From a virus, in the IMG/VR virus record IMGVR_UViG_3300028864_000014, positions 1-64,000 of that record: 64,000 nucleotides of DNA; one strand, 5' to 3'. Both the position numbers and the translations under genes were made by a program. The notes beneath the pieces are model-generated. The model saw nothing but the letters and a program-made list of their open reading frames with translations, made no database searches and had not been told where the DNA came from. Positions 1 through 64,000 of this stretch are shown here, in pieces (position 1 is the stretch's first letter; the number at the start of each line of letters is the position of its first letter).

Positions 1-1010
1 CAGGTAGCTCAGGAACATCAGGTAGTTCTGGTAGCTCAGGCACATCAGGCAGTTCTGGAACATCAGGTAGCTCAGGCACATCAGGTAGCTCAGGCACATC
101 AGGTAGCTCAGGAACATCAGGTAGTTCTGGTAGCTCAGGCACATCAGGCAGTTCTGGAACATCAGGTAGCTCAGGCACATCAGGTAGCTCAGGCACATCA
201 GGAATTCGTGGAACATCAGGTAGCTCAGGAACATCAGGTATTAATGGAGCAGATGGATTTGCATCTATAGCAGGAACAACAAATAATGGATTAATAACTT
301 TAAATGAATTATCTCCAAACGTTAGTTCTCATAGTGGATTGACATTTGATGGACGCAATTTAAATATTTGTGGTAATATAGTATTACCTAGCTCATCAGG
401 AACTGGAATATTATTAGGAAATAAAATTCCAACATTTGGATATAGAGACTTAATTGGACAAATAATAACTAGAATTGAAGGATCTGGAACACCAAATAGA
501 GAATCAATAAGAGGTACAAAAATACTTAATTATGCATTTAAAGTTAATGATGATATCGATAATATAACATATCAAATTCCTCATGATTATGTGCCAAATA
601 CTCCTATATTTTTAGATATTCATTGGACTCATAACGGTACATCTATTTCTGGTAATTTTGGAATAAATTACTATATGAATTATTGTAAAGGATATAATCA
701 ATCTGGACAAATTTTTAATTCCGAATTGACAGTTTCTCAATCAATATCAATATCAGGAATTTCATCAAATCCAAGATGGGGACATTTCATTAATGAAATT
801 CAAATAAGCAACAATGGAGGTGATTCATCACATTTAAATACTTCTTTATTAGAAGCAGATGGATTAATAGAATTAGCATTAAGTGTATCAAGTATTCCAA
901 CTATATCTGGAGGTACAACTAATTTACCGTTCATACTATCTGTCGATATTCATTATCAAACAACAGGAGTATTAGGCACAAAAAATGATAACTATCCTTT
1001 TTATACTTAA
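1..1010 (+). CDS. Collagen-like tail fibre protein, C-terminal part (5' end outside window)
   Basis: The reading frame is open from base 3, so the gene starts upstream of the window; an internal Met at 339 is not the true start. About the first 80 visible residues are G-S-S-G-T-S type Gly-X-Y triplets, the pattern of a collagen-like triple helix. They end in GINGADG and are followed by a roughly 250-residue non-repetitive C-terminal region rich in beta-prone and Ser/Gly/Asn residues. Phage fibres often use Gly-X-Y shafts followed by a trimerising or receptor-binding tip, so a virion fibre is the best guess. The tip itself matches no family I can name. A strong hairpin terminator follows the stop codon. 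Confidence 0.75.
   Translation, partial: GSSGTSGSSGSSGTSGSSGTSGSSGTSGSSGTSGSSGTSGSSGSSGTSGSSGTSGSSGTSGSSGTSGIRGTSGSSGTSGINGADGFASIAGTTNNGLITLNELSPNVSSHSGLTFDGRNLNICGNIVLPSSSGTGILLGNKIPTFGYRDLIGQIITRIEGSGTPNRESIRGTKILNYAFKVNDDIDNITYQIPHDYVPNTPIFLDIHWTHNGTSISGNFGINYYMNYCKGYNQSGQIFNSELTVSQSISISGISSNPRWGHFINEIQISNNGGDSSHLNTSLLEADGLIELALSVSSIPTISGGTTNLPFILSVDIHYQTTGVLGTKNDNYPFYT
3..200 (+). repeat. Two tandem 99-bp copies in the collagen-like shaft
   Basis: Bases 3-101 and 102-200 read as the same 99-bp block. Each block is built from 9- and 18-bp units that encode GSS and GTS triplets. The block length is a multiple of nine, so copy-number change keeps the Gly-X-Y frame. The array probably continues to the left of the window. 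Confidence 0.85.
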
Positions 1011-1024
1011 TGAATAAAAACTCT

Positions 1025-1060
1025 AAAAAATGTCAATCTTTTTTAAGATTGACATTTTTT
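1025..1060 (+). terminator. Rho-independent terminator after the fibre gene
   Basis: A perfect 16-bp inverted repeat (1025-1040 with 1045-1060) with a TTTT loop has A-runs on the left and T-runs on the right. It could work on both strands. It lies 15 bp after the fibre stop codon. Confidence 0.85.
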
Positions 1061-1071
1061 ATTATATAATA

Positions 1072-1083
1072 TTTAATATATAA
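1072..1083 (+). promoter_or_regulatory. TTTAATATATAA element before the first tagged gene
   Basis: TTTAATATATAA ends 4 bp before the ATG at 1088. Closely similar elements precede other clusters of tagged genes (50383-50394, 61225-61236) and many structural genes. It may be a phage late promoter, but being so close to the ATG it would give a nearly leaderless mRNA, so an AT-rich translation-start element is the alternative. Confidence 0.4.
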
Positions 1084-1087
1084 AACT

Positions 1088-1585
1088 ATGAAATATATTA
1101 AAAGATTTGAAACACTATTAAAACACAATAATCCGAAAGTAATTAATAATATATTTAAAAAATTCTCAGAAAATTTAAAAAATATTCTGTTTAGACTAAA
1201 AGAATTAGATGATTTCAAAGGATCATCAGTTAAAATATATTTTGATGATTCTAATGAAATTACTATATCATATAGATATAAATATATAGATATATTTAAA
1301 ATAAGATTGTTGACTTATCATAGATCAGAAGGATTAGAATTAACAATTCTATTAGAAAGACGTAATTATGATGAATTTAAAAGTAAAAATAATGTTCTTT
1401 ATGATGTTATGACTTCAGTTATTAATAAATATGAAACATTTGATCCTGATATTTATTGGGATAGAAAACACATTCACGACATAAAAATAGAAGATAAAAA
1501 TAACTTAACTATTTTAGATAATATTATTACAGAAATAGAAAAAGAATTTAACTTATATATAGAAACAAATAAATTCAACATATGA
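1088..1585 (+). CDS. Tagged small protein (MKYIKRFE...NKFNI)
   Basis: 165 residues with no recognised domain. It begins MKYIKRFE and ends NKFNI, the shared head and tail of a family spread through this window. The middle is charged and AT-codon-rich with no membrane segment. The last codons overlap the next gene by ATGA (1582-1585), which suggests coupled translation. A terminator upstream separates it from the fibre gene. Function unknown; packaging into the head is an inference from the family-level observation. Confidence 0.75.
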   Translation: MKYIKRFETLLKHNNPKVINNIFKKFSENLKNILFRLKELDDFKGSSVKIYFDDSNEITISYRYKYIDIFKIRLLTYHRSEGLELTILLERRNYDEFKSKNNVLYDVMTSVINKYETFDPDIYWDRKHIHDIKIEDKNNLTILDNIITEIEKEFNLYIETNKFNI

Positions 1586-1914
1586 AACATATCAAATTAT
1601 TCGAAAATAATAGTCAAAAATATTTTGTATATACTATTCAAAATTCTGATGAAGATACAGTAAAAGTAAAATTGTTTGACAGTGCGGAAAGCTGCATAAA
1701 ATATACAATAACATTCATACATGAATATGATAAATCACATAATGAAAATTATGATTGTAAAGATATGATTGATTATGACGAAGTTCTGGATTATTGGAAT
1801 GGTAAATATTATAATGAACCTGTTGATTTTAATTACGAAGAATATGAAGTGGAAAAATTCGAATTATCAGAAGAATTAGAATTATTGAAGTCTGGAAGTA
1901 AATTCAATTTGTAA
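1582..1914 (+). CDS. Tagged small protein (MKHIKLFE...SKFNL)
   Basis: 110 residues, head MKHIKLFE and tail GSKFNL. The C-terminal third is acidic. It overlaps the preceding tagged gene by four bases. The minus-strand tRNA array starts just beyond its stop codon, so the two transcription units converge. No domain recognised. Confidence 0.75.
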   Translation: MKHIKLFENNSQKYFVYTIQNSDEDTVKVKLFDSAESCIKYTITFIHEYDKSHNENYDCKDMIDYDEVLDYWNGKYYNEPVDFNYEEYEVEKFELSEELELLKSGSKFNL

Positions 1915-1917
1915 ATG

Positions 1918-2105
1918 TGCTCACGACCAGGCTCGAACTGGCATCTCATTTTTTAGTTAGGTCACTAAACGCGCTTCCTTTTCACCAACTCAATGATTAC
2001 TTTACTCAGTGCATCCTCAAATATACAGTCATTGAACCGAACAAGCTCAACCACATACCCTAACACTAGCTTCGTTTACTAGCGACTGTCCCTTAGTCTA
2101 ACATG
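1918..2105 (-). ncRNA. tRNA-like remnant or structured RNA of unknown type
   Basis: Read on the minus strand, the left end has a good T-arm (GCCAG, TTCGAGC, CTGGT) followed by an acceptor-like CGTGAGC-A. No 5' acceptor half or normal anticodon arm can be fitted nearby. A stem with sides TTTAG and CTAAA and an 8-nt loop sits where the anticodon arm would be. Further upstream (2040-2105) two more small hairpins can be drawn (GACT/AGTC with 7-nt loop, CTAG/CTAG with 9-nt loop). It could be a decayed tRNA, a tRNA split by an intron, or another structured RNA. Confidence 0.3.
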
Positions 2106-2118
2106 AACTTTATAATTG

Positions 2119-2192
2119 TGATCCTGAAGGGATTCAAACCCTTGACCCTCGCCTTAGAAGGGCGATGCTCTATTCAACTGAGCTACAGAACC
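2119..2192 (-). tRNA. tRNA-Arg (TCT)
   Basis: Complete cloverleaf on the minus strand: acceptor GGTTCTG/CAGGATC, D-arm GCTC/GAGC, anticodon loop CTTCTAA, T-arm AAGGG-TTTGAAT-CCCTT, discriminator A. The 3' CCA is not encoded. It decodes AGA, the main Arg codon of this AT-rich genome. Confidence 0.93.
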
Positions 2193-2292
2193 GTTGTTTT
2201 TTATTACTCTGTAAAAGTAGTGTTTTATTTTGATACTACCAAACATTTTACACTAAATATAGATATAATTTTTATAAAAGTTTATTTAATTG

Positions 2293-2376
2293 AGCACAAT
2301 ATCAGACTCGAACTGATGAAATCTTTTCAGATGCTGGGTTACAAAGCCAGAGCAATAGCCACTATGCGAATTGTGC
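2293..2376 (-). tRNA. tRNA with long variable arm, anticodon TGT (Thr by reading)
   Basis: 84 nt, acceptor GCACAAT/ATTGTGC, discriminator T, T-arm ATCAG-TTCGAGT-CTGAT. The variable region is 16 nt with an ATCT-GAAA-AGAT hairpin, which is class II architecture normally limited to Leu, Ser and Tyr. Stem pairing puts TGT in the anticodon, with one C-C mismatch at the loop-closing pair; shifting to GTA (Tyr) breaks the stem. The first two acceptor pairs and discriminator T match the other Thr tRNAs here. Confidence 0.7.
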
Positions 2377-2384
2377 ATTTATTG

Positions 2385-2457
2385 AGCTTTAGAAAGGACT
2401 TGAACCCTCAACATTTACCTTACAAGGGTAACGTTCTACCAATTGAACTACTAAAGC
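2385..2457 (-). tRNA. tRNA-Thr (TGT)
   Basis: Normal 73-nt cloverleaf: acceptor GCTTTAG/CTAAAGC, D-stem GTTC/GAAC, anticodon stem TTACC/GGTAA with loop CTTGTAA, T-arm GAGGG-TTCAAGT-CCTTT, discriminator T. Confidence 0.93.
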
Positions 2458-2467
2458 ATTTTTATTG

Positions 2468-2542
2468 TCGGAATGACAAGATTCGAACTTGCAATAACCT
2501 GGTGTCCAATACCAGTAACCTCTCTCTATGGATCGCATTCCG
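2468..2542 (-). tRNA. tRNA-Pro (TGG)
   Basis: 75 nt, acceptor CGGAATG/CATTCCG with C1-G72 as usual for bacterial tRNA-Pro, discriminator A, anticodon stem CTGGT/ACCAG with loop ATTGGAC, T-arm GCAAG-TTCGAAT-CTTGT. Confidence 0.9.
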
Positions 2543-2554
2543 TTGTTTTTATTG

Positions 2555-2626
2555 AGCCAAGGGTGAGAGTCAAACTCACGACATCCACGTTACTAAGGTG
2601 GCGCTCTATCACTGAGCTACATCGGC
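2555..2626 (-). tRNA. tRNA, anticodon AGT (Thr by reading)
   Basis: 72-nt cloverleaf with D-arm GCTC/GAGC and T-arm GTGAG-TTTGACT-CTCAC. The anticodon loop TTAGTAA sits on CCACC/CGTGG with a C-C mismatch at the closing pair. AGT would read ACT; an unmodified or inosine A34 is uncommon in bacterial Thr tRNAs. The acceptor has one mismatch. Confidence 0.8.
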
Positions 2627-2633
2627 ATTATTG

Positions 2634-2708
2634 TAGGACTTATTGGAATCGAACCAATGACGTTTTGCTTGTTAAACAAATACTCTGAACCAACTGAGTT
2701 AAAATCCT
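2634..2708 (-). tRNA. tRNA, anticodon AAC (Val by reading)
   Basis: 75 nt, acceptor AGGATTT/AAGTCCT, D-stem ACTC/GAGT, anticodon stem TTTGT/GCAAA with loop TTAACAA, T-arm ATTGG-TTCGATT-CCAAT, discriminator A. A34 makes AAC an unusual bacterial anticodon. No alternative register pairs better. Confidence 0.78.
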
Positions 2709-2722
2709 ATATTCAAAAAAAG

Positions 2723-2793
2723 TAGCCCCAGATGGAATCGAACCATCTCCCAAACCTTGTAATAGTCATACGCTTCCGTTACGCCACAGGGCC
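2723..2793 (-). tRNA. tRNA, probable anticodon TAC (Val)
   Basis: 71 nt, T-arm GATGG-TTCGATT-CCATC, acceptor GGCCCTG/TGGGGCT using several G-T pairs, discriminator A. The best anticodon arm has loop ATTACAA on a stem weakened by G-T pairs, giving TAC. The stem is poor, so the identity is less certain than the presence of a tRNA. Confidence 0.7.
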
Positions 2794-2801
2794 AAATTTA
2801 G

Positions 2802-2887
2802 AGCAAGTAAAGGGATTCGAACCCTCGGTGTGATATTATCTTTCTAGATTGGAAATCTAGTGCAATCGACCTCTATGCGACACTTGC
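2802..2887 (-). tRNA. tRNA-Gly (TCC) with long variable arm
   Basis: 86 nt. Acceptor GCAAGTG/TACTTGC, discriminator T, perfect anticodon stem CTAGA/TCTAG with loop TTTCCAA, T-arm GAGGG-TTCGAAT-CCCTT. The variable region is 17 nt with a GAT-AAT-ATC hairpin. G1-C72, C2-G71, U73 and C35-C36 are known bacterial glycine identity elements, so glycine charging is plausible despite the class II shape. Confidence 0.8.
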
Positions 2888-2908
2888 GTTAATTTATTTT
2901 AATATTTG

Positions 2909-2993
2909 AGCGATAGATGAGATTCAAACTCACGGTGTGCTTTCGCTTACTGGATTGGCAACCCAGCGCCATCGGTCTCTAGGCGACTATCGC
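2909..2993 (-). tRNA. tRNA-Gly (GCC) with long variable arm
   Basis: 85 nt. Acceptor GCGATAG/CTATCGC, discriminator T, anticodon stem CTGGG/TCCAG with loop TTGCCAA, T-arm GTGAG-TTTGAAT-CTCAT. The 16-nt variable region holds a GC-GAAA-GC hairpin and ends CACACC as in the TCC tRNA next door, so the two are paralogues. Glycine identity elements are again present. Confidence 0.8.
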
Positions 2994-3029
2994 ATTATTT
3001 ATAATCATTTATGTAACTATCTGATTATG

Positions 3030-3106
3030 TGGAGCTTATGGGCATCGAACCCACCTGTTATTCCTCTGTGCAAGAGAGGCGACCACTCCAAGCAGTCCCA
3101 AGTCCC
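3030..3106 (-). tRNA. tRNA-Ala (TGC)
   Basis: 77 nt, anticodon stem CCTCT/AGAGG with loop CTTGCAC, T-arm GTGGG-TTCGATG-CCCAT, acceptor GGGACTT/AAGCTCC with one mismatch, discriminator A. Confidence 0.87.
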
Positions 3107-3181
3107 ATTATTAATTGTTTTTATAAAAATCTAAAAATTTTTCAATTTCGTTTTACTTTTCCGAACTATGTTTTTGTTATG

Positions 3182-3268
3182 TCGGGTAGGTGAGATTCGA
3201 ACTCACGATGACTATACGTTCCCTCATGTTCCCAAAACACGTATGCTAACCAACTACACCACTACCCG
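3182..3268 (-). tRNA. tRNA-Pro (TGG) with long variable arm
   Basis: 87 nt. Acceptor CGGGTAG/CTACCCG with C1-G72 and A73 as in Pro tRNAs, D-stem GTGT/GCAT, anticodon stem CGTGT/ACATG with loop TTTGGGA, T-arm GTGAG-TTCGAAT-CTCAC. The variable region is 18 nt. An alternative fold pairs ATACG with CGTAT around an enlarged anticodon loop, so a short insertion in the anticodon arm is possible. Confidence 0.72.
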
Positions 3269-3340
3269 ATAATTAAACTATTTTATTTTTTCAAATATCA
3301 AAGAACTCTTTTATATTATTAAATATTACAATAATAATTG

Positions 3341-3399
3341 TCAGGTGAAGAAGAGTCGAACTTCCTTGTGCCTGATCCTGACACTACCACATACACCTG
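3341..3399 (-). tRNA. Short tRNA-like element lacking a D-arm
   Basis: Only 59 nt. Acceptor CAGGTGT/TCACCTG (one mismatch) and T-arm GGAAG-TTCGACT-CTTCT are clear, and GTGTC/GGCAC encloses loop AGGATCA (GAT or ATC, no U33). Only 8 nt separate acceptor and anticodon stem. It may be a degraded tRNA or a minimal D-armless one. Confidence 0.45.
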
Positions 3400-3410
3400 A
3401 TATTTTACTG

Positions 3411-3489
3411 TGACCCAGGAGGGGGTTGAACCCTCATTTTTCATTCCATTATGCACATAGAGTTTAGAAAACTCCGCCATTACAAGGCC
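3411..3489 (-). tRNA. tRNA-Arg (TCT), no D-arm, long conserved variable region
   Basis: 79 nt. Acceptor GGCCTTG/CTGGGTC, anticodon stem GGAGT/ACTCT with loop TTTCTAA, T-arm GAGGG-TTCAACC-CCCTC, discriminator A. Only 7 nt lie between acceptor and anticodon stem, so there is no D-arm. A 23-nt variable region is identical to that of the neighbour at 3503-3581. Compensatory changes between the two support the acceptor, anticodon and T stems. Confidence 0.72.
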
Positions 3490-3502
3490 ATTATTTATTT
3501 TG

Positions 3503-3581
3503 TGATCCAGAAGAGACTCGAACTCTCATTTTTCATTCCATTATGCACATAGAATTTAGGAAATTCTGCCACTACAGGACC
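3503..3581 (-). tRNA. tRNA-Arg (CCT), no D-arm, long conserved variable region
   Basis: 79 nt. Acceptor GGTCCTG/CTGGATC, perfect anticodon stem AGAAT/ATTCT with loop TTCCTAA, T-arm GAGAG-TTCGAGT-CTCTT, discriminator A. It is a diverged tandem copy of the TCT gene beside it: stems changed in a compensatory way, the anticodon changed only at position 34, and the 23-nt variable region unchanged. The two would read AGA and AGG. Confidence 0.72.
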
Positions 3582-3601
3582 AATTAATTATTTAAAAAGA
3601 A

Positions 3602-3635
3602 AAAACCCAAAGTTGAATAATCATCTTTGGGTTTT
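3602..3635 (-). terminator. Hairpin terminator
   Basis: AAAACCCAAAG (3602-3612) pairs with CTTTGGGTTTT (3625-3635). On the minus strand it is followed by a T-rich run. It directly follows the stop codon of the 36-residue gene at 3664-3774 and separates it from the tRNA array. Confidence 0.75.
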
Positions 3636-3663
3636 AACACTATTAAAATATTTTATAAAAATA

Positions 3664-3774
3664 TCAACTTAGATTGTTATCACCCAAATACGCCACTGGT
3701 CTTCCTCCTGTTACGGGAGTAGTTGCAGTTGTTGTGGCTGTGCCTGTTGTGATATGTCTACTAATGTTGTTCAT
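3664..3774 (-). CDS. 36-residue Thr-rich microprotein
   Basis: Minus-strand frame of 36 codons plus stop, starting MNNISRHITTG, with a run of Thr and Ala, and ending RPVAYLGDNNLS. Support comes from context: a Bacteroidota-type promoter at 4012-4043 points at it and a hairpin terminator begins 29 bp past its stop. The opposite-strand frame here has no such signals. No family recognised; it could instead be a short RNA transcript. Confidence 0.5.
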   Translation of the reverse strand: MNNISRHITTGTATTTATTPVTGGRPVAYLGDNNLS

Positions 3775-4011
3775 GATATTGTATATATTAAAAATTATTT
3801 TTTGTTTAAGTTATTTTCTACTTTCTTATATATTATATAAAAAAAGTCATTTTTTTCTATTTTTAAAAATTGATTGATATGATGAACTTTTTTTGAGATT
3901 TATTTAGAGCAATAGAAAGACATTAACTCATATACTCAATCTTGATACACTTTCTTGTAATGTTCAACTACACATTTTTTATATCAATCAATTTATTTTT
4001 TATTTGTAGAA

Positions 4012-4043
4012 CAAAAGTAATACAAAGTTTTTAATCTACCAAA
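4012..4043 (-). promoter_or_regulatory. Bacteroidota-type promoter
   Basis: On the minus strand: TTTG (4043-4040), 20 bp, TACTTTTG (4019-4012). This fits the known Bacteroidota sigma-ABfr consensus TTTG-N19-20-TAnnTTTG. It points leftward to the 36-residue gene. Confidence 0.65.
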
Positions 4044-4065
4044 TATTTATTGAATTATTTTTCAA

Positions 4066-4509
4066 TTAATACATTAGTCCAACATATTCATGTTCAAATT
4101 CTACATTATATCCTTTTGCTTTTGCATTTTCTATCATATTAATAATATCAATAGTTCTTGAATAATCTCTACAAAATAAATCATAATTATCTTCTAATGG
4201 TGGAGCCAATAATGCTCGATCATTATCCCATGATCCATATGTTATAAACACACCATCAAATGAATCATAATTTTCTAAATATTTGGTTTTTATTCTTTCT
4301 CTTATTGAATCAGGACACAATTTGTCTTCCCATCGTGAAACAATTTTTCCTGTGAAAAAATTACTAAAAATTATTCTTTTAGTAGGTTCTGGTATTCCAG
4401 AATTTTCCATAATAATCCAATTCCAAGTATCTTGATCTACAAGTTTAAATTGTAAATCTCCATCGTTGTCTGTTAATTTTACTATATGTGCAATTTTCAT
4501 ATTATTCAT
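4066..4509 (-). CDS. Hypothetical protein
   Basis: 147 residues; a second Met at residue 4 (MKIAHIV) is an equally good start. Soluble, with aromatic-rich stretches such as DTWNWIIMEN and ITYGSWDNDRALL. No domain recognised. It follows the 133-residue gene with a one-base stop/start overlap at 4509, so the two are co-transcribed. Confidence 0.65.
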   Translation of the reverse strand: MNNMKIAHIVKLTDNDGDLQFKLVDQDTWNWIIMENSGIPEPTKRIIFSNFFTGKIVSRWEDKLCPDSIRERIKTKYLENYDSFDGVFITYGSWDNDRALLAPPLEDNYDLFCRDYSRTIDIINMIENAKAKGYNVEFEHEYVGLMY

Positions 4510-4910
4510 TAATTAATTAATTTATATAACTCTTCTAAGAACTCAATAATTTTTTTATCTATTTTGCCATTGCGAACATCTTCATAAGAATAATCACAAA
4601 CTTCATAAGATGTTCCTCGATTCTTTGCTGTATAAACATTAAATGTCAAATCTTTAAATTTTAAAATCCACAATTTCAACATAAACTCACTTCTAATTGT
4701 TTTGTTTTGAGTGCCAAAAATTTTTGTTAAAGGCTCAATTAAATTACTAGTTAATGTTAATTTATTATCTTGAAATGCATGAGTTTGAATATTAACCATA
4801 TAATTCAGTATTTCACGACTGTTTGTTATTGAAACAGAATCATTTGAAAAATACTTTCCGTCAATATGTATAATTTTATTAGTTGTTTCCTCAAATTTAT
4901 TCACTTTCAT
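4509..4910 (-). CDS. Hypothetical protein with tag-like N-terminus
   Basis: 133 residues starting MKVNKFEET, which resembles the shared head of the tagged family. It ends ELYKLIN rather than KFNL. Mixed charged sequence with no domain recognised. Middle gene of a three-gene minus-strand unit (4919-5245, this gene, 4066-4509) that appears to be driven from the promoter at 5263-5293. Confidence 0.65.
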   Translation of the reverse strand: MKVNKFEETTNKIIHIDGKYFSNDSVSITNSREILNYMVNIQTHAFQDNKLTLTSNLIEPLTKIFGTQNKTIRSEFMLKLWILKFKDLTFNVYTAKNRGTSYEVCDYSYEDVRNGKIDKKIIEFLEELYKLIN

Positions 4911-4918
4911 ATATTATG

Positions 4919-5245
4919 TTATTTTTTATACATTAATATCGTTGATTTTATGAAATGATCAAATTCAAATTTATATTCATTATCATTTATTCCATAATCT
5001 TCATAATTTCTATCTATTCTATTTAAACACGTAGTAATTTCAATTATAAGTTCTTTCTTATTTAATTTTTTATATTTTAAATTAGAATCAGTTATTAAAT
5101 AATTAGAATCATTGATCATTCTATTTTTAATACTTTCAGTATAAGGTTGAATCCATTTTTCCTTATATGAACAATTGAAAATATCTTCACTAACTATGTT
5201 CATAGTTTTTTCAGATTTACTAAATAAAAAATTTATTATCTTCAT
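4919..5245 (-). CDS. Hypothetical protein
   Basis: 108 residues, starting MKIINFLFSKSEKT, Lys/Asn/Ile-rich, no domain recognised. First gene after a well-formed host-type promoter at 5263-5293, which suggests early expression of this small unit. Confidence 0.65.
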   Translation of the reverse strand: MKIINFLFSKSEKTMNIVSEDIFNCSYKEKWIQPYTESIKNRMINDSNYLITDSNLKYKKLNKKELIIEITTCLNRIDRNYEDYGINDNEYKFEFDHFIKSTILMYKK

Positions 5246-5262
5246 TGTTTAATTTTAAGCAA

Positions 5263-5293
5263 CAAAGATAATAAATACTTTTTAAATATCAAA
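5263..5293 (-). promoter_or_regulatory. Bacteroidota-type promoter
   Basis: Minus strand: TTTG (5293-5290), 19 bp, TATCTTTG (5270-5263). It lies 18 bp upstream of the 108-residue gene. Confidence 0.7.
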
Positions 5294-5308
5294 ATATTTT
5301 AGAATTTT

Positions 5309-5686
5309 TTATATATTAAATTTGTTCATATCACCTTTTTGTGATTTATAAGCTTTAGTTATTGGTAAATCTAAATTTCTTTCTGGAACAAATACACCTA
5401 AGTCATCATGATTTTCTGCTTCTTCTTCATCATACCAATCTGTGTGTCCAATTTCTATGCCCATATCAGACAAATCCAATTTTATTGTTCTATCTTCTCC
5501 TGTTTCATCATTATGCAAATAAATATTTAATGTTTCTAAATCAGGATAATAAGATGTACCATTATTATTATAACCAAACATTTCAGATGCAAAAATATCA
5601 CTAATTTCATTAATGAATTCCTTTCTATTTATCACATCTAATTTTTTCCCTCTATATTTATAGGCTTCAAATTTTTGTATTTCCAT
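5309..5686 (-). CDS. Tagged small acidic protein (MEIQKFEA...NKFNI)
   Basis: 125 residues. Head MEIQKFEAYKY is a divergent version of the family head; the tail MNKFNI is typical. The middle is acidic with DDLGVFVPE-type segments. No domain recognised. It follows the 281-residue core-like protein by 14 bp on the same strand. The last codons plus stop read AAATTTAATATATAA, close to the promoter-like element seen upstream of other genes. Confidence 0.7.
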   Translation of the reverse strand: MEIQKFEAYKYRGKKLDVINRKEFINEISDIFASEMFGYNNNGTSYYPDLETLNIYLHNDETGEDRTIKLDLSDMGIEIGHTDWYDEEEAENHDDLGVFVPERNLDLPITKAYKSQKGDMNKFNI

Positions 5687-5700
5687 TTTATTTTTATTTT

Positions 5701-6546
5701 TTATAAATCTCCTAATTCATCTTTTGTTAAACCTAATGAATCAACCAATTTTTGTAATTCTTCTTTATTCATATTAATAATTTTATTAAGAATAATTTTT
5801 TTAGCATTTTCATTTGTAGTACCTTTCATTTGATTAGCTAATTGATCTACACTATTACTAGTATTCACTCCTAATTGTCTTAATAATTGAAGTTTTGGTT
5901 TAATAGAATCAAATAATGTTATATTAATCCAATTTATTGCAGCTTTTTTATAATTTAATAAATTAGTCACAATAGAAATATCATCAGCTTCTAAAATTCT
6001 ACTAATCTTATAATTGATTCTATCATTTATTGATTCTGAAACAGTAGTTGGTGCGGTATTAGTAGTAGTAGTTCCAGTTATAATATTTGCAGATGATTTA
6101 ATTTCAGATATTATAGTGGTAGAATACGTTGATATAGCATTTGAAAATTGGTCTTCTGGATAACTCATCAATGTAAGCAATCTTTTATCTCTTGATCTAC
6201 TAAATATTTCATTAATAGTAAAGTCATCATTTTGTAATTTATTAACAATAGGTTTCAATGAAAAATAAAAATATTTGATACTTTCTGTTAATACTTTATC
6301 AACATCAATTATAGTTTTTGAATTATTTATTTCATTTTGAGTAAGTGATTGACTATTTTTTAAATATGTCTGATATAGAATAGATACATTTTTTTCCACA
6401 TCTAAACTTTTTATAAAAGATGAGAATAAATTATTTAATGATTGTGTTGGATCAGGAAATATTTTATCATACTGAGATTTTAAAAACTCAGAAATAGATG
6501 ATTGTGAACTCTCTGTCAAATAATTATTATAAGATATTATATTCAT
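5701..6546 (-). CDS. Probable head-core or packaged protein with T4-like cleavage motifs
   Basis: 281 residues, helix-prone, rich in Ser/Asn/Leu. The start MNIISYNNYLTESS resembles the T4 capsid-targeting peptide, with L-T-E before Ser as a gp21-type site (I/L-x-E, then a small residue). A second candidate, R-I-L-E-A, lies near residue 185. It sits immediately downstream of a 417-residue gene with similar motifs, consistent with a pair of prohead-core or internal proteins. No sequence family recognised, so the role is inferred. Confidence 0.55.
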   Translation of the reverse strand: MNIISYNNYLTESSQSSISEFLKSQYDKIFPDPTQSLNNLFSSFIKSLDVEKNVSILYQTYLKNSQSLTQNEINNSKTIIDVDKVLTESIKYFYFSLKPIVNKLQNDDFTINEIFSRSRDKRLLTLMSYPEDQFSNAISTYSTTIISEIKSSANIITGTTTTNTAPTTVSESINDRINYKISRILEADDISIVTNLLNYKKAAINWINITLFDSIKPKLQLLRQLGVNTSNSVDQLANQMKGTTNENAKKIILNKIINMNKEELQKLVDSLGLTKDELGDL

Positions 6547-6547
6547 T

Positions 6548-7801
6548 TTATTTTGTTTCTTTTACTTGTGCTGCTGCTGGTTTTGCTTCTATTTTTTTGA
6601 CATTTTCTGCTTTTTTTGTCATATCTTTACCATCTGGCTTATCACCCTCTTTGAATGTTAATGTATCACCATCTACTTTAGTTATAGTTCTAATTATTTC
6701 TTGATTTCCTCCATCTGGAGTCCAACTAATTTTATCTCCCTCTGTATATTCTGTTTTAACAGGTTTCTCAGCAGGTTTCTCAGCAGGCTGAATTTTAGTT
6801 ACATCAGTTTTCTTTTTAGTAAATTCACCATTAGTACCATTGAAAGTTAATGTATCTCCTTCTACTTTAATTATTTTTTCTTCTACATCTTTATTTAATG
6901 CATCGGAATGAAATTTTACAGTATCTCCAATTTTCAAATCTGTTGATTGTCCAGACTGTTGTTCTTTTGATAAATTTTTCCATTTTTCATCTAATTGTTT
7001 AGATAATATATCTCTATTCTTAGCAACTTCTATTGATGCTGTTTTATCTCCGCCTGCATCGTATATTTTTATTTTTGCATTTAAAAATGCCAATTTAAAT
7101 TCATCTACTTTGTTTGCTATTATAGTAGCTAATTTTGGATTTTTTTCTTGACCACCATATTTAGCTAAAACTCTATTCATTTCATTTTTTGCGACTTCTG
7201 CATCAGCATCAATTATTTGCTGAATAAGTTTAGCTTTATCTTTCAATGCTGATATTGTCATTTTAATATTTGTTCCTGCTTCTTTTGTCTCTGTACTTGG
7301 TGCTATTGTTTCTTTAGCTTGATTAATAGTATTCTTTACATCATTAACTTTGTTTGCAACATTATTAACTGCAGTTGCAACATCAGCTTCATTTAATTTA
7401 TTTTTTAAATGAACTCTTACTTTATTGCTTTCTTTTTTCACGTCATTTTCAGATGAATTATTAGTTGTAGTCTGTTTATCAGAAGAAACAGTTGAAGGAG
7501 CAGCAGGAGCAGAAATTTTAGAAGGAGAAGTAGCAACAGAAGAAGTGGTTGTAGTTGTTGAATTTATTTGTCCCTCAGCAGTTAAATTTAAATCAACTTG
7601 AACTTTTTTCTTAATATCATCATTAATCTTTTTTAAGTATTTTACATATATATCTTGAATTTCTTGACCTCCTTTTACTTTTTTTATATAAGTTGAAATG
7701 GTATTAAATAATTTACCTATAAAGCTAAATATTCCTTCATTTATTGATTTGCTATCATTATGAATATTTAAAAATTCATTCTTTGAATATAGATTTCTCA
7801 T
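6548..7801 (-). CDS. Probable packaged protein with two KOW-like repeats
   Basis: 417 residues. N-terminal 60 residues carry S-I-N-E-G; residues 75-120 are a Thr/Ser/Ala/Pro-rich linker; K-L-N-E-A occurs near residue 137; then a helical region. The C-terminus has two similar small beta repeats (GDTVKF...KVEGDTLTFN and GDKISW...KVDGDTLTFK) joined by PAEKPAEKP. The E-preceded cleavage-like motifs and domain mix suggest a proteolytically processed head protein. A TATTAATATATAA element precedes it (7819-7831). Confidence 0.55.
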   Translation of the reverse strand: MRNLYSKNEFLNIHNDSKSINEGIFSFIGKLFNTISTYIKKVKGGQEIQDIYVKYLKKINDDIKKKVQVDLNLTAEGQINSTTTTTSSVATSPSKISAPAAPSTVSSDKQTTTNNSSENDVKKESNKVRVHLKNKLNEADVATAVNNVANKVNDVKNTINQAKETIAPSTETKEAGTNIKMTISALKDKAKLIQQIIDADAEVAKNEMNRVLAKYGGQEKNPKLATIIANKVDEFKLAFLNAKIKIYDAGGDKTASIEVAKNRDILSKQLDEKWKNLSKEQQSGQSTDLKIGDTVKFHSDALNKDVEEKIIKVEGDTLTFNGTNGEFTKKKTDVTKIQPAEKPAEKPVKTEYTEGDKISWTPDGGNQEIIRTITKVDGDTLTFKEGDKPDGKDMTKKAENVKKIEAKPAAAQVKETK

Positions 7802-7818
7802 GTGAAAATTTTATTTTT

Positions 7819-7831
7819 TATTATATATTAA
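7819..7831 (-). promoter_or_regulatory. Late-promoter-like TTAATATATAATA element
   Basis: Read on the minus strand, 18 bp upstream of the 417-residue gene. Same family as the element at 7861-7872 on the plus strand, so the two genes diverge from a short intergenic region carrying two copies. Confidence 0.45.
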
Positions 7832-7860
7832 TATTTTAAAATCAATTATAACTTTTATAT

Positions 7861-7872
7861 TTTTATATATAA
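7861..7872 (+). promoter_or_regulatory. Late-promoter-like TTTTATATATAA element
   Basis: TTTTATATATAA lies 18 bp upstream of the ATG at 7890, the right spacing for a -10-like box. T4 late promoters use TATAAATA at -10; this is a similar but distinct AT-only box. Confidence 0.5.
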
Positions 7873-7889
7873 TAAAAATCAATTATAAT

Positions 7890-9302
7890 ATGTTTGAATT
7901 TAGAAGTTATACAGCGAATGGTACTATTTATGTAGAAATACGATACAATGGAATAGTAATTGATACTCAACAATTTGTCACATATTTCAAATACACTAAA
8001 AATGGGGTTGAATATCCAGGAATGACTGGTGCAGTAGAATCTATCAAGTCTGAAATAACAATGGCTAATATGTATTATTCTAATAGTACTCAAATTATTT
8101 ATCCATTCACTAGTTTTTCTGATACTCCATCCAATACTCCAAACACCAATAATATAAATTCAAATTCAAGTGATATTACAACATCAATCGCATCTGGTGT
8201 AACATCAGGTATAACATCAGGCAATACAGCAAGCTTAGGAACAGATGAAATAAATAAAAAAATTAAAGATGTTAAGGATGGTATGACTACACTTCAAGGA
8301 TTAGGATTATCTGGAATAAAAGACATAACAACAAATTTATGGAAATCTATTGAATCAATGTTATTAACAAAAAGGCAAATGGCAAAAAAATTATTATTAA
8401 CATCAAATCCATCAATGACAGAAGAAACTGCACAATTATTTATATATGGAAAAATATATTATAAAAATGGAATATTATATGATAATGATATTATAGATCC
8501 AAGCTGTGTATCAAAGCCAACAGATGATAAGTACTATCCCCCTTTAAGTGAAAAACATTCAATTTCAAAGCAAATTGATAAATGGATAGAAGAATTGAAG
8601 CATTCTTTGGAACAATTAGGAATAAAATTGGGTGAATTTACAAGTTTAATCGCTGATACTATTGAAACTATTGCATTAGCTCTGGTATCATTAGTATCAT
8701 CATTAGTAATTCTTCCTTTTGGAGCTGGAATTCCAACCGCTTTAACTGCAGTAAAGACTATGATGATAGCTATAAAAAATTTACAGGCAAAAATAGGAGA
8801 AATATTTCCTTTTTTATCATCATTTGATATATTAGGTTATTTACTACCTATGTCTATATTAGCTGGAATTTTAGCTACATTAGCTGGAATTTTAGTAATA
8901 TTGAAGACTATAATTGATTCAATTACAAGTATATTCGGAATATTAGCAATCATAACAGCATTATTTAATAAAATCAAAAAAAGATCTGCTAGTGTTCCTT
9001 TTAACGCTAATGCGATAGCAATACCAAATCAAGTTAAAATTAGTCAAATATCAATGCTAAGTGTTACTGCAAACGGAGGTGATTATAATTATACTTTTGA
9101 ATGGACAGATTCATATGGTAATATAATAGCAAATGATCCTAATCTTGATTATGATGATGGAACTAGAACATTGACTCCATATATTCCATATGTTGCAAAA
9201 ACTCTTGTGACTCCTTCATCAGAAATTTCAAATTACACAGTAAAAGTAACAGATGGAACTGGAAAATTCACAACATCAACAGTTCAAATAAAAAGAATTT
9301 AA
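7890..9302 (+). CDS. Virion-like protein with central hydrophobic helices and C-terminal Ig/PKD-like domain
   Basis: 470 residues. N-terminal beta-rich 90 residues; a Ser/Thr/Asn-rich linker with TSG repeats (about 85-115); helical region; then three to four strongly hydrophobic stretches between about 255 and 365 (for example ALALVSLVSSLVILPFGAG and ILAGILATLAGILVILK). The last 100 residues read as a PKD or Ig-like beta domain (SVTANGGDYNYTFEWTD...YTVKVTDGTG). Such a layout would suit a virion protein that meets a membrane during entry, but no homologue is recognised. Confidence 0.6.
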   Translation: MFEFRSYTANGTIYVEIRYNGIVIDTQQFVTYFKYTKNGVEYPGMTGAVESIKSEITMANMYYSNSTQIIYPFTSFSDTPSNTPNTNNINSNSSDITTSIASGVTSGITSGNTASLGTDEINKKIKDVKDGMTTLQGLGLSGIKDITTNLWKSIESMLLTKRQMAKKLLLTSNPSMTEETAQLFIYGKIYYKNGILYDNDIIDPSCVSKPTDDKYYPPLSEKHSISKQIDKWIEELKHSLEQLGIKLGEFTSLIADTIETIALALVSLVSSLVILPFGAGIPTALTAVKTMMIAIKNLQAKIGEIFPFLSSFDILGYLLPMSILAGILATLAGILVILKTIIDSITSIFGILAIITALFNKIKKRSASVPFNANAIAIPNQVKISQISMLSVTANGGDYNYTFEWTDSYGNIIANDPNLDYDDGTRTLTPYIPYVAKTLVTPSSEISNYTVKVTDGTGKFTTSTVQIKRI

Positions 9303-10180
9303 TAGTTTTTAAATTTTTCAAACTTAACTGTGAGTTTATTATCAGAAACTTTAATAGGAAATTTAATAGGTGCCTTCAATTCTATTAATTTTGATTCAAA
9401 TGGATTAACAGTATTATTACTTACTAAGTTATTTATTAATGATATATCATTATTTTTAAGTCTATTGGTTATGTATTCAATACACTCTTCATCACTATTT
9501 CTTATTAAGAAATCAAAGTAATCCTGCAAATTATTAGTATTCATAAAATTAGACTTAACATCGTCATAAAAATAAACTTTATCATATGCTTCTTTTTTAA
9601 TAGGCACAAAACGTTTATCCTCAATTGTCAAACCTATCATATGTTCCAATAAAACTTTATTTTTATCATAAATAATTTTATCCATGAATCCAGTGGATCT
9701 AATTGATTCTGATACAAAATATATTTTACTTATTTCTAAACCATACTCTTTTAATTTTTCTCTTAATTTATTTAATAAATTTGCATGTTTTTTCCTATCA
9801 CTTCTAGCTGTCAAAACTCCTATTTCTATGTTTTTACCAATTAGATGCTTAACATTATCTAATAATAATTTGACATCTTTATCATTTAAAATATCTTCAT
9901 TGAAAAATTCACTGTAAGATATTCCTAAATTTGACAATCTAATGTTTCTATTTTTTCTTTGAACCCTCTCTAGCATATCTTTGGATATGCAAAATGTTTC
10001 ACCATTATAATCAACTGGTAATTCATCTTTTGAATAAATACCACTTTTAATTAAAGCGAATTCAATTGGAGAAATCTTTAACATAGGAACAGATGGTTTA
10101 TTTTTATCAATTAACCATATATCGCTTTTTATGTACCAAAGACTATTATCAAGATCAAAAAATGCAATTTCTTTACTCAT
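9299..10180 (-). CDS. HAD-superfamily phosphatase-like protein
   Basis: 293 residues. HAD motif I is FFDLDNS near residue 8 (Asp nucleophile and Asp+2), motif II is VLTARSD near 125, a Lys-containing segment follows, and motif IV is YFYDDVKSN near 205. This is enough for a haloacid-dehalogenase fold with an alpha-helical cap (about 20-110); the substrate is not predictable. It ends KFEKFKNY. The gene is followed upstream by a Nudix gene with a 1-bp gap, suggesting two linked phosphohydrolases. It overlaps the convergent 470-residue gene by 4 bp. Confidence 0.75.
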   Translation of the reverse strand: MSKEIAFFDLDNSLWYIKSDIWLIDKNKPSVPMLKISPIEFALIKSGIYSKDELPVDYNGETFCISKDMLERVQRKNRNIRLSNLGISYSEFFNEDILNDKDVKLLLDNVKHLIGKNIEIGVLTARSDRKKHANLLNKLREKLKEYGLEISKIYFVSESIRSTGFMDKIIYDKNKVLLEHMIGLTIEDKRFVPIKKEAYDKVYFYDDVKSNFMNTNNLQDYFDFLIRNSDEECIEYITNRLKNNDISLINNLVSNNTVNPFESKLIELKAPIKFPIKVSDNKLTVKFEKFKNY

Positions 10181-10181
10181 A

Positions 10182-10670
10182 TTATTTTAAAATTTTTAGT
10201 ATATCTAATTGATTATCTTCTATAAGTTCTACTGCATCTTTTTTTGAAAAGAATCCAGCTTCAACAATCTCATTTTTTAAAAAGTTCTTCAAAATCATGT
10301 CATTAACTAGTTTTATGTTGATATCACCATATTCAATATCTACAACATAACAAGTTAAATTTTTTTTTATTCCAGATTTTTCATATTCTATTACAAATTT
10401 ATCACTAGAATTGATTTGCTTCTTTGTGATTTTTATTCCAGCTTCTTCCCTTAATTCAGCTATTGCTGTCTTTATCTTACCCATATCATCCTCAATATGA
10501 CCCTTTGGAATTGACCATTTTTTCTCTTTTTTCTTGAATTTTTTTGGTCTTACTAATAATATTTTATTATTACATATTAGAACAACTCCAGAAAGTTTAT
10601 GAGATTTCTGTTCTTTTTCTTTTACCTGATATTTTTTAAATTCAACTATATACTCATCAAATTTTACCAT
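10182..10670 (-). CDS. Nudix hydrolase with atypical Nudix box and tag-like head
   Basis: 162 residues. The Nudix fold is clear (GVVLICNNKILLVRPK...WSIPKGHIED). In the box GX5EX7REUXEEXGU the first Glu is Met and the Arg is Ala (M-G-K-I-K-T-A-I then AELREEAGI), while the metal-binding E-x-x-E-E core remains. The N-terminal extension MVKFDEYIVEF precedes the domain and looks like a T4-type capsid-targeting head. Adjacent to a HAD phosphatase on one side and a second tag-headed gene on the other. Substrate unknown; nucleotide diphosphate derivatives are typical. Confidence 0.8.
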   Translation of the reverse strand: MVKFDEYIVEFKKYQVKEKEQKSHKLSGVVLICNNKILLVRPKKFKKKEKKWSIPKGHIEDDMGKIKTAIAELREEAGIKITKKQINSSDKFVIEYEKSGIKKNLTCYVVDIEYGDINIKLVNDMILKNFLKNEIVEAGFFSKKDAVELIEDNQLDILKILK

Positions 10671-10676
10671 ATAACA

Positions 10677-10889
10677 TTAAATCTTTTCTGATTTTTCTTT
10701 TCTACTTTTTTTATTATTAATACTAATACTAATTGGTATGTCTTTTATACCATTAAAATCTATAAACGCAAATTTATCTCCTTCTTTCCAATTAATATTA
10801 TCTGCCATATCATCAATCTCAGATAATTCATCAGATGTCATAGTGAGTGCTTCACTTAAAAATTTCTGAAAATTCATTATTTTTGACAT
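10677..10889 (-). CDS. Small protein with strong T4-type capsid-targeting head
   Basis: 70 residues. MNFQKFLSEALTM (residues 5-17) closely parallels the T4 internal-protein head MKTYQEFIAEA, with L-S-E before Ala as the cleavage site. The Met at residue 5 may be the true start. The remainder has an acidic helix and a basic C-terminus (KKSRKEKSEK). It precedes the Nudix and HAD genes on the same strand. Inferred packaged peptide. Confidence 0.65.
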   Translation of the reverse strand: MSKIMNFQKFLSEALTMTSDELSEIDDMADNINWKEGDKFAFIDFNGIKDIPISISINNKKSRKEKSEKI

Positions 10890-10964
10890 ATTTATAATTT
10901 TTGATTTTGGTATATATATAAATAATAAAAATCAAATAAATTAACTAAATATTAACAATATTTA

Positions 10965-11408
10965 TTAAATGTTAAATTTTTTTGTATTTTTTATTGCTTC
11001 AATATCTTTCATAAAATCTGGATTTTTTTTAATAATATATTTTATAGCTTTTTCACTATCAGAAGTCTTCATTAGATCCTTAATATAATCATAAATATCA
11101 TCATCAGTAATAACATTAATTAAATTTACATTCAAATCAATTAATTTTTTTAACATCTTTAATCTATCGTATATAACACACAATACCAAAGGAGATACAT
11201 AATAATCATCATTGTCACTATCCTTTCCACCAAATGTAACATTATTAATATCTGCGCCTTTATTTATTGAATCGTCGAATAAAAAATAATCACAAGTACG
11301 AATTGATTTGTTCAAATTATCATTTAATTCTTCCTGAGATTCTTTATCTTCATCTGGAACATAAATCACATTTCTATTTGAGAAAAAGTCTTTAAATTTT
11401 TTAAGCAT
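10965..11408 (-). CDS. Tagged ankyrin-repeat-like protein (MLKKFKDFF...KKFNI)
   Basis: 147 residues. The centre carries an ankyrin-like unit (INKGADINNV...SPLVLCVIYDRLKMLKKLIDL), about one and a half repeats. The tail is TKKFNI and the head MLKKFKDFFS is a loose match to the family. Ankyrin repeats mediate protein binding and are rare in phages, so this member could act on a host protein. A terminator lies upstream at 11444-11473, separating it from the tail genes. Confidence 0.65.
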   Translation of the reverse strand: MLKKFKDFFSNRNVIYVPDEDKESQEELNDNLNKSIRTCDYFLFDDSINKGADINNVTFGGKDSDNDDYYVSPLVLCVIYDRLKMLKKLIDLNVNLINVITDDDIYDYIKDLMKTSDSEKAIKYIIKKNPDFMKDIEAIKNTKKFNI

Positions 11409-11443
11409 GAATATAGAATTTTTTTATCATTGAATATTATATA

Positions 11444-11473
11444 TAAAAAAATCACTATTAAAAAATAGTGATT
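11444..11473 (-). terminator. Hairpin terminator after the baseplate-factor genes
   Basis: AATCACTATT (11450-11459) and AATAGTGATT (11464-11473) form a 10-bp stem, followed on the minus strand by a T-run. It lies just past the stop of the 82-residue gene. Confidence 0.75.
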
Positions 11474-11480
11474 CTTTGTA

Positions 11481-11729
11481 TTATGGTTTATATTTACCCA
11501 AATTGTTCATTACTGAATTCATATTAGGAATTTTATTTGAATAATTTGACATACCTGAATTATCACTTGATGACTCTTTCTGTTGCTTATTATCACGTTC
11601 AATTCTAGCATTCAATCTTTTTACATATTCTTCATATTCCCACCAAACTAATTCATTTATAAAATGAGGTGCAATATGATCAACATCCATGAATCCAAAT
11701 TTATTATCCAAAATATTCGTCAAAGGCAT
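11481..11729 (-). CDS. Small tail-assembly-associated protein
   Basis: 82 residues, with a Trp/Tyr/Glu-rich helix (ELVWWEYEEYVKRLNAR) and a Ser/Asn-rich C-terminus. Its start lies inside the end of the gp26-like gene (26-bp overlap, different frame). A paired, overlapping small gene in this position recalls tail-assembly gene pairs of other phages. No independent domain recognised. Confidence 0.6.
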   Translation of the reverse strand: MPLTNILDNKFGFMDVDHIAPHFINELVWWEYEEYVKRLNARIERDNKQQKESSSDNSGMSNYSNKIPNMNSVMNNLGKYKP

Positions 11730-12666
11730 CTGGAATAACGAAAATATTTGAGGCTCCAGTGGGAAAGCTCATATCAGTGTGGACCTCCATTCCACATTCT
11801 GGACACTGATTCTTCATTTCTTTTATACCAAATATCATATTATTTACTGCCTGATTTAAAATTTGAAAAGTTTTCATATCCATTCTCTTAAATTCCTGCT
11901 CTTTCACTTTTATTCCTTCTGCAGTTATGTTATTTCTGTCATGCAGCAAAAATGATGCTAATTTCAAAAATGCAACATTAGGATTTTTTTCACCTTGAAT
12001 TTTATTTTTAATATCACCAAAAAATATTTCTTGAATGCCAATTGTAGGAGGAGCTAAATTATAATCTACACCATCAATATTAAAAATAAAAACTTTATTA
12101 ATAGGATCATAAAATTTCTTTAATTTTTCAGGCATTTCATGATTAACAAAAGATTTATCAACAGTATCAGAACTTGTAGCTCTTAATTCCATCTTAAATT
12201 CTTTACCACAATTACCACAAATAACTTCTTTTGATAAATTTTTACCACCTGGAAATGTTAACTCTCTAATCATAAAAATTAAAGATAATCTATCACCATC
12301 ACGAATATCTTTATAAGAACCCTGTTTTCCATTAGGATGAAAAAATCTTATGCAAGAACTTAATATCTGATTCATTTTTTCCGTTATATCTAAATAATTT
12401 TTATCATCAACCACAGAATAAGCTTGTACTTCTTGTACTCTTGCTGCTCTAATACTAAGTTTAGTTCCATTTTTATAAAATATTCCACAAGGTAAAATAT
12501 TAAATGGAATAATAGTATATTCATTTGAAGGTATATTATTATCCAAATATGACATATCTGGTTTTTTTATGTTATCTATATTATCATTGTCATTTTCATT
12601 GACATTAAGATTTTTTTCTAAATAAGATAATGCATCATCTTCTTCCTTATTTTTAAAATTACTCAT
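11704..12666 (-). CDS. T4 gp26-like baseplate hub assembly protein with zinc ribbon
   Basis: 320 residues. The N-terminal 45 residues are acidic and low-complexity; then LPCGIFYKNGTKLSIRAA, the kind of entry motif seen in the T4 gp26/baseplate family. Two CxxC pairs (CGNCG near 170, CPECG near 295) form a likely zinc ribbon. Known members sit in tail operons and act in hub assembly or as tail chaperones. Tail tube and sheath genes follow within 8 kb. A TTTTATATATAATA element lies 17 bp upstream. Confidence 0.6.
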   Translation of the reverse strand: MSNFKNKEEDDALSYLEKNLNVNENDNDNIDNIKKPDMSYLDNNIPSNEYTIIPFNILPCGIFYKNGTKLSIRAARVQEVQAYSVVDDKNYLDITEKMNQILSSCIRFFHPNGKQGSYKDIRDGDRLSLIFMIRELTFPGGKNLSKEVICGNCGKEFKMELRATSSDTVDKSFVNHEMPEKLKKFYDPINKVFIFNIDGVDYNLAPPTIGIQEIFFGDIKNKIQGEKNPNVAFLKLASFLLHDRNNITAEGIKVKEQEFKRMDMKTFQILNQAVNNMIFGIKEMKNQCPECGMEVHTDMSFPTGASNIFVIPDAFDEYFG

Positions 12667-12682
12667 ATAATTAATTATTTTT

Positions 12683-12696
12683 TATTATATATAAAA
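12683..12696 (-). promoter_or_regulatory. Late-promoter-like TTTTATATATAATA element
   Basis: Minus-strand copy of the element found at 7861-7872, 17 bp upstream of the gp26-like start codon. Confidence 0.5.
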
Positions 12697-12847
12697 TTTA
12701 TTCTGTCCCACACAAAATAAAAATAAAAATAAAAAATAAAATTAATTAGTTAAAAAACATATAAAACATTAAAATTTGAACATTATAGCATAATAATTTA
12801 AATATTATCAAATATACGATGTTTCAAATTTATATATACTGAAAGAC

Positions 12848-12870
12848 AATTGTTAATAAGATTAACAATT
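12848..12870. promoter_or_regulatory. Inverted repeat upstream of glycosyltransferase gene
   Basis: AATTGTTAAT, AAG, ATTAACAATT: a perfect 10-bp dyad ending 13 bp before the ATG at 12884 and followed by a run of ten A. It could be an operator or an mRNA 5' hairpin. Confidence 0.45.
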
Positions 12871-12883
12871 AAAAAAAAAATCC

Positions 12884-14008
12884 TTGTTTATGAAAATTTT
12901 ATTTTTACTTAAAAAATCTAAAACTTATAGCTCAGATTATAGTTCAGATTATAGTTCAGATTATAGTGAAAATCAAGAACACAATGAACCTAAAGACTAT
13001 TCATGCGGAAAATTAAAATCTGGATTATACAATTCTGCAAGATTAGTATCTGATTTTATATCAACATTACCAAATATGAAATCTGAAGTAGATTTATGTA
13101 TAGACGGAAATAATATAGATTCTAAATTACATAAATTTAAGCCAGATATATGCATAATTGAAGCAGTTTGGATAACTCCTAAAAAGCTATCAGAACTTCA
13201 AAAATTATATCCTAAACTTAAATTTGTAATTAGAGTTCATAGTAAAATTCCATTTTTAGCAATGGAAGGAATTGCTATTACTTGGATTAAAGAATATTTA
13301 AAAATTAAAAATGTAGAAGTATCATTCAACAATGAAATAACTCATAAAGATCTTAATTCAATAGGTATAAAAAATATTTATTTGCCTAATATATACGAGA
13401 AAATTAAAATAAAAAAAGAAAGATGTGATTTTTTTAAATTTTTTAAATTTTTTAATTTAAGAACAAAAAGAAAAATAAAGGCATCATATAATATAGGTTG
13501 CTTTGGCGCTATTAGACCATTAAAAAATCAACTGAATCAAGCAGTAGCAGCAATAAAATTTGGAGAAGAAAATAATACAATTGTCAATTTTTTCATTAAT
13601 TATAGTAGACTAGAACAATCTGGAGAAAATGTTTATAAAAACATTAAAGCACTCTTCAATAATACTAATCACAACCTAATTGAAATTGATTGGCTAAATA
13701 GAGAAGATTTTCTTTCTCTACTAAGTAAAATGGATATATCAATGCAAGTATCATTAACAGAAACATTTAATATAGTAGCGGCTGATTCAGTATTTGTGAA
13801 TGTGCCTGTGCTAGTTTCAAAAGAAATCAATTGGATATCAACTGGAATATCAGATCCAAATAATGTCGATTCAATGTATATTCAAATGAATAAAGTTCTG
13901 AAAAATAAAGAGAAATATATTAGAAAAAATCTTATATCTCTTAAAAATTATAATAAAAAATCAACAAATACTTGGATCGATTTCTTATATGATAATTTTG
14001 AATGCTAA
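12884..14008 (+). CDS. Glycosyltransferase, GT-B (family 4-like)
   Basis: 374 residues; MKILFLLKK at residue 3 is the likely functional start. A YSSD tetrapeptide repeated three times (12-bp DNA repeats) follows. The C-terminal half has the nucleotide-sugar-binding features of GT4 enzymes: IGCFGAIRPLKNQ near 205, and SLTETFNIVAADSVFVNVPV near 290 in place of the E-x7-E segment. It would transfer a sugar, perhaps to phage DNA, virion or host surface; the acceptor is unknown. It stands alone on the plus strand among minus-strand tail genes, which hints at insertion as a single-gene cassette. Confidence 0.7.
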   Translation: MFMKILFLLKKSKTYSSDYSSDYSSDYSENQEHNEPKDYSCGKLKSGLYNSARLVSDFISTLPNMKSEVDLCIDGNNIDSKLHKFKPDICIIEAVWITPKKLSELQKLYPKLKFVIRVHSKIPFLAMEGIAITWIKEYLKIKNVEVSFNNEITHKDLNSIGIKNIYLPNIYEKIKIKKERCDFFKFFKFFNLRTKRKIKASYNIGCFGAIRPLKNQLNQAVAAIKFGEENNTIVNFFINYSRLEQSGENVYKNIKALFNNTNHNLIEIDWLNREDFLSLLSKMDISMQVSLTETFNIVAADSVFVNVPVLVSKEINWISTGISDPNNVDSMYIQMNKVLKNKEKYIRKNLISLKNYNKKSTNTWIDFLYDNFEC

Positions 14009-14067
14009 ATTTTATAATTTTTATAAACTTTAAAAATATATTCCTATATACCAAAATAAAAATAAAT

Positions 14068-14313
14068 ATGGGCATAATAGAAATTATTCTAACAATAGTA
14101 GCATGGAGAAAAGGATGGAAATGGTATTCTCTAATTCCAATTAGTGTAGCATTCATCATTGGAGCAATATGCGGAATGTCAGGTGTAAGTCCAAATGATG
14201 TAATATGGCTAGATATTCTTGTAGCAATAGTATTAATTATAATGTGTGACAGAAAACCTAAATCTAATATTGATAATGACAATGACAACATTGAAATAAA
14301 AAAAGAATCCTAA
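14068..14313 (+). CDS. Small two-helix membrane protein
   Basis: 81 residues from the ATG at 14068, preceded by an A-rich leader; a longer frame from 14002 would add an unlikely extension overlapping the glycosyltransferase stop. It has hydrophobic segments at about 20-40 and 50-68 (YSLIPISVAFIIGAICGM and IWLDILVAIVLIIM), and a charged Asp/Asn/Lys tail. It is followed by a terminator. A holin-like or inner-membrane role is possible but not shown. Confidence 0.6.
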   Translation: MGIIEIILTIVAWRKGWKWYSLIPISVAFIIGAICGMSGVSPNDVIWLDILVAIVLIIMCDRKPKSNIDNDNDNIEIKKES

Positions 14314-14328
14314 TGGATTCTTTTTTTA
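14298..14328 (+). terminator. Hairpin terminator
   Basis: A-run plus GAATCC, loop TAAT, GGATTC plus T-run. It overlaps the end of the small membrane-protein gene. Confidence 0.75.
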
Positions 14329-14415
14329 TTAAAAATAATCAGGTTTTGTTTAATTTTTCTTCTCAATAATTTAAACTATCTATATTTAAGTTATAAGTTA
14401 TTGATTTTTAAGGAC

Positions 14416-14979
14416 TTAATAATAAAAATCTTCCCAATAATCTGCTACGAAGTTTGCAGTCAAATCAAAGATATCGGTTGAGCTATCCCAGCTTAGTTCT
14501 TCAAATCCTGTAAAACTTTTCATCATAACGTTATGATATGTTACTCTACGAATAACTTTACCTTCTTTATCATGTGCGTGGATAATAATATCGCCTACTA
14601 GATTTTTCTTATAATGAAGGGTGCCAGTTTCATTATTCCAACCTAAATCGTACCAATCTTTTAGAATTTTGAAGCAAAAAATTTGATAGTCATCATTTTG
14701 GTTAAGATTAAATACAATAGACAGATCATCTATATGTGTTTTTTCTGGCATCATAATAAACGCTCTTGTAGAGTATTTAAATCTTTGAACACCAGTTGAT
14801 AAATCAGGATAAGTTGGGAATTTTGCTGATTTAGTATTTTCCAAAAGAAGGTGAGTTGCATTTGGATGTAAAGATTGAAGAACAGTTGGTAAAATAATTG
14901 TTACTTCGTATAAATTTTTGTGAATAGGTTCCCATTTTTCTCTTGCCGTATCCACTGTTGTAAAGTGTGCTAATCCCAT
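14416..14979 (-). CDS. Tail tube protein (T4 gp19-like)
   Basis: 187 residues, close to the usual size of T4-type tube proteins (163 in T4). Features of the family: an N-terminal HFTTVDTAREKWEPIHKNLY segment, and a beta-rich core ending in a GFEELSWDSSTDIFDLTANF-type stretch. Codon usage is less extreme than in neighbours, as expected for an abundantly expressed virion protein. The tail sheath is 1.5 kb away on the same strand. It forms the inner tube through which DNA passes. Confidence 0.75.
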   Translation of the reverse strand: MGLAHFTTVDTAREKWEPIHKNLYEVTIILPTVLQSLHPNATHLLLENTKSAKFPTYPDLSTGVQRFKYSTRAFIMMPEKTHIDDLSIVFNLNQNDDYQIFCFKILKDWYDLGWNNETGTLHYKKNLVGDIIIHAHDKEGKVIRRVTYHNVMMKSFTGFEELSWDSSTDIFDLTANFVADYWEDFYY

Positions 14980-15156
14980 TTTTTATTAGATTATTTTTTA
15001 TAAATATATTAATATTCTATCTATATATTAAATTTAACACACTGTAATGAAAAAAACCAACTAATATTTTATTTTACCTAAATAGGTGCTTATATACATA
15101 GTTTTTCATAAAAATACTAAAAAACCGAAAAAAAATATTTATATATAATAGGTTTT

Positions 15157-15684
15157 TTATATGTTATATTTTGATGTTAAAAATAATTCAGGATATTTTT
15201 CAATTAAAAAATCATATATTTTAATTACCTCATCAAAATTACTTTCTTTTATATCTTCAATCGATGTTATAGTCAAATTATCAATTTTTATTCTATTATA
15301 TTTATTTGTTAGTATTGGAATAACTTCATATAATTCTGATATTTTATTCAAATCTAAAGTTAATGAATTTATTATTTCATAATAGTAATTTATAAAATTA
15401 TCAACAGATTTTTTAGAATTCAGAACTTTCAATTTTATTTGTCTATCATAAATCTCATCTCCATCAAAATTTGAAACTGAAATCGGAAGGAATTGTTCAT
15501 CTTCCCAATATGGAGTAGCATATACATAAAAATCATGATTACCCCATGTAAAAGCACCTGAACCATAATCCACATAAAACTCAAATCCATTAATTATTTT
15601 ATTATCAGTTTTAATTTTATCATATAGTATATCTATATATGTACTATCTTCATCAACACTTTCATTAAATCTTTTCAATTTCAT
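15157..15684 (-). CDS. Tagged small protein (MKLKRFNES...SKYNI)
   Basis: 175 residues. Head MKLKRFNES and tail TSKYNI. The first half contains Gly/Tyr/Trp-rich beta-like sequence (YVDYGSGAFTWGNHDFYV). No domain recognised. It starts 3 bp after the stop of the next tagged gene; the stop region of that gene (AAATTTAATATATAA) doubles as its upstream element. Confidence 0.7.
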   Translation of the reverse strand: MKLKRFNESVDEDSTYIDILYDKIKTDNKIINGFEFYVDYGSGAFTWGNHDFYVYATPYWEDEQFLPISVSNFDGDEIYDRQIKLKVLNSKKSVDNFINYYYEIINSLTLDLNKISELYEVIPILTNKYNRIKIDNLTITSIEDIKESNFDEVIKIYDFLIEKYPELFLTSKYNI

Positions 15685-15687
15685 ATA

Positions 15688-16044
15688 TTATATATTAAAT
15701 TTATTCACATTTTGTCTTAATTTATATCTATCAATCAAATCCTGTTTTTCTTCTGATAAGTCAAGAATTTCTTTTGTACCAACAATAATCGAATTATCTT
15801 TATCGAAATAAAATTTAATATCAAATGGAATATTAGTATATTTAACTTCTATCTCTAACTCATAATAACCTTTATTTATATCAACAATTTCTCCTATTGT
15901 ATTATTAGTAAATTCTACTATTTTATTTTTTTTAGCATCAGAGCTTCCGTTCCAAATATCATTTTTTTTTATATTTAGTACAACATAATTTCCTATTTTA
16001 ATATCAGAATATTTGTATTCTTCATAAATTTTCAAATACTTCAT
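15688..16044 (-). CDS. Tagged small protein (MKYLKIYEE...NKFNI)
   Basis: 118 residues, head MKYLKIYEEY, tail NVNKFNI. The body (SDIKIGNYVVLNIKK...IGEIVDINKGYYELEIEVKY) resembles a small SH3/KOW-like beta barrel, a pattern also seen in tagged genes at 50402, 50691, 52073 and 55158. A TTTTAATATATAAC element is 5 bp upstream. Confidence 0.72.
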   Translation of the reverse strand: MKYLKIYEEYKYSDIKIGNYVVLNIKKNDIWNGSSDAKKNKIVEFTNNTIGEIVDINKGYYELEIEVKYTNIPFDIKFYFDKDNSIIVGTKEILDLSEEKQDLIDRYKLRQNVNKFNI

Positions 16045-16048
16045 ATTG

Positions 16049-16061
16049 TTATATATTAAAA
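16049..16061 (-). promoter_or_regulatory. TTTTAATATATAA element
   Basis: Minus-strand copy of the AT-only element immediately upstream of the tagged gene at 15688-16044. A divergent, similar box (16074-16088) precedes the plus-strand tagged gene. Confidence 0.4.
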
Positions 16062-16090
16062 TTTAAAATTTATTTTTTATATATATTATT

Positions 16091-16492
16091 ATGAGATATA
16101 TAAAAACTTTTGAAGATTTAAAAAATACAGTAATATCAATTAAAAAATTAATGGATGATTGCTTAACATATGATATTGATTTTTTTGATTTACTTAAAGA
16201 AATGATATTAAATAATATAATAACATTTCAATGTTTTAAAAATTATGACAATGAAGGTAATTATACATATGATAATATTAGCAAAACTGGTAGAATTGAA
16301 GATGTTGATTTAGTTTCTGAATACAGAAATGTTTATGAATATGATATATTAGTTAAAATGAATAAACGATGGTACCAGTTGACAGATAAAAAAATAAATT
16401 TATCACAAACTTTCACTTTATATAATCACAAAAAAGGTAAATTGGAGGAGGAATTAGAATTAGCAAAAAGTGCAGAAAAATTTAGAATATAA
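16091..16492 (+). CDS. Tagged small protein (MRYIKTFED...EKFRI)
   Basis: 133 residues. Head MRYIKTFEDL is nearly the same as that of the gene at 50402 (MRYIKTFEDK). The tail is KFRI, one residue off the family norm. Divergent from the tagged gene at 15688-16044. The stop codon runs into a bidirectional terminator shared with the convergent sheath gene. Confidence 0.72.
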   Translation: MRYIKTFEDLKNTVISIKKLMDDCLTYDIDFFDLLKEMILNNIITFQCFKNYDNEGNYTYDNISKTGRIEDVDLVSEYRNVYEYDILVKMNKRWYQLTDKKINLSQTFTLYNHKKGKLEEELELAKSAEKFRI

Positions 16493-16526
16493 AAAAAGAG
16501 AGAAATTAAATTTCTCTCTTTTTTTT
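16491..16526. terminator. Bidirectional terminator between tagged gene and tail sheath
   Basis: A-run, GAGAGAAATT, AAATTTCTCTC, T-run: near-perfect palindrome between two convergent genes. Confidence 0.85.
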
Positions 16527-16542
16527 AGTTATTTATATTTGA

Positions 16543-19500
16543 TTAATGAAATCCCATTGATTTAATATCACCTTTTTTCATTATTGTAATATTATTTACA
16601 ATTATACCCATTCCTTTTATAAGTTCTACATAAGTATCAATAACTCCCATTTGCAGATCAATAACATAATCAGTATTATTACTTTCATCACAAACATTCC
16701 AGAAATCATATAATGCATTATTATCCAACATATCTTTACAAATTTTATCTGCTCTATATTTAATTTCTGCTCTGATTTCAGCGGTATTAAATTGCCATTG
16801 ATAACCTAATAACATATCATACATTCTATTTTCAAGTTCAATAAGAACTTCTCTTGAATGTAAGAAGCTAAGAGATGAGAATGGAAACACTTGTGCAGTT
16901 ACTTCATCATTAATACAATATCCATTATTTAATTTATATACAATAGGATTTGCATTCATGCCATGTAAATATTCAAGATCTGTATTATTAAAGTCCATTT
17001 CAGTTTTAGTAATAGTTTGAACTCTACCATTTGTAATACCAGCGCATATTGTCCAAGGAGTCATACCTGCTACATTAGATGTAAATTTCTGCATATAAGT
17101 TGTAGCTGCATAAGCTGCAGGTGGAACCCATTTTGGTATTCCATTATCATATATTCTTATATATGGAAAGAAATATCCAACACAACTTCTACCATCTACA
17201 CCTTGATGAGTTTGAGCAAATTGGTAATAATAATCTGGATTCTTACTATCATCAGCTCCTGCTTTAACAAAATCTAAATTAAGGGTATAATCAGCATTAA
17301 CAAATGATGGATTATTTGATTCTCTAAATATTTTAGCACTTGGCATACTTATAAATCCTAAGCAATTAAGTTTCAAACCACAAAGATCAACAAGTTGTTG
17401 TTTTGAGCCATATCCTGACATTGGAGTAAGTCCTAAACCAAATGAATCTATTAAATATCTCCATGAGATTTTATTTTTATCAGCTAATGCTTTTCCAAGA
17501 TTCGTGTCCATTCCAACGATATCAAGAATTGAATTTTGTCTAACATCAGTACCATTAGGTATAGAATCTGCATGTACTTTAAATGGAGATAAAACCAAAG
17601 CTTTATATTCATCAACATAAACATCAATTTCTGAATAACTGAATGTCTGTAATGATGGAGTCTGTCCACTCAAATTGAAATATCCAATTTTTATAGGAGA
17701 ATCAGTATACATTATTTTTCTATCAACATTTGTCGGATCATTTTTAACATTTATAATTCTAGTTAATTTTCTAGGAACTGATCCTTCTAAATAACCTTCT
17801 CCATTAGGTGCAGCCCAATATGATTCATCATAATATGCAGTTAAGAAATTACCTATTGTTATTTCTGAATATCTATTTTTATCAATTGCAATTTGTCTAC
17901 AATCTGTAAGGTCATCACCATACCATTGTAATATTTCAACAGATTGTTTCCAATTAGATCTATTTGAAAATACAATTAATTTACTATTATATTCATTCAC
18001 ATCTATCCAGTTAGCATTTGGAATAGAAGTTGGAGTTGAAGGATTAATTGATGATAAGAAATTAACAGTTAATATATCATTTTGATCTATAAACATTTCT
18101 AAATATATTTTATTTGTCAATCCACTATTATTATTAACATAAAAATAATCATAATTATTAATAACACCATTATAATAATCCAAATAAAATTGAGAATATT
18201 TTGCTACTATACCAGTAGTATTTGAATCACCAAGAACATCATATCTTGTTGTTAATGTTGTACTGTCATGTAGCAAAAATTCATTGTCTGTATAATACAT
18301 TAAGAAAGAATTATTATAATGACATAAGCTAGGATTATTACTATTAATATATATTTTAATATTTGCATTTTGTGTTGACGTAGCTTCTGTTGCAGTTACC
18401 GCAGATATTGGATCTTTAGATTCCGATACAAAAGAACCGTTATTTTGCTGAATCAAAACACTCTTAGTAGTAATATTATCATACATTTCATAAAATGCTT
18501 GAGATTCTCTAAGAGAATTATAATCATTATAAACACCAATTTTTCCTGATGTTCCTTTAAATTCAATATTCATATAATTTTGATTATCAAAACCATTACT
18601 TATTAATGTTTCATATCCTGAATTTGTACCAAATGAAACATATCCATTAGTATCTACAGATATTGGATTGTATGTTAATGTTAAACTTGATCCAGAATTA
18701 ACAATTTGTACATATCCTAGAATTATTGTATTATCTAAGCTAAATAAATAATCAGGTAGAACTGCACCAGTCACGTTAGGTGATGCAATACCTTCTAATA
18801 CATCTACTACATTATTAGTAAGATAAATAACATCTACTCTTGATCCGTATTCATATGGAACACTTGATGATGATACAGTTGAAAATGTAACACCAGTAAT
18901 AATTTCTCCACCTATGACATAATATGAATTAGGAGAAACAGTAAAACTAGTATCTAATGTAGTTCCTATTGTAGTATCGCATTTAATTCCAAATGTCATT
19001 CCATTTGTATATACTCCAGTTCTAACATTTGCTCCATTCGTCATGAAATCTATATTATAACTATCTAAATTGTTAGTTATAACGTTATTTGGAGAATCTA
19101 AATATTTTTGAGCATATATGATTTGCTCATTAAGAGTTGTACTATATGACATAAAATTTACGCTATTAACATCTTCTCCAACAATTGTACCACCTATAAT
19201 ATCAAGGCTACTTACTCTGAAATCAGTTCCAAGTAAAACATCTTCATTATATGTACAGAACAATCCAGTTTTATCTGTATTATTATTTATAATATTTTTA
19301 ATGTACATATCTCTATTATTCAAATCTTTAAAATATGGAATCAATGAGCAATCATAACTTGCAAGAATTGATACAGTACTTTCATTTAGGAATGCTGATA
19401 TTTGAGTTTTAATTAAACCATTTCTATCAAAATATTTACTAAATGTATTATCATTAGATAATGTTTTATAATCAGACCAATCACCTGCAACTACTACAAC

Positions 19501-20145
19501 GGATACCAAGTAATCTGAAATCCAATCCCTGTAATCAAGGTATGCAGGAACTTTTGTTCTATCACCATACCAAGCTTCTGCAGTAACATCAAATCCAGTA
19601 ACAGATGACTTAAACATAAATACACTAATTTCAGTATCTCCCATATTTGTTATATGAAAAAGTCTATCAGTATCTTGTACTCCAAAGTTATTTGCTTTTA
19701 CTACATTCAAAAATGAATCAGTATCTCTTTCCCAGAAATCTTGTCTATTATAAAATGATTCATAAGCAGATCTTATAACATCACTATTTTGAGAGTTGCT
19801 ACTGGCAGAAACTCCTATAGATTGCCAGTCTACTTTATCTCTATTTGGATCTGTGGCTAACAGATTCAATGCCCAAACTGGACCACTTTTTAACATTTGT
19901 TTAACAGTTTTATGAAAAAAAGAACCTTTATTTTCTAATCTTCTATCATCATCTCCAAATATTGTACTGAAATCAGTTGGATTTGTTACATAGATTGGAG
20001 TATTGAATGGACCTTTTTTTGAAAATCCAGGAACTAAATTAATTAAAACATTTTGCACTGGAAGTTGAACAATACTTTGATCTATTTCCTGAAAGAAAAT
20101 ACCTGGTCTTTTGTATTTTCCGAAATCTGCGTCTTTTATTGGCAT
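16543..20145 (-). CDS. Tail sheath protein, unusually long
   Basis: 1200 residues, against 659 for T4 gp18. The N-terminus (KRPGIFFQEIDQSIVQLPV...GFSKKGPFNTPIYV) and C-terminal 250 residues (LGFISMPSAKIFRE..., SNVAGMTPWTICAG..., ending GIIVNNITIMKKGD) match the conserved ends of contractile sheath proteins that form the polymerising core. The extra length lies in the middle (about 330-800), Ser/Thr/Asn-rich beta-like sequence likely to be surface-exposed domains. The gene lies alone between a terminator and a 700-bp non-coding region. Confidence 0.88.
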   Translation of the reverse strand: MPIKDADFGKYKRPGIFFQEIDQSIVQLPVQNVLINLVPGFSKKGPFNTPIYVTNPTDFSTIFGDDDRRLENKGSFFHKTVKQMLKSGPVWALNLLATDPNRDKVDWQSIGVSASSNSQNSDVIRSAYESFYNRQDFWERDTDSFLNVVKANNFGVQDTDRLFHITNMGDTEISVFMFKSSVTGFDVTAEAWYGDRTKVPAYLDYRDWISDYLVSVVVVAGDWSDYKTLSNDNTFSKYFDRNGLIKTQISAFLNESTVSILASYDCSLIPYFKDLNNRDMYIKNIINNNTDKTGLFCTYNEDVLLGTDFRVSSLDIIGGTIVGEDVNSVNFMSYSTTLNEQIIYAQKYLDSPNNVITNNLDSYNIDFMTNGANVRTGVYTNGMTFGIKCDTTIGTTLDTSFTVSPNSYYVIGGEIITGVTFSTVSSSSVPYEYGSRVDVIYLTNNVVDVLEGIASPNVTGAVLPDYLFSLDNTIILGYVQIVNSGSSLTLTYNPISVDTNGYVSFGTNSGYETLISNGFDNQNYMNIEFKGTSGKIGVYNDYNSLRESQAFYEMYDNITTKSVLIQQNNGSFVSESKDPISAVTATEATSTQNANIKIYINSNNPSLCHYNNSFLMYYTDNEFLLHDSTTLTTRYDVLGDSNTTGIVAKYSQFYLDYYNGVINNYDYFYVNNNSGLTNKIYLEMFIDQNDILTVNFLSSINPSTPTSIPNANWIDVNEYNSKLIVFSNRSNWKQSVEILQWYGDDLTDCRQIAIDKNRYSEITIGNFLTAYYDESYWAAPNGEGYLEGSVPRKLTRIINVKNDPTNVDRKIMYTDSPIKIGYFNLSGQTPSLQTFSYSEIDVYVDEYKALVLSPFKVHADSIPNGTDVRQNSILDIVGMDTNLGKALADKNKISWRYLIDSFGLGLTPMSGYGSKQQLVDLCGLKLNCLGFISMPSAKIFRESNNPSFVNADYTLNLDFVKAGADDSKNPDYYYQFAQTHQGVDGRSCVGYFFPYIRIYDNGIPKWVPPAAYAATTYMQKFTSNVAGMTPWTICAGITNGRVQTITKTEMDFNNTDLEYLHGMNANPIVYKLNNGYCINDEVTAQVFPFSSLSFLHSREVLIELENRMYDMLLGYQWQFNTAEIRAEIKYRADKICKDMLDNNALYDFWNVCDESNNTDYVIDLQMGVIDTYVELIKGMGIIVNNITIMKKGDIKSMGFH

Positions 20146-20847
20146 AATTTAAAATTATTTTTATGTATATATTAAATATTTATTGTAAAAAAATACTAAT
20201 TGTTAATATTTCACTTATTCACTTACAATATATATTAAATAGATTTTTTGAAAAATGTCAGAAAAAGATGCAAAATAAAAGATGATATAATTTGTTTTAT
20301 TCAATTTTTTTATTACCTTTATATAAGTGAAAAACAAAAAGAAATTACATTGAAAATAATAAAATTCAATAAGTAATTTTTAGATATAAATAACAGAAAT
20401 AAAATAACAGAATCTTAGATATAAATGATATGATGTTAAGTGAGTTGAATATAGAAATGCTGACTTCAAAAAGTGATGATATTTAAAAAAATTATAGTAT
20501 AAGATATGAGATAATTAACCAAAATAATATTAACTAAAAAAGAAAAAGAAAAAGAAAAAGAAAAAAATGAATTATAATATTTAAATTTAGATTATTATTA
20601 AAAATAATCAGTTAAAGATAGAATATATCATTCTAATGTTGAACAAATTAAAATTATCAGCACATAATTTATAATGTGTCATAAAATGAATTAATTTCTC
20701 AACTCAATCATAACTATGTAACATAGTATGACTTATATTAGTCTGTATGATAGAATCATATATTACAAAAAAAATAAATAGTTAAATAAATGTATTTTCT
20801 AAAACAAATGAATACATTTTGAATACAATAAATCAAACATAAACTTT
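20146..20847. other. 702-bp gene-free region before the sigma factor gene
   Basis: No frame of useful length on either strand. Contents seen: TTAATATATAC about 20 bp upstream of the sheath gene (minus strand); two copies of TTAGATATAAAT (near 20380 and 20416); a GAAAAA hexamer run (20538-20566); a 7-bp inverted repeat at 20713-20727. The low complexity and repeats could suit an origin or a regulatory hub, but nothing diagnostic is visible. Confidence 0.5.
20713..20727. promoter_or_regulatory. Inverted repeat upstream of sigma factor gene
   Basis: ACTATGT-A-ACATAGT, a perfect 7-bp dyad 120 bp upstream of the sigma gene. Candidate operator. Confidence 0.35.
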
Positions 20848-21474
20848 ATGATATCAACTAAAAATAATGAACTTGAAAAACAGTTCGAAGTGCGTACAGG
20901 TATAAATTTTCAAGAATTTTATAAAAATCACAAACCTAAATTAATATGGTATATCGCAAAATACACTAAAGACTCTGGAATTGCAGAGGATCATGTAGAA
21001 GATGCGTTTATTCAAGCATTATTGAATATTGAAACTTATAAAAGACCTGATGAAGGTGGAGCACAACTAAACACTTGGATTTATAAAATCGCAGAAAATA
21101 TAGTTAAAAAAGTTCACAAAGACAGTGAAAGATTACCAACTGATTCAATTGATAAAGATTTAGCAATAAATTTTAGCTTATCTAACATTATAGCATATGA
21201 TGATAGTAAAAAACCAACTGAAGAATATAATGTTTTTGTAAAAAAAGCAACAATCATAAAAGATGCAATATATAATCTACCTGAAAAAGATTCAAAATAT
21301 AAGAAAGTTCTTATAATGAGAGAGATTGAAGGTATGCAATATAAAGAAATTTCAGATGAATTAAACATAAATCTATCTACTATAAAATCTCAAATCAAAA
21401 AAGGAAGAACAATAATCAGGAAAAAAGTAGAAAAAAAATTCAAAGATATAGATTATAATGAAGGTGAGAAATGA
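20848..21474 (+). CDS. Sigma-70 family (ECF-like) RNA polymerase sigma factor
   Basis: 208 residues. Region 2 lies at about 22-95 (FYKNHKPKLIWYIAKY...AEDHVEDAFIQALLNIETY...LNTWIYKIAENIV); region 4 helix-turn-helix at about 145-195 (MQYKEISDELNINLSTIKSQI). No region 1 or 3, as in ECF sigma factors. It should redirect host RNA polymerase to phage promoters, in the way T4 gp55 does; the AT-only element repeated across structural genes is the obvious candidate target. It is followed immediately by a small gene that could be a partner. Confidence 0.88.
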   Translation: MISTKNNELEKQFEVRTGINFQEFYKNHKPKLIWYIAKYTKDSGIAEDHVEDAFIQALLNIETYKRPDEGGAQLNTWIYKIAENIVKKVHKDSERLPTDSIDKDLAINFSLSNIIAYDDSKKPTEEYNVFVKKATIIKDAIYNLPEKDSKYKKVLIMREIEGMQYKEISDELNINLSTIKSQIKKGRTIIRKKVEKKFKDIDYNEGEK

Positions 21475-21478
21475 TATA

Positions 21479-21718
21479 ATGTCTTATGAGTCATCAAAAT
21501 GGTATATAAAATTATGGAGAAATAGATGGTATTTATATGCCATCTTTCTTCATTTTAAAAATTTTATTGACGTACAACTATGGATTGATTATTTAATACA
21601 GGATCACAACATATCTGATGATACTAAAAATCTAACAACTAGATGGAGAGAAATAAAGCATCACATTGAAATCAGCAAGATGTACAAATTTTCAACAAAA
21701 ATAGAAAGGGAAGACTAA
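21479..21718 (+). CDS. Small protein downstream of sigma factor
   Basis: 79 residues from ATG 21479, five bases past the sigma stop; an in-frame ATG at 21458 overlapping sigma would add seven residues. Rich in Trp, Tyr and His (SSKWYIKLWRNRWYLYAIFL). No domain recognised. In T4 the late sigma gp55 works with a small coactivator, gp33, so a transcription partner is a reasonable idea from position alone. Confidence 0.6.
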   Translation: MSYESSKWYIKLWRNRWYLYAIFLHFKNFIDVQLWIDYLIQDHNISDDTKNLTTRWREIKHHIEISKMYKFSTKIERED

Positions 21719-21850
21719 TCTAATAATCAGCAATTTAAGTTATTTTTAAAATATTAATTTAAAATCTTGTTATATTTATAATAAATTATTCAAAAAATAA
21801 TATTATCTTTGTAACTCAATTTAAAAATAAATTTTAATAAAAAAAAAATT

Positions 21851-22582
21851 ATGACTGATCCAAATGGTAACAATTTTTCACCAAAGATGAAATCTATTAG
21901 AGAACTTCTTGATACTCCTGAATTTAGAGATTATAAATTCAAGATTAAAAAAACTCAAAAGAGAAAAGAAACAGCCTACAAATTTACATCAATTGGTTAT
22001 TCTACAGATGCAGTAAAGTATCTAATAATTATAAATACTGTTATATTTATAGTTACTTCTTTTTTTATGCCTTCATTAATTGACATTGGTGCAATTTATA
22101 ATATTTCAGATCAAAATTTTCAACCATATCAAATCATAACATCCATGTTTCTTCATGGTAGTTTTATTCATTTAATTGGAAACATGCTTGCATTATGGTT
22201 TGCAGGTAATTTTATAGATAAATCAATTAGCAGCAAAAAATTCTTATTGTTATATTTCATAAGTGGTATTGCATCTAGTCTATTATGTATGCTAATTAGT
22301 CCATCACCTGCTGTTGGAGCATCTGGCGCAATTGCTGGTGTAATGGCTGCACTTTTATTTTTAGCACCAGAATCTGAAGTTCTTTTATTCTTTGTTATTC
22401 CAATGAAAATAAAGAATTTTATATATGGATTTGCAGCATTTTCTTTAATATTTGGCATATTATCAATAATTAATTCAAATTTAGGATTTGGAATAGCACA
22501 TTTTGGACATTTAGGAGGATTGATTGGTGGATATTTAACAATGCTATATTGGAAAAATAAACGACAAATTCGTACTTATTAA
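21851..22582 (+). CDS. Rhomboid-family intramembrane serine protease
   Basis: 243 residues. The N-terminal 55 residues are cytoplasmic and charged, followed by six hydrophobic segments. Diagnostic motifs: HGSFIHLIGNM near 102-112, GASG with catalytic Ser at about 158, and HFGHLGGLIGG with catalytic His at about 220. Rhomboids cut substrate helices inside the membrane. Very unusual for a phage. A TATCTTTG -7-like box occurs about 40 bp upstream without a clear -33. It begins a plus-strand run leading to the VWA protein. Confidence 0.88.
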   Translation: MTDPNGNNFSPKMKSIRELLDTPEFRDYKFKIKKTQKRKETAYKFTSIGYSTDAVKYLIIINTVIFIVTSFFMPSLIDIGAIYNISDQNFQPYQIITSMFLHGSFIHLIGNMLALWFAGNFIDKSISSKKFLLLYFISGIASSLLCMLISPSPAVGASGAIAGVMAALLFLAPESEVLLFFVIPMKIKNFIYGFAAFSLIFGILSIINSNLGFGIAHFGHLGGLIGGYLTMLYWKNKRQIRTY

Positions 22583-22583
22583 T

Positions 22584-22856
22584 ATGAAAACAAAATCAGG
22601 ATACGAAACCAATGGAGATTATATAAAATTCAAAAGTGGATTTACATCATTTTGGAAGGTCGAAACAGAAAATGATATCAAGCATTTTAAAACAGAATTT
22701 GATGCAGATATCCACATAATCACAAAAATTGTAGGTTGTGAAAAAGGATATACTAATTGTAAGTATTATAAGGAGCAATTAAACGGTTGTCAAAATTGTA
22801 AAATAGGATATAATAAAAATTGTTCAAATTTACAAACACACACTGAAAAAATATAA
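22584..22856 (+). CDS. Small cysteine-rich protein
   Basis: 90 residues. Five Cys lie in the C-terminal half: C, x5, C, x8 or more, C-x2-C, x7, C. A metal-binding or redox role is possible. No family recognised. Its start codon is one base after the rhomboid stop, and the next gene starts two bases after its own stop, so it belongs to the rhomboid operon. Confidence 0.65.
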   Translation: MKTKSGYETNGDYIKFKSGFTSFWKVETENDIKHFKTEFDADIHIITKIVGCEKGYTNCKYYKEQLNGCQNCKIGYNKNCSNLQTHTEKI

Positions 22857-22858
22857 AT

Positions 22859-23152
22859 ATGAAAAAATTATTTATTATATTAATATTATTAATTCCTTTG
22901 TTTTCATATTCTAATGTATCATCAGAGGAAAAAGAACTTGATCCAAAGCAAGTTGTCAAAGACATAACAGAACAAAAAAAACTAATAGTTGAAACTCTTA
23001 ATGAAGGAGGAAAAGGAGTTTCAATCATAACAGATGAAGTTCGTGTGTATGGATTAAAAAAAACAATAAAAGCAAATTCTGCTATTTTTGTACCTCTATT
23101 CATTTTTATAGTTTTTTTCTTGCTTTTTTTAAAAAATAGAGGTAAAGAATAG
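22859..23152 (+). CDS. Small exported, C-terminally anchored membrane protein
   Basis: 97 residues. A classical signal peptide (MKKLFIILILLIPLFSYS) is followed by about 50 polar residues and a C-terminal membrane helix (SAIFVPLFIFIVFFLLFL) with a KNRGKE tail. It would place a small domain in the periplasm. The layout could serve as a rhomboid substrate, since rhomboids cleave such single-pass helices, and the gene is two positions downstream of the rhomboid; this is inference. Confidence 0.65.
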   Translation: MKKLFIILILLIPLFSYSNVSSEEKELDPKQVVKDITEQKKLIVETLNEGGKGVSIITDEVRVYGLKKTIKANSAIFVPLFIFIVFFLLFLKNRGKE

Positions 23153-23209
23153 GTTATTAGAAAAAAATGTATTACTTTTGTATATCAAATAAATAAATAA
23201 TTAAAAAAT

Positions 23210-24838
23210 ATGACAGATTTTTATAAATTCGTAATTCCTGATCAAATGCACGAAAAGCTTACTGAAGCAGTCGTAGCTATGATGGCAACTGGTAATTTAC
23301 CATACTATGGTGAGTTTGCTTTGTTCATCAATTTCTTTGAAAGTAAAAATAATCCTTATATTCCTACAGCAGGTGTGAATGTCACATCATCTGGTATGAA
23401 TTTTTATTGGGATAGAAAATTCATTGATTCATTACCTCAGCCAGAAATAAACTTTCTTTTGATACACGAAGAATTTCACATTCTTTTTGATCATATCAAA
23501 AGAAGTGTAGGTTACAATTTAAAAGATGCTAATGTTGTACAGGATATGATCATCAATCAGATAATCTATGATGAAATAATGAAAAAACAAGGACTTGGAA
23601 CAGGTTCTAAACCTTTCATTGGAATACCAAGAGATGAATTAGGAAATAATAGTGCTCTTATGGTACCAAAAGAGTACAAAGGAGAACAAATATTTGAAGA
23701 TTTGTATGAATGGTATGTTACAAAAAAAAGAGAGTGGCAAGAAAAGAATAAAGAAAATATTCAGAAAATGCAAAGCCAAGCCAACAAGTGTCCAAAATGT
23801 GGATCACCTATGACACCAAATGATAATGGAGAGCCAAAAGATGGAGATGGAAATCAAGATGGAAAGGGCAAAAAATCAGAAAAAAAAGAAAAAGGTCAAG
23901 GTGAAGGACAAGGTGATGGTGATCAAGGTGAAGGACAGGGTGAAGGACAAGGTGAAGGACAAGGCGAAGGTCAAGGTGAAGGTCAAGGTGATGGTACTCA
24001 AGGAGATGGCAAAAAATGTCCAAATTGTGGACATGAGCACAACAACAATCAATCTCGTCAAGGAAAAACGGATACATCTGGTAAAGATAGATATGGTAAA
24101 TATGGCAAGAATGATGCAGAATGCTACTCTCTTGAAACAATCTTTGAAGGAGAAGAACGTCAAGAACAAAATACTCTTGATGCGCACTTAGGAGATGATA
24201 TTCCTCAAGAATTAAAAAGAGAAATCGTTGAAGGTATCATGACAAGACTTAAAAATCGTGGTTTGGAATCAGGAGATGTTGACGCCATTCTTAATAAACT
24301 TAGAAAATCTAAAAAAGATTATTTAAAAGAGATTAAGAGAGCAATGAGTAGCCAAGTTTTTGGTGCAAGAAAAGAAAAGACAATTGTACGTCCTAATCGT
24401 AAAGGAATACCAGGAATGAAGGGGCACAAGAAATTCAAGAACGAAATTAATGTTCTTCTTGATACAAGTGGCTCAATGTCAGGAGAATTTGAAAAAGTTC
24501 TATCTTACATCTTTCAGAACGATATACAAATTAATTTAATTCAGTGTGATGCTCAAATTCAAAAGGTTCTTCACATTAAAGATAAAAAAGAAATTGAAAA
24601 AATGAAGATATCTGGGCTCGGTGGCACAACTTTAAATCCAGGAATTGACTATATTGCTGATCCTCACAACAAACTAAGTACATTTAACACTGTAATTTTG
24701 ACTGACGGTTATACTGATAGTTTGGATTTCAAAAAAGTAAAAACACGAACTTTAATATTATCAACTGCAGAAAAATGTCCTATATCATATGATAATGGTA
24801 AAGTAAAACAGATTGTAAATATTGGAAAACAAGATTAA
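23210..24838 (+). CDS. DUF2201-type metallopeptidase-like / VWA domain protein
   Basis: 542 residues. The N-terminal region (1-185) has a metallopeptidase-like HEEFH at 86-90. A zinc-ribbon-like CPKCG/CPNCG pair brackets a GEGQ/GDGQ low-complexity run (about 195-275). A C-terminal von Willebrand A domain carries the MIDAS motif DTSGSMS near 417 and GGTTLNPG near 467. This domain order is typical of VWA-like DUF2201 proteins, which in bacteria pair with MoxR AAA+ ATPases; one is encoded at 27354-28625. A TACTTTTG -7-like box is 30 bp upstream. Likely a chaperone or maturation machine with the MoxR protein. Confidence 0.85.
   Translation: MTDFYKFVIPDQMHEKLTEAVVAMMATGNLPYYGEFALFINFFESKNNPYIPTAGVNVTSSGMNFYWDRKFIDSLPQPEINFLLIHEEFHILFDHIKRSVGYNLKDANVVQDMIINQIIYDEIMKKQGLGTGSKPFIGIPRDELGNNSALMVPKEYKGEQIFEDLYEWYVTKKREWQEKNKENIQKMQSQANKCPKCGSPMTPNDNGEPKDGDGNQDGKGKKSEKKEKGQGEGQGDGDQGEGQGEGQGEGQGEGQGEGQGDGTQGDGKKCPNCGHEHNNNQSRQGKTDTSGKDRYGKYGKNDAECYSLETIFEGEERQEQNTLDAHLGDDIPQELKREIVEGIMTRLKNRGLESGDVDAILNKLRKSKKDYLKEIKRAMSSQVFGARKEKTIVRPNRKGIPGMKGHKKFKNEINVLLDTSGSMSGEFEKVLSYIFQNDIQINLIQCDAQIQKVLHIKDKKEIEKMKISGLGGTTLNPGIDYIADPHNKLSTFNTVILTDGYTDSLDFKKVKTRTLILSTAEKCPISYDNGKVKQIVNIGKQD
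23890..24000 (+). repeat. GGTGAAGGACAA-type 12-bp repeat run
   Basis: Tandem GEGQ/GDGQ codons inside the VWA gene. It is the flexible linker between the two zinc-ribbon halves and a likely site of length variation. Confidence 0.7.
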
Positions 24839-25641
24839 ATATTAAATTGAGTTTCTATTTTAATATTTTTAGTAGAATTTATATAATTTTTAGTTATACA
24901 TAAATTAGAAATATCACCTATTATATCAGGTGATATTTCTTTTTTAAATCCGTACCAAATAGATATTTTATGATCAATAGAAGGATAATTAACGTTGTGT
25001 CCATCAAGTGAAAAATTATTTTTTATATATTCATTATCATAATAATCTAAACCATTCCATTTCAATAATAACAATTTCTTATTTTTTTTAGTTATTCTAT
25101 TAACTTTCCTTTTATATAGCACAAAATCAGATATCATATAATCAGGTAATTGAATACCTAATTTTATTCTTGTATTTTTCATCTTATCAATAACTTCATC
25201 ATTTTTACTTGCTCTATCAAAACCATATTTTATTAAATTTGTTTCTTTAATTTTATTTTTAAATTTTTCTACTTGAAAAGTACAGCCATATCCATATTTT
25301 TCAATATTATTTTTATATCTTTTTTCTCTCATTTCAATAGACTGAAATGTATGTTCCACTCCATATTTTTCTTTATTAGTTTTTATATTCTTATTCATTG
25401 AACATTTTTTACAACAATAATAATTGTGATGGGTTAAAGATTTTGTGTATGATCTCATTTTTATTTTATTTTCAAATCCGCAATCATCACATTTTGCTAT
25501 AATTTCATAATTACTATTATCAGATAATTGTGTAGTCAAAACTTCAATTTGATAACCTACTTTAACATCATAACCACAATTTTTAAAATGATTAAAATTC
25601 TTAGAATTTATAATAATTAATATTTTTTCTTCAATTATCAT
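24835..25641 (-). CDS. HNH-type homing-endonuclease-like protein with zinc finger
   Basis: 268 residues. A CDDC...CCKKC four-Cys cluster (about 73-103); three KYG-x-x-x-x-F/S-Q-like repeats (about 112-170), typical of DNA-binding modules in phage-borne endonucleases; and a C-terminal HNH-like region (SIDHKISIWYGF...ISNLCITKNYINSTK) with the expected His and Asn residues. It lies opposite to its neighbours and overlaps the end of the VWA gene by 4 bp, as free-standing homing genes often do. It ends QFNI, possibly a coincidental match to the family tail. Confidence 0.72.
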   Translation of the reverse strand: MIIEEKILIIINSKNFNHFKNCGYDVKVGYQIEVLTTQLSDNSNYEIIAKCDDCGFENKIKMRSYTKSLTHHNYYCCKKCSMNKNIKTNKEKYGVEHTFQSIEMREKRYKNNIEKYGYGCTFQVEKFKNKIKETNLIKYGFDRASKNDEVIDKMKNTRIKLGIQLPDYMISDFVLYKRKVNRITKKNKKLLLLKWNGLDYYDNEYIKNNFSLDGHNVNYPSIDHKISIWYGFKKEISPDIIGDISNLCITKNYINSTKNIKIETQFNI

Positions 25642-25780
25642 TTTTAGATTTTATTTTTTCAAATTCTTTTTTAATTATTTTTTCAACCCAATCATTTAAT
25701 TTGAGTGAATTTTCTTTTGCATAAGTTTTTAACTCAGTGTGCAAATTTTCGTCTATTTTCATATTTTTCAATTTCTTCAT
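25631..25780 (-). CDS. Ribbon-helix-helix DNA-binding protein
   Basis: 49 residues. KNMKIDENLHTELKTYAKEN followed by SLKLNDWVEKIIKKEF is the classic Arc/CopG/ParD ribbon-helix-helix layout (beta strand, two helices). The Met at residue 7 is an alternative start. The stop codon overlaps the endonuclease start, so the two are translationally coupled. It likely regulates its own transcription; a 13-bp perfect dyad lies 26 bp upstream. Confidence 0.75.
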   Translation of the reverse strand: MKKLKNMKIDENLHTELKTYAKENSLKLNDWVEKIIKKEFEKIKSKNDN

Positions 25781-25805
25781 AATCTATATATAAATATAAC
25801 AGTAT

Positions 25806-25833
25806 CAAAAAAGATAAAAGTTTATCTTTTTTG
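25806..25833. promoter_or_regulatory. Perfect 13-bp dyad in divergent intergenic region
   Basis: CAAAAAAGATAAA and its exact reverse complement are separated by AG. It lies between the divergent RHH gene and the 59-residue membrane gene, so it is better placed as an operator for the RHH protein than as a terminator, though its A- and T-runs also fit a bidirectional terminator. Confidence 0.55.
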
Positions 25834-25851
25834 AAAATAATTTAAATTTCT

Positions 25852-25882
25852 TTTGGTATATCAATTATTTTTATTACTTTTG
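25852..25882 (+). promoter_or_regulatory. Bacteroidota-type promoter
   Basis: TTTG (25852-25855), 19 bp, TACTTTTG (25875-25882). It lies 17 bp before the ATG of the 59-residue membrane gene. Confidence 0.75.
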
Positions 25883-25899
25883 TAATACAAAAAACAAAC

Positions 25900-26079
25900 A
25901 TGATTTATATAATAGCATATTTGATATTAGCATTATTATGGGCTATTTATTGTTCATTTAGAACCAGTAAAATGGGAAGATTAGGTAGAAATTTTATAAA
26001 TTTATTTATTACTTTTATTACAAATTTTTTAATTTTTCCTTATTCAGTTTATTACTCAATAAAAAACAAAAAAATATAA
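25900..26079 (+). CDS. 59-residue membrane protein
   Basis: Starts MIYIIAYLILALLWAIYCSF, a first hydrophobic helix, then a basic SKMGRLGRN loop, then a second hydrophobic segment (FINLFITFITNFLIFPYSVY) and a lysine-rich end. It has a strong host-type promoter 17 bp upstream and is followed 6 bp later by the 384-residue gene. No family recognised. Confidence 0.7.
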   Translation: MIYIIAYLILALLWAIYCSFRTSKMGRLGRNFINLFITFITNFLIFPYSVYYSIKNKKI

Positions 26080-26085
26080 AATAGT

Positions 26086-27240
26086 ATGACAAATAAAGAA
26101 AGATTATTATCATTATTTTCAGATGATGTAGAGTATAATTATCACATTGTACCTACAACTGAGCCAAATGGTAATCTGATTTATATGATTAGAAATGGAA
26201 AAGAATTAAATTTAGAAACATTAGAATTTTCTACATTAAAAATAGCAGAAGAATTAGTCAATCAATGCTCAGTTAAAATTGAAAAATTTGCACCATCAAT
26301 TTATTTTACTGATGAAAGTGATATAAATGAATTATCAGGCAAATTAGATATTAAAATGTCTAAAAATTCAGATTTTTCAATTTTCATTGATAGTATAAAA
26401 GATGAATATAGAATATTAGAAGTAACTGATTCACTTTTATATAAGAAAGATCCTGAAGCTTATCAAGAAGCTAAACAAAAAGAACATATTGTTCATCAGA
26501 AAGAGTTGTGGGATGAATACGCTAAGCAAATAGAGAGTAAAACTAAAAGCAGAGAAGATGCATTGAAAGTATATCAAAATGACTTAATTAATCTTTTAAA
26601 AGAGTATTTTGAAGGAGTAATAGAATACGAAAAACATGATTTTTTATTTGATATTGAATTTCAAAAAATAATTGGAAATTTAGTAAATCCTGAAACATGG
26701 ATAAAAATAAATGAAATACCATATGTTTGTAGGATTGATGTATTATCTATTGAAAAAGATAGAATTGAAGTATATTTAACAGATAATAATGATTATTCAT
26801 ATACTGCAACATTAAGATTTCAAGATACTATGATTGAAACTGAAAATGTAGTAAAAATTGAAAATGGTGATATCGTTCCAAACATATTACCAGATTATGA
26901 AATATTGTCAATATTATATGACATTAACTTAACATCAATAAAAGATTGGGAATTTAAGAATGAAACAGAAAAATTTGAATATGTAATTGACTATTTAGTT
27001 CCTATTTTTAAAGAAGCAAAAGAAGCAAAAACTAAAGAATTTTTAAAAACATTATCTGACTCTGAAAGTTCTGAAAATAAAGAAGAAGTAAATGAATTAT
27101 TAGAAAATCCACTTAATGCATTTAAATCAAATGATACGACAGAAGAACAATCTGATGATAGTAATAATGAGATAGAATCATTAACAACAAAAATAAATGA
27201 AGAAGATATTGACAATGATGAATATGAAAGTATTCTATAA
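26086..27240 (+). CDS. Hypothetical protein between VWA and MoxR genes
   Basis: 384 residues with helical and beta segments and an acidic, low-complexity C-terminus (about 320-384). There is a charged coiled-coil-like stretch at about 125-165 (KQKEHIVHQKELWDEYAKQ). No domain recognised. Its position between the VWA and MoxR genes suggests it is an adaptor or client of that pair. Confidence 0.7.
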   Translation: MTNKERLLSLFSDDVEYNYHIVPTTEPNGNLIYMIRNGKELNLETLEFSTLKIAEELVNQCSVKIEKFAPSIYFTDESDINELSGKLDIKMSKNSDFSIFIDSIKDEYRILEVTDSLLYKKDPEAYQEAKQKEHIVHQKELWDEYAKQIESKTKSREDALKVYQNDLINLLKEYFEGVIEYEKHDFLFDIEFQKIIGNLVNPETWIKINEIPYVCRIDVLSIEKDRIEVYLTDNNDYSYTATLRFQDTMIETENVVKIENGDIVPNILPDYEILSILYDINLTSIKDWEFKNETEKFEYVIDYLVPIFKEAKEAKTKEFLKTLSDSESSENKEEVNELLENPLNAFKSNDTTEEQSDDSNNEIESLTTKINEEDIDNDEYESIL

Positions 27241-27256
27241 AAAAATACAATAATAT

Positions 27257-27287
27257 TTTTTTATATCAATAATAAGTAGTATCTTTG
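27257..27287 (+). promoter_or_regulatory. Probable host-type promoter for the MoxR gene
   Basis: TATCTTTG (27280-27287) with TTTT instead of TTTG 19 bp upstream. A 66-bp leader precedes the ATG. Confidence 0.5.
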
Positions 27288-27353
27288 CAGTGTATTAAAA
27301 ATATAAAATATCAATTAAACAAAACATTAATAAAACAGTAAATTGAATTAATT

Positions 27354-28625
27354 ATGTCAGAAAAAAACTTGAGTAAAGGTGTGACAATGACGTCAGCAAA
27401 AAGATTTCCAGAAGGCTACGAAGCTCTATCAGATAGAGAAAAAAAGTATTTTAAGATGATGAATTCCAAAAGTGGAGTTCTATTTATAACATCTGCTCCT
27501 GGATACGCGAAATCAGCAATCATGAGATCCATTGCTGGAAAAATTGGTTATCAATATTTTGATATTCGGTTATCAATGATTGATGAAACAGATGTTGGTT
27601 TATATCCATCATTAGATGAAGAAACAATTGATGGAGTATCTCAAAGGATGTTGGCTCACGTTGCACCTAAGTGGGCATATAAGGCTAATGACAAACCTAC
27701 AATTATTCACTTTGAAGAATTGAACCGTTCCACTCTTGCAGTACGAAATGCAGCTCTTCAAATTTTACTTGAAAGAGAAATTGGAGCATTTTTCGCATTC
27801 AATTCAAATGTTCTTATGTGTTCTTCTGGTAATCTTGGTGAAGAAGATGGTACAGATGTAGAAGAATTTGACCAAGCTCTGAACAATCGTTTAATTCACA
27901 TTGAACACACAATGCCATTTCCTGAATGGGTTGATCAATATGCTAATAAAAATGTAGCACCAGTAATCGTTCAATTTTTGAAAACTCACACTGAACATTA
28001 TTACAAGAAACCTGATCAAAGGAACACAACCAACAAAACGAGCAAAGCTTATGCAACTCCTCGTTCTTGGACATTTTTAAGTGATTACATTTTTGAAAAT
28101 CATGGTGAATGGATCGAAAAAACTGGTATTGATGGAACTACAATCAAAGACAGTGAAGGAAATGCAGTAATGATTAAGAAATTTCCAAATATCCGTACTT
28201 GGATCAGTGAAGTAAAAGAAATTGGACATGGTTATATTGGAGCATCAAACGCACCATTTATCAGATATTGTGAAGATACTCTTAAAATTACACTTGATGA
28301 TGTTCTTGATCGTTTTGACGACATTCTTGAAGATGTAAAAAACTTCAATCGTGATAAGAAATCTGAACTTCTTGCAAACATGAAGGAACGTAGTGTTTCA
28401 GTATTGAAACCTAAACAACTTGAAAATCTTGTTAAATTCCTTGGTACAATTTCAGATGATGAAGTTATTGGTTATTTACTTCATGTTCTTGATACTGAAT
28501 ATACATTATCTGAAGATTCTAAACCTAACAAAACTACTGAAAAGTTCTTAGCAGATAAGAGGTTTAATAAATTCAGAGACACTATCTTCAAACATGTTGA
28601 TGATGATGAAGATAACAAAAAATAA
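27354..28625 (+). CDS. MoxR-type AAA+ ATPase
   Basis: 423 residues. Walker A is a variant (SAPGYAKSA, about 47-55), Walker B is TIIHFEELNR near 120, with sensor-like SSGNLGEEDGT near 160 and an Arg-containing FDQALNNRL. The order of motifs and the length fit the MoxR branch, whose members act as chaperones with VWA partners; the VWA protein is 2.5 kb upstream. Codon usage is less AT-biased than in hypothetical neighbours. It would remodel or load metal or cofactor into a target complex; the target is unknown. Confidence 0.85.
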   Translation: MSEKNLSKGVTMTSAKRFPEGYEALSDREKKYFKMMNSKSGVLFITSAPGYAKSAIMRSIAGKIGYQYFDIRLSMIDETDVGLYPSLDEETIDGVSQRMLAHVAPKWAYKANDKPTIIHFEELNRSTLAVRNAALQILLEREIGAFFAFNSNVLMCSSGNLGEEDGTDVEEFDQALNNRLIHIEHTMPFPEWVDQYANKNVAPVIVQFLKTHTEHYYKKPDQRNTTNKTSKAYATPRSWTFLSDYIFENHGEWIEKTGIDGTTIKDSEGNAVMIKKFPNIRTWISEVKEIGHGYIGASNAPFIRYCEDTLKITLDDVLDRFDDILEDVKNFNRDKKSELLANMKERSVSVLKPKQLENLVKFLGTISDDEVIGYLLHVLDTEYTLSEDSKPNKTTEKFLADKRFNKFRDTIFKHVDDDEDNKK

Positions 28626-28648
28626 TAATAAACATTATTATTAAACAC

Positions 28649-28682
28649 AAAAAAGCTACTAATTTAATTAGTAGCTTTTTTA
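28649..28682. terminator. Bidirectional terminator
   Basis: A-run, GCTACTAATT, AATTAGTAGC, T-run. It lies between the convergent MoxR and glycosyltransferase-like genes. Confidence 0.85.
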
Positions 28683-28687
28683 TATCT

Positions 28688-29404
28688 TTATGATTTAGAA
28701 AACTCTAAAACACCCTCTTGATTTGTTTTTTCTGTATTACTTAAATCATCAAATGATTTGCATTTTATATGATCAACATAAATTGAATTATTAAAATAAT
28801 TATAAGTAATATCTTCTAACATATATTTATCTTTACACGATGTATAGTATTCATCCTGACTATTATACTTACAAAAAAAATATTTTAGTACATTCACTCT
28901 ACCAGAAAAAAATCCAGTACAATAAGCAGGAGTATCAAATCCTCTATCATAATACTCATAAAATATAGCATCAGTATGTAACTCAGAATCTAATATATTT
29001 TCGTTATCGATTAACTCTTCATTGCTTATTTGATAATCATAATTTATAATATGAACATTTTCATAACCTCTATCTTTAGCAAATCTCATTCCATTATTAA
29101 TTAGAGTATATGCTGCAAAACCATGTTCATAATCGAATAACTTATAGATTCTCTCTCCATTATCATCCAAACACCAGTAATAATAAGTAATATTATACTT
29201 ACCATAATCTTCTTTATACAATAATGGATTATTACTATCATATAAAGAATATTTACACATTAGTTGAATATCAGAATCAATTGGATAATTAGATGATATA
29301 AGAACATCATAATCAATAGATTCTACACATTTTTTAAGAAGTTCCTTTCTAAATATTGTATCAGCATGAGAAAGAACAATTGCTAATGTTTTATTATTTT
29401 TCAT
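28688..29404 (-). CDS. Glycosyltransferase-like (GT-A) protein
   Basis: 238 residues. The N-terminus TLAIVLSHADTIFRKELLKKCVESI resembles the first beta-alpha unit of GT-A enzymes, and GFAAYTLINNGMRFAKDRGY followed by HIINYDYQISNEEL gives a DxD-like acidic pair after a helix. The acceptor is unknown. Modest confidence, since the donor-binding site is not textbook. Possibly part of a surface or DNA modification set with the GT-B gene at 12884. Confidence 0.55.
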   Translation of the reverse strand: MKNNKTLAIVLSHADTIFRKELLKKCVESIDYDVLISSNYPIDSDIQLMCKYSLYDSNNPLLYKEDYGKYNITYYYWCLDDNGERIYKLFDYEHGFAAYTLINNGMRFAKDRGYENVHIINYDYQISNEELIDNENILDSELHTDAIFYEYYDRGFDTPAYCTGFFSGRVNVLKYFFCKYNSQDEYYTSCKDKYMLEDITYNYFNNSIYVDHIKCKSFDDLSNTEKTNQEGVLEFSKS

Positions 29405-29437
29405 TTTTATTATTTTATTTTATTATCAAATTTTAAA

Positions 29438-29474
29438 AATAACTTCACACAAATATTATTTATGTGAAGTTATT
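29438..29474 (-). terminator. Hairpin terminator after the RNR gene
   Basis: AATAACTTCACA (29438-29449) pairs with TGTGAAGTTATT (29463-29474). A T-run follows on the minus strand. Confidence 0.75.
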
Positions 29475-29494
29475 CTTAACTATTTGATTATCAA

Positions 29495-32053
29495 CTATTC
29501 ACATTTTGACCATCCACAAGCCTTACATGTTTTGCAACCATTTTCATATACTAAATCATCTCCTGTTGCTCCACAATTAGGACATTTTTCTCCAATAATT
29601 GCAGAATTGATATATTTCTTAATAATTCTTTTTACTCCACTCTTCCATGTTCCAAATGCAGCATTATCTGTCATTTCTAATGTATCAATAAGGTGAATGA
29701 CACTTGGTAAGTGAATTCTATGTCTCAAGAAAGCAGATAATAATTTACTTGTATTCCATAATTCTCTATTAAATGCTCTGTTCAAGCCTTCCATAGTTAC
29801 ATTATATCCATCTTTATCTTTATAAACAAAGTCATATCTACTTTTACCTTCTTCACCATTTTTTGACTCTAATTTAATTCTAACAATCTCTCCTTTTTCG
29901 ACACTAATAGGAATAAGAAATGCTTCAGCTACACCAGTAAATAATTCGTATGGATATTTTTCACTTTTATCATCTACGTCCAATCCTAAGAATCCAATCC
30001 ATTTTTCACCTTTATTTGTGAATCTAACAACATCGCATTCTAATTTTTTTGGACGTTTTCTTGCATTATTTTCTCCGGATTCTGATACTACATTTTTAGT
30101 AGTACCTTCATTTGACATAATAACACCTTCTCTTGATCCATCACGATAAACTGTGATACCTTTACAGCCACTTCTCCATCCTGTTTCATAAACTTTTGAT
30201 ACAATTTCTTCTGTTACATTATTTGGTAGATTAACTGTAACTGAAATAGAATGATCAACAAATTTCTGAATACTACCTTGCATCTTAACTTTTTCAACCC
30301 AATTTACATCATTAGCTGTTGCTTTATTGTATGGAGATTTTTCAATAATTGGTTTCAACTCTGAATCTTTCATCAATTTAACTTTTGCTACATCGTAACC
30401 ATTAATTTCCAGCCACACTTCAAATTTCTTATGAAATACATAATATTCTTCCCATTTTTGTCCTTCTGCATCAATAAAGTCTACACTAGCATTTTTATCA
30501 CTTGGGTTTATCTTCCTTCTTCTCTTATATGACACTTTATATGCTGGCTCTATACCTGATGTAGTTTGAGTCAAGATTGAAACTGAGCCTGTTGGTGCAA
30601 TCGTGAGCAGTGCGATATTTCTTCTACCATATTCTTTAAGCATTGAATCTAATTCAGGATCAACATCTTTCAATCTTTGAATGAATGGATTATTAATCTC
30701 ACTATCATAATCGTAGATTGGAAAAGCCCCTCTTTCTTTTGCCATTATAGAAGATGATTTATATGCTCCTATAGCTAATTTTTTATGAACTTCTGTTGAA
30801 AAATCTGTTGCATCTGATGTACCATAAATCAATCCAAGTGCAGCTAGCATATCTCCTTCTGCTGTCACTCCTAATCCTGTTCTACGACCTTTAATAGTCA
30901 TATTTTGAATTTTAATCCAAGTTTCTCTTTCTACTCTTTTAGTATGATCAGTTTCTGGATCAATTTCAATTTTTTCTAAAATTTTATCAATTTTTTCTAG
31001 TTCCAAATCAACAATATCATCCATAAATCTTTCTGCATAAATGGTATGTTCGTTAAATAAATCCCAATCAAAATATGCTTCTGGAGTAAAAGGATTTACC
31101 ACATAACTATATAGATTAATAGCAAGTAATCTACAACTATCATATGGACACAAAGTTATTTCTCCACAAGGATTTGTTGAAACTGTTTTAAATCCATGTT
31201 GTTGATAACAATCTGGAACAGATTCTCTCATAACAGTATCCCAGAATAAAATACCAGGTTCTGCTGATTTCCATGCATTGTGAATAATTTTCTTCCAAAG
31301 TTTATTTGCATCTATTTGTTTTGTAATTATTGGATTTTTTGAATCAATTGGAAACAATTGAGTAAACATACCAGAATTTATTGATGCTGTCATAAATTCA
31401 TCTGTCAATTTAATTGATATATTTGCTCCAGTAACTTTTCCTTGTTCCAATTTAGCATCTATAAATGCTTCTGAATCAGGATGAAGAACAGAACACGATA
31501 ACATCAATGCACCTCGTCTTCCTCCTTGTGCAACTTCATTTGTGGAATTTGAATATCTACTCATAAATGGAACCAGTCCAGTAGAAGTCAAAGCGGAATT
31601 TTTTACTGGCATTCCTGCTGGCCTAATATGAGAAAGATCATGTCCAACTCCTCCACGTCTTTTCATTAATTGTATTTGTTCTTCATCAACTTGCATAATT
31701 GATCCGTAAGAATCAGCAGGATTTCCAATAACAAAGCAATTTGATATCGACACAACTTGATTATCATTACCAATTCCTGACATTGGAGAACCTTGTGGTA
31801 TAATATATTTAAAATCTTTTATTAAATCAAATATAAAATCTTCAGATAATGGATTTTTATATTTTAGTTCTATTCTATGTAACTCTTTTGAGAGTCTTCT
31901 GTGCATATCATCAGGTGTCAATTCATAATAAACAGTATCATTATCAACTGTATCTTTTAACGCATACTTATTTACCCAAACATCAGAGGCTAATGTATCA
32001 CCTTTGAAATATTTTAATGATGCATCAAATGCGTCTTCCCTTTTAAAATTCAT
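29495..32053 (-). CDS. nrdJ: Adenosylcobalamin-dependent (class II) ribonucleotide reductase
   Basis: 852 residues. Active-site landmarks: ISNCF with Cys at 106, RGGVGHDLSHIRPAG at about 133-147, NPCGE with Cys 296 and Glu 298, and APTGSVSILTQTTSGIEP near 497. A TSCPD-like domain follows and a four-Cys zinc ribbon ends the protein (CPNCG, then CKTC and CGWSKC). This is the class II monomeric type that needs vitamin B12 and no NrdB or NrdD activase, so it works with or without oxygen. It makes dNDP or dNTP for phage replication. Same strand as helicase and UvsX. Confidence 0.9.
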   Translation of the reverse strand: MNFKREDAFDASLKYFKGDTLASDVWVNKYALKDTVDNDTVYYELTPDDMHRRLSKELHRIELKYKNPLSEDFIFDLIKDFKYIIPQGSPMSGIGNDNQVVSISNCFVIGNPADSYGSIMQVDEEQIQLMKRRGGVGHDLSHIRPAGMPVKNSALTSTGLVPFMSRYSNSTNEVAQGGRRGALMLSCSVLHPDSEAFIDAKLEQGKVTGANISIKLTDEFMTASINSGMFTQLFPIDSKNPIITKQIDANKLWKKIIHNAWKSAEPGILFWDTVMRESVPDCYQQHGFKTVSTNPCGEITLCPYDSCRLLAINLYSYVVNPFTPEAYFDWDLFNEHTIYAERFMDDIVDLELEKIDKILEKIEIDPETDHTKRVERETWIKIQNMTIKGRRTGLGVTAEGDMLAALGLIYGTSDATDFSTEVHKKLAIGAYKSSSIMAKERGAFPIYDYDSEINNPFIQRLKDVDPELDSMLKEYGRRNIALLTIAPTGSVSILTQTTSGIEPAYKVSYKRRRKINPSDKNASVDFIDAEGQKWEEYYVFHKKFEVWLEINGYDVAKVKLMKDSELKPIIEKSPYNKATANDVNWVEKVKMQGSIQKFVDHSISVTVNLPNNVTEEIVSKVYETGWRSGCKGITVYRDGSREGVIMSNEGTTKNVVSESGENNARKRPKKLECDVVRFTNKGEKWIGFLGLDVDDKSEKYPYELFTGVAEAFLIPISVEKGEIVRIKLESKNGEEGKSRYDFVYKDKDGYNVTMEGLNRAFNRELWNTSKLLSAFLRHRIHLPSVIHLIDTLEMTDNAAFGTWKSGVKRIIKKYINSAIIGEKCPNCGATGDDLVYENGCKTCKACGWSKCE

Positions 32054-32076
32054 GTTATTTCTATTTTTTGTTTTTA

Positions 32077-32784
32077 TTATATAAAATTTATATTATTTAG
32101 GCTTGTTAAATACCCACGTTGTTTTAGTTCTACTATTATGTGTGTTGCATATTCTTTGTCTAACAACTTAAACATGTTAAATATATTATCAGTGAAATAA
32201 TAAGATAATTCAACGAATATTTCAGACTTACTATATTCTTTTCCGATATTATTCAATAACATTCTATAATAGTCATTAAATGCCTGTTTGTTTGGTTTTC
32301 TTCTATTTGAGGAAAAATCTAAATCTGTTTTATCACTTAGCAAATCATAAATATCTCTTTGAAGATTTAATCTATCTATGTAATCTTCATAGTGTTTACT
32401 TTCAAATTCATAAGATGATCCTGCTTCTATTGGCAATCCATCATTCAGATTAAAATCTTCTTGCTGATTAATATTATAATCATATTCTTGCTGATCACCA
32501 CTATCTTCTACTTTACCTTTAAATATAGTATCTCTTGATAACGCATGTTTACCTTCAAGTTTATGATTATTAGTATTAAATTTAACCATAATATCTATTT
32601 CATCTTCTTCATCTTCTTCTTCTTCTTCAATAGATGTATCATCAGTAACTGAACTATCATCATCTGACGAAATATCTAAATTTTCATCTAATAGATTCAG
32701 ATCATCTTCTAGTTCTTCTATTTCTTCTGATTCATTATTTAAATCATCATTTAAATAATCATCAATTTCTTCATTATTTTTCAT
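32077..32784 (-). CDS. Acidic protein between RNR and helicase
   Basis: 235 residues. The first 65 residues are almost all Asp, Glu, Asn and Ser; the C-terminal half is a helical domain (YRMLLNNIGKEYSKSEIFVE...YFTDNIFNMFKLLDK). No domain recognised. Position in the replication cluster and the acidic N-terminus suggest a helicase loader or DNA-mimic type role, which is speculative. Confidence 0.65.
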   Translation of the reverse strand: MKNNEEIDDYLNDDLNNESEEIEELEDDLNLLDENLDISSDDDSSVTDDTSIEEEEEDEEDEIDIMVKFNTNNHKLEGKHALSRDTIFKGKVEDSGDQQEYDYNINQQEDFNLNDGLPIEAGSSYEFESKHYEDYIDRLNLQRDIYDLLSDKTDLDFSSNRRKPNKQAFNDYYRMLLNNIGKEYSKSEIFVELSYYFTDNIFNMFKLLDKEYATHIIVELKQRGYLTSLNNINFI

Positions 32785-32805
32785 TTATTATTAATATTAT
32801 TAGTT

Positions 32806-34146
32806 TTATTTAACTCCGATTAAAGCATCATTTTCCATAGTTAAAAAATTTGTATTAAAATCAAATCTTACTTGTTCTTCATGATGTTCTCCATCTCTCA
32901 ATTTTAATATTTTAAGCCTATAAATATTATTTCTTTTCATTTCTGGATTCCTAATAATACCCCAAACAGAATCAGCGGTATCTGCAATTGCCTTACTTTC
33001 AGGAATAGCAGCAAGATTAATATCTGATGCACCCCAAACACTTTTATCTGTTTGAGTTGCTGTTATAACTGCACATTCATATTTATCAGCAATTCGTCTT
33101 AATCCTTCAGCTAAATGTTTACCTTTTAAATATAACATATTTGAGATATCAAATCCTTTTTCAATTGACATAATATTTATATAATCTACAATTACCATCC
33201 CAACTTTAATTCTTTTAACTTCTTCAAATTTTTTAATATAATTGTCAATATCAGTAACAGTACAATCACTAGTATTATATTTTTTTACATATATTTTACC
33301 AGGTTGTGAATCAAATAATCCACCAACTGTTGATTGTGATTTGATATTGTTCAATTTGTGCTTCATATAAGTTGAATCTTTTGATTTCTCATCATATTCA
33401 TCTACATTTATTTTAAGCCTCATTGAACCTAACCTTTTCATTACTTTCCTTGTTGCCATTTCTAATGTAATAAGTAGAACATTAGCTCCAGCATTTGCTG
33501 CGTTAGTTGCTATATTATGTAGCCACATTGATTTTCCAACATTGGTTTCTCCCATTATAACATTAAATGTAGATTTACTCCATCCTCCACCTAATATATT
33601 ATCTATACTTGGCCAACCTGATGGAATACAATTCTTTGAAATCATTTGTTTATGAGATTCAGGATCATCAAAATCTGAACCTAAATCATTATCATCATCA
33701 TCTACCATAAGTACATTTGAAAACATGCCTTTCATTTTTTGAGCTATTTCAAGAGCATTATCATAATTAACTTCTTCAATTCCTCTAACCATATCAATAC
33801 TTTTTAGTACGTCACCTTTTAATTGGTTTTGAATTTTCCATCCTTTAAACATAGGAAGTAACCATTCAGGACTGAAATCACTGTTATCAGATTGAAGAAG
33901 TAATTTTATAACTTTATCATTTATTTTGTTATCAGAATCAGCAAGTTTAACCATTGAATAAATTTGTTGAGAACTTGGTACAGTATGACTTTCACTTTTA
34001 ATATATTCTTCTCTTATTACAGTGTAAATAAATTGTATATCAGAATTTCTAAAGAAAAAAGGATCTACTTTGGAAAATTGGTCAGGATTGTCCAATATGT
34101 GAACAAAGTAATGTTTTTCCATGTTTGTGTTTGTTGTATCTGCCAT
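32806..34146 (-). CDS. Replicative DNA helicase, DnaB/T4 gp41-like
   Basis: 446 residues. The N-terminal helical domain (about 10-110) has the partner-binding layout of DnaB. The RecA-like motor has Walker A GETNVGKS at 199-206, Walker B VGMVIVDYINIM near 318 and a Q/H-like TATQTDK segment near 363. Length fits gp41 (475). It unwinds the fork as a hexamer, and is co-directional with UvsX and RNR. Confidence 0.88.
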   Translation of the reverse strand: MADTTNTNMEKHYFVHILDNPDQFSKVDPFFFRNSDIQFIYTVIREEYIKSESHTVPSSQQIYSMVKLADSDNKINDKVIKLLLQSDNSDFSPEWLLPMFKGWKIQNQLKGDVLKSIDMVRGIEEVNYDNALEIAQKMKGMFSNVLMVDDDDNDLGSDFDDPESHKQMISKNCIPSGWPSIDNILGGGWSKSTFNVIMGETNVGKSMWLHNIATNAANAGANVLLITLEMATRKVMKRLGSMRLKINVDEYDEKSKDSTYMKHKLNNIKSQSTVGGLFDSQPGKIYVKKYNTSDCTVTDIDNYIKKFEEVKRIKVGMVIVDYINIMSIEKGFDISNMLYLKGKHLAEGLRRIADKYECAVITATQTDKSVWGASDINLAAIPESKAIADTADSVWGIIRNPEMKRNNIYRLKILKLRDGEHHEEQVRFDFNTNFLTMENDALIGVK

Positions 34147-34213
34147 ATAAAAGTATTATATAAAAATTGTATTATTGTTTATTTATTATCTATTATTTAA
34201 TTATTATTTGTAT

Positions 34214-35458
34214 TTAAACAAATAATTTATCATCAGAATCAAGATCAAATTCTTCTGAAGTTAGCATATCTTTATCTTCAATTTCATTCAATCTTTCATC
34301 AATTTCTTCTAATTCTTTCATACATTCTTCATATGAAGGATATTTGAAATAATCAAAAATAATTGGATCCATTTTTTCTAATACTTCTTGAGTAAATACT
34401 TTTCTATTGAATAATTGTGTTGCGGCAACTGATTTATCCAAATGTTTAACATACCATCTATTTGTTGGCTGATAAGTTATTTCGCCTGTTTCTTTATTTA
34501 ATACTGGTTTAACTTTTGCTATACCAATCTTACTGAAATTTTCAGGAGTACAAAACAAATCCAATCCTTTAAATGGATTAATACCTTTTGTGTGATCAAT
34601 TTCAAATTTAACCTTTTTTGGTTTAGCCAATCTATTTTTTCCGGCTTTTGCTGTAATCACAGAGCCAGAACGACCAAGATCCATCTCATCTTCTTCACCA
34701 GTTTTCAACTTTGCATCACTTAAAAATACAATACTACTAGCAGCATAATATAAACCTTCTCCACCTGACATGATTGTTTGAGGAAACATATCTTGAGTTA
34801 AATAAACGTGATTAGTTGCTACCAATGGAATTCCTAAAAAACCTAAATCATTTGTGATAAGTCTAACAAGAGATTTGATTTGTTTTGCACGTGTCATATC
34901 TTGTTTAATATCTAATTTAAGAGTATCAGCTTTTTCTTTTTCTGAAGATAACATACCAATTGAATCTAAAAAGAAAATTGTTTTTGAAACATCCATTCCT
35001 TTTTCCTTAAGTTTTGTCATATCATCTAACATTGATGTCATAAACATTTTGATTTTTTCAACAATATTAGTTCTAATTAACATAAATTTATTTGAATCAG
35101 ATGTATCAATACCATACATATCGAAATCAGATTTTTCAATAGAAAACTCAGTATCAATCCATACAATATTATATCCTATTTTTTGCGCATTTCTAGCAAT
35201 GTTAAGAGAAAGAAAAGATTTACCTGTTTGCTTTGGTCCAGCCAAAAGAGTTATTCTATTATTAGATATTCCACCATGTAAAATACTTTTAGATAAAAGA
35301 GCATCTAAAATATAAACACCAGTTGAAATAAAACTTTTTTCCTTTTCAAAATCCTCAATTGATATAATCTCTTTTTTTGACATAGTATCTATCAATCCAG
35401 AAATGTTAGAAAAATTAAAACTATTTTTTTGTGAAGTTTGTGTGGTTTTTTTTGCCAT
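34214..35458 (-). CDS. uvsX: RecA/UvsX-type recombinase
   Basis: 414 residues. Walker A AGPKQTGKS (73-81), IDTEFS near 101, Walker B TIFFLDSIG (Asp about 165), and a TNHVYLTQDMFPQTIMSGG L2-like region near 225-245. The C-terminus is acidic (SEEFDLDSDD), as in UvsX. It forms the presynaptic filament for strand exchange and recombination-dependent replication. First gene of the minus-strand replication cluster. Confidence 0.88.
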   Translation of the reverse strand: MAKKTTQTSQKNSFNFSNISGLIDTMSKKEIISIEDFEKEKSFISTGVYILDALLSKSILHGGISNNRITLLAGPKQTGKSFLSLNIARNAQKIGYNIVWIDTEFSIEKSDFDMYGIDTSDSNKFMLIRTNIVEKIKMFMTSMLDDMTKLKEKGMDVSKTIFFLDSIGMLSSEKEKADTLKLDIKQDMTRAKQIKSLVRLITNDLGFLGIPLVATNHVYLTQDMFPQTIMSGGEGLYYAASSIVFLSDAKLKTGEEDEMDLGRSGSVITAKAGKNRLAKPKKVKFEIDHTKGINPFKGLDLFCTPENFSKIGIAKVKPVLNKETGEITYQPTNRWYVKHLDKSVAATQLFNRKVFTQEVLEKMDPIIFDYFKYPSYEECMKELEEIDERLNEIEDKDMLTSEEFDLDSDDKLFV

Positions 35459-35709
35459 CTTTAATTTAATTATTTTTTATTATAACAATCAGATATTATA
35501 TGAAACAGTACATAAAAAGTTTTCATAATATTATTAGTTTCACAAATAAGATTGATATAATTACATACGTTGTATAATTAGTTTAAATACTAATATATGT
35601 ATTAATTTTATACACAAAATCGACAAAAGTTTTAAATATATTAGTATATTATTTTTGAATCGAACCTATTCAAAAATATATATAATTCAAAATTAATATT
35701 ATAAGATTT

Positions 35710-36111
35710 ATGGAATTCTACATAGTGTTCGTGAAAAACCGAAAAAAACTTGATAAATATATAAAAATAAATAAAATTCGTAACAAAACTATAATAGATA
35801 TCAGACAACAATTGGATGATCATGGTTTAGAGGATGTAAACGAATGGAAAGAATATTTTAATCTTATAATTTATACTAAGATATCTCAAACAATAAGAAA
35901 AAATAAAGATGTATATTATATACCAAATTTACACAAAATTAATACATTAGAAATTGATGATATATTTCAAATAAAAGAAAATTTAATAGGAAAAATAAAT
36001 TTTAACTTATTATTTTTTTATGAAGATTTCAAAGACAATCAAAAACTATTTGATGATTTACTATCAAGCATTTCTTTATTTGACTCAATTCAAATAATTA
36101 GAGATTATTAA
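35710..36111 (+). CDS. Hypothetical protein
   Basis: 133 residues, Ile/Lys/Asp-rich, starting MEFYIVFVKNRKK. No domain recognised. It lies divergent from UvsX and 50 bp before the baseplate operon. A short inverted repeat (TTTTTGAAT with ATTCAAAAA, near 35652-35676) sits upstream. Confidence 0.6.
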   Translation: MEFYIVFVKNRKKLDKYIKINKIRNKTIIDIRQQLDDHGLEDVNEWKEYFNLIIYTKISQTIRKNKDVYYIPNLHKINTLEIDDIFQIKENLIGKINFNLLFFYEDFKDNQKLFDDLLSSISLFDSIQIIRDY

Positions 36112-36128
36112 TATTCAGCAGAAGTTTT

Positions 36129-36140
36129 TTTTATATATAA
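36129..36140 (+). promoter_or_regulatory. Late-promoter-like TTTTATATATAA element
   Basis: Identical core to 7861-7872, 20 bp before the first gene of the baseplate operon at 36161. Confidence 0.5.
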
Positions 36141-36160
36141 GATAAATTATATAAATAAAA

Positions 36161-38191
36161 ATGGCGCATTATTCTGAAATGGATTTTTTATTTGACAGTG
36201 AAACAAATAGAAATTCAATCACACAGCAGTTAAATAATACAAGTGTTGGAAATACTCATAGCATTTTTAATTCTAAATATACGGTATATAAAAAGAATGA
36301 TAAAAGTGTTCTTGTTGCAGGAACCAATAAAATAAAAGCATATACACAGGAGAATATATATAATAATGAAAATAATAGTATAAATCCTTATGTTAAAATA
36401 TTAAAAGATCCTACATTTAATACACTTGCACCTAAACCAGGAGCAGGATTAAGATTGAAACCATCATATTTTGCTTATCTACGTGATTTAGGAGTATATC
36501 CTATTAATAGAATGGCTATTCTTAGAAGATATCCAGAAGGAGTTTTTGTACCTGAAAATTTGGGACTTATGAACGCTGAACCAGTATCTACTATAATTGG
36601 ATGGATTAAGCAAGATGATAATTTTGGAACCATAAATTTCAATGAAACTTGGGGAATTACAAACAAAAGATTTGATGAAAAAATAGCGGACATTGTTAAA
36701 AAAGTAACAAAAGTTGATATCGCTAACATTATACCTATACCAAGTTTTGCTCAAGGAATGTTATTTGAGATATACAAAAAAATGGGATTGACAGGAGCAG
36801 GAGTGAATGAGGAGGCTGATAATGGCTCACCAAATTATTGGGGACTTAATAATATACCAATAGGGGATCCTAATGTATTAAAAGAAGGACCTTTCAGAGA
36901 CCCAGAAACACAAAACATAAAATCATCTTTCAGTTTTGAGCTAATTACTGTATATGAGCAAAAATTGGTAGGTGAAGTTGATCCAGGTTCAGCAATGTTA
37001 GATATATTAGATAATATATATGCAATGGGCACATCAAATATGTCATTCTATTGGAGCGATTCATCAAAAATAATGCAAAAGGCAAAAGGTGCTGTAGATA
37101 AAAGAGGAAATAATTTAAGTGAATGGTGGGATTTAGTAGTGACAATAACAGAAAGTTTTTGGGAAACATTGAAAACATTATTCACAGAATTCACAACAGA
37201 AGCAACAGTGGCAGCAAAAACTTTATTAACAACAGAATCGACAAAAGATAAAAAAACTCAAGCAGAAAATGAAGCAGCCACAAAAAAAAGTCAAGAAAAT
37301 CGAGCAAAATATGTAGGATGGAAAGATAATGCATCTTCGAATAGAAACAAATATAAGAAAGGTACTCCAGACTATTTAAAATGGGACAAAAAATATAATG
37401 ATGATGTTGAAGCAATTAAAAAAATAGACAATGAAGGAAAAACAGATCCATTATCTGCAGCAAAACAAAGTGTCGAGACTAATAGTGCAACAGCTAAAGT
37501 TGCAGCATCTTCGTTATTGACTAAAATTGTTGGAGAAGGATTAAAAATAATTCAAACAATATTAACTAGTACTGTTGCAATTCACAGATTTGAACTTAGA
37601 GGGTCAATAGAATTGATGACTGGAGGTCAAGATAGTGCTGCGCCTTGGCATTTAACAATAGGAAATCCATATTCCCCTTGGTTAAATACAAGTCACATAA
37701 TAGTAAAAACATGTTCAGTTGAAACAAGCAATGAAATGGGATTCAATGATATGCCTCAAAGATTAACTGCAAAATTTCAATGCGAATTTTCTAGATCATT
37801 AGGTAAACAAGAATTAATGAGAATGTTTAATAATACATACAGAAGAGAATATTCATCAATTCCAACAACTCCAATTCAATATCAAGGAGAAGTCAAGCCA
37901 GAGGCTGATAAAATATATGATGGAGGTAGTCTACCAGAAATAGTTGTAACACCAGATACTAATATGCCTGGTAACACTTCGGTATTAGACCCATCAATAG
38001 AAAATTATATGCACAGTAAGGATGGAAATTGGTACACATACAAACAAAGAAAGGCAATGGCTGCAAAAGCAGGAATTCAAAACTATAGAGGAACTGCTGA
38101 GCAAAATACTCAATGGTTAGACTCTCTTAGGGCACAAGATAATGCTAATGGATTCGTTGATAAAGTTCAAAGTAATGATAACATAACTTAA
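36161..38191 (+). CDS. Baseplate structural protein (T4 gp48/gp54-like region)
   Basis: 676 residues, first of a tightly spaced five-gene operon (gaps of 9-17 bp). The stretch PWHLTIGNPYSPWLNTSHI...NDMPQRLTAKFQCEFSRSLG (about 505-560) resembles sequence found in T4-type baseplate and tube-initiator proteins. The N-terminal half is beta-rich; about 340-470 is a helical, Lys/Ala/Thr-rich region; the C-terminal 80 residues look like a separate appendage. Exact subunit identity is uncertain. Confidence 0.6.
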   Translation: MAHYSEMDFLFDSETNRNSITQQLNNTSVGNTHSIFNSKYTVYKKNDKSVLVAGTNKIKAYTQENIYNNENNSINPYVKILKDPTFNTLAPKPGAGLRLKPSYFAYLRDLGVYPINRMAILRRYPEGVFVPENLGLMNAEPVSTIIGWIKQDDNFGTINFNETWGITNKRFDEKIADIVKKVTKVDIANIIPIPSFAQGMLFEIYKKMGLTGAGVNEEADNGSPNYWGLNNIPIGDPNVLKEGPFRDPETQNIKSSFSFELITVYEQKLVGEVDPGSAMLDILDNIYAMGTSNMSFYWSDSSKIMQKAKGAVDKRGNNLSEWWDLVVTITESFWETLKTLFTEFTTEATVAAKTLLTTESTKDKKTQAENEAATKKSQENRAKYVGWKDNASSNRNKYKKGTPDYLKWDKKYNDDVEAIKKIDNEGKTDPLSAAKQSVETNSATAKVAASSLLTKIVGEGLKIIQTILTSTVAIHRFELRGSIELMTGGQDSAAPWHLTIGNPYSPWLNTSHIIVKTCSVETSNEMGFNDMPQRLTAKFQCEFSRSLGKQELMRMFNNTYRREYSSIPTTPIQYQGEVKPEADKIYDGGSLPEIVVTPDTNMPGNTSVLDPSIENYMHSKDGNWYTYKQRKAMAAKAGIQNYRGTAEQNTQWLDSLRAQDNANGFVDKVQSNDNIT

Positions 38192-38204
38192 AATAATAAT
38201 TAAT

Positions 38205-38690
38205 ATGAAAATACTATCATTTGATAATAACGGAAATTATAGAATAAAAAGAGACTCTGATCAAAATAATCTTTTTGATATATTTCAAAAAAACATAGTC
38301 AATAATCTATCAATAGGCAAAAGAATATATATTGTACCTAGAGAATATGAAATGAGATTAGATAGAATATCTGAGCATCTATATGGATCTTCTGATTATG
38401 TAGAAGAGTTAATGATTCTAAATGATTTGATAAGTCCGTATTCTGTCAAAGAAGGACAATATATATATTTTTGTCAATATGAGGATTTGGTACAATTATA
38501 CACAACAGATGAGATACCAACTCAGCAAGACAAGGCAAGACAAGCATTAATAAACTCTATTCAAACAGATAGAAACAAAAAGAATTTATTTAATGATGCT
38601 AATTTACCAATATCAATAAAACCTACAATATTAAAGCAAGTTAGTGTAACAAATGACAACAAAATAAAAATAATAAATACCTTTGAATAA
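38205..38690 (+). CDS. LysM-like baseplate protein (T4 gp53-like)
   Basis: 161 residues. A LysM-like fold is visible: IVPREYEMRLDRISEHLYGS, then VEELMILNDL, then EGQYIYF (about 45-110), in the order expected for a LysM motif embedded in a baseplate wedge protein such as gp53. Second gene of the baseplate operon. Confidence 0.65.
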   Translation: MKILSFDNNGNYRIKRDSDQNNLFDIFQKNIVNNLSIGKRIYIVPREYEMRLDRISEHLYGSSDYVEELMILNDLISPYSVKEGQYIYFCQYEDLVQLYTTDEIPTQQDKARQALINSIQTDRNKKNLFNDANLPISIKPTILKQVSVTNDNKIKIINTFE

Positions 38691-38704
38691 AAAAATATTA
38701 AAAT

Positions 38705-40168
38705 ATGATACAAGTTATTGAAAAAGCTAAAATAAAAACAAAAGAATTGAATTTTCAATTATACGACAAAGCAGCAACAGATGTTTTTGTTCAATCTCTT
38801 GATTATGTGCCTCTTGTATTTATTAGTAAATTATTTGATACTAGTAATCCTCCACTAAATGGGACAACAATAGATCCAAGTGATATAATATCACTAAAAT
38901 TATTCAATGATAAATTCTTACCGTCAGTAGAATTATTTTGTGAGGATTCTCTTGGTGTCATATTCACAGATTTCTATCCTTTTGATCATGATACAATAAT
39001 AAGTGTATTTGTGAAATCTAGTTCGGAGCAGTTAATGCCATTAAGAATGGATTTTAGGTTAACAGAATTACAAACAATAAAATCTGATCCTGAATCTCAT
39101 GGATTACAATTTTTAATAAAAGGAATATTAGATGTAGATGATTTGCAATATTCAAATTATGAATCAATAAACGCTACTAGTTATCAAGCAATAAAACAAT
39201 TAGCTCTTAGAATGAATTTAGGATTTGCATCAAACATTGATGATAGTGCGGATTCAATGAAATGGATAAATCCAAGTGACGTCAATCAAGTATTCATAAA
39301 AGATATAACAAAATATTCTTATGTTTCAGACCAATCTTTTGTTTGGACATTTATTGATTTTTATTACAACTTGAATTACGTTGATGTTCAAGCAGAATTA
39401 AATAGTGTATTAAAAGATGAATCTCATAGTTTAGCAAATCCTCAATTAGAAAAAGTTCCACAAGAAAAAAATGTACTTTTATATTTGAGTAATAATGATG
39501 CTCTCAAAGGAACAAATCAATACTTTAGTAAATTTAATATTATGAATCAATCATATAGTATAAATTTAGAATTATGCTATCAAACATATTCGACTTGGTA
39601 CACAAAAAATTCCAACACTGTAACAAAGAAACTAATAACAGATTTAGAAACAGATGAAAATAAAGTAGGAAGTAAATTAAAAATATTAAAAGATAAGCAA
39701 TCACAAATATTCAATAATAATGTAAATGATGAATATTTCATTGGTAAAATGGATGATGAAAATGTTCATGAAAATTATAACTATGCTAAATTATCAAATG
39801 AATACAATCTAATTTCAATGGAAAGAATGAAATTAGTTCTAACATTAGATGTTATAAATTTTTCAATAAAAAGATTTCAAAATATTAAAGTAGAAGTTTT
39901 TAATATTAATGATTTATTTTCAAATAATGCGAACACAAAAAAACCATTAAATAACATAAACAATAAACTATCTGGATTTTGGTATGTAACAGGAATAAAT
40001 TACATATTTAAATACGAAGAAGGAGTAGAGCAAGAGATTACACTAATGAGAAGAGATCTTAATATAGATTATGGAAATGGAAACAATGAACAACACGATT
40101 TATCTGCAGCAGCTACATCAAATAATGCAGGAGGAACAACTGTCAGCACAGGACCAAAAACAAAATAA
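38705..40168 (+). CDS. Baseplate hub protein (T4 gp27-like)
   Basis: 487 residues. The C-terminal segment SGFWYVTGINYIFKYEEG followed by VEQEITLMRRDLN is characteristic of hub proteins of the gp27/late-control-D type, and the two N-terminal beta domains fit. It lies two genes upstream of the spike, as gp27 is tied to gp5 in function. A trimer would form the centre of the baseplate through which DNA exits. Confidence 0.7.
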   Translation: MIQVIEKAKIKTKELNFQLYDKAATDVFVQSLDYVPLVFISKLFDTSNPPLNGTTIDPSDIISLKLFNDKFLPSVELFCEDSLGVIFTDFYPFDHDTIISVFVKSSSEQLMPLRMDFRLTELQTIKSDPESHGLQFLIKGILDVDDLQYSNYESINATSYQAIKQLALRMNLGFASNIDDSADSMKWINPSDVNQVFIKDITKYSYVSDQSFVWTFIDFYYNLNYVDVQAELNSVLKDESHSLANPQLEKVPQEKNVLLYLSNNDALKGTNQYFSKFNIMNQSYSINLELCYQTYSTWYTKNSNTVTKKLITDLETDENKVGSKLKILKDKQSQIFNNNVNDEYFIGKMDDENVHENYNYAKLSNEYNLISMERMKLVLTLDVINFSIKRFQNIKVEVFNINDLFSNNANTKKPLNNINNKLSGFWYVTGINYIFKYEEGVEQEITLMRRDLNIDYGNGNNEQHDLSAAATSNNAGGTTVSTGPKTK

Positions 40169-40177
40169 TAATGAAAT

Positions 40178-41650
40178 ATGAGTATAGTTGGAATGATAAC
40201 AAGTGAAATTTTAGGTAATATTAATGATACCAGTAGTAACAGTGCAAAATACATTAAAGGGTATTCTGATCAATCTGCATTAGGACAATTATCTAATAGT
40301 ATGATAGGCAATTCCTTAGGATTAACTCAAGGACAAACTGATGCATATGATCCTAATCACATATCAGATGCAAAGCAAGAAGAATTTTGGTATACATCTG
40401 ATGATACAACTAAAAGTTTTGGTAGAGACGTACAAAAAAAATATGATTCTGATACTAACACATTCAAAAGATCATTAAATATAAAAGATGATGATTTCTA
40501 TTATGAAGATCCACTTATACCATCGTTTGAATTATTCTTTGAACAAAATTCTCCATTCTTTGTGGAAAATTATTCAATTGAGAATAGTTTTTCATCTTTT
40601 ATAAATAAATACACTAGCATAAGTTCAACAGATTACACAAATAGATTTAAACTTTGGCAAGAATTTAGAAACACATTTTTTAAAATATTCGAAAATACAT
40701 TAAACGGTAAATCGAACAGAAACATATCGGCCAAATCATATTATATAACAAAAATTGACGGAATTAATAATTTAAATAATAAAATGACTAAATATGGAGA
40801 AGATAAAATTACAATAACACTAAATGAAGATGTGTCTATGATAGGCTGGTATTTAGCTGAATTATATAATACTATGATTTATAGTTATAAGAATAAACGA
40901 CACATGTTTCCTGAGAATGTTTTGAGATTTAATATGATGATTCAAATAAATGATATGAGGAATTTTACTATTCCACAAAATAAATCTACATCATCTGATA
41001 ATACATCAATTAATACTAATAATATAAATAATGATGTTAAAAATATTGCATCAAGCAAGTCATCAATAATATATACATTAAATGATTGCAATTTTAATTT
41101 TTTTGAGAGTAGAAATTATGGTGATAGTATAGAAATAGGAGGATATGGCAATGGAGTATCAAATACGCCATCCACAATTTCTTTTGACATTTATTATAAA
41201 TCAGTAGAAAGATCAAGTAGTTTTCCATTAATTAAAAATAGTTATACCATTGAACCATATGAAGATATTATAGCATCAAATGGTAAATCTGATAATATTA
41301 GCAGTATAATGACTTATACCAAAGATTTGAAAGACATAGAAAGCAATAGTCCAATTCAATCTAAAGGATTTTTCAATAGTCTAATGACTAAAGCTGAAAC
41401 AACTATAAGTACAATAGGAAGCAACTATGTATCAAGTCTTGAAACAAAATTAAGAGAGTCAAGAGGATCAGCAGTAAATGGATTATTAAATCAATTCACT
41501 AAACTGACAGGCATAAATAAAATAGAGCCTGATAATGTTTATAACTCAGATTTTAACAACAGAACAAGTATAAAAAATCTTGGAAAAGAACTTGCTTCAG
41601 GATTATTAACAGATTTGATTGATGAAACAAAATCAGCTTTAAATTTTTAA
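40178..41650 (+). CDS. Baseplate or tail structural protein
   Basis: 490 residues, no clear family. Ser/Asn-rich with a central region NDCNFNFFESRNYGDSIEIG near 303-322, and a C-terminal helical tail. Position between hub and spike in a five-gene operon makes a baseplate role likely. A small low-complexity linker (about 270-290) is rich in Ser, Thr and Asn. Confidence 0.6.
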   Translation: MSIVGMITSEILGNINDTSSNSAKYIKGYSDQSALGQLSNSMIGNSLGLTQGQTDAYDPNHISDAKQEEFWYTSDDTTKSFGRDVQKKYDSDTNTFKRSLNIKDDDFYYEDPLIPSFELFFEQNSPFFVENYSIENSFSSFINKYTSISSTDYTNRFKLWQEFRNTFFKIFENTLNGKSNRNISAKSYYITKIDGINNLNNKMTKYGEDKITITLNEDVSMIGWYLAELYNTMIYSYKNKRHMFPENVLRFNMMIQINDMRNFTIPQNKSTSSDNTSINTNNINNDVKNIASSKSSIIYTLNDCNFNFFESRNYGDSIEIGGYGNGVSNTPSTISFDIYYKSVERSSSFPLIKNSYTIEPYEDIIASNGKSDNISSIMTYTKDLKDIESNSPIQSKGFFNSLMTKAETTISTIGSNYVSSLETKLRESRGSAVNGLLNQFTKLTGINKIEPDNVYNSDFNNRTSIKNLGKELASGLLTDLIDETKSALNF

Positions 41651-41667
41651 ATAAAATAATAAAATAA

Positions 41668-43512
41668 ATGGAATTATTAAGAGATTTTTACGTTGGAATA
41701 GTAGAAGAAAATATTGATTCAGCAAAAAAAGGTAGAATAAAAGTAAGAGTGCAAACATTATATCATGGAATTGATGTTAAAGATATTCCATGGGCTTATC
41801 CATTTGGAGATTTAAGTGGAAAAGAATTTTCTGTTCCAGCAATTGGTAAATTAGTTAATATTCTTTACTTATCAGATGATTTATATTCACCATATTATAT
41901 ATATTCAGAGAATAATAATATAAATTTACAAACTAGACTTAACGGGTTAAGTGATGATGAATATACAAGATTCACTGCATTATTATATGATGATAGAACA
42001 CAAATATATTCAGATGATACATCACTATCTCTTGATTATTATTATAATAAACTTTCATTAGAAAGAGATTCTATAAATTTAGAACTTAAAGACAATACTC
42101 AAACATTAAATTTAGGATCAAAAAACGCAGGTCAAGAAGCAGTATTAGGCACAAGATTTTTTGATTGGATGGATAAATTTATAAATGAATTTAGAAGCGT
42201 AACATCAATGATTGATAGTATTGGAGGACCACTAATAAAGACAAAACTTGATATGATATGTGATGAGTACACAGCGATAAGAGAAGATTTTGTATCAAGA
42301 AATGTTAAAATTGTTGATAATGGAGCTGTTAGTTCAGCGGAAAGACCATCAGAAACATTTAGTTCAGTAAATGACACTGATTTGATAATGCCAAATGATG
42401 CTGATTATGCAAACTTATTAAATCGTATAAATATGTTAAACTCCGCTGGATGTGAAGAATTAAAATCAAACACTGCAACAGATTATATACCAACAAGTTC
42501 AGAAATGGTTCTTCCATTATTAGGTGTTAGAGTATCATGTAGATTTGGACCAAGACAACTTAAAGGAGAAGGAGTGACATTTCATGCAGGATTAGATATA
42601 GCAGCACCAATAGGAACTGTTGTGGTAAGTTCATTTGACGGTATTGTAGTATCAGCATCATTTGATAGTCAATATGGAGGAGGAAACACAATTGTAATAA
42701 AACACACAAATGGTTTCAAAACTGGATATTGTCATTTGAGTAAAATGTTAGTCAATGCAAATTCAATTGTAAAAACAGGAAATCCAATAGGCTTAGTAGG
42801 AAACACTGGAGGACACACGACAGGACCACATTTACATTTCTCAGTAACTACTCCAGCAAATAAAAAAGTTGATCCCGAATTATATTTTGAATGGCCAGTA
42901 AGAAAAGGAGATGCTCAAAAAGGTTCAAATACAGGAAAAGGAGAATATAAAGGTAGTTCATATTCTGCATCATCATCAAGCATACCATGTGATGTAAACA
43001 ATAATATATCATTGGAAGATATATACGGCTCTCCTATAGTTATTGGTGATTCTGTTAGTGCAGAGTTAGCTAAAAAATCAGCAGATTCATATTTGGGTAG
43101 AAAAATGAGTGAAACAGAATGGAATATGTTAATAAGAGCGGTATACGCAGAAGCATCCCATAATACTGAAGAAAGAGCTTGGTGTATGGCTGTAATGTTA
43201 AATAGAGCTAGAACAAAAGGAGGATCAAATAGTGTATATTCTATATTGACAGCAAAAAATCAATTTCAATCTGTCACTGGAACAAATGCAAATGGACACA
43301 GACCAAGTAAAAATTTTACAGATGGTCCAAATGCTAAAAATCAAAAAAGTATATTTCAGTCTGCAATTTATATATTATCAAAAGTTCCTAAAAATATAGT
43401 AAAATTCACAGCAGCATCATCAAAAGCGTATGGAGCAGGAACTAATATTGGATATAGAAACAAATTACTTGCAAGTGGTGGAGTAACAATAGGCGGAACA
43501 GTATTTGCATAA
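41668..43512 (+). CDS. Tail spike/lysin: gp5-like OB fold + M23 peptidase + SleB-type hydrolase
   Basis: 614 residues. Residues 1-85 are a gp5/VgrG-type OB fold (RDFYVGIVEENIDSAKKGRI...VPAIGKLVNILYLSDD). About 285-400 is an M23 zinc endopeptidase with HAGLD near 306 and HLH near 390 plus the GNTGGHTTGPH loop. About 445-600 is a SleB-like cell wall hydrolase (MLIRAVYAEASHNTEERAWC...VMLNRAR). T4 gp5 instead has a lysozyme domain. Together these would cut peptide cross-links and glycan strands as the tail tip crosses the periplasm. Last gene of the baseplate operon. Confidence 0.85.
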   Translation: MELLRDFYVGIVEENIDSAKKGRIKVRVQTLYHGIDVKDIPWAYPFGDLSGKEFSVPAIGKLVNILYLSDDLYSPYYIYSENNNINLQTRLNGLSDDEYTRFTALLYDDRTQIYSDDTSLSLDYYYNKLSLERDSINLELKDNTQTLNLGSKNAGQEAVLGTRFFDWMDKFINEFRSVTSMIDSIGGPLIKTKLDMICDEYTAIREDFVSRNVKIVDNGAVSSAERPSETFSSVNDTDLIMPNDADYANLLNRINMLNSAGCEELKSNTATDYIPTSSEMVLPLLGVRVSCRFGPRQLKGEGVTFHAGLDIAAPIGTVVVSSFDGIVVSASFDSQYGGGNTIVIKHTNGFKTGYCHLSKMLVNANSIVKTGNPIGLVGNTGGHTTGPHLHFSVTTPANKKVDPELYFEWPVRKGDAQKGSNTGKGEYKGSSYSASSSSIPCDVNNNISLEDIYGSPIVIGDSVSAELAKKSADSYLGRKMSETEWNMLIRAVYAEASHNTEERAWCMAVMLNRARTKGGSNSVYSILTAKNQFQSVTGTNANGHRPSKNFTDGPNAKNQKSIFQSAIYILSKVPKNIVKFTAASSKAYGAGTNIGYRNKLLASGGVTIGGTVFA

Positions 43513-43569
43513 AATCTATAAAACTTTTTTTATAAATATTTATATAACTCCATAAATAATTTTTTATAA

Positions 43570-44547
43570 ATGACAATATTTAAAAATAAAAAAATATTAA
43601 TCATAGGAGATGTTATGCTCGATTCTTATTTTTTTGGTAATGTTGATAGAATTTCACCAGAAGCACCTGTACCAATTGTAGATATAATAAAAAAAGAAAA
43701 TAAATTAGGCGGAGCTGCAAACGTAGCATACAACATAAAAAATCTTGGTGGTACTCCTATATTATGCTCAGTTATCGGTAAAGATAATAATGGAGATGCA
43801 ATATTATCTTTATTGAAAGAAAAAGAAATATCAACAAATTATATTATTCAATCTAGCATCAGAATAACTACAAACAAAACCAGAATAATTGGAAATAAAT
43901 GCCAAATTTTAAGAATAGATGAAGAAATAACTGAAGATTTAAATAATGAATCAGATAACCTAATTTCATTGGTTATCTCAACAATAGAAAATGAACATGT
44001 AGATTGCGTGTTATTTCAAGATTATGATAAAGGAGTATTAAATGAAAACATAATAAAAATTATAATCGAAAAAGCAAATTCATTAGGAATTTCTATATTA
44101 GTAGATCCTAAGAAAAAAAATTTCAACTATTACGAAAATATTAAACTATTCAAACCAAATTTTAAGGAATTCAAAGAAAGTATTAATTTAAATATATCAG
44201 ATAAAAATGAACTACTTAAAGAAGGATCCATTATACTTCATAATAAAGGAATAAATATTATATTTATTACACTATCAGAAAATGGTATATTTATTTCTTA
44301 TAAAAAAGAAGGTAAAATAATAAGTAAGATAATACCTACAACACAAAGAAACATAATTGATGTGTCTGGTGCTGGTGATTCTGTTATATCTGTTTTATCA
44401 ATGTTAATTAATGATATAGAAATAGAAGAGATAGCAAAAATTTCAAATTTAGCAGGAGGAATTGCATGTGAAAAAGTTGGAGTAGTTTCAATTGATAAAA
44501 ATAGATTACTAAATGAATATTATAATGATTCAAACAATACAAAATGA
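43570..44547 (+). CDS. PfkB-family sugar kinase, HldE kinase-domain-like
   Basis: 325 residues, the size of a free-standing HldA or HldE N-terminal kinase. Motifs: GDVMLDSYFFGNVDRISPEA near 14 and PVPIVD, GGAANVAYNIKNLGG near 48, and the catalytic DVSGAGDSV near 263. HldE kinases phosphorylate D-glycero-D-manno-heptose 7-phosphate for LPS core synthesis. No nucleotidyltransferase domain is fused. It could alter heptose metabolism, LPS or ADP-heptose in the infected cell. Confidence 0.82.
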   Translation: MTIFKNKKILIIGDVMLDSYFFGNVDRISPEAPVPIVDIIKKENKLGGAANVAYNIKNLGGTPILCSVIGKDNNGDAILSLLKEKEISTNYIIQSSIRITTNKTRIIGNKCQILRIDEEITEDLNNESDNLISLVISTIENEHVDCVLFQDYDKGVLNENIIKIIIEKANSLGISILVDPKKKNFNYYENIKLFKPNFKEFKESINLNISDKNELLKEGSIILHNKGINIIFITLSENGIFISYKKEGKIISKIIPTTQRNIIDVSGAGDSVISVLSMLINDIEIEEIAKISNLAGGIACEKVGVVSIDKNRLLNEYYNDSNNTK

Positions 44548-44845
44548 AATATACAAATTATTAGATGATTTAATTATATCTGAAAATAATAGTAATTCAA
44601 GGTACATGATAAAATCTTATATATCTAATATTCTAAATAAAAATATATCTAATAACAATATAAATTTATATAAAGTTATATGCGATGAAACAAACAACAT
44701 AGAAATAGACTCCATATATATAGACGTTTATATTTTTATACATAATAGTAATTGCTCAACTGTAATTAGTTTTTTTAAAAATGTTAATAAAATAAGCAGA
44801 TTGAGAAAATTAAGAAAAGATAAGCTAAAAAAAATATACAAATGA
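44525..44845 (+). CDS. Hypothetical small protein
   Basis: 106 residues from the ATG at 44525 (an upstream in-frame ATG at 44513 adds four residues). It overlaps the kinase end in another frame. Asn/Ile/Lys-rich, ending in a basic KLRKDKLKKIYK. No domain recognised. First of four overlapping small genes. Confidence 0.6.
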   Translation: MIQTIQNEIYKLLDDLIISENNSNSRYMIKSYISNILNKNISNNNINLYKVICDETNNIEIDSIYIDVYIFIHNSNCSTVISFFKNVNKISRLRKLRKDKLKKIYK

Positions 44846-45042
44846 CAGCATCAGAACTTGATAATATAGCATATGGTTTATATTTAAAATATATAAATGA
44901 AATGTTGATAAATAAAAATATTGAGCACATAAAAATAGAAGAATTTATAAATTATAAAAAAATTTTCATATCTTTTTATAAAGATGCAAACATATTTTTA
45001 AGAAAAGAAAAAATAAATAACATAAATGAAAAATTATTATGA
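44842..45042 (+). CDS. Hypothetical small protein
   Basis: 66 residues, helical, no domain recognised. It overlaps its neighbours by 4 and 17 bp, which indicates a compact co-translated series. Confidence 0.55.
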   Translation: MTASELDNIAYGLYLKYINEMLINKNIEHIKIEEFINYKKIFISFYKDANIFLRKEKINNINEKLL

Positions 45043-45316
45043 AGATGAAGAATCTGGATATGAAGATGAAGATGAATATGATGCAGAAAATAATCCAATA
45101 GAAGAAATTATAGATAAGTTGAATTTTTGTAGATTAGATTATTATAAACTTTACAAAAAAGATTTTAAAATTGCATCCATACGATTAAGACAGAATTTAG
45201 AATTTGTAATACAAACATCTAAACAACTAAAAAGGGATGCTCTTAAACACAGAAAAGAAATTGAAGAAAGACAAAGATTAGCAATAGAAGAAGCAAAAAA
45301 TGAAGGAATATTATAA
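45026..45316 (+). CDS. Small acidic/helical protein
   Basis: 96 residues. The first 30 residues are strongly acidic and Tyr-containing (YYEDEESGYEDEDEY); the rest is a basic helix (KQLKRDALKHRKEIEERQRL), possibly coiled coil. Overlaps both neighbours. No family recognised. Confidence 0.58.
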   Translation: MKNYYEDEESGYEDEDEYDAENNPIEEIIDKLNFCRLDYYKLYKKDFKIASIRLRQNLEFVIQTSKQLKRDALKHRKEIEERQRLAIEEAKNEGIL

Positions 45317-45822
45317 TGACAAATGAATGGCTTAAGATTAAAGTAATTAGAGATATAAAAAATATCAAAAGAAATCAAAAATTATCTGGTATGTCATTAT
45401 ACACAATAAGAGACAAATATAGCATAACTTCAAAATTTACTAAAGAATATAGAAATCTAATAGAATTGATAAACAACTCATTAATAAAATGTGATAATAC
45501 TAATATTTCAGAATCATATTTAAATAGTATTGATTTTGATTTATTCACAGAAGTATCAAAATTAAATAATGTAACAATAATAGACCAACCATCATTTATA
45601 TACGGTTCAATGAAAAATAATAATATAATTACACATCAAAGTAGTGTCATATCTTACGAAGGTGATCAATTAAATCACATAAAACATTCTAATAATAGTA
45701 TTTATCTATATCAGATAGAAAAAAATTATGCAAGATTCAAAGAAATGAGTGATAATAAATTCTTCAAAATTAATATAAAAAATAAATTAAATAATTTAAG
45801 AATCAATGATAGTTTAATCTAA
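45316..45822 (+). CDS. Hypothetical protein
   Basis: 168 residues, soluble, beta and helix mix, no domain recognised. Start overlaps the stop of the preceding gene by one base, and its end overlaps the convergent GGCT-like gene by 9 bp. By position it may belong to the tail-assembly region. Confidence 0.6.
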   Translation: MTNEWLKIKVIRDIKNIKRNQKLSGMSLYTIRDKYSITSKFTKEYRNLIELINNSLIKCDNTNISESYLNSIDFDLFTEVSKLNNVTIIDQPSFIYGSMKNNNIITHQSSVISYEGDQLNHIKHSNNSIYLYQIEKNYARFKEMSDNKFFKINIKNKLNNLRINDSLI

Positions 45823-46263
45823 TGTATTGGTATTTGACAATTTTTCATAGTAATCAGGACTAAATATATCTTTACCTTCCAAAATATATTTTAGGTAATT
45901 CTTATCAGGTAATATATTTTTTCTAACCATAGATGAATTAGCAACATAAATTAATGCTCTAACTTTTTCGTCATCACAAAAAACATCAATTTCTTCTCTT
46001 GTATAATGCATGGGATGTCCTTCAAATTTATCTATTCTTTTAATATCAGACTCTTCAATCTCATATAACGCACCTTCGACAATATCATCATCAGATGGAA
46101 TAACATTAGCAAATCCTAAATAACAATTTTTCTTAGATACTTTATTAAAAACTAATTTATAATTTTCTAACGTTGCGAATTTTCTTGATGAAAAATTAAT
46201 ATTTCTTTCATTTTTCATTCTATACTCAGATATATTACTACCATATGCAAAATATTTTATCAT
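45814..46263 (-). CDS. Gamma-glutamylcyclotransferase-like (GGCT/AIG2) protein
   Basis: 149 residues, the size of the family. The N-terminal FAYGSNIS is the substrate-binding YGSN motif, and DKFEGHPMHY near 95 holds the expected catalytic Glu. Family members cyclise gamma-glutamyl amines or peptides. In a phage it may act on a modified amino acid or glutathione-like metabolite. It is a single minus-strand gene among plus-strand genes. A TTTTAATATATAAA element lies 19 bp upstream. Confidence 0.8.
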   Translation of the reverse strand: MIKYFAYGSNISEYRMKNERNINFSSRKFATLENYKLVFNKVSKKNCYLGFANVIPSDDDIVEGALYEIEESDIKRIDKFEGHPMHYTREEIDVFCDDEKVRALIYVANSSMVRKNILPDKNYLKYILEGKDIFSPDYYEKLSNTNTLD

Positions 46264-46281
46264 TATTACTTAATTATTTTT

Positions 46282-46295
46282 TTTATATATTAAAA
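46282..46295 (-). promoter_or_regulatory. TTTTAATATATAAA element
   Basis: Minus-strand element 19 bp upstream of the GGCT-like gene, in the same class as the other AT-only boxes. Confidence 0.4.
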
Positions 46296-46367
46296 AATAT
46301 CAGTTCAATGAATATGAATAAACAATTCATTTTTTTTATAATACAAAAAATAAAATAATATCATATA

Positions 46368-46802
46368 ATGAGCACAACAATTAACAATATAGATTTTGAT
46401 ATCACAAATCTAAAAATAACAAACAACTCATTACCAATACAATTTAGTGGTGGGAGACTACAACATTATACCAATATGCAAAGTTCTACAATAGAAATGA
46501 CAGCAACAACATCATTAAATAACTTCGAAAAATTAAAAGATTGGTGCTTCAGTGATCAATATAATTATAAATCAGTTCATAAAGTTAATACTGATTACAA
46601 CGGTAGAATATTAAATGGAGTATTTCCTGTAAAATTTGAAATTAATCAAGATTACAATTTAATAGAAACTGATTTCTCTGTTGACTATGTATATTATGAT
46701 GATGATTTAATTAAAGCAATAAGAAAGAAGGAAGAAAGAAAGAAAAGAAAAGATAAGATAAATAAATTAAATCATATTTGTGAATTAAGTAATAAAATTT
46801 AA
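46368..46802 (+). CDS. Hypothetical, possibly structural, protein
   Basis: 144 residues. Beta-rich N-terminal 110 residues (SLPIQFSGGRLQHYTNM...TIEMTATTSL), then a basic tail (KKEERKKRKDKINK). No family recognised. First of four plus-strand genes with overlaps or short gaps. Confidence 0.6.
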   Translation: MSTTINNIDFDITNLKITNNSLPIQFSGGRLQHYTNMQSSTIEMTATTSLNNFEKLKDWCFSDQYNYKSVHKVNTDYNGRILNGVFPVKFEINQDYNLIETDFSVDYVYYDDDLIKAIRKKEERKKRKDKINKLNHICELSNKI

Positions 46803-46809
46803 TATTTAT

Positions 46810-47175
46810 ATGCTAGTTTCAAACAAAATAAATTTCAAAAAATATATCATAAATATAAAAATATATGATATGTTATTCAAATTATCAGATATTATATTTT
46901 ATGGTGATTACATAAAAATATCAGCAACAACATCTAATGAAAATTATAAATTTATAAGCAATTTATTAGATTATAGCATCAATTCTCACATAAAAAAACA
47001 AGATGTGACAATATATAAAGACACAAAAATACTTGGTATTTCTATAATAGATTTTGATTTCAACCAATGGAATATGAATGTTGAATTCAATGCTGAACGC
47101 ATAATAGGTGATATCGAAAACAGCTTAATTCAGTTAGAAAGAAAAGAAAAAATTAAAAAAATAAATAATATATGA
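46810..47175 (+). CDS. Hypothetical protein
   Basis: 121 residues, beta-rich, Ile/Lys/Asn-rich. It has a YIKISATTSNENYKFISNLL stretch similar in kind to the preceding protein's TIEMTATTSLNNFEKL, so the two may be diverged paralogues. It overlaps the next gene by four bases. Confidence 0.6.
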   Translation: MLVSNKINFKKYIINIKIYDMLFKLSDIIFYGDYIKISATTSNENYKFISNLLDYSINSHIKKQDVTIYKDTKILGISIIDFDFNQWNMNVEFNAERIIGDIENSLIQLERKEKIKKINNI

Positions 47176-47528
47176 AAGATGACATATGCAGTGACAATTT
47201 CAGTAGATATGGACAAAAATATTCTGAATTGATATTAAAATATCTAAATATTAAATATTATCATTCAAGAATCGATTGGTCAATATTGATAATAATTAAA
47301 AATGATGATTATTTATTGCGTAGTATATTAGACAATTTTTTTTATTTTGAAAAAATAACTAATTTAGATGATGATACATTTTTAAACTATTATTCTATAG
47401 AAATAGACAATGAAAACACACATGTCTTAAAAATTGTAGATTTTTCAACTAATGTTTTTAAATCATATAAGAAAATTCTAAGAAAAATTAAATTAAAATT
47501 TATAGAAGGATGTCAAAAATATTCATAA
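47172..47528 (+). CDS. Hypothetical protein
   Basis: 118 residues, no domain recognised, ending in a basic segment (KKILRKIKLKFIEGCQKYS). ATGA-type overlap with the gene before and a 19-bp overlap with the phosphoesterase-like gene after. Confidence 0.58.
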   Translation: MKDDICSDNFSRYGQKYSELILKYLNIKYYHSRIDWSILIIIKNDDYLLRSILDNFFYFEKITNLDDDTFLNYYSIEIDNENTHVLKIVDFSTNVFKSYKKILRKIKLKFIEGCQKYS

Positions 47529-48490
47529 TAAGTAACACAAATTTTAATATATCTAAAAATATATCAGCAAAAGATTGGCTTAAAAATATGGAGATTTATT
47601 ATAACAATGAATTTATTCCATATCTAACAGAAAATGTAAAACCAAATGATATTCTAATTCATTTAGGTAACTTTCTATACAAATCAAAGAATATTGATTT
47701 GACTGTTCTAAATTTCATACAAAAATTATTTGAAAGAATATCAGAAATTTTACCTGTTTATATAATAGAAGGAGAAAATGATAAACTATCACTTAACATA
47801 CTTAAAAATTTCAAAAACATAGAAGTAATTAATGAGCCTACTCAAATAAAATTATTAGTTGAACAAGTATTCACAATATTACCATATAATACAAAAATTG
47901 AAGATATTGATAAATTTGAATCAGATATATGTTTCTTCAATTTTGACTATTTAAATTCATCAAAAAAAGACATCATCATAAACAAATTAAGAAAATTTAA
48001 AAAGTGTTATAATGGATTTTATGATAAAAATGGTGTAGTAAAAAACATAAAAAATTTAGGATCACCATACAATACAGAAAGTGATGAAACCAAAGGATTC
48101 ATCATACTTGATGTTTATAATGATAAAGATAAATTTGTAAAAAATAAAATAAGTCCAAATTTCAAAAAGATTTCAATAAATTCCGAATCAGATTTAAATA
48201 TTAATAAAGAAATATTTAATAATAATTATGTTAGTCTTAATATAAATAAAAAAATATTAATTGACAACAAAATCAAAATAGATATGTTAATTTCAGAAAA
48301 TGACATAGTGAATATAAGTTATTCAGATGATGAAATAATAAAAGATAAGGAAGATATATTGGAATTAAATGAAAGTTCATTATCATTAAATGAAATGGTG
48401 ATTGACTATATAAACAAATCAGATTCTATCAATAAAAATAAAATATTAGAAGAATTTAAAACCATAATAGAATTAAATAAAAAAAAGTGA
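47510..48490 (+). CDS. Calcineurin-like phosphoesterase fold, degenerate active site
   Basis: 326 residues. The N-terminal 200 residues follow the SbcD/MPE order: KIFIISNTNFN in place of DxH, DILIHLGNFLYKS in place of GDxxD, VYIIEGENDK in place of GNHD, and a late GSP...GFIILDV strand. The Asp and His metal ligands are mostly replaced by Asn or other residues, so hydrolysis is doubtful. The C-terminal 100 residues are extra. Possibly a structural or regulatory relative of phage gp47. Its stop lies inside a bidirectional terminator. Confidence 0.6.
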   Translation: MSKIFIISNTNFNISKNISAKDWLKNMEIYYNNEFIPYLTENVKPNDILIHLGNFLYKSKNIDLTVLNFIQKLFERISEILPVYIIEGENDKLSLNILKNFKNIEVINEPTQIKLLVEQVFTILPYNTKIEDIDKFESDICFFNFDYLNSSKKDIIINKLRKFKKCYNGFYDKNGVVKNIKNLGSPYNTESDETKGFIILDVYNDKDKFVKNKISPNFKKISINSESDLNINKEIFNNNYVSLNINKKILIDNKIKIDMLISENDIVNISYSDDEIIKDKEDILELNESSLSLNEMVIDYINKSDSINKNKILEEFKTIIELNKKK

Positions 48491-48512
48491 TTTCAATTGA
48501 AATCACTTTTTT
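48481..48512. terminator. Bidirectional terminator
   Basis: Perfect palindrome built on AAAAAAGTGATTTCAA and its complement, between convergent genes. It overlaps the stop codon of the phosphoesterase-like gene. Confidence 0.87.
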
Positions 48513-48516
48513 ATGG

Positions 48517-48702
48517 TCATATTTGTATTCTTGATAAAATTGCTAATAATCCAAAAACTTTAAGAAGCCAAATAACCAAAATGATAATAACTACAATGTT
48601 CAAGATATTTTTTATTTTGGCATCCATAGGAATATACGAATTCACCAACCATAAAATAATACCAACCACGATCAAAACCAATAATACTGTTAATATAGAC
48701 AT
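48517..48702 (-). CDS. Thivi_2564-type two-helix membrane protein
   Basis: 61 residues: MSILTVLLVLIVVGIILWLV, then NSYIPMDAKIKNILN, then IVVIIILVIWLLKVFGLL. This short two-helix layout with the NxYIPMDxxxKxIL loop is a common small membrane protein family in bacteria and phages (Thivi_2564-like). Role unknown. A TTTTATATATATAATA element is 8 bp upstream. The plus-strand frame across it is a shadow. Confidence 0.82.
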   Translation of the reverse strand: MSILTVLLVLIVVGIILWLVNSYIPMDAKIKNILNIVVIIILVIWLLKVFGLLAILSRIQI

Positions 48703-48709
48703 AGTTTTT

Positions 48710-48725
48710 TATTATATATATAAAA
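48710..48725 (-). promoter_or_regulatory. TTTTATATATATAATA element
   Basis: Minus-strand AT-only box immediately upstream of the two-helix membrane protein gene. Confidence 0.42.
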
Positions 48726-48778
48726 TGTGAAATATGTTAAATAGCCAAATAAAAAATGATTTCAATTGAAATATTTTG

Positions 48779-49162
48779 TTAATATGTGAATATTTTATCT
48801 CTTAATTTTTTACATTCTAAATACTCTTCAGTGTTCAATTTTTCTACATAATTTTTAAAATCTATATAAATATCTGGAAATTTCACACCTTCATCTGTAC
48901 TAGGTTGTTTACGATCATAATGATATTTTAAGGACCATTCTTCATTAATACTATCAAAATATTTAATAATATCATCTTTACATGTGAAATAATTTATCAT
49001 AAATTGATATGGATTTTTAAATTCTTTTTTTATACCCATTTTAGCCAATTCTATCATATCTTCAAGTTCTTGTTCTGCATTTATATCATCTTTATGAGAT
49101 AAAATTTCATCTATATTTTTAAACATATTGACTACTGTATCAAAAATTTCTATATTCATCAT
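48779..49162 (-). CDS. Hypothetical protein
   Basis: 127 residues, acidic, helical, no domain recognised. It is 14 bp downstream of the AAA ATPase on the same strand and may be its partner. Confidence 0.62.
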   Translation of the reverse strand: MMNIEIFDTVVNMFKNIDEILSHKDDINAEQELEDMIELAKMGIKKEFKNPYQFMINYFTCKDDIIKYFDSINEEWSLKYHYDRKQPSTDEGVKFPDIYIDFKNYVEKLNTEEYLECKKLRDKIFTY

Positions 49163-49176
49163 TTTTAGTTTTTTAT

Positions 49177-50328
49177 TTAAAATCCTATTTTATTAGTATC
49201 ATTATCTGAATCAATTAATTGCTTTCCACCATCAACTTCTTCATAAATATCAGCCAATGTAGCGGGTTCATTGTATTTTTTATTCAATCCTATATGTTCA
49301 GATAGTTTAGTTGCTTGCTTAGATGTCAATTTTTTAAACTTACAATCAACCATAAGTCTTCCTTTTCTTAACAATGCCTTATCTATTATCTTTTTATCTA
49401 CATTAAATGTTGCTATTATTTGCATATCCATATGATCATTTAATAATCCATCACTAATATTCAAAATATTACTAACAGCTTGATTTCTTTCTTCTTGAGG
49501 AGATGTCAATATTGATTCTGCATCTTCCAATAATAATATAGCATTTTTAAATTTTGAAATAAATGATATTAATCCAGGACTTGCTATATCCATCATCAAA
49601 AATGATGGAACATAAATTATAGTTTTTTCATTTGCTAATTCAGAAACAAGTTTACGAAGATACATAGTTTTTCCACAGCCTTCTAATCCATGAAATAAAA
49701 ATAATCCATGTTTATTTTTTTTTATTTTTTTTAATATTTCTACGTGTTTATCAACAAAAGAGTCACCATAATTTAAATCTATATCAATATCATAATCTTT
49801 TATTGAAGCAGGATGTAATTCATAGCCCATTGAATTGGATGCTATTATAAAAAAGGTTTTATTTATTGGTTGAACAAATACAATATCTCTAAGTTCATTA
49901 GATATAGTATCTACGTATTCTATTGCATCTGAATCAAAGTATATCAACAAATCTGATATTTTATTTTTTTGTGATTCTTCTGTGTCATATAATTGAATAT
50001 CATTTATTTTTTCTTCATCATAGAATTGAATAATAAGTTTAAATGGCTTATCAACTTTAATTATATATTTATAACTTTTTTCAACTCTATTCTTAGTATC
50101 AGAATGTACATCACAAAAAAACGTAATATTTTCAGGTTTCAATTTAAATTTATTATTTATATATTTCCAAAAGTCATCTGAATATATTTGATCGCTTAAA
50201 AAAAGTCTATTTACAATTTTTCCAAATTCAGTGAGAGAATAAACATCCTCTCTTCTATCTAATGCTTGATCTGTTAATAGATAAGGTGGTAATTTATTCG
50301 ATATTGATTTTTCATTCATATCACTCAT
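49177..50328 (-). CDS. AAA ATPase (BCS1/proteasomal-like)
   Basis: 383 residues. An N-terminal 190-residue unknown domain is followed by one AAA module with Walker A GLEGCGKT near 215, Walker B AILLLEDAES near 265, and a sensor/Arg-finger region (IIATFNVDKKIIDKALLRKGR near 308). Similar phage ATPases are of the BCS1 type. Substrate remodelling role unknown. Confidence 0.8.
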   Translation of the reverse strand: MSDMNEKSISNKLPPYLLTDQALDRREDVYSLTEFGKIVNRLFLSDQIYSDDFWKYINNKFKLKPENITFFCDVHSDTKNRVEKSYKYIIKVDKPFKLIIQFYDEEKINDIQLYDTEESQKNKISDLLIYFDSDAIEYVDTISNELRDIVFVQPINKTFFIIASNSMGYELHPASIKDYDIDIDLNYGDSFVDKHVEILKKIKKNKHGLFLFHGLEGCGKTMYLRKLVSELANEKTIIYVPSFLMMDIASPGLISFISKFKNAILLLEDAESILTSPQEERNQAVSNILNISDGLLNDHMDMQIIATFNVDKKIIDKALLRKGRLMVDCKFKKLTSKQATKLSEHIGLNKKYNEPATLADIYEEVDGGKQLIDSDNDTNKIGF

Positions 50329-50382
50329 TATTATAATACTTTATTTTAAATAATATATGATATAATTTTTTAATAGTTTATT

Positions 50383-50394
50383 TTTAATATATAG
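50383..50394 (+). promoter_or_regulatory. TTTAATATATAG element before tagged gene array
   Basis: Lies 7 bp upstream of the first ATG of the 50402-53883 array and matches the box at 1072-1083 except for the last base. Confidence 0.4.
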
Positions 50395-50401
50395 ATTAAC
50401 T

Positions 50402-50680
50402 ATGAGATACATAAAAACATTTGAAGATAAATCAGATAAAATAGAAGTAGGAGACTATGTTATCATTAAAAATAATACAGCATGTCATCCGAAATTTAAT
50501 CATTTTTTTATAAATCCTTGTGAAGTCACATCATTAGATAATTCAGCAATTGATGGACACAACATAAAATTAAAATGTAAAACAGATAATATATGGTGGA
50601 AGAAAACAGACATCTATTATCATTCAAAAAGAAAAGAAGATGTAGAATCAATTTTAAATACAAGAAAATTCAATTTATGA
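50402..50680 (+). CDS. Tagged small protein (MRYIKTFED...RKFNL)
   Basis: 92 residues, head MRYIKTFEDK, tail TRKFNL. The body (KIEVGDYVIIKNN...CEVTSLDN...IKLKCK) has the look of a small SH3/KOW-like barrel. First gene of a nine-gene plus-strand array of tagged genes. Confidence 0.75.
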   Translation: MRYIKTFEDKSDKIEVGDYVIIKNNTACHPKFNHFFINPCEVTSLDNSAIDGHNIKLKCKTDNIWWKKTDIYYHSKRKEDVESILNTRKFNL

Positions 50681-50690
50681 GAAAAATCAT

Positions 50691-50999
50691 ATGAAAAATA
50701 TTAGATTATATGAAGAATATATAATCACAAACTATGAAGTTGGTGATTACATTTTATTTAAAGATGATTATCTAAAGTTCTGGAAGAAAAATAAATCTGG
50801 AATATCTAATGATGTTTTCAAATTTGCAAAAATAACTGGATTAAACGCAAAAAATGATGATAGATATATTCTTGAAGTAATAGAAGATAATGATATAGTT
50901 ACATATTATTTAGAAGAAAAATATTTTGAAAGAAAATTAACATCAGAAGAAATAGAAGAATTTGAAATAACAAAAAAGTCATTAAAATTTAATATATGA
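50691..50999 (+). CDS. Tagged small protein (MKNIRLYEE...LKFNI)
   Basis: 102 residues, head MKNIRLYEEY, tail SLKFNI. Body again starts with a barrel-like YEVGDYILFKDD. The stop overlaps the next ATG (ATGA). Confidence 0.75.
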   Translation: MKNIRLYEEYIITNYEVGDYILFKDDYLKFWKKNKSGISNDVFKFAKITGLNAKNDDRYILEVIEDNDIVTYYLEEKYFERKLTSEEIEEFEITKKSLKFNI

Positions 51000-51598
51000 T
51001 AAAAAATTATACACAATACATAAAAGAATCATACAATGAAATACACAGCAACTACGTAATGATAGATGATGATGAAACTGATAAGATATATATCGGAAAG
51101 GTAAAATTATCAAACAGAAATAATTTTGTAGATTTATCATATTTTTATTGGTTTGATAAGTCTAAATTAAAATTAGAAAAAATTAGCGGTACAATTAGAT
51201 TTAATGATTACACATTAAATATTACATATCAATCTGATAGCTTAAAAAACTGTTTAATTAAAATATCTAACCTATATGACGGCATACAAAAATTCAAGAC
51301 TTATAAAAAATATATCATAGGAGAAAATGATAAATATATAGGATTATACGAAGTTGAATATTCTGAACCATGGATTAAATATATGAATAAATATCCAAAT
51401 GTAAAATTACATTTTTCATATTATCCTGAATCAGAAAGAAAGAAAATATTTGACCATACAAACTCTAAATATGAGAATTCACCAAAATCAATAATGAGTT
51501 TCAACGTAGATATGAATACAATAAAAGAATTTGATTCATTTGATGACGCATATTCAGTGTTAGAGATAAAGCAAGACGCAAACAAATTTAATTTGTAA
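50996..51598 (+). CDS. Tagged protein with T4-type head (MIKNYTQYIKES...NKFNL)
   Basis: 200 residues. The head NYTQYIKES fits the T4 capsid-targeting form with I-K-E before Ser. The tail ANKFNL is the family tail, so this gene carries both signatures and links the two head types. Body beta-rich, unknown. Confidence 0.75.
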   Translation: MIKNYTQYIKESYNEIHSNYVMIDDDETDKIYIGKVKLSNRNNFVDLSYFYWFDKSKLKLEKISGTIRFNDYTLNITYQSDSLKNCLIKISNLYDGIQKFKTYKKYIIGENDKYIGLYEVEYSEPWIKYMNKYPNVKLHFSYYPESERKKIFDHTNSKYENSPKSIMSFNVDMNTIKEFDSFDDAYSVLEIKQDANKFNL

Positions 51599-51634
51599 AT
51601 ATATAATTTCGAGTAAAAAAAAAAATTAAAATAT

Positions 51635-52054
51635 ATGATATATTTAAAAAAATTTGAATCAGAAAATATAATGGAAAACGAACAATGTTTTGTTTTCCTC
51701 CAAGGAAATGATGCAAATGAAGAACATTACTATGATTTGGTTCGTGAAAGTAAAAATGACAATTTAATACTTTATCCAGAAAGATCCATGACATTTGCTG
51801 ATACTGTTGATTATAAACGTTATGTTAAATCAGTAGTTACTGAAAATCCATTTATAATATCTTGTTATCCAAGAGAGAATGTATGGATATTACAAGATGA
51901 TGATTGGACTCATCCAGATCAACAAACATATGGAGCTAGTGTAAATCTTATAACATCTTCAATTTTACAATATAGAAACACTATACCAACTTCTGTGTTA
52001 GGCGGTGGTAAATTTAAAGATAAAGTTAAAAAGTTAAAAAATTATAATGATTAA
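51635..52054 (+). CDS. Tag-headed protein without KFNL tail
   Basis: 139 residues, head MIYLKKFESE. The body is better conserved-looking than in neighbours (ENEQCFVFLQGNDANEEHYY, WILQDDDWTHPDQQTYGAS) and ends KLKNYND. No family recognised. An in-frame Met at residue 12 could give a headless form. Confidence 0.7.
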   Translation: MIYLKKFESENIMENEQCFVFLQGNDANEEHYYDLVRESKNDNLILYPERSMTFADTVDYKRYVKSVVTENPFIISCYPRENVWILQDDDWTHPDQQTYGASVNLITSSILQYRNTIPTSVLGGGKFKDKVKKLKNYND

Positions 52055-52072
52055 AAAATTATTACACACATA

Positions 52073-52339
52073 ATGAAATACGTTAAAAAATACGAAAATT
52101 TAAAAAAAGTCACTCCAAATTTCAAAGAAGGAGACTATGTCATTTGCATAGATAGCGAAGACTCAATCTTAACTAAAGACATGATATATTTAGTGAAAAA
52201 AATATTAAAAAATGTAAATGGTTATTATGTTTGTAAAGTAAATAGTAAATTAGGAAAAATTGGTGAAAATTTAGGAACATTTTTATGTGATAGATTTATA
52301 TCAGAAATTGAATATAATACAAACAAATTTAATTTATAA
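52073..52339 (+). CDS. Tagged small protein (MKYVKKYEN...NKFNL)
   Basis: 88 residues, head MKYVKKYENL, tail TNKFNL. Body: FKEGDYVICIDSED...LVKKILKNVNGYYVCKV, again a barrel-like small domain resembling those at 50402 and 50691. Confidence 0.75.
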   Translation: MKYVKKYENLKKVTPNFKEGDYVICIDSEDSILTKDMIYLVKKILKNVNGYYVCKVNSKLGKIGENLGTFLCDRFISEIEYNTNKFNL

Positions 52340-52342
52340 AAA

Positions 52343-52924
52343 ATGATAAAAAAATATTTACAATACATAACTGAATCAATAACAACCGATGTTGATGGAT
52401 TATTGAACAGTATAAATGACACTAAAATAGATTTCTTTAAAATTGGATTATCAAATGATGATTATATAGAAAAAACTATAGATTTTTTATATGATGATAG
52501 TGATTTTAATCAACAATTATTTAAACAGAATCTCAAAAAAGGAGAGATGGAAACTACAATGGAAATTGAGAATTTTTTAAGAAAAGACATTGACATGAAA
52601 TTTTTCTTTCTATATAGTAGAGATGAAACAGTTTTAGATAATCCAAATTATATAATTTTACAATATTACAAAGATGATAAATGGTACCCTATTGAAATAT
52701 ATTCAATAAAAGGAAAAGTGGAAGAATTCTACAAAAAACTAACAGCAAAAACTATAAAATTAACTCTTGATAATATTACATATATTTATCAAACATCTAA
52801 TTCTGGTAATAATTGGTTATTAAAAGAACCAGAAAAGAAAACTTCTAAATTCAAAGAAAATATAAATACAGATGATATAAAAACGTTAATAAAGGGCGGA
52901 GCTAAATTAAAAATTATAGACTAA
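52343..52924 (+). CDS. Protein with T4-type head (MIKKYLQYITES)
   Basis: 193 residues. The head is nearly identical to that of 50996 (YIKES and YITES), with I-T-E before Ser. It ends GGAKLKIID, lacking the KFNL tail. Unknown body. It abuts the next tagged gene with no gap. Confidence 0.72.
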   Translation: MIKKYLQYITESITTDVDGLLNSINDTKIDFFKIGLSNDDYIEKTIDFLYDDSDFNQQLFKQNLKKGEMETTMEIENFLRKDIDMKFFFLYSRDETVLDNPNYIILQYYKDDKWYPIEIYSIKGKVEEFYKKLTAKTIKLTLDNITYIYQTSNSGNNWLLKEPEKKTSKFKENINTDDIKTLIKGGAKLKIID

Positions 52925-53287
52925 ATGAAATATTTGAAAACATATGAAAACTTAAATGTTCCTAAAGAATACATTCTTTGTTTACTTGATCACAAAGATA
53001 GATGGGATAGAAATTTCTATCATGAAGGTAAAGAACCTGTATATGTAATATTCAAAGTTTTAAAGCATGAAAAAAATAATAGTAATTATTATGATACAGA
53101 TTTGAAAATAATTTATGAATATCAAGATGAAGATAATTATTGTGATCGTAGATGGGACAAAATAAGAAACGAAGAAAGATTATTTTTTGAAAGTATAAAA
53201 GATAAAATAATCTATCAATCCAACAATTCAAAAGATGTATTAAACAAACTAAATATAATTAGGCAATCAAACAAATTTAATCTATAA
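52925..53287 (+). CDS. Tagged small protein (MKYLKTYEN...NKFNL)
   Basis: 120 residues, head MKYLKTYENL, tail QSNKFNL. Charged body with many Asp, Arg and Tyr; no domain recognised. One base before the next start. Confidence 0.74.
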   Translation: MKYLKTYENLNVPKEYILCLLDHKDRWDRNFYHEGKEPVYVIFKVLKHEKNNSNYYDTDLKIIYEYQDEDNYCDRRWDKIRNEERLFFESIKDKIIYQSNNSKDVLNKLNIIRQSNKFNL

Positions 53288-53288
53288 C

Positions 53289-53609
53289 ATGAATCATTTA
53301 AAAAAATTTGAGAACATAAATAAAGAAGATATAGATTACAATAAAATTTATTTATATAAGAATAAAGGTGGATATGTAGCAATTGGAAAAATAAAATTAA
53401 TCAATAATTGCTACACATTTTATGAATATTATGATAATCATGATACCTTTGAATTTGGAAATCTAATAGTAAAAATAGATTATTCTAAATATTATGAGGA
53501 TGATTATATGAGGATGAATTCAGAAGATTTTGATTATTTAAATATTGCACCACAAGATGAAATCAAAAAATACAATTTTGCATTAGACTCTAAAAAATTC
53601 AATTTATAA
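53289..53609 (+). CDS. Tagged small protein (MNHLKKFEN...KKFNL)
   Basis: 106 residues, head MNHLKKFENI, tail DSKKFNL. Acidic and Tyr-rich body. No domain recognised. Confidence 0.74.
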   Translation: MNHLKKFENINKEDIDYNKIYLYKNKGGYVAIGKIKLINNCYTFYEYYDNHDTFEFGNLIVKIDYSKYYEDDYMRMNSEDFDYLNIAPQDEIKKYNFALDSKKFNL

Positions 53610-53610
53610 T

Positions 53611-53883
53611 ATGAAACATTTAAAAATATTTGAGACATTTGATGAAGAATATAATATTGGCGATTGTGTAATAGTCATCAGTGAATTTAATAACATAGAT
53701 GATGAGCCAATGATAATAATATCTGATAATGATTTTGGTAGTTACACATGTAAGTTTTTAAATCAAGGTAGCCATGACTATCCTGATGTTAAAATTTATC
53801 CAGATGAGATTACAAGAAAAGCAACATCAGAAGATTTAGAAATATCTAAAATGTCTATAACAACAAGTAAATTCAATTTATGA
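53611..53883 (+). CDS. Tagged small protein (MKHLKIFET...SKFNL)
   Basis: 90 residues, head MKHLKIFETF, tail TTSKFNL. Body begins EYNIGDCVIVISEFN, the same barrel-like start. Its end overlaps the convergent methyltransferase by 6 bp. Confidence 0.75.
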   Translation: MKHLKIFETFDEEYNIGDCVIVISEFNNIDDEPMIIISDNDFGSYTCKFLNQGSHDYPDVKIYPDEITRKATSEDLEISKMSITTSKFNL

Positions 53884-54405
53884 TTTTATTTCAAAACATT
53901 GTCCGAAGTCAGAAAACAACAAATCAAATTTTTCATAATTTGAACCAAAGTAAATGAAGCAGCAAGCCATTGGAGCACCTTTTTTATCTTCAACACCTTC
54001 ACTCCAAAATTTCAATCTTGTATCTTTTAAAAAACACAAACCTTTTGCTTTTTTGAATATTAAATCTTTAAAATGCTTAGTGTTAGTAGCAACTGGAATC
54101 AGATACAAAATTTCACTTTTATAATTTTCATTTGCATCGACTCCTTTTTTAATCCAATCATATATTCTTGTTTTATTTTCAACATCTGAACCATAAGGAG
54201 GATTAACAAATAAAGTTTTATAGTTCCAACTTTCTTTTAATCCATCTGTTGGTAAAATATATTTAATTTTAGCATCTATCATACTAGTTTCATTACTACA
54301 TGGATCTAATACTACTTCTCCTAACATTTTATTTATTAATTCTACAAATTTAGGTGGAGTGTTCCATGTTTTATTTTTAGATATACTATTTCTTCCTGCA
54401 GTCAT
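53878..54405 (-). CDS. Phage N6-adenine DNA methyltransferase (Dam/PF05869-like)
   Basis: 175 residues. WNTPPKFVELINKML, then VVLDPCSNE (SAM-binding region), then LFVNPPYGSD with the NPPY catalytic motif, in the order and size of phage Dam-type enzymes. It would methylate adenine in phage DNA, for example to avoid restriction. Convergent with the tagged array. Confidence 0.86.
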   Translation of the reverse strand: MTAGRNSISKNKTWNTPPKFVELINKMLGEVVLDPCSNETSMIDAKIKYILPTDGLKESWNYKTLFVNPPYGSDVENKTRIYDWIKKGVDANENYKSEILYLIPVATNTKHFKDLIFKKAKGLCFLKDTRLKFWSEGVEDKKGAPMACCFIYFGSNYEKFDLLFSDFGQCFEIKS

Positions 54406-54455
54406 TAAATTGATTATTATTTTTTAATATATATAGAAAAATAAGGTTTCAAAAC

Positions 54456-55145
54456 ATGATTGTCTATAAAAAAATTTTAGAATATTTAGATAATAAAGAA
54501 AAGAATGAAAACTACAAATTAATTGATTATACTAGATTATCAGATAGTTTAACTAATGATCAAATTAAAGATTTGTGTAAAGAAGCGGAAGATAATAATT
54601 TTTATGCAATTTCTGTATTACCAGAATTTGTAGCATCAGTAGAATCATTCGTTAAAAATGAAATTAAAGTATCTGCATTAATTGATTTTCCTAAAGGAAA
54701 TTCAATCACAAAATATAAACTTGATCAAATTGATAAATCAATTGTCAATGGAGCTGATGAAATTGATGTTGTACTTAATTATGAATTGATAAAAAAAGAT
54801 AAAACAGAAGAATTAGAAACAGAAATAAGAAAATTGACGGAATATTGTCACAAAGAAGGTTCAATCATAAAATTAACAATTGAAATTGGAGCACTTAACA
54901 ATGAAGAAATTGAAAAAATTTGTAGAATGTGCATTGAAAATAATGTAGATTATATATCTACATCTACTGGAAAATTACCTAATGATGAATCATTTGAACA
55001 AAAAATTGAGAAAGTTAAATTCATGAGAAAAATATTACCTGATTATGTTAAAATAAAATTCACTGGTGGTATTAGAACAACCGAACAAATAAAAGAGATT
55101 AAATCTCTGGTAGATAGAATCGGAACAAGTATAATTCCACAATAA
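54456..55145 (+). CDS. deoC: Deoxyribose-phosphate aldolase homologue lacking the Schiff-base lysine
   Basis: 229 residues. The DERA fold is clear: LIDYTRLSD at the start, ADEIDVVLNY (Asp about 104), LTIEIGAL, ISTSTGKLPND and KFTGGIRTTEQ. In E. coli DERA the catalytic Lys167 lies in IKTSTGK; here that position is Ser (about 168). The second active-site Lys, E. coli Lys201, is kept (about 201). Classical aldolase activity is therefore doubtful. It sits alone between an MTase and a tagged gene. Confidence 0.85.
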   Translation: MIVYKKILEYLDNKEKNENYKLIDYTRLSDSLTNDQIKDLCKEAEDNNFYAISVLPEFVASVESFVKNEIKVSALIDFPKGNSITKYKLDQIDKSIVNGADEIDVVLNYELIKKDKTEELETEIRKLTEYCHKEGSIIKLTIEIGALNNEEIEKICRMCIENNVDYISTSTGKLPNDESFEQKIEKVKFMRKILPDYVKIKFTGGIRTTEQIKEIKSLVDRIGTSIIPQ

Positions 55146-55157
55146 AAAATATAATTT

Positions 55158-55490
55158 ATGAAACATTTAAAATACTTTGAAAATAAAATAAAAAAATACG
55201 AAATTGGAGATTTTGTTATAGGTAAAGTTGATTGGACAGAAACAGACGGTTATACAATTGATGAGATAAATAATTACTTGAGTAATGAAGCAGGAGAAAT
55301 AGTAGACATGGAACTAAATGGAATAGATGATGATTTCATAACTCTACGTTATATGAATTTATCACTACCTATGTTTGAGTTTTGTGAAGATATAATATGT
55401 TTTGATACTAATCAAATACTAAGATATGCAACACAGAAGGAAATAGAAATATTTAAAATGAAAGAAAACACAGAAAAATTCAATTTATAA
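55158..55490 (+). CDS. Tagged small protein (MKHLKYFEN...EKFNL)
   Basis: 110 residues, head MKHLKYFENK, tail NTEKFNL. Body KYEIGDFVIGKVDW...AGEIVDMELNG is the barrel-like type. It starts 12 bp after the DERA stop. Confidence 0.75.
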   Translation: MKHLKYFENKIKKYEIGDFVIGKVDWTETDGYTIDEINNYLSNEAGEIVDMELNGIDDDFITLRYMNLSLPMFEFCEDIICFDTNQILRYATQKEIEIFKMKENTEKFNL

Positions 55491-55522
55491 AAAAAGTGAT
55501 TATCAATTGATAATCACTTTTT
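55491..55522. terminator. Bidirectional terminator
   Basis: AAAAAGTGATTATC, AATT, and the reverse complement. It lies between the tagged gene and the convergent endolysin gene. Confidence 0.87.
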
Positions 55523-55524
55523 AT

Positions 55525-56319
55525 TTATTTTAAAATATTAAAATATTTATTAAAAATAGCTATTCTGTCATCCAACCCATTTGTACCTCCATTAATACGT
55601 TTAGTTAATTCAGTTATAACTTGGGTAGAACTTCCTTTATCACAAATAGTCCATAAATTATTAGTGTTGAAGAAAAAAGCTGCACTCATCAATGGATATT
55701 TAGTTGCTACCAAACCTGGATTAGTCAATAAATCTTCAGTAACAAGTTTATCAAATGCAGAATAATTCACTTTACCAGTAAGTTGAATATAACCCCTTCC
55801 GCAATATTTATAACCATCACCAGATGCTTCATCTCCATTACCCATTCGATTTGCATATGCTCTATCAGCTATTTGTTCTGGTTTTCTTGCATATGATTCA
55901 TTTAATTTTCCTGGAAAATATTTAGGAAAAGTAGATTTCAGTGCAGAAGCAGAATAATTTAAATTTTCTTTCACAGCAGTAAAATTCATACTCTCGTGAG
56001 CACACTGTGATAAAAAATGACATAATCTAAGAGATGTTGTAATATTAAACTTTGCTGCAGTATCAGGTATTTGAGCCAATACTACATCTGGAATATGTCC
56101 TTTTAATTTGTCAATAATTGTTTGTTCCATATTTTTATCATTATTTTTATTTGTAGTGGTACTTGTAGTAGTACTTGTAGTAGTACTTGTAGCAACTCTT
56201 TCAATAGTACTTGAAGTAGTAGTACTTGTAGTCGTACTTGTAGTAGTACTTGTATCAGAACTTGAACTATTTATTAAATCAAATATAAACTTGAAAAAAC
56301 TTTTTAATAATTCTATCAT
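55525..56319 (-). CDS. Endolysin, GH19 chitinase/lysozyme-like
   Basis: 264 residues. Residues 1-20 are hydrophobic (MIELLKSFFKFIFDLI). About 20-65 is a Ser/Thr linker of TSTTT units. A GH19 domain follows at about 70-264: CHFLSQCAHESMNF with the catalytic-type Glu, ENLNYSA, then YCGRGYIQLTGKVNY. It would cleave the glycan strand at lysis. The short hydrophobic N-terminus may tether it to the membrane until release, but no cleavage site is evident. Confidence 0.85.
   Translation of the reverse strand: MIELLKSFFKFIFDLINSSSSDTSTTTSTTTSTTTSSTIERVATSTTTSTTTSTTTNKNNDKNMEQTIIDKLKGHIPDVVLAQIPDTAAKFNITTSLRLCHFLSQCAHESMNFTAVKENLNYSASALKSTFPKYFPGKLNESYARKPEQIADRAYANRMGNGDEASGDGYKYCGRGYIQLTGKVNYSAFDKLVTEDLLTNPGLVATKYPLMSAAFFFNTNNLWTICDKGSSTQVITELTKRINGGTNGLDDRIAIFNKYFNILK
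56150..56270. repeat. AGTAGTACTTGT-type 12-bp repeats in the endolysin linker
   Basis: Tandem imperfect 12-bp copies, read on the minus strand as Thr-Ser-Thr-Thr codons. A likely slippage tract that varies linker length. Confidence 0.7.
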
Positions 56320-56353
56320 TTTTATAAGTATATATAATTATTTTTATATATAC

Positions 56354-56385
56354 TTTGGTATTACCAATATAAAAATGTATATTTG
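56354..56385 (+). promoter_or_regulatory. Bacteroidota-type promoter
   Basis: TTTG (56354-56357), 20 bp, TATATTTG (56378-56385). It lies 28 bp upstream of the Nudix start at 56414 and so defines that start against a longer upstream frame overlapping the endolysin. Confidence 0.72.
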
Positions 56386-56413
56386 CATTCTAAAAAATTA
56401 CACAGACATTTTA

Positions 56414-57064
56414 ATGATAACAAATTTTAAAAATTTTAATATGAATGAATCTCTATCAAATTTTGACTTGAGCAAATTAGTAACGATTATATCAATAAAT
56501 AAAGACTCAGAAGGAAACTGGATTTATAAAACAGATGATAGAAAAGAATTTAAACTACCAAAAGAACAAGCAGGAAAATTAACATTGATTGATGATAATT
56601 TTGCAAATTTTGTAAACTCTGGACATCCAATAACAAAATATTTCGAAATAACAGATGATAATATTATATCATATGTAGCGAATTTTGCTGTTGATGCTGT
56701 GGCTTTAAGAGAGGGTAGGGTTTATCTAATAGAAAGGCAAGACGGTAGAGGCTGGGCTTTACCAGGAGGCTTTATTGATGCTGGAGAAACACCTCAGCAA
56801 GCAGTTCTAAGAGAACTAACTGAAGAAACAAAGGCAAAGAGTGATGACATTAAAAGTATAGAGTCATTAGATATGATTAGAACTAATGATCCAAGAGAAA
56901 TAAATTTCTTCACATTTCCTTTTGTTATTCATATAAAAAATACATCAGAGCTATCATTTGATGATGATGCAAAAAGTGGAAAATGGATGTTATTAAATAG
57001 GGCGTCAAAATCACAATTAGCATTCTCTCATCACAATGATATTCTCAAAAAAGTATCATTCTAA
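56414..57064 (+). CDS. Nudix hydrolase
   Basis: 216 residues from ATG 56414, chosen because the promoter lies just upstream and the longer frame would run through the endolysin repeats. The N-terminal 85 residues are an extra region; the Nudix box is complete (GGFIDAGE...VLRELTEE). The start MITNFKNFNMNES is another T4-like head. Targets could be NAD-, ADP-ribose- or nucleotide-derived compounds. A terminator follows. Confidence 0.85.
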   Translation: MITNFKNFNMNESLSNFDLSKLVTIISINKDSEGNWIYKTDDRKEFKLPKEQAGKLTLIDDNFANFVNSGHPITKYFEITDDNIISYVANFAVDAVALREGRVYLIERQDGRGWALPGGFIDAGETPQQAVLRELTEETKAKSDDIKSIESLDMIRTNDPREINFFTFPFVIHIKNTSELSFDDDAKSGKWMLLNRASKSQLAFSHHNDILKKVSF

Positions 57065-57081
57065 TTGTCAAAAAGATCATA

Positions 57082-57113
57082 AAAAAAGCTGAAATTTAAA
57101 TTTCAGCTTTTTT
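57082..57113. terminator. Bidirectional terminator
   Basis: A-run, GCTGAAATTT, AAATTTCAGC, T-run. It lies between the Nudix gene and a convergent tagged gene. Confidence 0.87.
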
Positions 57114-57589
57114 TATAAATTAAATTTAGAAGTGTCTTTATATAGATTAAAATAAGTCAGATTAATATTAGAAATAATGTTATTTACATCATTCTGTTTA
57201 ATAATACTTGAAAAACTATAATATTCACCATAATCTTCTTTTGGCGACATTATATGTCTTAAAAATGATAGAGTATATGACCATTTATCTTCATAAACTT
57301 TTTTTACAGATTTACCCCAATGAAAATCTATTTTAATATCAACATTATTAATTATAGTAAAAAGAACATAAAAAATAACATCAAATTCTGATGTAGGAAA
57401 ACTACATCTATTAATAGTTATCATATGTTCATAATCTGGAGGTGAATTTGTAGAATAAAATAAATCAGTATCAATAGTTTTTAAAAAATCAACAATTTTA
57501 TCACCTAACTTAATTACTTTATAATGAGAATCAAGATGAGCCACAAATTCTTCAGTATAAACTACATGTTCCTCAAATTTTATAATCAT
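57113..57589 (-). CDS. Tagged protein (MIIKFEEHV...SKFNL), paralogue of its neighbour
   Basis: 158 residues, head MIIKFEEHVVYTEEF, tail DTSKFNL. The last 40 residues parallel those of the next gene (YYSFSSIIKQNDVNNII against YYSFHSSINITDIPYLI), so the two arose by duplication. No domain recognised. Confidence 0.72.
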   Translation of the reverse strand: MIIKFEEHVVYTEEFVAHLDSHYKVIKLGDKIVDFLKTIDTDLFYSTNSPPDYEHMITINRCSFPTSEFDVIFYVLFTIINNVDIKIDFHWGKSVKKVYEDKWSYTLSFLRHIMSPKEDYGEYYSFSSIIKQNDVNNIISNINLTYFNLYKDTSKFNL

Positions 57590-57592
57590 AAA

Positions 57593-58054
57593 TTATATGT
57601 TAAATTTTTTAATGTCATTTGAAAGATCATATTCTTTAATTGACAATTTTTTAATTAAATATGGAATATCAGTAATATTTATTGAACTATGAAAAGAATA
57701 ATATTGAAAAGTGTTATCAAAAGGCAATAGTAGTTTTTTAATAAACAGCAAAAAATCTTCACATTTTATCATATCTGTCATCCGACTGCAGTTTTCTATA
57801 TCTATTCTAATAGAAGGAGTATATTCTATCCAATCAAATTGTTCATCTTTAATATAAAATGATATACTGAAAATTTCACCAAATGAAATATTGTTTTTAT
57901 AAAAAGTTAATTTATAATATTCATTATCCGCACGCCAACTGGATTGACATTCAATATTCTCACCTTTAATAATATGGTTAAAAATCAACAAAAAAGATTT
58001 TGCCAATTTTTCAACGTATTTTTTTGAATTATAGCAATTATAATTATACATCAT
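57593..58054 (-). CDS. Tagged protein (…KKFNI), paralogue of its neighbour
   Basis: 153 residues, tail DIKKFNI. The head MMYNYNCYNSKKYVEKL does not match the family head. Shares its C-terminal third with the 158-residue neighbour. It starts at the stop of the 265-residue gene (one-base overlap at 58054). Confidence 0.7.
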   Translation of the reverse strand: MMYNYNCYNSKKYVEKLAKSFLLIFNHIIKGENIECQSSWRADNEYYKLTFYKNNISFGEIFSISFYIKDEQFDWIEYTPSIRIDIENCSRMTDMIKCEDFLLFIKKLLLPFDNTFQYYSFHSSINITDIPYLIKKLSIKEYDLSNDIKKFNI

Positions 58055-58851
58055 TACAATTTATTTAATTTTTCTTGTGATTTTTTAATTGATATCTCAG
58101 CAGATTTTATTCTGTCTTGTTTCCAATAAATATGCTGTCTTTTCCAACTATCAACACAACTATCAACATATTCTTTTTGATGTATTTCCCAACTCTCTTT
58201 AGTATAATTTTGCTTTGCATAACAATCATCACTTAATGCATTCCATGTAGTTAACAATAACCGTCCATGTTCTCCTTTTATCAACAAATCAATAATTTCA
58301 TCATCTGTCAATACAATAGATTCTGATATTTCTTTTTCACAAGAAGATATTATATTTTTATCATATTCTATTTCTTTTTGTAATTTTTCTTTTTTATTTA
58401 ATTTTTTAATTTTTTCTGAATAAATATTTGTCAATTCAGTATTATTAGTTTGAGGTAAAGTGGTTTTTGTAATATACCTGTAATGAGCTTTTTGAATATT
58501 ATAGCCACCTGCAATAATAACTTCGGTTGAGAAATTGTGAATCACTTCATCTCTTTCAATTTTTGCAATAATCTCAAGATTTCCTTTATTAGAATAACGT
58601 GTGCTTAAATAAATAAGTTTATCTGTTGTCTTTGTGTATTTTTCAATTGATCTTATCATATCAAATACCAAATACAATATAGTATTCTCCTTTTGAAATT
58701 CAGTAAAATATCTACCAGTTTCTTCATAAAAATTTTCTTCATATTTAACCATCAATTTTTCTAAAGTTGGTTCAATTGTAGTAAGAATCTTATCAATCAA
58801 CTCATTCTTAAACTTAATATCCAAAAAGCCTTTATAATTTAGAACACTCAT
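58054..58851 (-). CDS. Hypothetical protein with C-terminal coiled coil
   Basis: 265 residues. The N-terminal 125 residues are mixed alpha/beta; about 145-180 and 235-265 are Lys/Glu-rich helices likely to form coiled coils. No family recognised. First gene behind a well-formed host-type promoter and followed by two tagged genes with minimal gaps. Confidence 0.68.
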   Translation of the reverse strand: MSVLNYKGFLDIKFKNELIDKILTTIEPTLEKLMVKYEENFYEETGRYFTEFQKENTILYLVFDMIRSIEKYTKTTDKLIYLSTRYSNKGNLEIIAKIERDEVIHNFSTEVIIAGGYNIQKAHYRYITKTTLPQTNNTELTNIYSEKIKKLNKKEKLQKEIEYDKNIISSCEKEISESIVLTDDEIIDLLIKGEHGRLLLTTWNALSDDCYAKQNYTKESWEIHQKEYVDSCVDSWKRQHIYWKQDRIKSAEISIKKSQEKLNKL

Positions 58852-58889
58852 GATTATATATTTTTAATTATTAATTATTAATTTATACA

Positions 58890-58921
58890 CAAAGATAATA
58901 CATAATCAAATGATAATCAAA
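58890..58921 (-). promoter_or_regulatory. Bacteroidota-type promoter
   Basis: Minus strand: TTTG (58921-58918), 20 bp, TATCTTTG (58897-58890). It lies 39 bp upstream of the 265-residue gene and drives the unit 58054, 57593, 57113. Confidence 0.72.
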
Positions 58922-58945
58922 AATAATCATTCATATTAAGGATTA

Positions 58946-60178
58946 TTAATCAATGTTACTATTAATATACAAGGTCTCTACATTTTTTATTTTATTAGTT
59001 GAAATTAGTGTATCTTTATTATCATATATTTCTTCATTTTTCAATGAATTATCAACTTGTTTATTATCAGGATATAAATTTTCATTTTTTAATTTATTAT
59101 CATAATATACATTTTCAAATAATTTTTCATTTGTTAATTTATTATTAGAATCTACATTTTTAAATATATCTGAATCCCTCAATTTATTATGAGAATCCAC
59201 ATTTAAATACAATTCTTCATAATTTAGTGTATTATCTATTTCTATATTATTATACATTTTTTCATTAGTTAAAACATTATTATATTCAGAATTTTTAAAT
59301 ATCTCTTCATTACTCAAAGAATTATTTACTATTATACTATCATCAAACAAACTTTCATTAGACAATATATTATTCACTATTGTATTTTCATCATATAATT
59401 GCTCATTTGTTAATTTATTATCAGAACCTATATTTTTAAATAAATCTTCATTAATAAGTTTATTATCTGAACCTATATTTTTAAATAAATCTTCATTGAT
59501 TAGATTATTATTTGATTCTATATTTTTAAATAAATCCTCATTAATTAAAGAATTATTCGATATAGTATTTTCATCATATAATTGCTCATTTGTTAATTTA
59601 TTGTCTGAACCTATATTTTTAAATAAATCTTCATTGATTAGATTATTATTTGATTCTATATTTTTAAATAAATCCTCATTTGTTAATGTGTTGTCTGAAC
59701 CTATATTTTTAAATAAATCTTCATTTGTTAAAGAATTATTATCTATTATATTATTAAATAATATTTCTTTATTTGGAGTTTTAATTATATTTATATTTTT
59801 AAATAATATCTCTTTTCTTGGTGTTTTAATTACATCTACATTTTTAAATAATATTTCTTTTCTTGGTGTTTTAATTAGTGAATTATTAGTAAATAAATAT
59901 TCTTTATTTGGAGTTTTATTTCTTGATATGACATTTTCTGAATTACCAGTAACATCATCATTAACTCCAAATTCATATATAGATTTTGGAGGAGTTTTAG
60001 TTCTTGCTACAACAATTTCATAATTTCCAGTAACATCACCCAATAATTTTCTTCTGATATTTATTGATGATGGTTGAGTATAAACAGTTTCATTATTAGG
60101 TGTTAATCCTAATAATCCATGATTATTAACTACAATATTATCAATTACATAATTATTATTTAAATTACCCATTTCCAT
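58946..60178 (-). CDS. 15-residue tandem-repeat protein
   Basis: 410 residues. After about 90 residues, nearly the whole protein is about 18 copies of a 15-residue unit of the form E-D-L-F-K-N-I-x-S-D/N-N-x-L-x-N. Earlier units read TPRKEILFKNVDVIK and are more diverged. Regular spacing of L-F and N-x-L suggests a solenoid or extended fibre. It overlaps the 150-residue gene by 14 bp. No family recognised. Confidence 0.75.
   Translation of the reverse strand: MEMGNLNNNYVIDNIVVNNHGLLGLTPNNETVYTQPSSINIRRKLLGDVTGNYEIVVARTKTPPKSIYEFGVNDDVTGNSENVISRNKTPNKEYLFTNNSLIKTPRKEILFKNVDVIKTPRKEILFKNINIIKTPNKEILFNNIIDNNSLTNEDLFKNIGSDNTLTNEDLFKNIESNNNLINEDLFKNIGSDNKLTNEQLYDENTISNNSLINEDLFKNIESNNNLINEDLFKNIGSDNKLINEDLFKNIGSDNKLTNEQLYDENTIVNNILSNESLFDDSIIVNNSLSNEEIFKNSEYNNVLTNEKMYNNIEIDNTLNYEELYLNVDSHNKLRDSDIFKNVDSNNKLTNEKLFENVYYDNKLKNENLYPDNKQVDNSLKNEEIYDNKDTLISTNKIKNVETLYINSNID
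59040..59900 (-). repeat. 45-bp tandem repeats
   Basis: DNA repeats underlying the 15-residue protein repeat. The central copies (about 59400-59720) are almost identical, which indicates recent duplication; the flanking copies are diverged. Confidence 0.8.
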
Positions 60179-60617
60179 CTAATTTTCTTTTCTTAATCAT
60201 TTCCTCAATATATTGATCAGTAGGCAATTTAATACTTGGATCTGACTTCTTAATAGGTTTATCAGAATTATCTTTAATACCTTCTTTATCATTTATCTCT
60301 TTAACTATTGAAGCTAAATATTGTTCTGGACTCATTTTTAAATCATCATCAGTATAAATCATACCATAAACAGTATCATCATTAAATATATAAAATTCTT
60401 TTGATGATAAAGTAAAATCTTGATAAAAAATCAACTTACCTATTGAACCATATGTCAGAACTTGTTTTCCTGTCATTTCCAAATATTTATTCATAAATGG
60501 ATCTTTAATTCTAACTGTTTCTTGTTTTAAATCAATAAAATTTTCTCCCAAATTCATTTTAAAAATTGATATCTTTCTAAATATATTTAGCATTTGTGTA
60601 TTTGATACTATTATCAT
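60165..60617 (-). CDS. Hypothetical protein
   Basis: 150 residues. A beta-rich first 90 residues (QVLTYGSIGKLIFYQDFTLS) and a Lys/Pro-rich end. No family recognised. Overlaps both neighbours by a few bases, forming a three-gene unit with the 183-residue and repeat-protein genes. Confidence 0.65.
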   Translation of the reverse strand: MIIVSNTQMLNIFRKISIFKMNLGENFIDLKQETVRIKDPFMNKYLEMTGKQVLTYGSIGKLIFYQDFTLSSKEFYIFNDDTVYGMIYTDDDLKMSPEQYLASIVKEINDKEGIKDNSDKPIKKSDPSIKLPTDQYIEEMIKKRKLDGNG

Positions 60618-61165
60618 TGTGTATAAATATTATCTTTTAAGTCATTTTTATCTGTTCCTTCGTCATCTGATTTATCTTTTAATTGACCTAATTTATCAAT
60701 CATAAAATCTTCTTTTATATCTTCAACATCAACCTCTTCGACCAATTCTCCTTTTTCTTCCATTTCATCGTTAAATTGATGAATTTTCAATAATATTTTA
60801 TTTATTTCCAATGCTTTACCTTCAGTTGGAGTTTCAATTGGAGCAGCACCTTGTTCTTGAGATTGAGAATTATCAGTTCCTTTCATTTGATCTAGTCTAA
60901 CCATAAATATAACTCTATATCTAAAAAATGAATCTTCATCTTCATCTTTATCTTCAGTTTCTTCTATAGGTTCAGAAAAATTAAAAATTAAAAATTTTTC
61001 CATTGGATTAGAATTAGAAATATCTATTTGACCATCCAATGAGCAGCCTTGAGCAGCCAATGAACCTTCACTAAACCATTTTTCGATTTGAGATTTTAAT
61101 TCCTTAAAAAATACTGTTATTTTATAATCAGCAGATTCTACATATTCTTCAAAAAGTTTCTTCAT
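60614..61165 (-). CDS. Hypothetical protein with T4-like head
   Basis: 183 residues. Start MKKLFEEYVESADY parallels the T4-type capsid-targeting heads (V-E before Ser). An acidic C-terminus and a Gln/Pro/Thr linker are present. First gene of its unit, 20 bp behind a TTTTTATATATAC element. Confidence 0.65.
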   Translation of the reverse strand: MKKLFEEYVESADYKITVFFKELKSQIEKWFSEGSLAAQGCSLDGQIDISNSNPMEKFLIFNFSEPIEETEDKDEDEDSFFRYRVIFMVRLDQMKGTDNSQSQEQGAAPIETPTEGKALEINKILLKIHQFNDEMEEKGELVEEVDVEDIKEDFMIDKLGQLKDKSDDEGTDKNDLKDNIYTQ

Positions 61166-61184
61166 TTATAATAATTATTTTAAA

Positions 61185-61196
61185 GTATATATAAAA
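61185..61196 (-). promoter_or_regulatory. TTTTATATATAC element
   Basis: Minus-strand AT-rich box 20 bp upstream of the 183-residue gene; same spacing as the boxes before the baseplate operon and the gp26-like gene. Confidence 0.45.
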
Positions 61197-61224
61197 ATAA
61201 CTTCATAGAAAATCACATAAAAAA

Positions 61225-61236
61225 ATTAATATATAA
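61225..61236 (+). promoter_or_regulatory. ATTAATATATAA element before tagged array
   Basis: Five bases before the ATG at 61242. The plus-strand counterpart of the box at 61185-61196, so the two units diverge from here. Confidence 0.4.
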
Positions 61237-61241
61237 GAAAC

Positions 61242-61598
61242 ATGAAGTATATTAAAAAATTCGAAGGTTCTAATGAAAAAGGTAAATTTTGGAAAATAAA
61301 TACAGATGAGCCATATTTTGAAATATCATTACATAAACTTGGATTTGATGACTCAATAAAGGAGACAATTTACAGTATGAATAACTACCACATAAAAAAT
61401 AGCGGGTTAGTTTATATTTATATAATTGACACAAACACATCATGGATGGGAATATCTGTAACATGGAGTCAAGTTTCAGATTTCAGAAAAGATACTGCAA
61501 TAGAAAACGGTAATGAGTATATGGGAGAAGTCGATATAACAGAAGAAGATATTAAAAAATGGAAACTAATTAAAACAGCCGAAAAATTTAATTTATGA
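61242..61598 (+). CDS. Tagged small protein (MKYIKKFEG...EKFNL)
   Basis: 118 residues, head MKYIKKFEGS, tail TAEKFNL. Trp-rich middle (NTSWMGISVTWSQVSD). Its stop overlaps the next start by four bases. No domain recognised. Confidence 0.75.
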   Translation: MKYIKKFEGSNEKGKFWKINTDEPYFEISLHKLGFDDSIKETIYSMNNYHIKNSGLVYIYIIDTNTSWMGISVTWSQVSDFRKDTAIENGNEYMGEVDITEEDIKKWKLIKTAEKFNL

Positions 61599-62236
61599 AA
61601 TATCTAAAAGCATTTGAATCAGAAGTATCATCAGGTAATGCATCAGGAAAGGCTGGGGTTGGATCAATTCCATTTGGAAGAGGTTATATGCAATCAGGTG
61701 GAAACAATGGAGCCAGTGGCATAGTATTCACTGCGGTTGGAGAACCATCTTATACTACATACAAAAGTATGAAGCATTCGAAAAAAGAATTGAAAGAGAA
61801 AAGAAGAAGATTGAAAATGTATAAAAAATTCAAAAAAGATTCTATAATATCAGAGAGAATTGTTGAGATTGATCAAAGTTCATGGAATTGGGGATCAGAA
61901 ACAAATGATGAAAATATAGGCAAATATGTTATAATGAATGAATTTGAAAAAGATGCATTTGCATCTACTAGAGAAAATAAAAAAGAATTAAATGATTTTG
62001 TTAAAAATAATAGTGGTAAAATAGTAGCATCAAAAAAATCAGGAGTTGGTGTTACTTATATGATAAAGTATAATAATATACCTGAGTATTTAAAAAAATA
62101 TTTTGTTAGTTTTAACTTTACAAATGACGCAGAACATAAATATATGAGAGCAATAAAAAGACATAACACAATTGAATTCATAGGATCAAAAGAAGAATGT
62201 GAAATTAAAATATCAACAAAAAAATATAATTTATAA
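61595..62236 (+). CDS. Tagged protein with Gly-rich segment (MKYLKAFES...KKYNL)
   Basis: 213 residues. Head MKYLKAFESE, then a Gly/Ser/Ala-rich stretch (about 12-50, including SGNASGKAGVGS and RGYMQSGGNNGASG), then a strongly basic helix (KHSKKELKEKRRRLKMYKKF), then an ordinary domain and tail TKKYNL. The basic helix could bind DNA. One-base overlap with the next gene. Confidence 0.72.
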   Translation: MKYLKAFESEVSSGNASGKAGVGSIPFGRGYMQSGGNNGASGIVFTAVGEPSYTTYKSMKHSKKELKEKRRRLKMYKKFKKDSIISERIVEIDQSSWNWGSETNDENIGKYVIMNEFEKDAFASTRENKKELNDFVKNNSGKIVASKKSGVGVTYMIKYNNIPEYLKKYFVSFNFTNDAEHKYMRAIKRHNTIEFIGSKEECEIKISTKKYNL

Positions 62237-62679
62237 TGATAATACATTTCAAGGAATTTATAACAGAAGGATTTTTAAATATATTCAATAAAAAAAAAGA
62301 ATCTATTGAAAATGATAATGAGAAAATTCTCAGAATGATTTATGATAAAGAGCCAGAACTACAAAAGTATAAATTTGAAGTAGATTCTTGGAATAGAAGA
62401 GGAGATTTATTACCAAGAGAAAAAAGAAATGATGAAATAATAACCAACCTAAATGGAATTGATGTTATTTTTGATACAGTAACAAAAATTTACGAAATTT
62501 CTATTGCGCCTAGATACGATTTTGATTTTTCTCTTAGAATACTCAATTTAATTGATGAAAATTATGACACACTTTCTCATAATTTATACAAATCTAGTAT
62601 ATCAACAAAATCAATATTATTCACAGAAATGAGTGAAGAAAGAAAATTTGAATTAGACACAAAAAAATATAATCTATAA
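62236..62679 (+). CDS. Tagged protein with T4-type head (FKEFITEG...KKYNL)
   Basis: 147 residues. HFKEFITEGFL has I-T-E before Gly, the closest plus-strand match to the T4 head FIAEA, and the tail is TKKYNL. It carries both signatures, like 50996. Confidence 0.75.
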   Translation: MIIHFKEFITEGFLNIFNKKKESIENDNEKILRMIYDKEPELQKYKFEVDSWNRRGDLLPREKRNDEIITNLNGIDVIFDTVTKIYEISIAPRYDFDFSLRILNLIDENYDTLSHNLYKSSISTKSILFTEMSEERKFELDTKKYNL

Positions 62680-62680
62680 G

Positions 62681-63073
62681 ATGAAAAAATTTGATGAATT
62701 TATAAAAGAAGATGCATTTGCAACTATGGGAAACACAGGAGGAATGGGTGCTATTGTAGCTGCTCAACCAGGAAGTATTCCAGGATCTCAAGGAACTACT
62801 GGTTCTGGTGATATTAGTCAGCCTCTTGCTACATATTCTAAACCCGTAGTAAATTTAAAAAGACATAAAAAATCTAAGAAAAATAAAATGAGAAAAGTAG
62901 AATCATTTGATATTTTCATGAAAGAAGAAAATGAGATAATAGACAATTTCACTGCAAGATATTATGATAATTATGATGATGAAGAAGAACCAAGTTATGA
63001 AGTAAATATTCAAGATATTGAAGAAAATAATATTAAAAAAATTCAAATGTACGAAAAAGATGAAAATAAATAA
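62681..63073 (+). CDS. Gly-rich protein with T4-type head (KFDEFIKED)
   Basis: 130 residues. MKKFDEFIKEDAFAT (I-K-E before Asp) leads into a Gly/Ala/Ser/Pro-rich tract (about 16-55), then a basic RHKKSKKNKMRK segment and an acidic end. Its layout parallels 61595. It overlaps the interrupted tagged gene by 14 bp. Confidence 0.7.
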   Translation: MKKFDEFIKEDAFATMGNTGGMGAIVAAQPGSIPGSQGTTGSGDISQPLATYSKPVVNLKRHKKSKKNKMRKVESFDIFMKEENEIIDNFTARYYDNYDDEEEPSYEVNIQDIEENNIKKIQMYEKDENK

Positions 63074-63356
63074 ATTTAGCCAACTAAATGAATCTAATGA
63101 AATACCATATAATAAATCATTAGGATATGATATGTCAATGATAGATTATCTAGCCAAAAGTTTTCAATTATGGACAGATGCATAAGATTTATCACCAAAA
63201 TCCGCTGATGAATATAGCATAGATGAATTAACAGATGTTCAGTATGATTATATAAAAAAATTCATAATTTTATGGGATTCAACTGAAGAATTTGAGAGAG
63301 ATTATAATATAAATGGAATTAAATTAGAACAAAAAGCAAAAAAATTTAATATATAA
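63060..63356 (+). pseudogene. Tagged gene interrupted by an in-frame TAA
   Basis: Reading from ATG 63060 gives MKINKFSQLNESNE (T4-like head, L-N-E before Ser), 41 codons, then TAA at 63183-63185, then 56 more codons in the same frame ending KKFNI and TAA at 63354-63356. Both family ends are therefore intact, which points to one recent nonsense change, a sequencing error or readthrough. Confidence 0.75.
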
Positions 63357-63367
63357 AATAAGAAATA

Positions 63368-63913
63368 ATGGATAGTATAAGATCAAAATATCAGAAATAT
63401 GGAGTTAAAAATTTCTATGAATGGAATTTTGATCAATATAATAATCCGCATGAGCCAATAATACAAAAATCAATAAAATTTGTAAATGATAATTGGAATA
63501 TAAATTTCAACAAATCATTAGATTTGGCTGCAGGTAAAGGAGAAATTTCTAAAACATTAATAAATCTTGGATATAAAAACATTGATGCTTGTGATGCATA
63601 TTCATGTGATTACTACAAAACAAACGACAACACAAAATGTGAAAAAATATCATTTGATGATATCATAAACGGTTCATTAGATAATAAAAAATATAATATC
63701 ATAATTTGCAGTTTTGCACTACACTTATTAGAGCAATCAAAATTACCAACATTTCTATATAAATTAACTCAAATTAGTAACCAATTACTAATATTATCAC
63801 CTCACAAAAGACCAGAAATAAGAGAAGAATGGGGCTGGAAACTTCAAAATGAAATAGTTATAGAAAAAGTCAGAACTAGACTATTTGATAATATTTTTTC
63901 TAAACAATCTTAA
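63368..63913 (+). CDS. SAM-dependent methyltransferase, class I
   Basis: 181 residues. Motif I SLDLAAGKGEIS near 56 binds SAM; the acidic loop (NIDACDAYS), NIIICSFALHLLE near 112 and the LLILSPHKRPE strand follow in the usual Rossmann order. The substrate is not evident. It follows the interrupted tagged gene by 11 bp. Confidence 0.82.
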   Translation: MDSIRSKYQKYGVKNFYEWNFDQYNNPHEPIIQKSIKFVNDNWNINFNKSLDLAAGKGEISKTLINLGYKNIDACDAYSCDYYKTNDNTKCEKISFDDIINGSLDNKKYNIIICSFALHLLEQSKLPTFLYKLTQISNQLLILSPHKRPEIREEWGWKLQNEIVIEKVRTRLFDNIFSKQS

Positions 63914-63953
63914 TAATTTTTTATATAACATTATAAAATAAAATTATAAAATA

Positions 63954-64000
63954 ATGGACTATAAAAAGGATTATTATAAAGAATTAGGATTAAATAAAGA
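63954..64000 (+). CDS. Start of a probable J-domain (DnaJ-like) protein
   Basis: Only 15 codons lie in the window: MDYKKDYYKELGLNK. The KDYYKELGL start is the signature beginning of a J-domain. The HPD motif would be just outside the window. Phage J-domain proteins can recruit host DnaK. Confidence 0.6.
   Translation, partial: MDYKKDYYKELGLNK

What the first reader, a model, noticed from the sequence alone, without database searches (positions are those of the whole stretch)
3411..3581. Paired Arg tRNAs without a D-arm and with an identical 23-nt variable region
Both genes lack room for a D-arm (7 nt between acceptor and anticodon stem) yet have good acceptor, anticodon and T stems. Compensatory changes between the copies (for example stem GGAGT/ACTCT against AGAAT/ATTCT, and acceptor C3-G70 against T3-A70) show that the stems are under selection. 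The anticodons differ only at position 34 (TCT, CCT), covering AGA and AGG. The 23-nt variable region is unchanged. D-armless tRNAs are known mainly from mitochondria.
Basis: partly seen in the sequence, partly recalled or inferred. Interest (0 to 1): 0.82.

Follow-up and report, generated by a model that had tools for sequence, protein, structure and literature searches.

The report
Phage arginine tRNAs with rewired D-arm
Two arginine tRNA genes in this phage lack a normal D-arm because the front half of that arm has been moved to the far side of the anticodon, a rearranged tRNA architecture, apparently undescribed, that recurs in many large phages and that standard tRNA finders usually miss.

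Summary
On the minus strand, 3503-3581 (anticodon CCT) and 3411-3489 (TCT) are tRNA-like genes with 7 nt between acceptor and anticodon stem and an identical 23-nt variable region. The interpretation "no D-arm" is not right. I collected 112 related genes from IMG/VR and cultured phages of Streptomyces, Rhodococcus, Rhizobium, Agrobacterium and Alishewanella. The 7-8-nt linker reads T8 A9 N22 x23 x24 x25 26, and the variable region holds y10 y11 y12 T13 A14 A15 N16(17) G18 G19 N20: positions 10-21 have been transposed behind the anticodon arm. Pairs 12-23 and 11-24 are standard in every member. In 28 members with a changed stem both are Watson-Crick 28/28 (shuffle mean 7.8; 0 of 100,000). A20, an ArgRS identity base, is present in 105/105 members with Arg anticodons; all 7 Ile/Val members have T20. 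Rare concerted changes at 15-48 and 18-55 fit the usual elbow contacts. These are most likely functional tRNA-Arg (few Ile/Val) keeping the L-shape with permuted strand connectivity. I found no description in the literature held here; a 2024 paper says all known bacterial tRNAs are cloverleaves. Expression and charging are untested.

The parts
3503..3581 (-). Rewired tRNA-Arg gene 1, anticodon CCT (79 nt incl. discriminator A73; CCA not encoded)
   Evidence: 76.1 bits with model R1, E 5e-20
3411..3489 (-). Rewired tRNA-Arg gene 2, anticodon TCT (79 nt incl. A73; CCA not encoded)
   Evidence: 76.5 bits, E 3.6e-20
3568..3574 (-). Gene 1 linker TAGTGGC = T8 A9 G22 T23 G24 G25 C26 (D-stem 3' strand)
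   Evidence: structural alignment
3537..3546 (-). Gene 1 transposed block GCATAATGGA = G10 C11 A12 T13 A14 A15 T16 G18 G19 A20
   Evidence: pairs A12-T23 and C11-G24
3558..3560 (-). Gene 1 anticodon CCT (reads AGG)
   Evidence: loop TTCCTAA
3528..3550 (-). Gene 1 23-nt region between anticodon stem and T stem
   Evidence: identical in gene 2 and in L001-L004
3476..3482 (-). Gene 2 linker TAATGGC = T8 A9 A22 T23 G24 G25 C26
3445..3454 (-). Gene 2 transposed block GCATAATGGA = positions 10-20
3466..3468 (-). Gene 2 anticodon TCT (reads AGA)
   Evidence: loop TTTCTAA
3436..3458 (-). Gene 2 23-nt region
2118..3268 (-). Neighbouring cluster of canonical tRNA genes on the same strand, including a canonical tRNA-Arg(TCT) at 2118-2192

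Best explanation
The two genes encode arginine tRNAs of a distinct architecture. Relative to a normal tRNA, the block of positions 10-21 (5' strand of the D-stem plus D-loop) has been transposed from between positions 9 and 22 to between the anticodon stem and position 48. The linker T8 A9 N22 x23 x24 x25 26 therefore runs from the acceptor into the 3' strand of the D-stem and straight into the anticodon stem. The chain then leaves the anticodon stem, passes 3-5 nt, forms the 5' strand of the D-stem by pairing back to the linker, makes the D-loop (A14 A15 N G18 G19 A20), and enters the T-stem. The D-stem encloses the anticodon arm. The usual core contacts (8-14, 15-48, 18-55, 19-56) can still form, giving an L-shaped tRNA whose chain visits the arms in a different order. 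The host ArgRS charges it (A20, C35, T36 or G36, purine 73) and it decodes AGA/AGG here, CGN in some relatives. Shown by sequence comparison: the stems, the rewired D-stem by covariation, conservation of all elbow residues, the Arg identity set. Inferred: three-dimensional shape, charging by the host enzyme, use on the ribosome, benefit to the phage (supply of AGA/AGG-reading tRNA and possibly escape from host nucleases that recognise normal tRNA-Arg).
For: 112 distinct members found. In the 106 distinct CM-aligned members, pair 12-23 is U-A 87, C-G 11, A-U 4, U-G 4, and 11-24 is G-C 87, C-G 12, A-U 4, U-A 3, with no unpaired case (the MAFFT alignment not fitted to the model also shows none unpaired). 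In the 28 members with a changed stem both pairs are Watson-Crick in 28/28 against a shuffle mean of 7.8, 0 of 100,000 shuffles; no other register comes close, next best 16/25, the neighbouring pair of the same stem. Most of these 28 were by-catch, not demanded by the search patterns. Elbow residues: T8-A14 111/111, G19-C56 111/111, A15-T48 110 with one G15-G48, G18-T55 109 with two A18-G55. A20 in 105/105 Arg-anticodon members, T20 in 7/7 Ile/Val members. Discriminator A or G in 82/90 Arg members; CCA encoded right after position 73 in 35/95. Independent phage groups on Actinomycetota, Alpha- and Gammaproteobacteria plus uncultured phages. Model R1 separates them from cloverleaf tRNAs: rewired genes >=44.7 bits, cloverleaf tRNAs <=38 bits in the phage records. 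AGA is 236 of 294 Arg codons in the window's large ORFs.
Against: Nearest-neighbour folding does not predict the rewired D-stem: mean pair probability 0.17 in the consensus class, 0.06 in the others, and RNAalifold leaves it out. It is only 2-3 pairs long, and the 10-25 position is G-G in the main class. The 18-55 and 15-48 changes rest on two genes of one phage. No expression, charging or structure data. Members are related by descent, so counts are not independent events. Many members were found by patterns that fixed part of the motif, and the scanner required T8 R9 and TTCRA.
Confidence: 0.83

Rival explanations
1. Truly D-armless tRNAs, with an unpaired linker and an unstructured 23-nt replacement region, like mitochondrial tRNA-Ser(AGY).
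For: Linker of only 7 nt; folding programs leave linker and variable region unpaired.
Against: Linker and variable region covary as Watson-Crick pairs in 28/28 changed members; D-loop residues A14 A15 G18 G19 A20 are conserved in the variable region.
Confidence: 0.07
2. A tRNA-like RNA that is not used in translation: a decoy for host anticodon nucleases or a regulatory RNA.
For: Phage tRNAs are known to counter tRNA-targeting defences (PMC10264068, PMC11555353); a canonical tRNA-Arg(TCT) sits beside the pair.
Against: Full set of ArgRS identity bases tracks the anticodon, including A20 against T20 in Ile/Val members; CCA encoded in 35/95; anticodons cover AGA, AGG and CGN as decoding would need.
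Confidence: 0.07
3. Decaying tRNA pseudogenes or a chance assembly error.
For: T6-T67 mismatch in the acceptor; no hit over the Rfam cut-off.
Against: All 20 pairs show changes on both sides, covariation score 0.81 against 0.23 shuffled; same architecture in complete genomes of isolated phages.
Confidence: 0.01
4. Precursor that is cut and re-ligated to a normal cloverleaf, as with permuted tRNA genes.
For: Block 10-21 is intact and would fit between 9 and 22.
Against: It would need two excisions and an insertion; no intron-like or bulge-helix-bulge motif was noticed, but none was searched for; no such machinery is known in bacteria (own knowledge).
Confidence: 0.02

Closest known systems
Canonical cloverleaf tRNA-Arg of bacteria and phages
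   Same: Acceptor, anticodon and T arms; T8, A14, R15-Y48, G18-Psi55, G19-C56, A20, C35, A/G73
   Different: Block 10-21 lies 3' of the anticodon arm, so there is no D hairpin; ARAGORN misses or misplaces these genes, and on the window pair the Rfam tRNA model does not reach its cut-off
D-armless mitochondrial tRNAs (mammalian tRNA-Ser AGY, nematode tRNA-Ser; reviewed in PMC7609411)
   Same: Short connector between acceptor and anticodon stem
   Different: Those lose the D-arm; here its two strands and loop are kept but reconnected, and D-loop/T-loop contact residues are conserved
Circularly permuted tRNA genes (reviewed in PMC3978253)
   Same: Order of segments changed relative to a normal tRNA
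   Different: There the gene is permuted and the mature tRNA is normal; here the ends are normal and an internal block is moved, with no sign of processing
allo-tRNAs and tRNA-Sec (8/4, 9/3 architectures)
   Same: Non-standard bacterial tRNA secondary structure
   Different: Those change helix lengths but keep the order of arms; these have a 7/5 acceptor/T branch and a rewired D-arm
Non-canonical-fold tRNA in evolved E. coli (PMC11551756)
   Same: Shows that translation in E. coli can be brought to use a non-cloverleaf tRNA
   Different: A laboratory-evolved system; that paper states all known bacterial tRNAs are cloverleaves

Membership tests
tRNA (general) | 7-bp acceptor stem, 5-bp anticodon stem with 7-nt loop and T33, 5-bp T stem with TTCRA loop, all covarying | tested here: met
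   every pair shows changes on both sides
tRNA (general) | 3' CCA, encoded or added | tested here: inconclusive
   CCA encoded in 35/95 members, not in the window pair; addition not testable here
Canonical cloverleaf tRNA | D-arm hairpin between positions 9 and 26 | tested here: not met
   7-nt linker; below the Rfam RF00005 cut-off; ARAGORN misses or misplaces it
D-armless tRNA | No D-stem at all | tested here: not met
   D-stem 11-24, 12-23 present with connectivity changed
tRNA-Arg identity set | A20, C35, G or T at 36, A/G73 (E. coli ArgRS; own knowledge) | tested here: met
   A20 105/105; 105 of 112 anticodons Arg; A/G73 82/90. Some search patterns fixed C35; one search did not.
tRNA-Arg | Charged by ArgRS | not testable with these tools
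   no ArgRS gene found in the phage's own 235-kb record, so the host enzyme would be needed
Circularly permuted tRNA gene | Mature tRNA regains normal order by processing | not testable with these tools
   needs RNA sequencing

The most novel reading that the evidence does not exclude
A separate topological class of tRNA exists in nature: the same L-shaped core built with a permuted strand order (positions 10-21 placed between the anticodon arm and the T arm), widespread in large tailed phages of several bacterial phyla, charged mainly with arginine, fully functional on the ribosome, and kept because it escapes host nucleases or modification enzymes that recognise the normal D-arm.
Probability: 0.45. 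Interest if true: 0.96.

Novelty: new variant of a known kind. Interest (0 to 1): 0.9.

Why it matters
The order acceptor - D-arm - anticodon arm - T-arm is treated as universal outside degenerate mitochondrial tRNAs. A natural family that reaches the same set of core contacts by a different chain order would show that the tRNA fold, not its cloverleaf topology, is what the synthetase, elongation factor and ribosome read. It would also mean that phage tRNA inventories are incomplete, since common finders skip or misname these genes (isolated phages carry them as tRNA-Ser, 'tRNA-OTHER', inside a predicted protein, or not at all). It gives a new handle on why phages carry tRNAs and a natural chassis for engineered tRNAs.

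Tried and rejected
Local hairpin CAT-AAYGGA-ATG inside the variable region: not kept in members with other stems. Searching class II members with TATNNNC...GAAANNNTAANTGG gave many chance hits and no further genuine member. R1 over 795 bacterial genomes: two hits at 46.4 bits, both canonical tRNA-Ser; only 12 candidates per genome were scored, so this is weak evidence of absence. Single-sequence folding was uninformative or misleading. ArgRS not found in the phage record.

Full report
Observation. The two genes are exactly where the finding says, on the minus strand: 3503-3581 with anticodon CCT and 3411-3489 with TCT. Each has a 7-bp acceptor (one T-T mismatch at 6-67), a 7-nt linker, a 5-bp anticodon stem with a good anticodon loop, a 23-nt region identical in both, a 5-bp T stem with a T-loop consensus, and a discriminator A. 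The 23-nt region is 100% identical where the rest is 75% identical. ARAGORN reports only one of them, distorted; Rfam's tRNA model is below its cut-off for one and does not list the other. They sit at the head of a cluster of canonical tRNA genes in a 235-kb phage record; GC of the window is 25.6%.

Relatives. Pattern scans of IMG/VR that relaxed one part of the motif after another, a purpose-written scanner and a covariance model (R1) applied to whole records gave 112 distinct genes. BLAST led to isolated phages: Streptomyces Mildred21 (four genes) and Gilson, Rhodococcus NiceHouse (two) and Trina, Rhizobium RHph_I1_18 (two), Agrobacterium Atu_ph04, Alishewanella Slicko01, and the 735-kb LR756501 genome. 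In those records the genes are annotated as tRNA-Ser, as 'tRNA-OTHER', lie inside a predicted ORF, or are not annotated. ARAGORN run on those loci and on six further members found none of them. R1 gives rewired genes 44.7 bits or more and cloverleaf tRNAs of the same phage records 38 or less; on the window the two genes score 76 and the best canonical tRNA 27.

What the variable region is. In the first relatives it looked invariant, which explained nothing. Members found as by-catch broke the invariance and showed what constrains it: TAATAGC in the linker goes with GTATAA instead of GCATAA, TATCGGC with ACGTAA, TATCCCC with GGGTAA, TATCTGC with CAGTAA, TATACCC with GGTTAA, TATTCCC with GGATAA, and so on. 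The three bases x23 x24 x25 of the linker pair with the three bases y10 y11 y12 that stand just before T13 A14 A15 N G18 G19. Of 28 members with a changed stem, 28 have Watson-Crick pairs at both 12-23 and 11-24; shuffling gives 7.8 on average and never 28 in 100,000; other registers do not come close. One search lists 17 combinations of the two triplets; the re-anchoring counted 18, with three rows mis-anchored and therefore left out of its register count. Over the CM alignment of 106 distinct rows neither pair is ever broken, and the same holds in the MAFFT alignment made before any model existed. The third pair, 10-25, is G-G in the main class and mostly standard in the others (18 of 28). 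A few members have an 8-nt linker with one extra base before x23.

In canonical numbering the linker is T8 A9 N22 x23 x24 x25 26 and the inserted block is 10-21. A block has been moved; nothing is missing. T8-A14 and G19-C56 are universal in the aligned set; A15-T48 is kept in 110 of 111 with one G15-G48 (a Levitt-pair variant known from E. coli tRNA-Cys; own knowledge); G18-T55 is kept in 109 with two concerted A18-G55 (three rows there printed as A-T are a parsing artefact of TAATAGG). The two exceptional genes are in one phage, so this is a hint, not proof. In the known structure of tRNA, residue 9 touches 23, 45 touches 10, and 48 pairs with 15 beside 21 (own knowledge of the tRNA-Phe core), so the three new chain connections would join residues that are already neighbours. 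That is why I think the L-shape is retained (inference).

Identity. 105 of 112 anticodons are Arg (TCT 63, CCT 24, ACG 8, TCG 8, GCG 2), the rest Ile (6) and Val (1). Some search patterns required C35, so the Arg share is inflated by search; one search did not require it, and the members it added that I examined are Arg. The base after G18 G19 is A in all 105 Arg members and T in all 7 others. A20 is a known ArgRS identity base (own knowledge). Mildred21 carries an Arg and an Ile member with the same D-stem but A20 and T20 respectively. This is the best evidence that the displaced loop works as a D-loop and that the RNAs are charged.

Function. Most likely they decode AGA and AGG: AGA makes up 236 of 294 Arg codons in the large ORFs of the window. 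A benefit beyond supply is inferred: phage tRNAs are known to defeat tRNA-cleaving defences (PMC10264068, PMC11555353), and a rewired D-arm could hide a tRNA from such enzymes. No ArgRS was found in the phage record.

Novelty. The papers held here do not describe such molecules. A 2020 review of non-canonical tRNAs (PMC7609411) has no occurrence of 'phage' or 'permut'; a 2024 paper (PMC11551756) states that all known bacterial tRNAs are cloverleaves. The held library lacks most subscription journals, so a description elsewhere is possible.

Limits. Everything is from sequence. The rewired stem is short and is not predicted by energy-based folding. The searches of bacterial genomes were shallow.

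Noticed in passing
window 3341-3400 (-): A 60-nt tRNA-like element directly downstream of the pair: acceptor, 5-bp hairpin and T-arm but no D-arm, no long variable region and no T33. A relative with a partly compensated hairpin is in L001/L004 just after the rewired tRNA. Could be a minimal or decayed tRNA.
   Followed up: partly
window 2292-2376 (-), 2801-2887 (-), 2908-2993 (-), 3181-3268 (-): tRNAs with Thr, Gly and Pro anticodons that are 85-88 nt long, the Thr one with a class II variable stem in ARAGORN's drawing and the others with 16-18-nt variable regions as read by eye. Class II arms are normally limited to Leu, Ser and Tyr; similar lengths occur in L013, L015, L020. Possibly Ser- or Leu-type bodies with other anticodons.
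   Followed up: partly
L032:944-1017 (-) and L447 (same phage record): Two rewired tRNAs with D-loop AG instead of GG and T-loop TGC instead of TTC; canonical tRNAs of some of the family's loci also show unusual D/T-loop combinations.
   Followed up: partly
window 2468-2542 (-): Extra tRNA (33.7 bits) that ARAGORN misses, anticodon loop ATTGGAC.
   Followed up: no
G000 137519-137970 (+): Second cluster of five tRNA genes, 74-90 nt long, in the same phage.
   Followed up: no
MT521992.1 100906-101046: NiceHouse gp178 'hypothetical protein' contains a rewired tRNA gene at 100951-101025 and is probably not a protein gene.
   Followed up: no
MN988519.1 87099-87623: Annotated start of the Rhizobium phage deoxyribonucleotidase gene overlaps a rewired tRNA gene at 87047-87125.
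   Followed up: no
window about 3604-3642 (-): Hairpin AAAACCCAAAGATGATTATTCAACTTTGGGTTTTTT, an intrinsic-terminator-like element just upstream of the first rewired tRNA, conserved in L001-L004.
   Followed up: no
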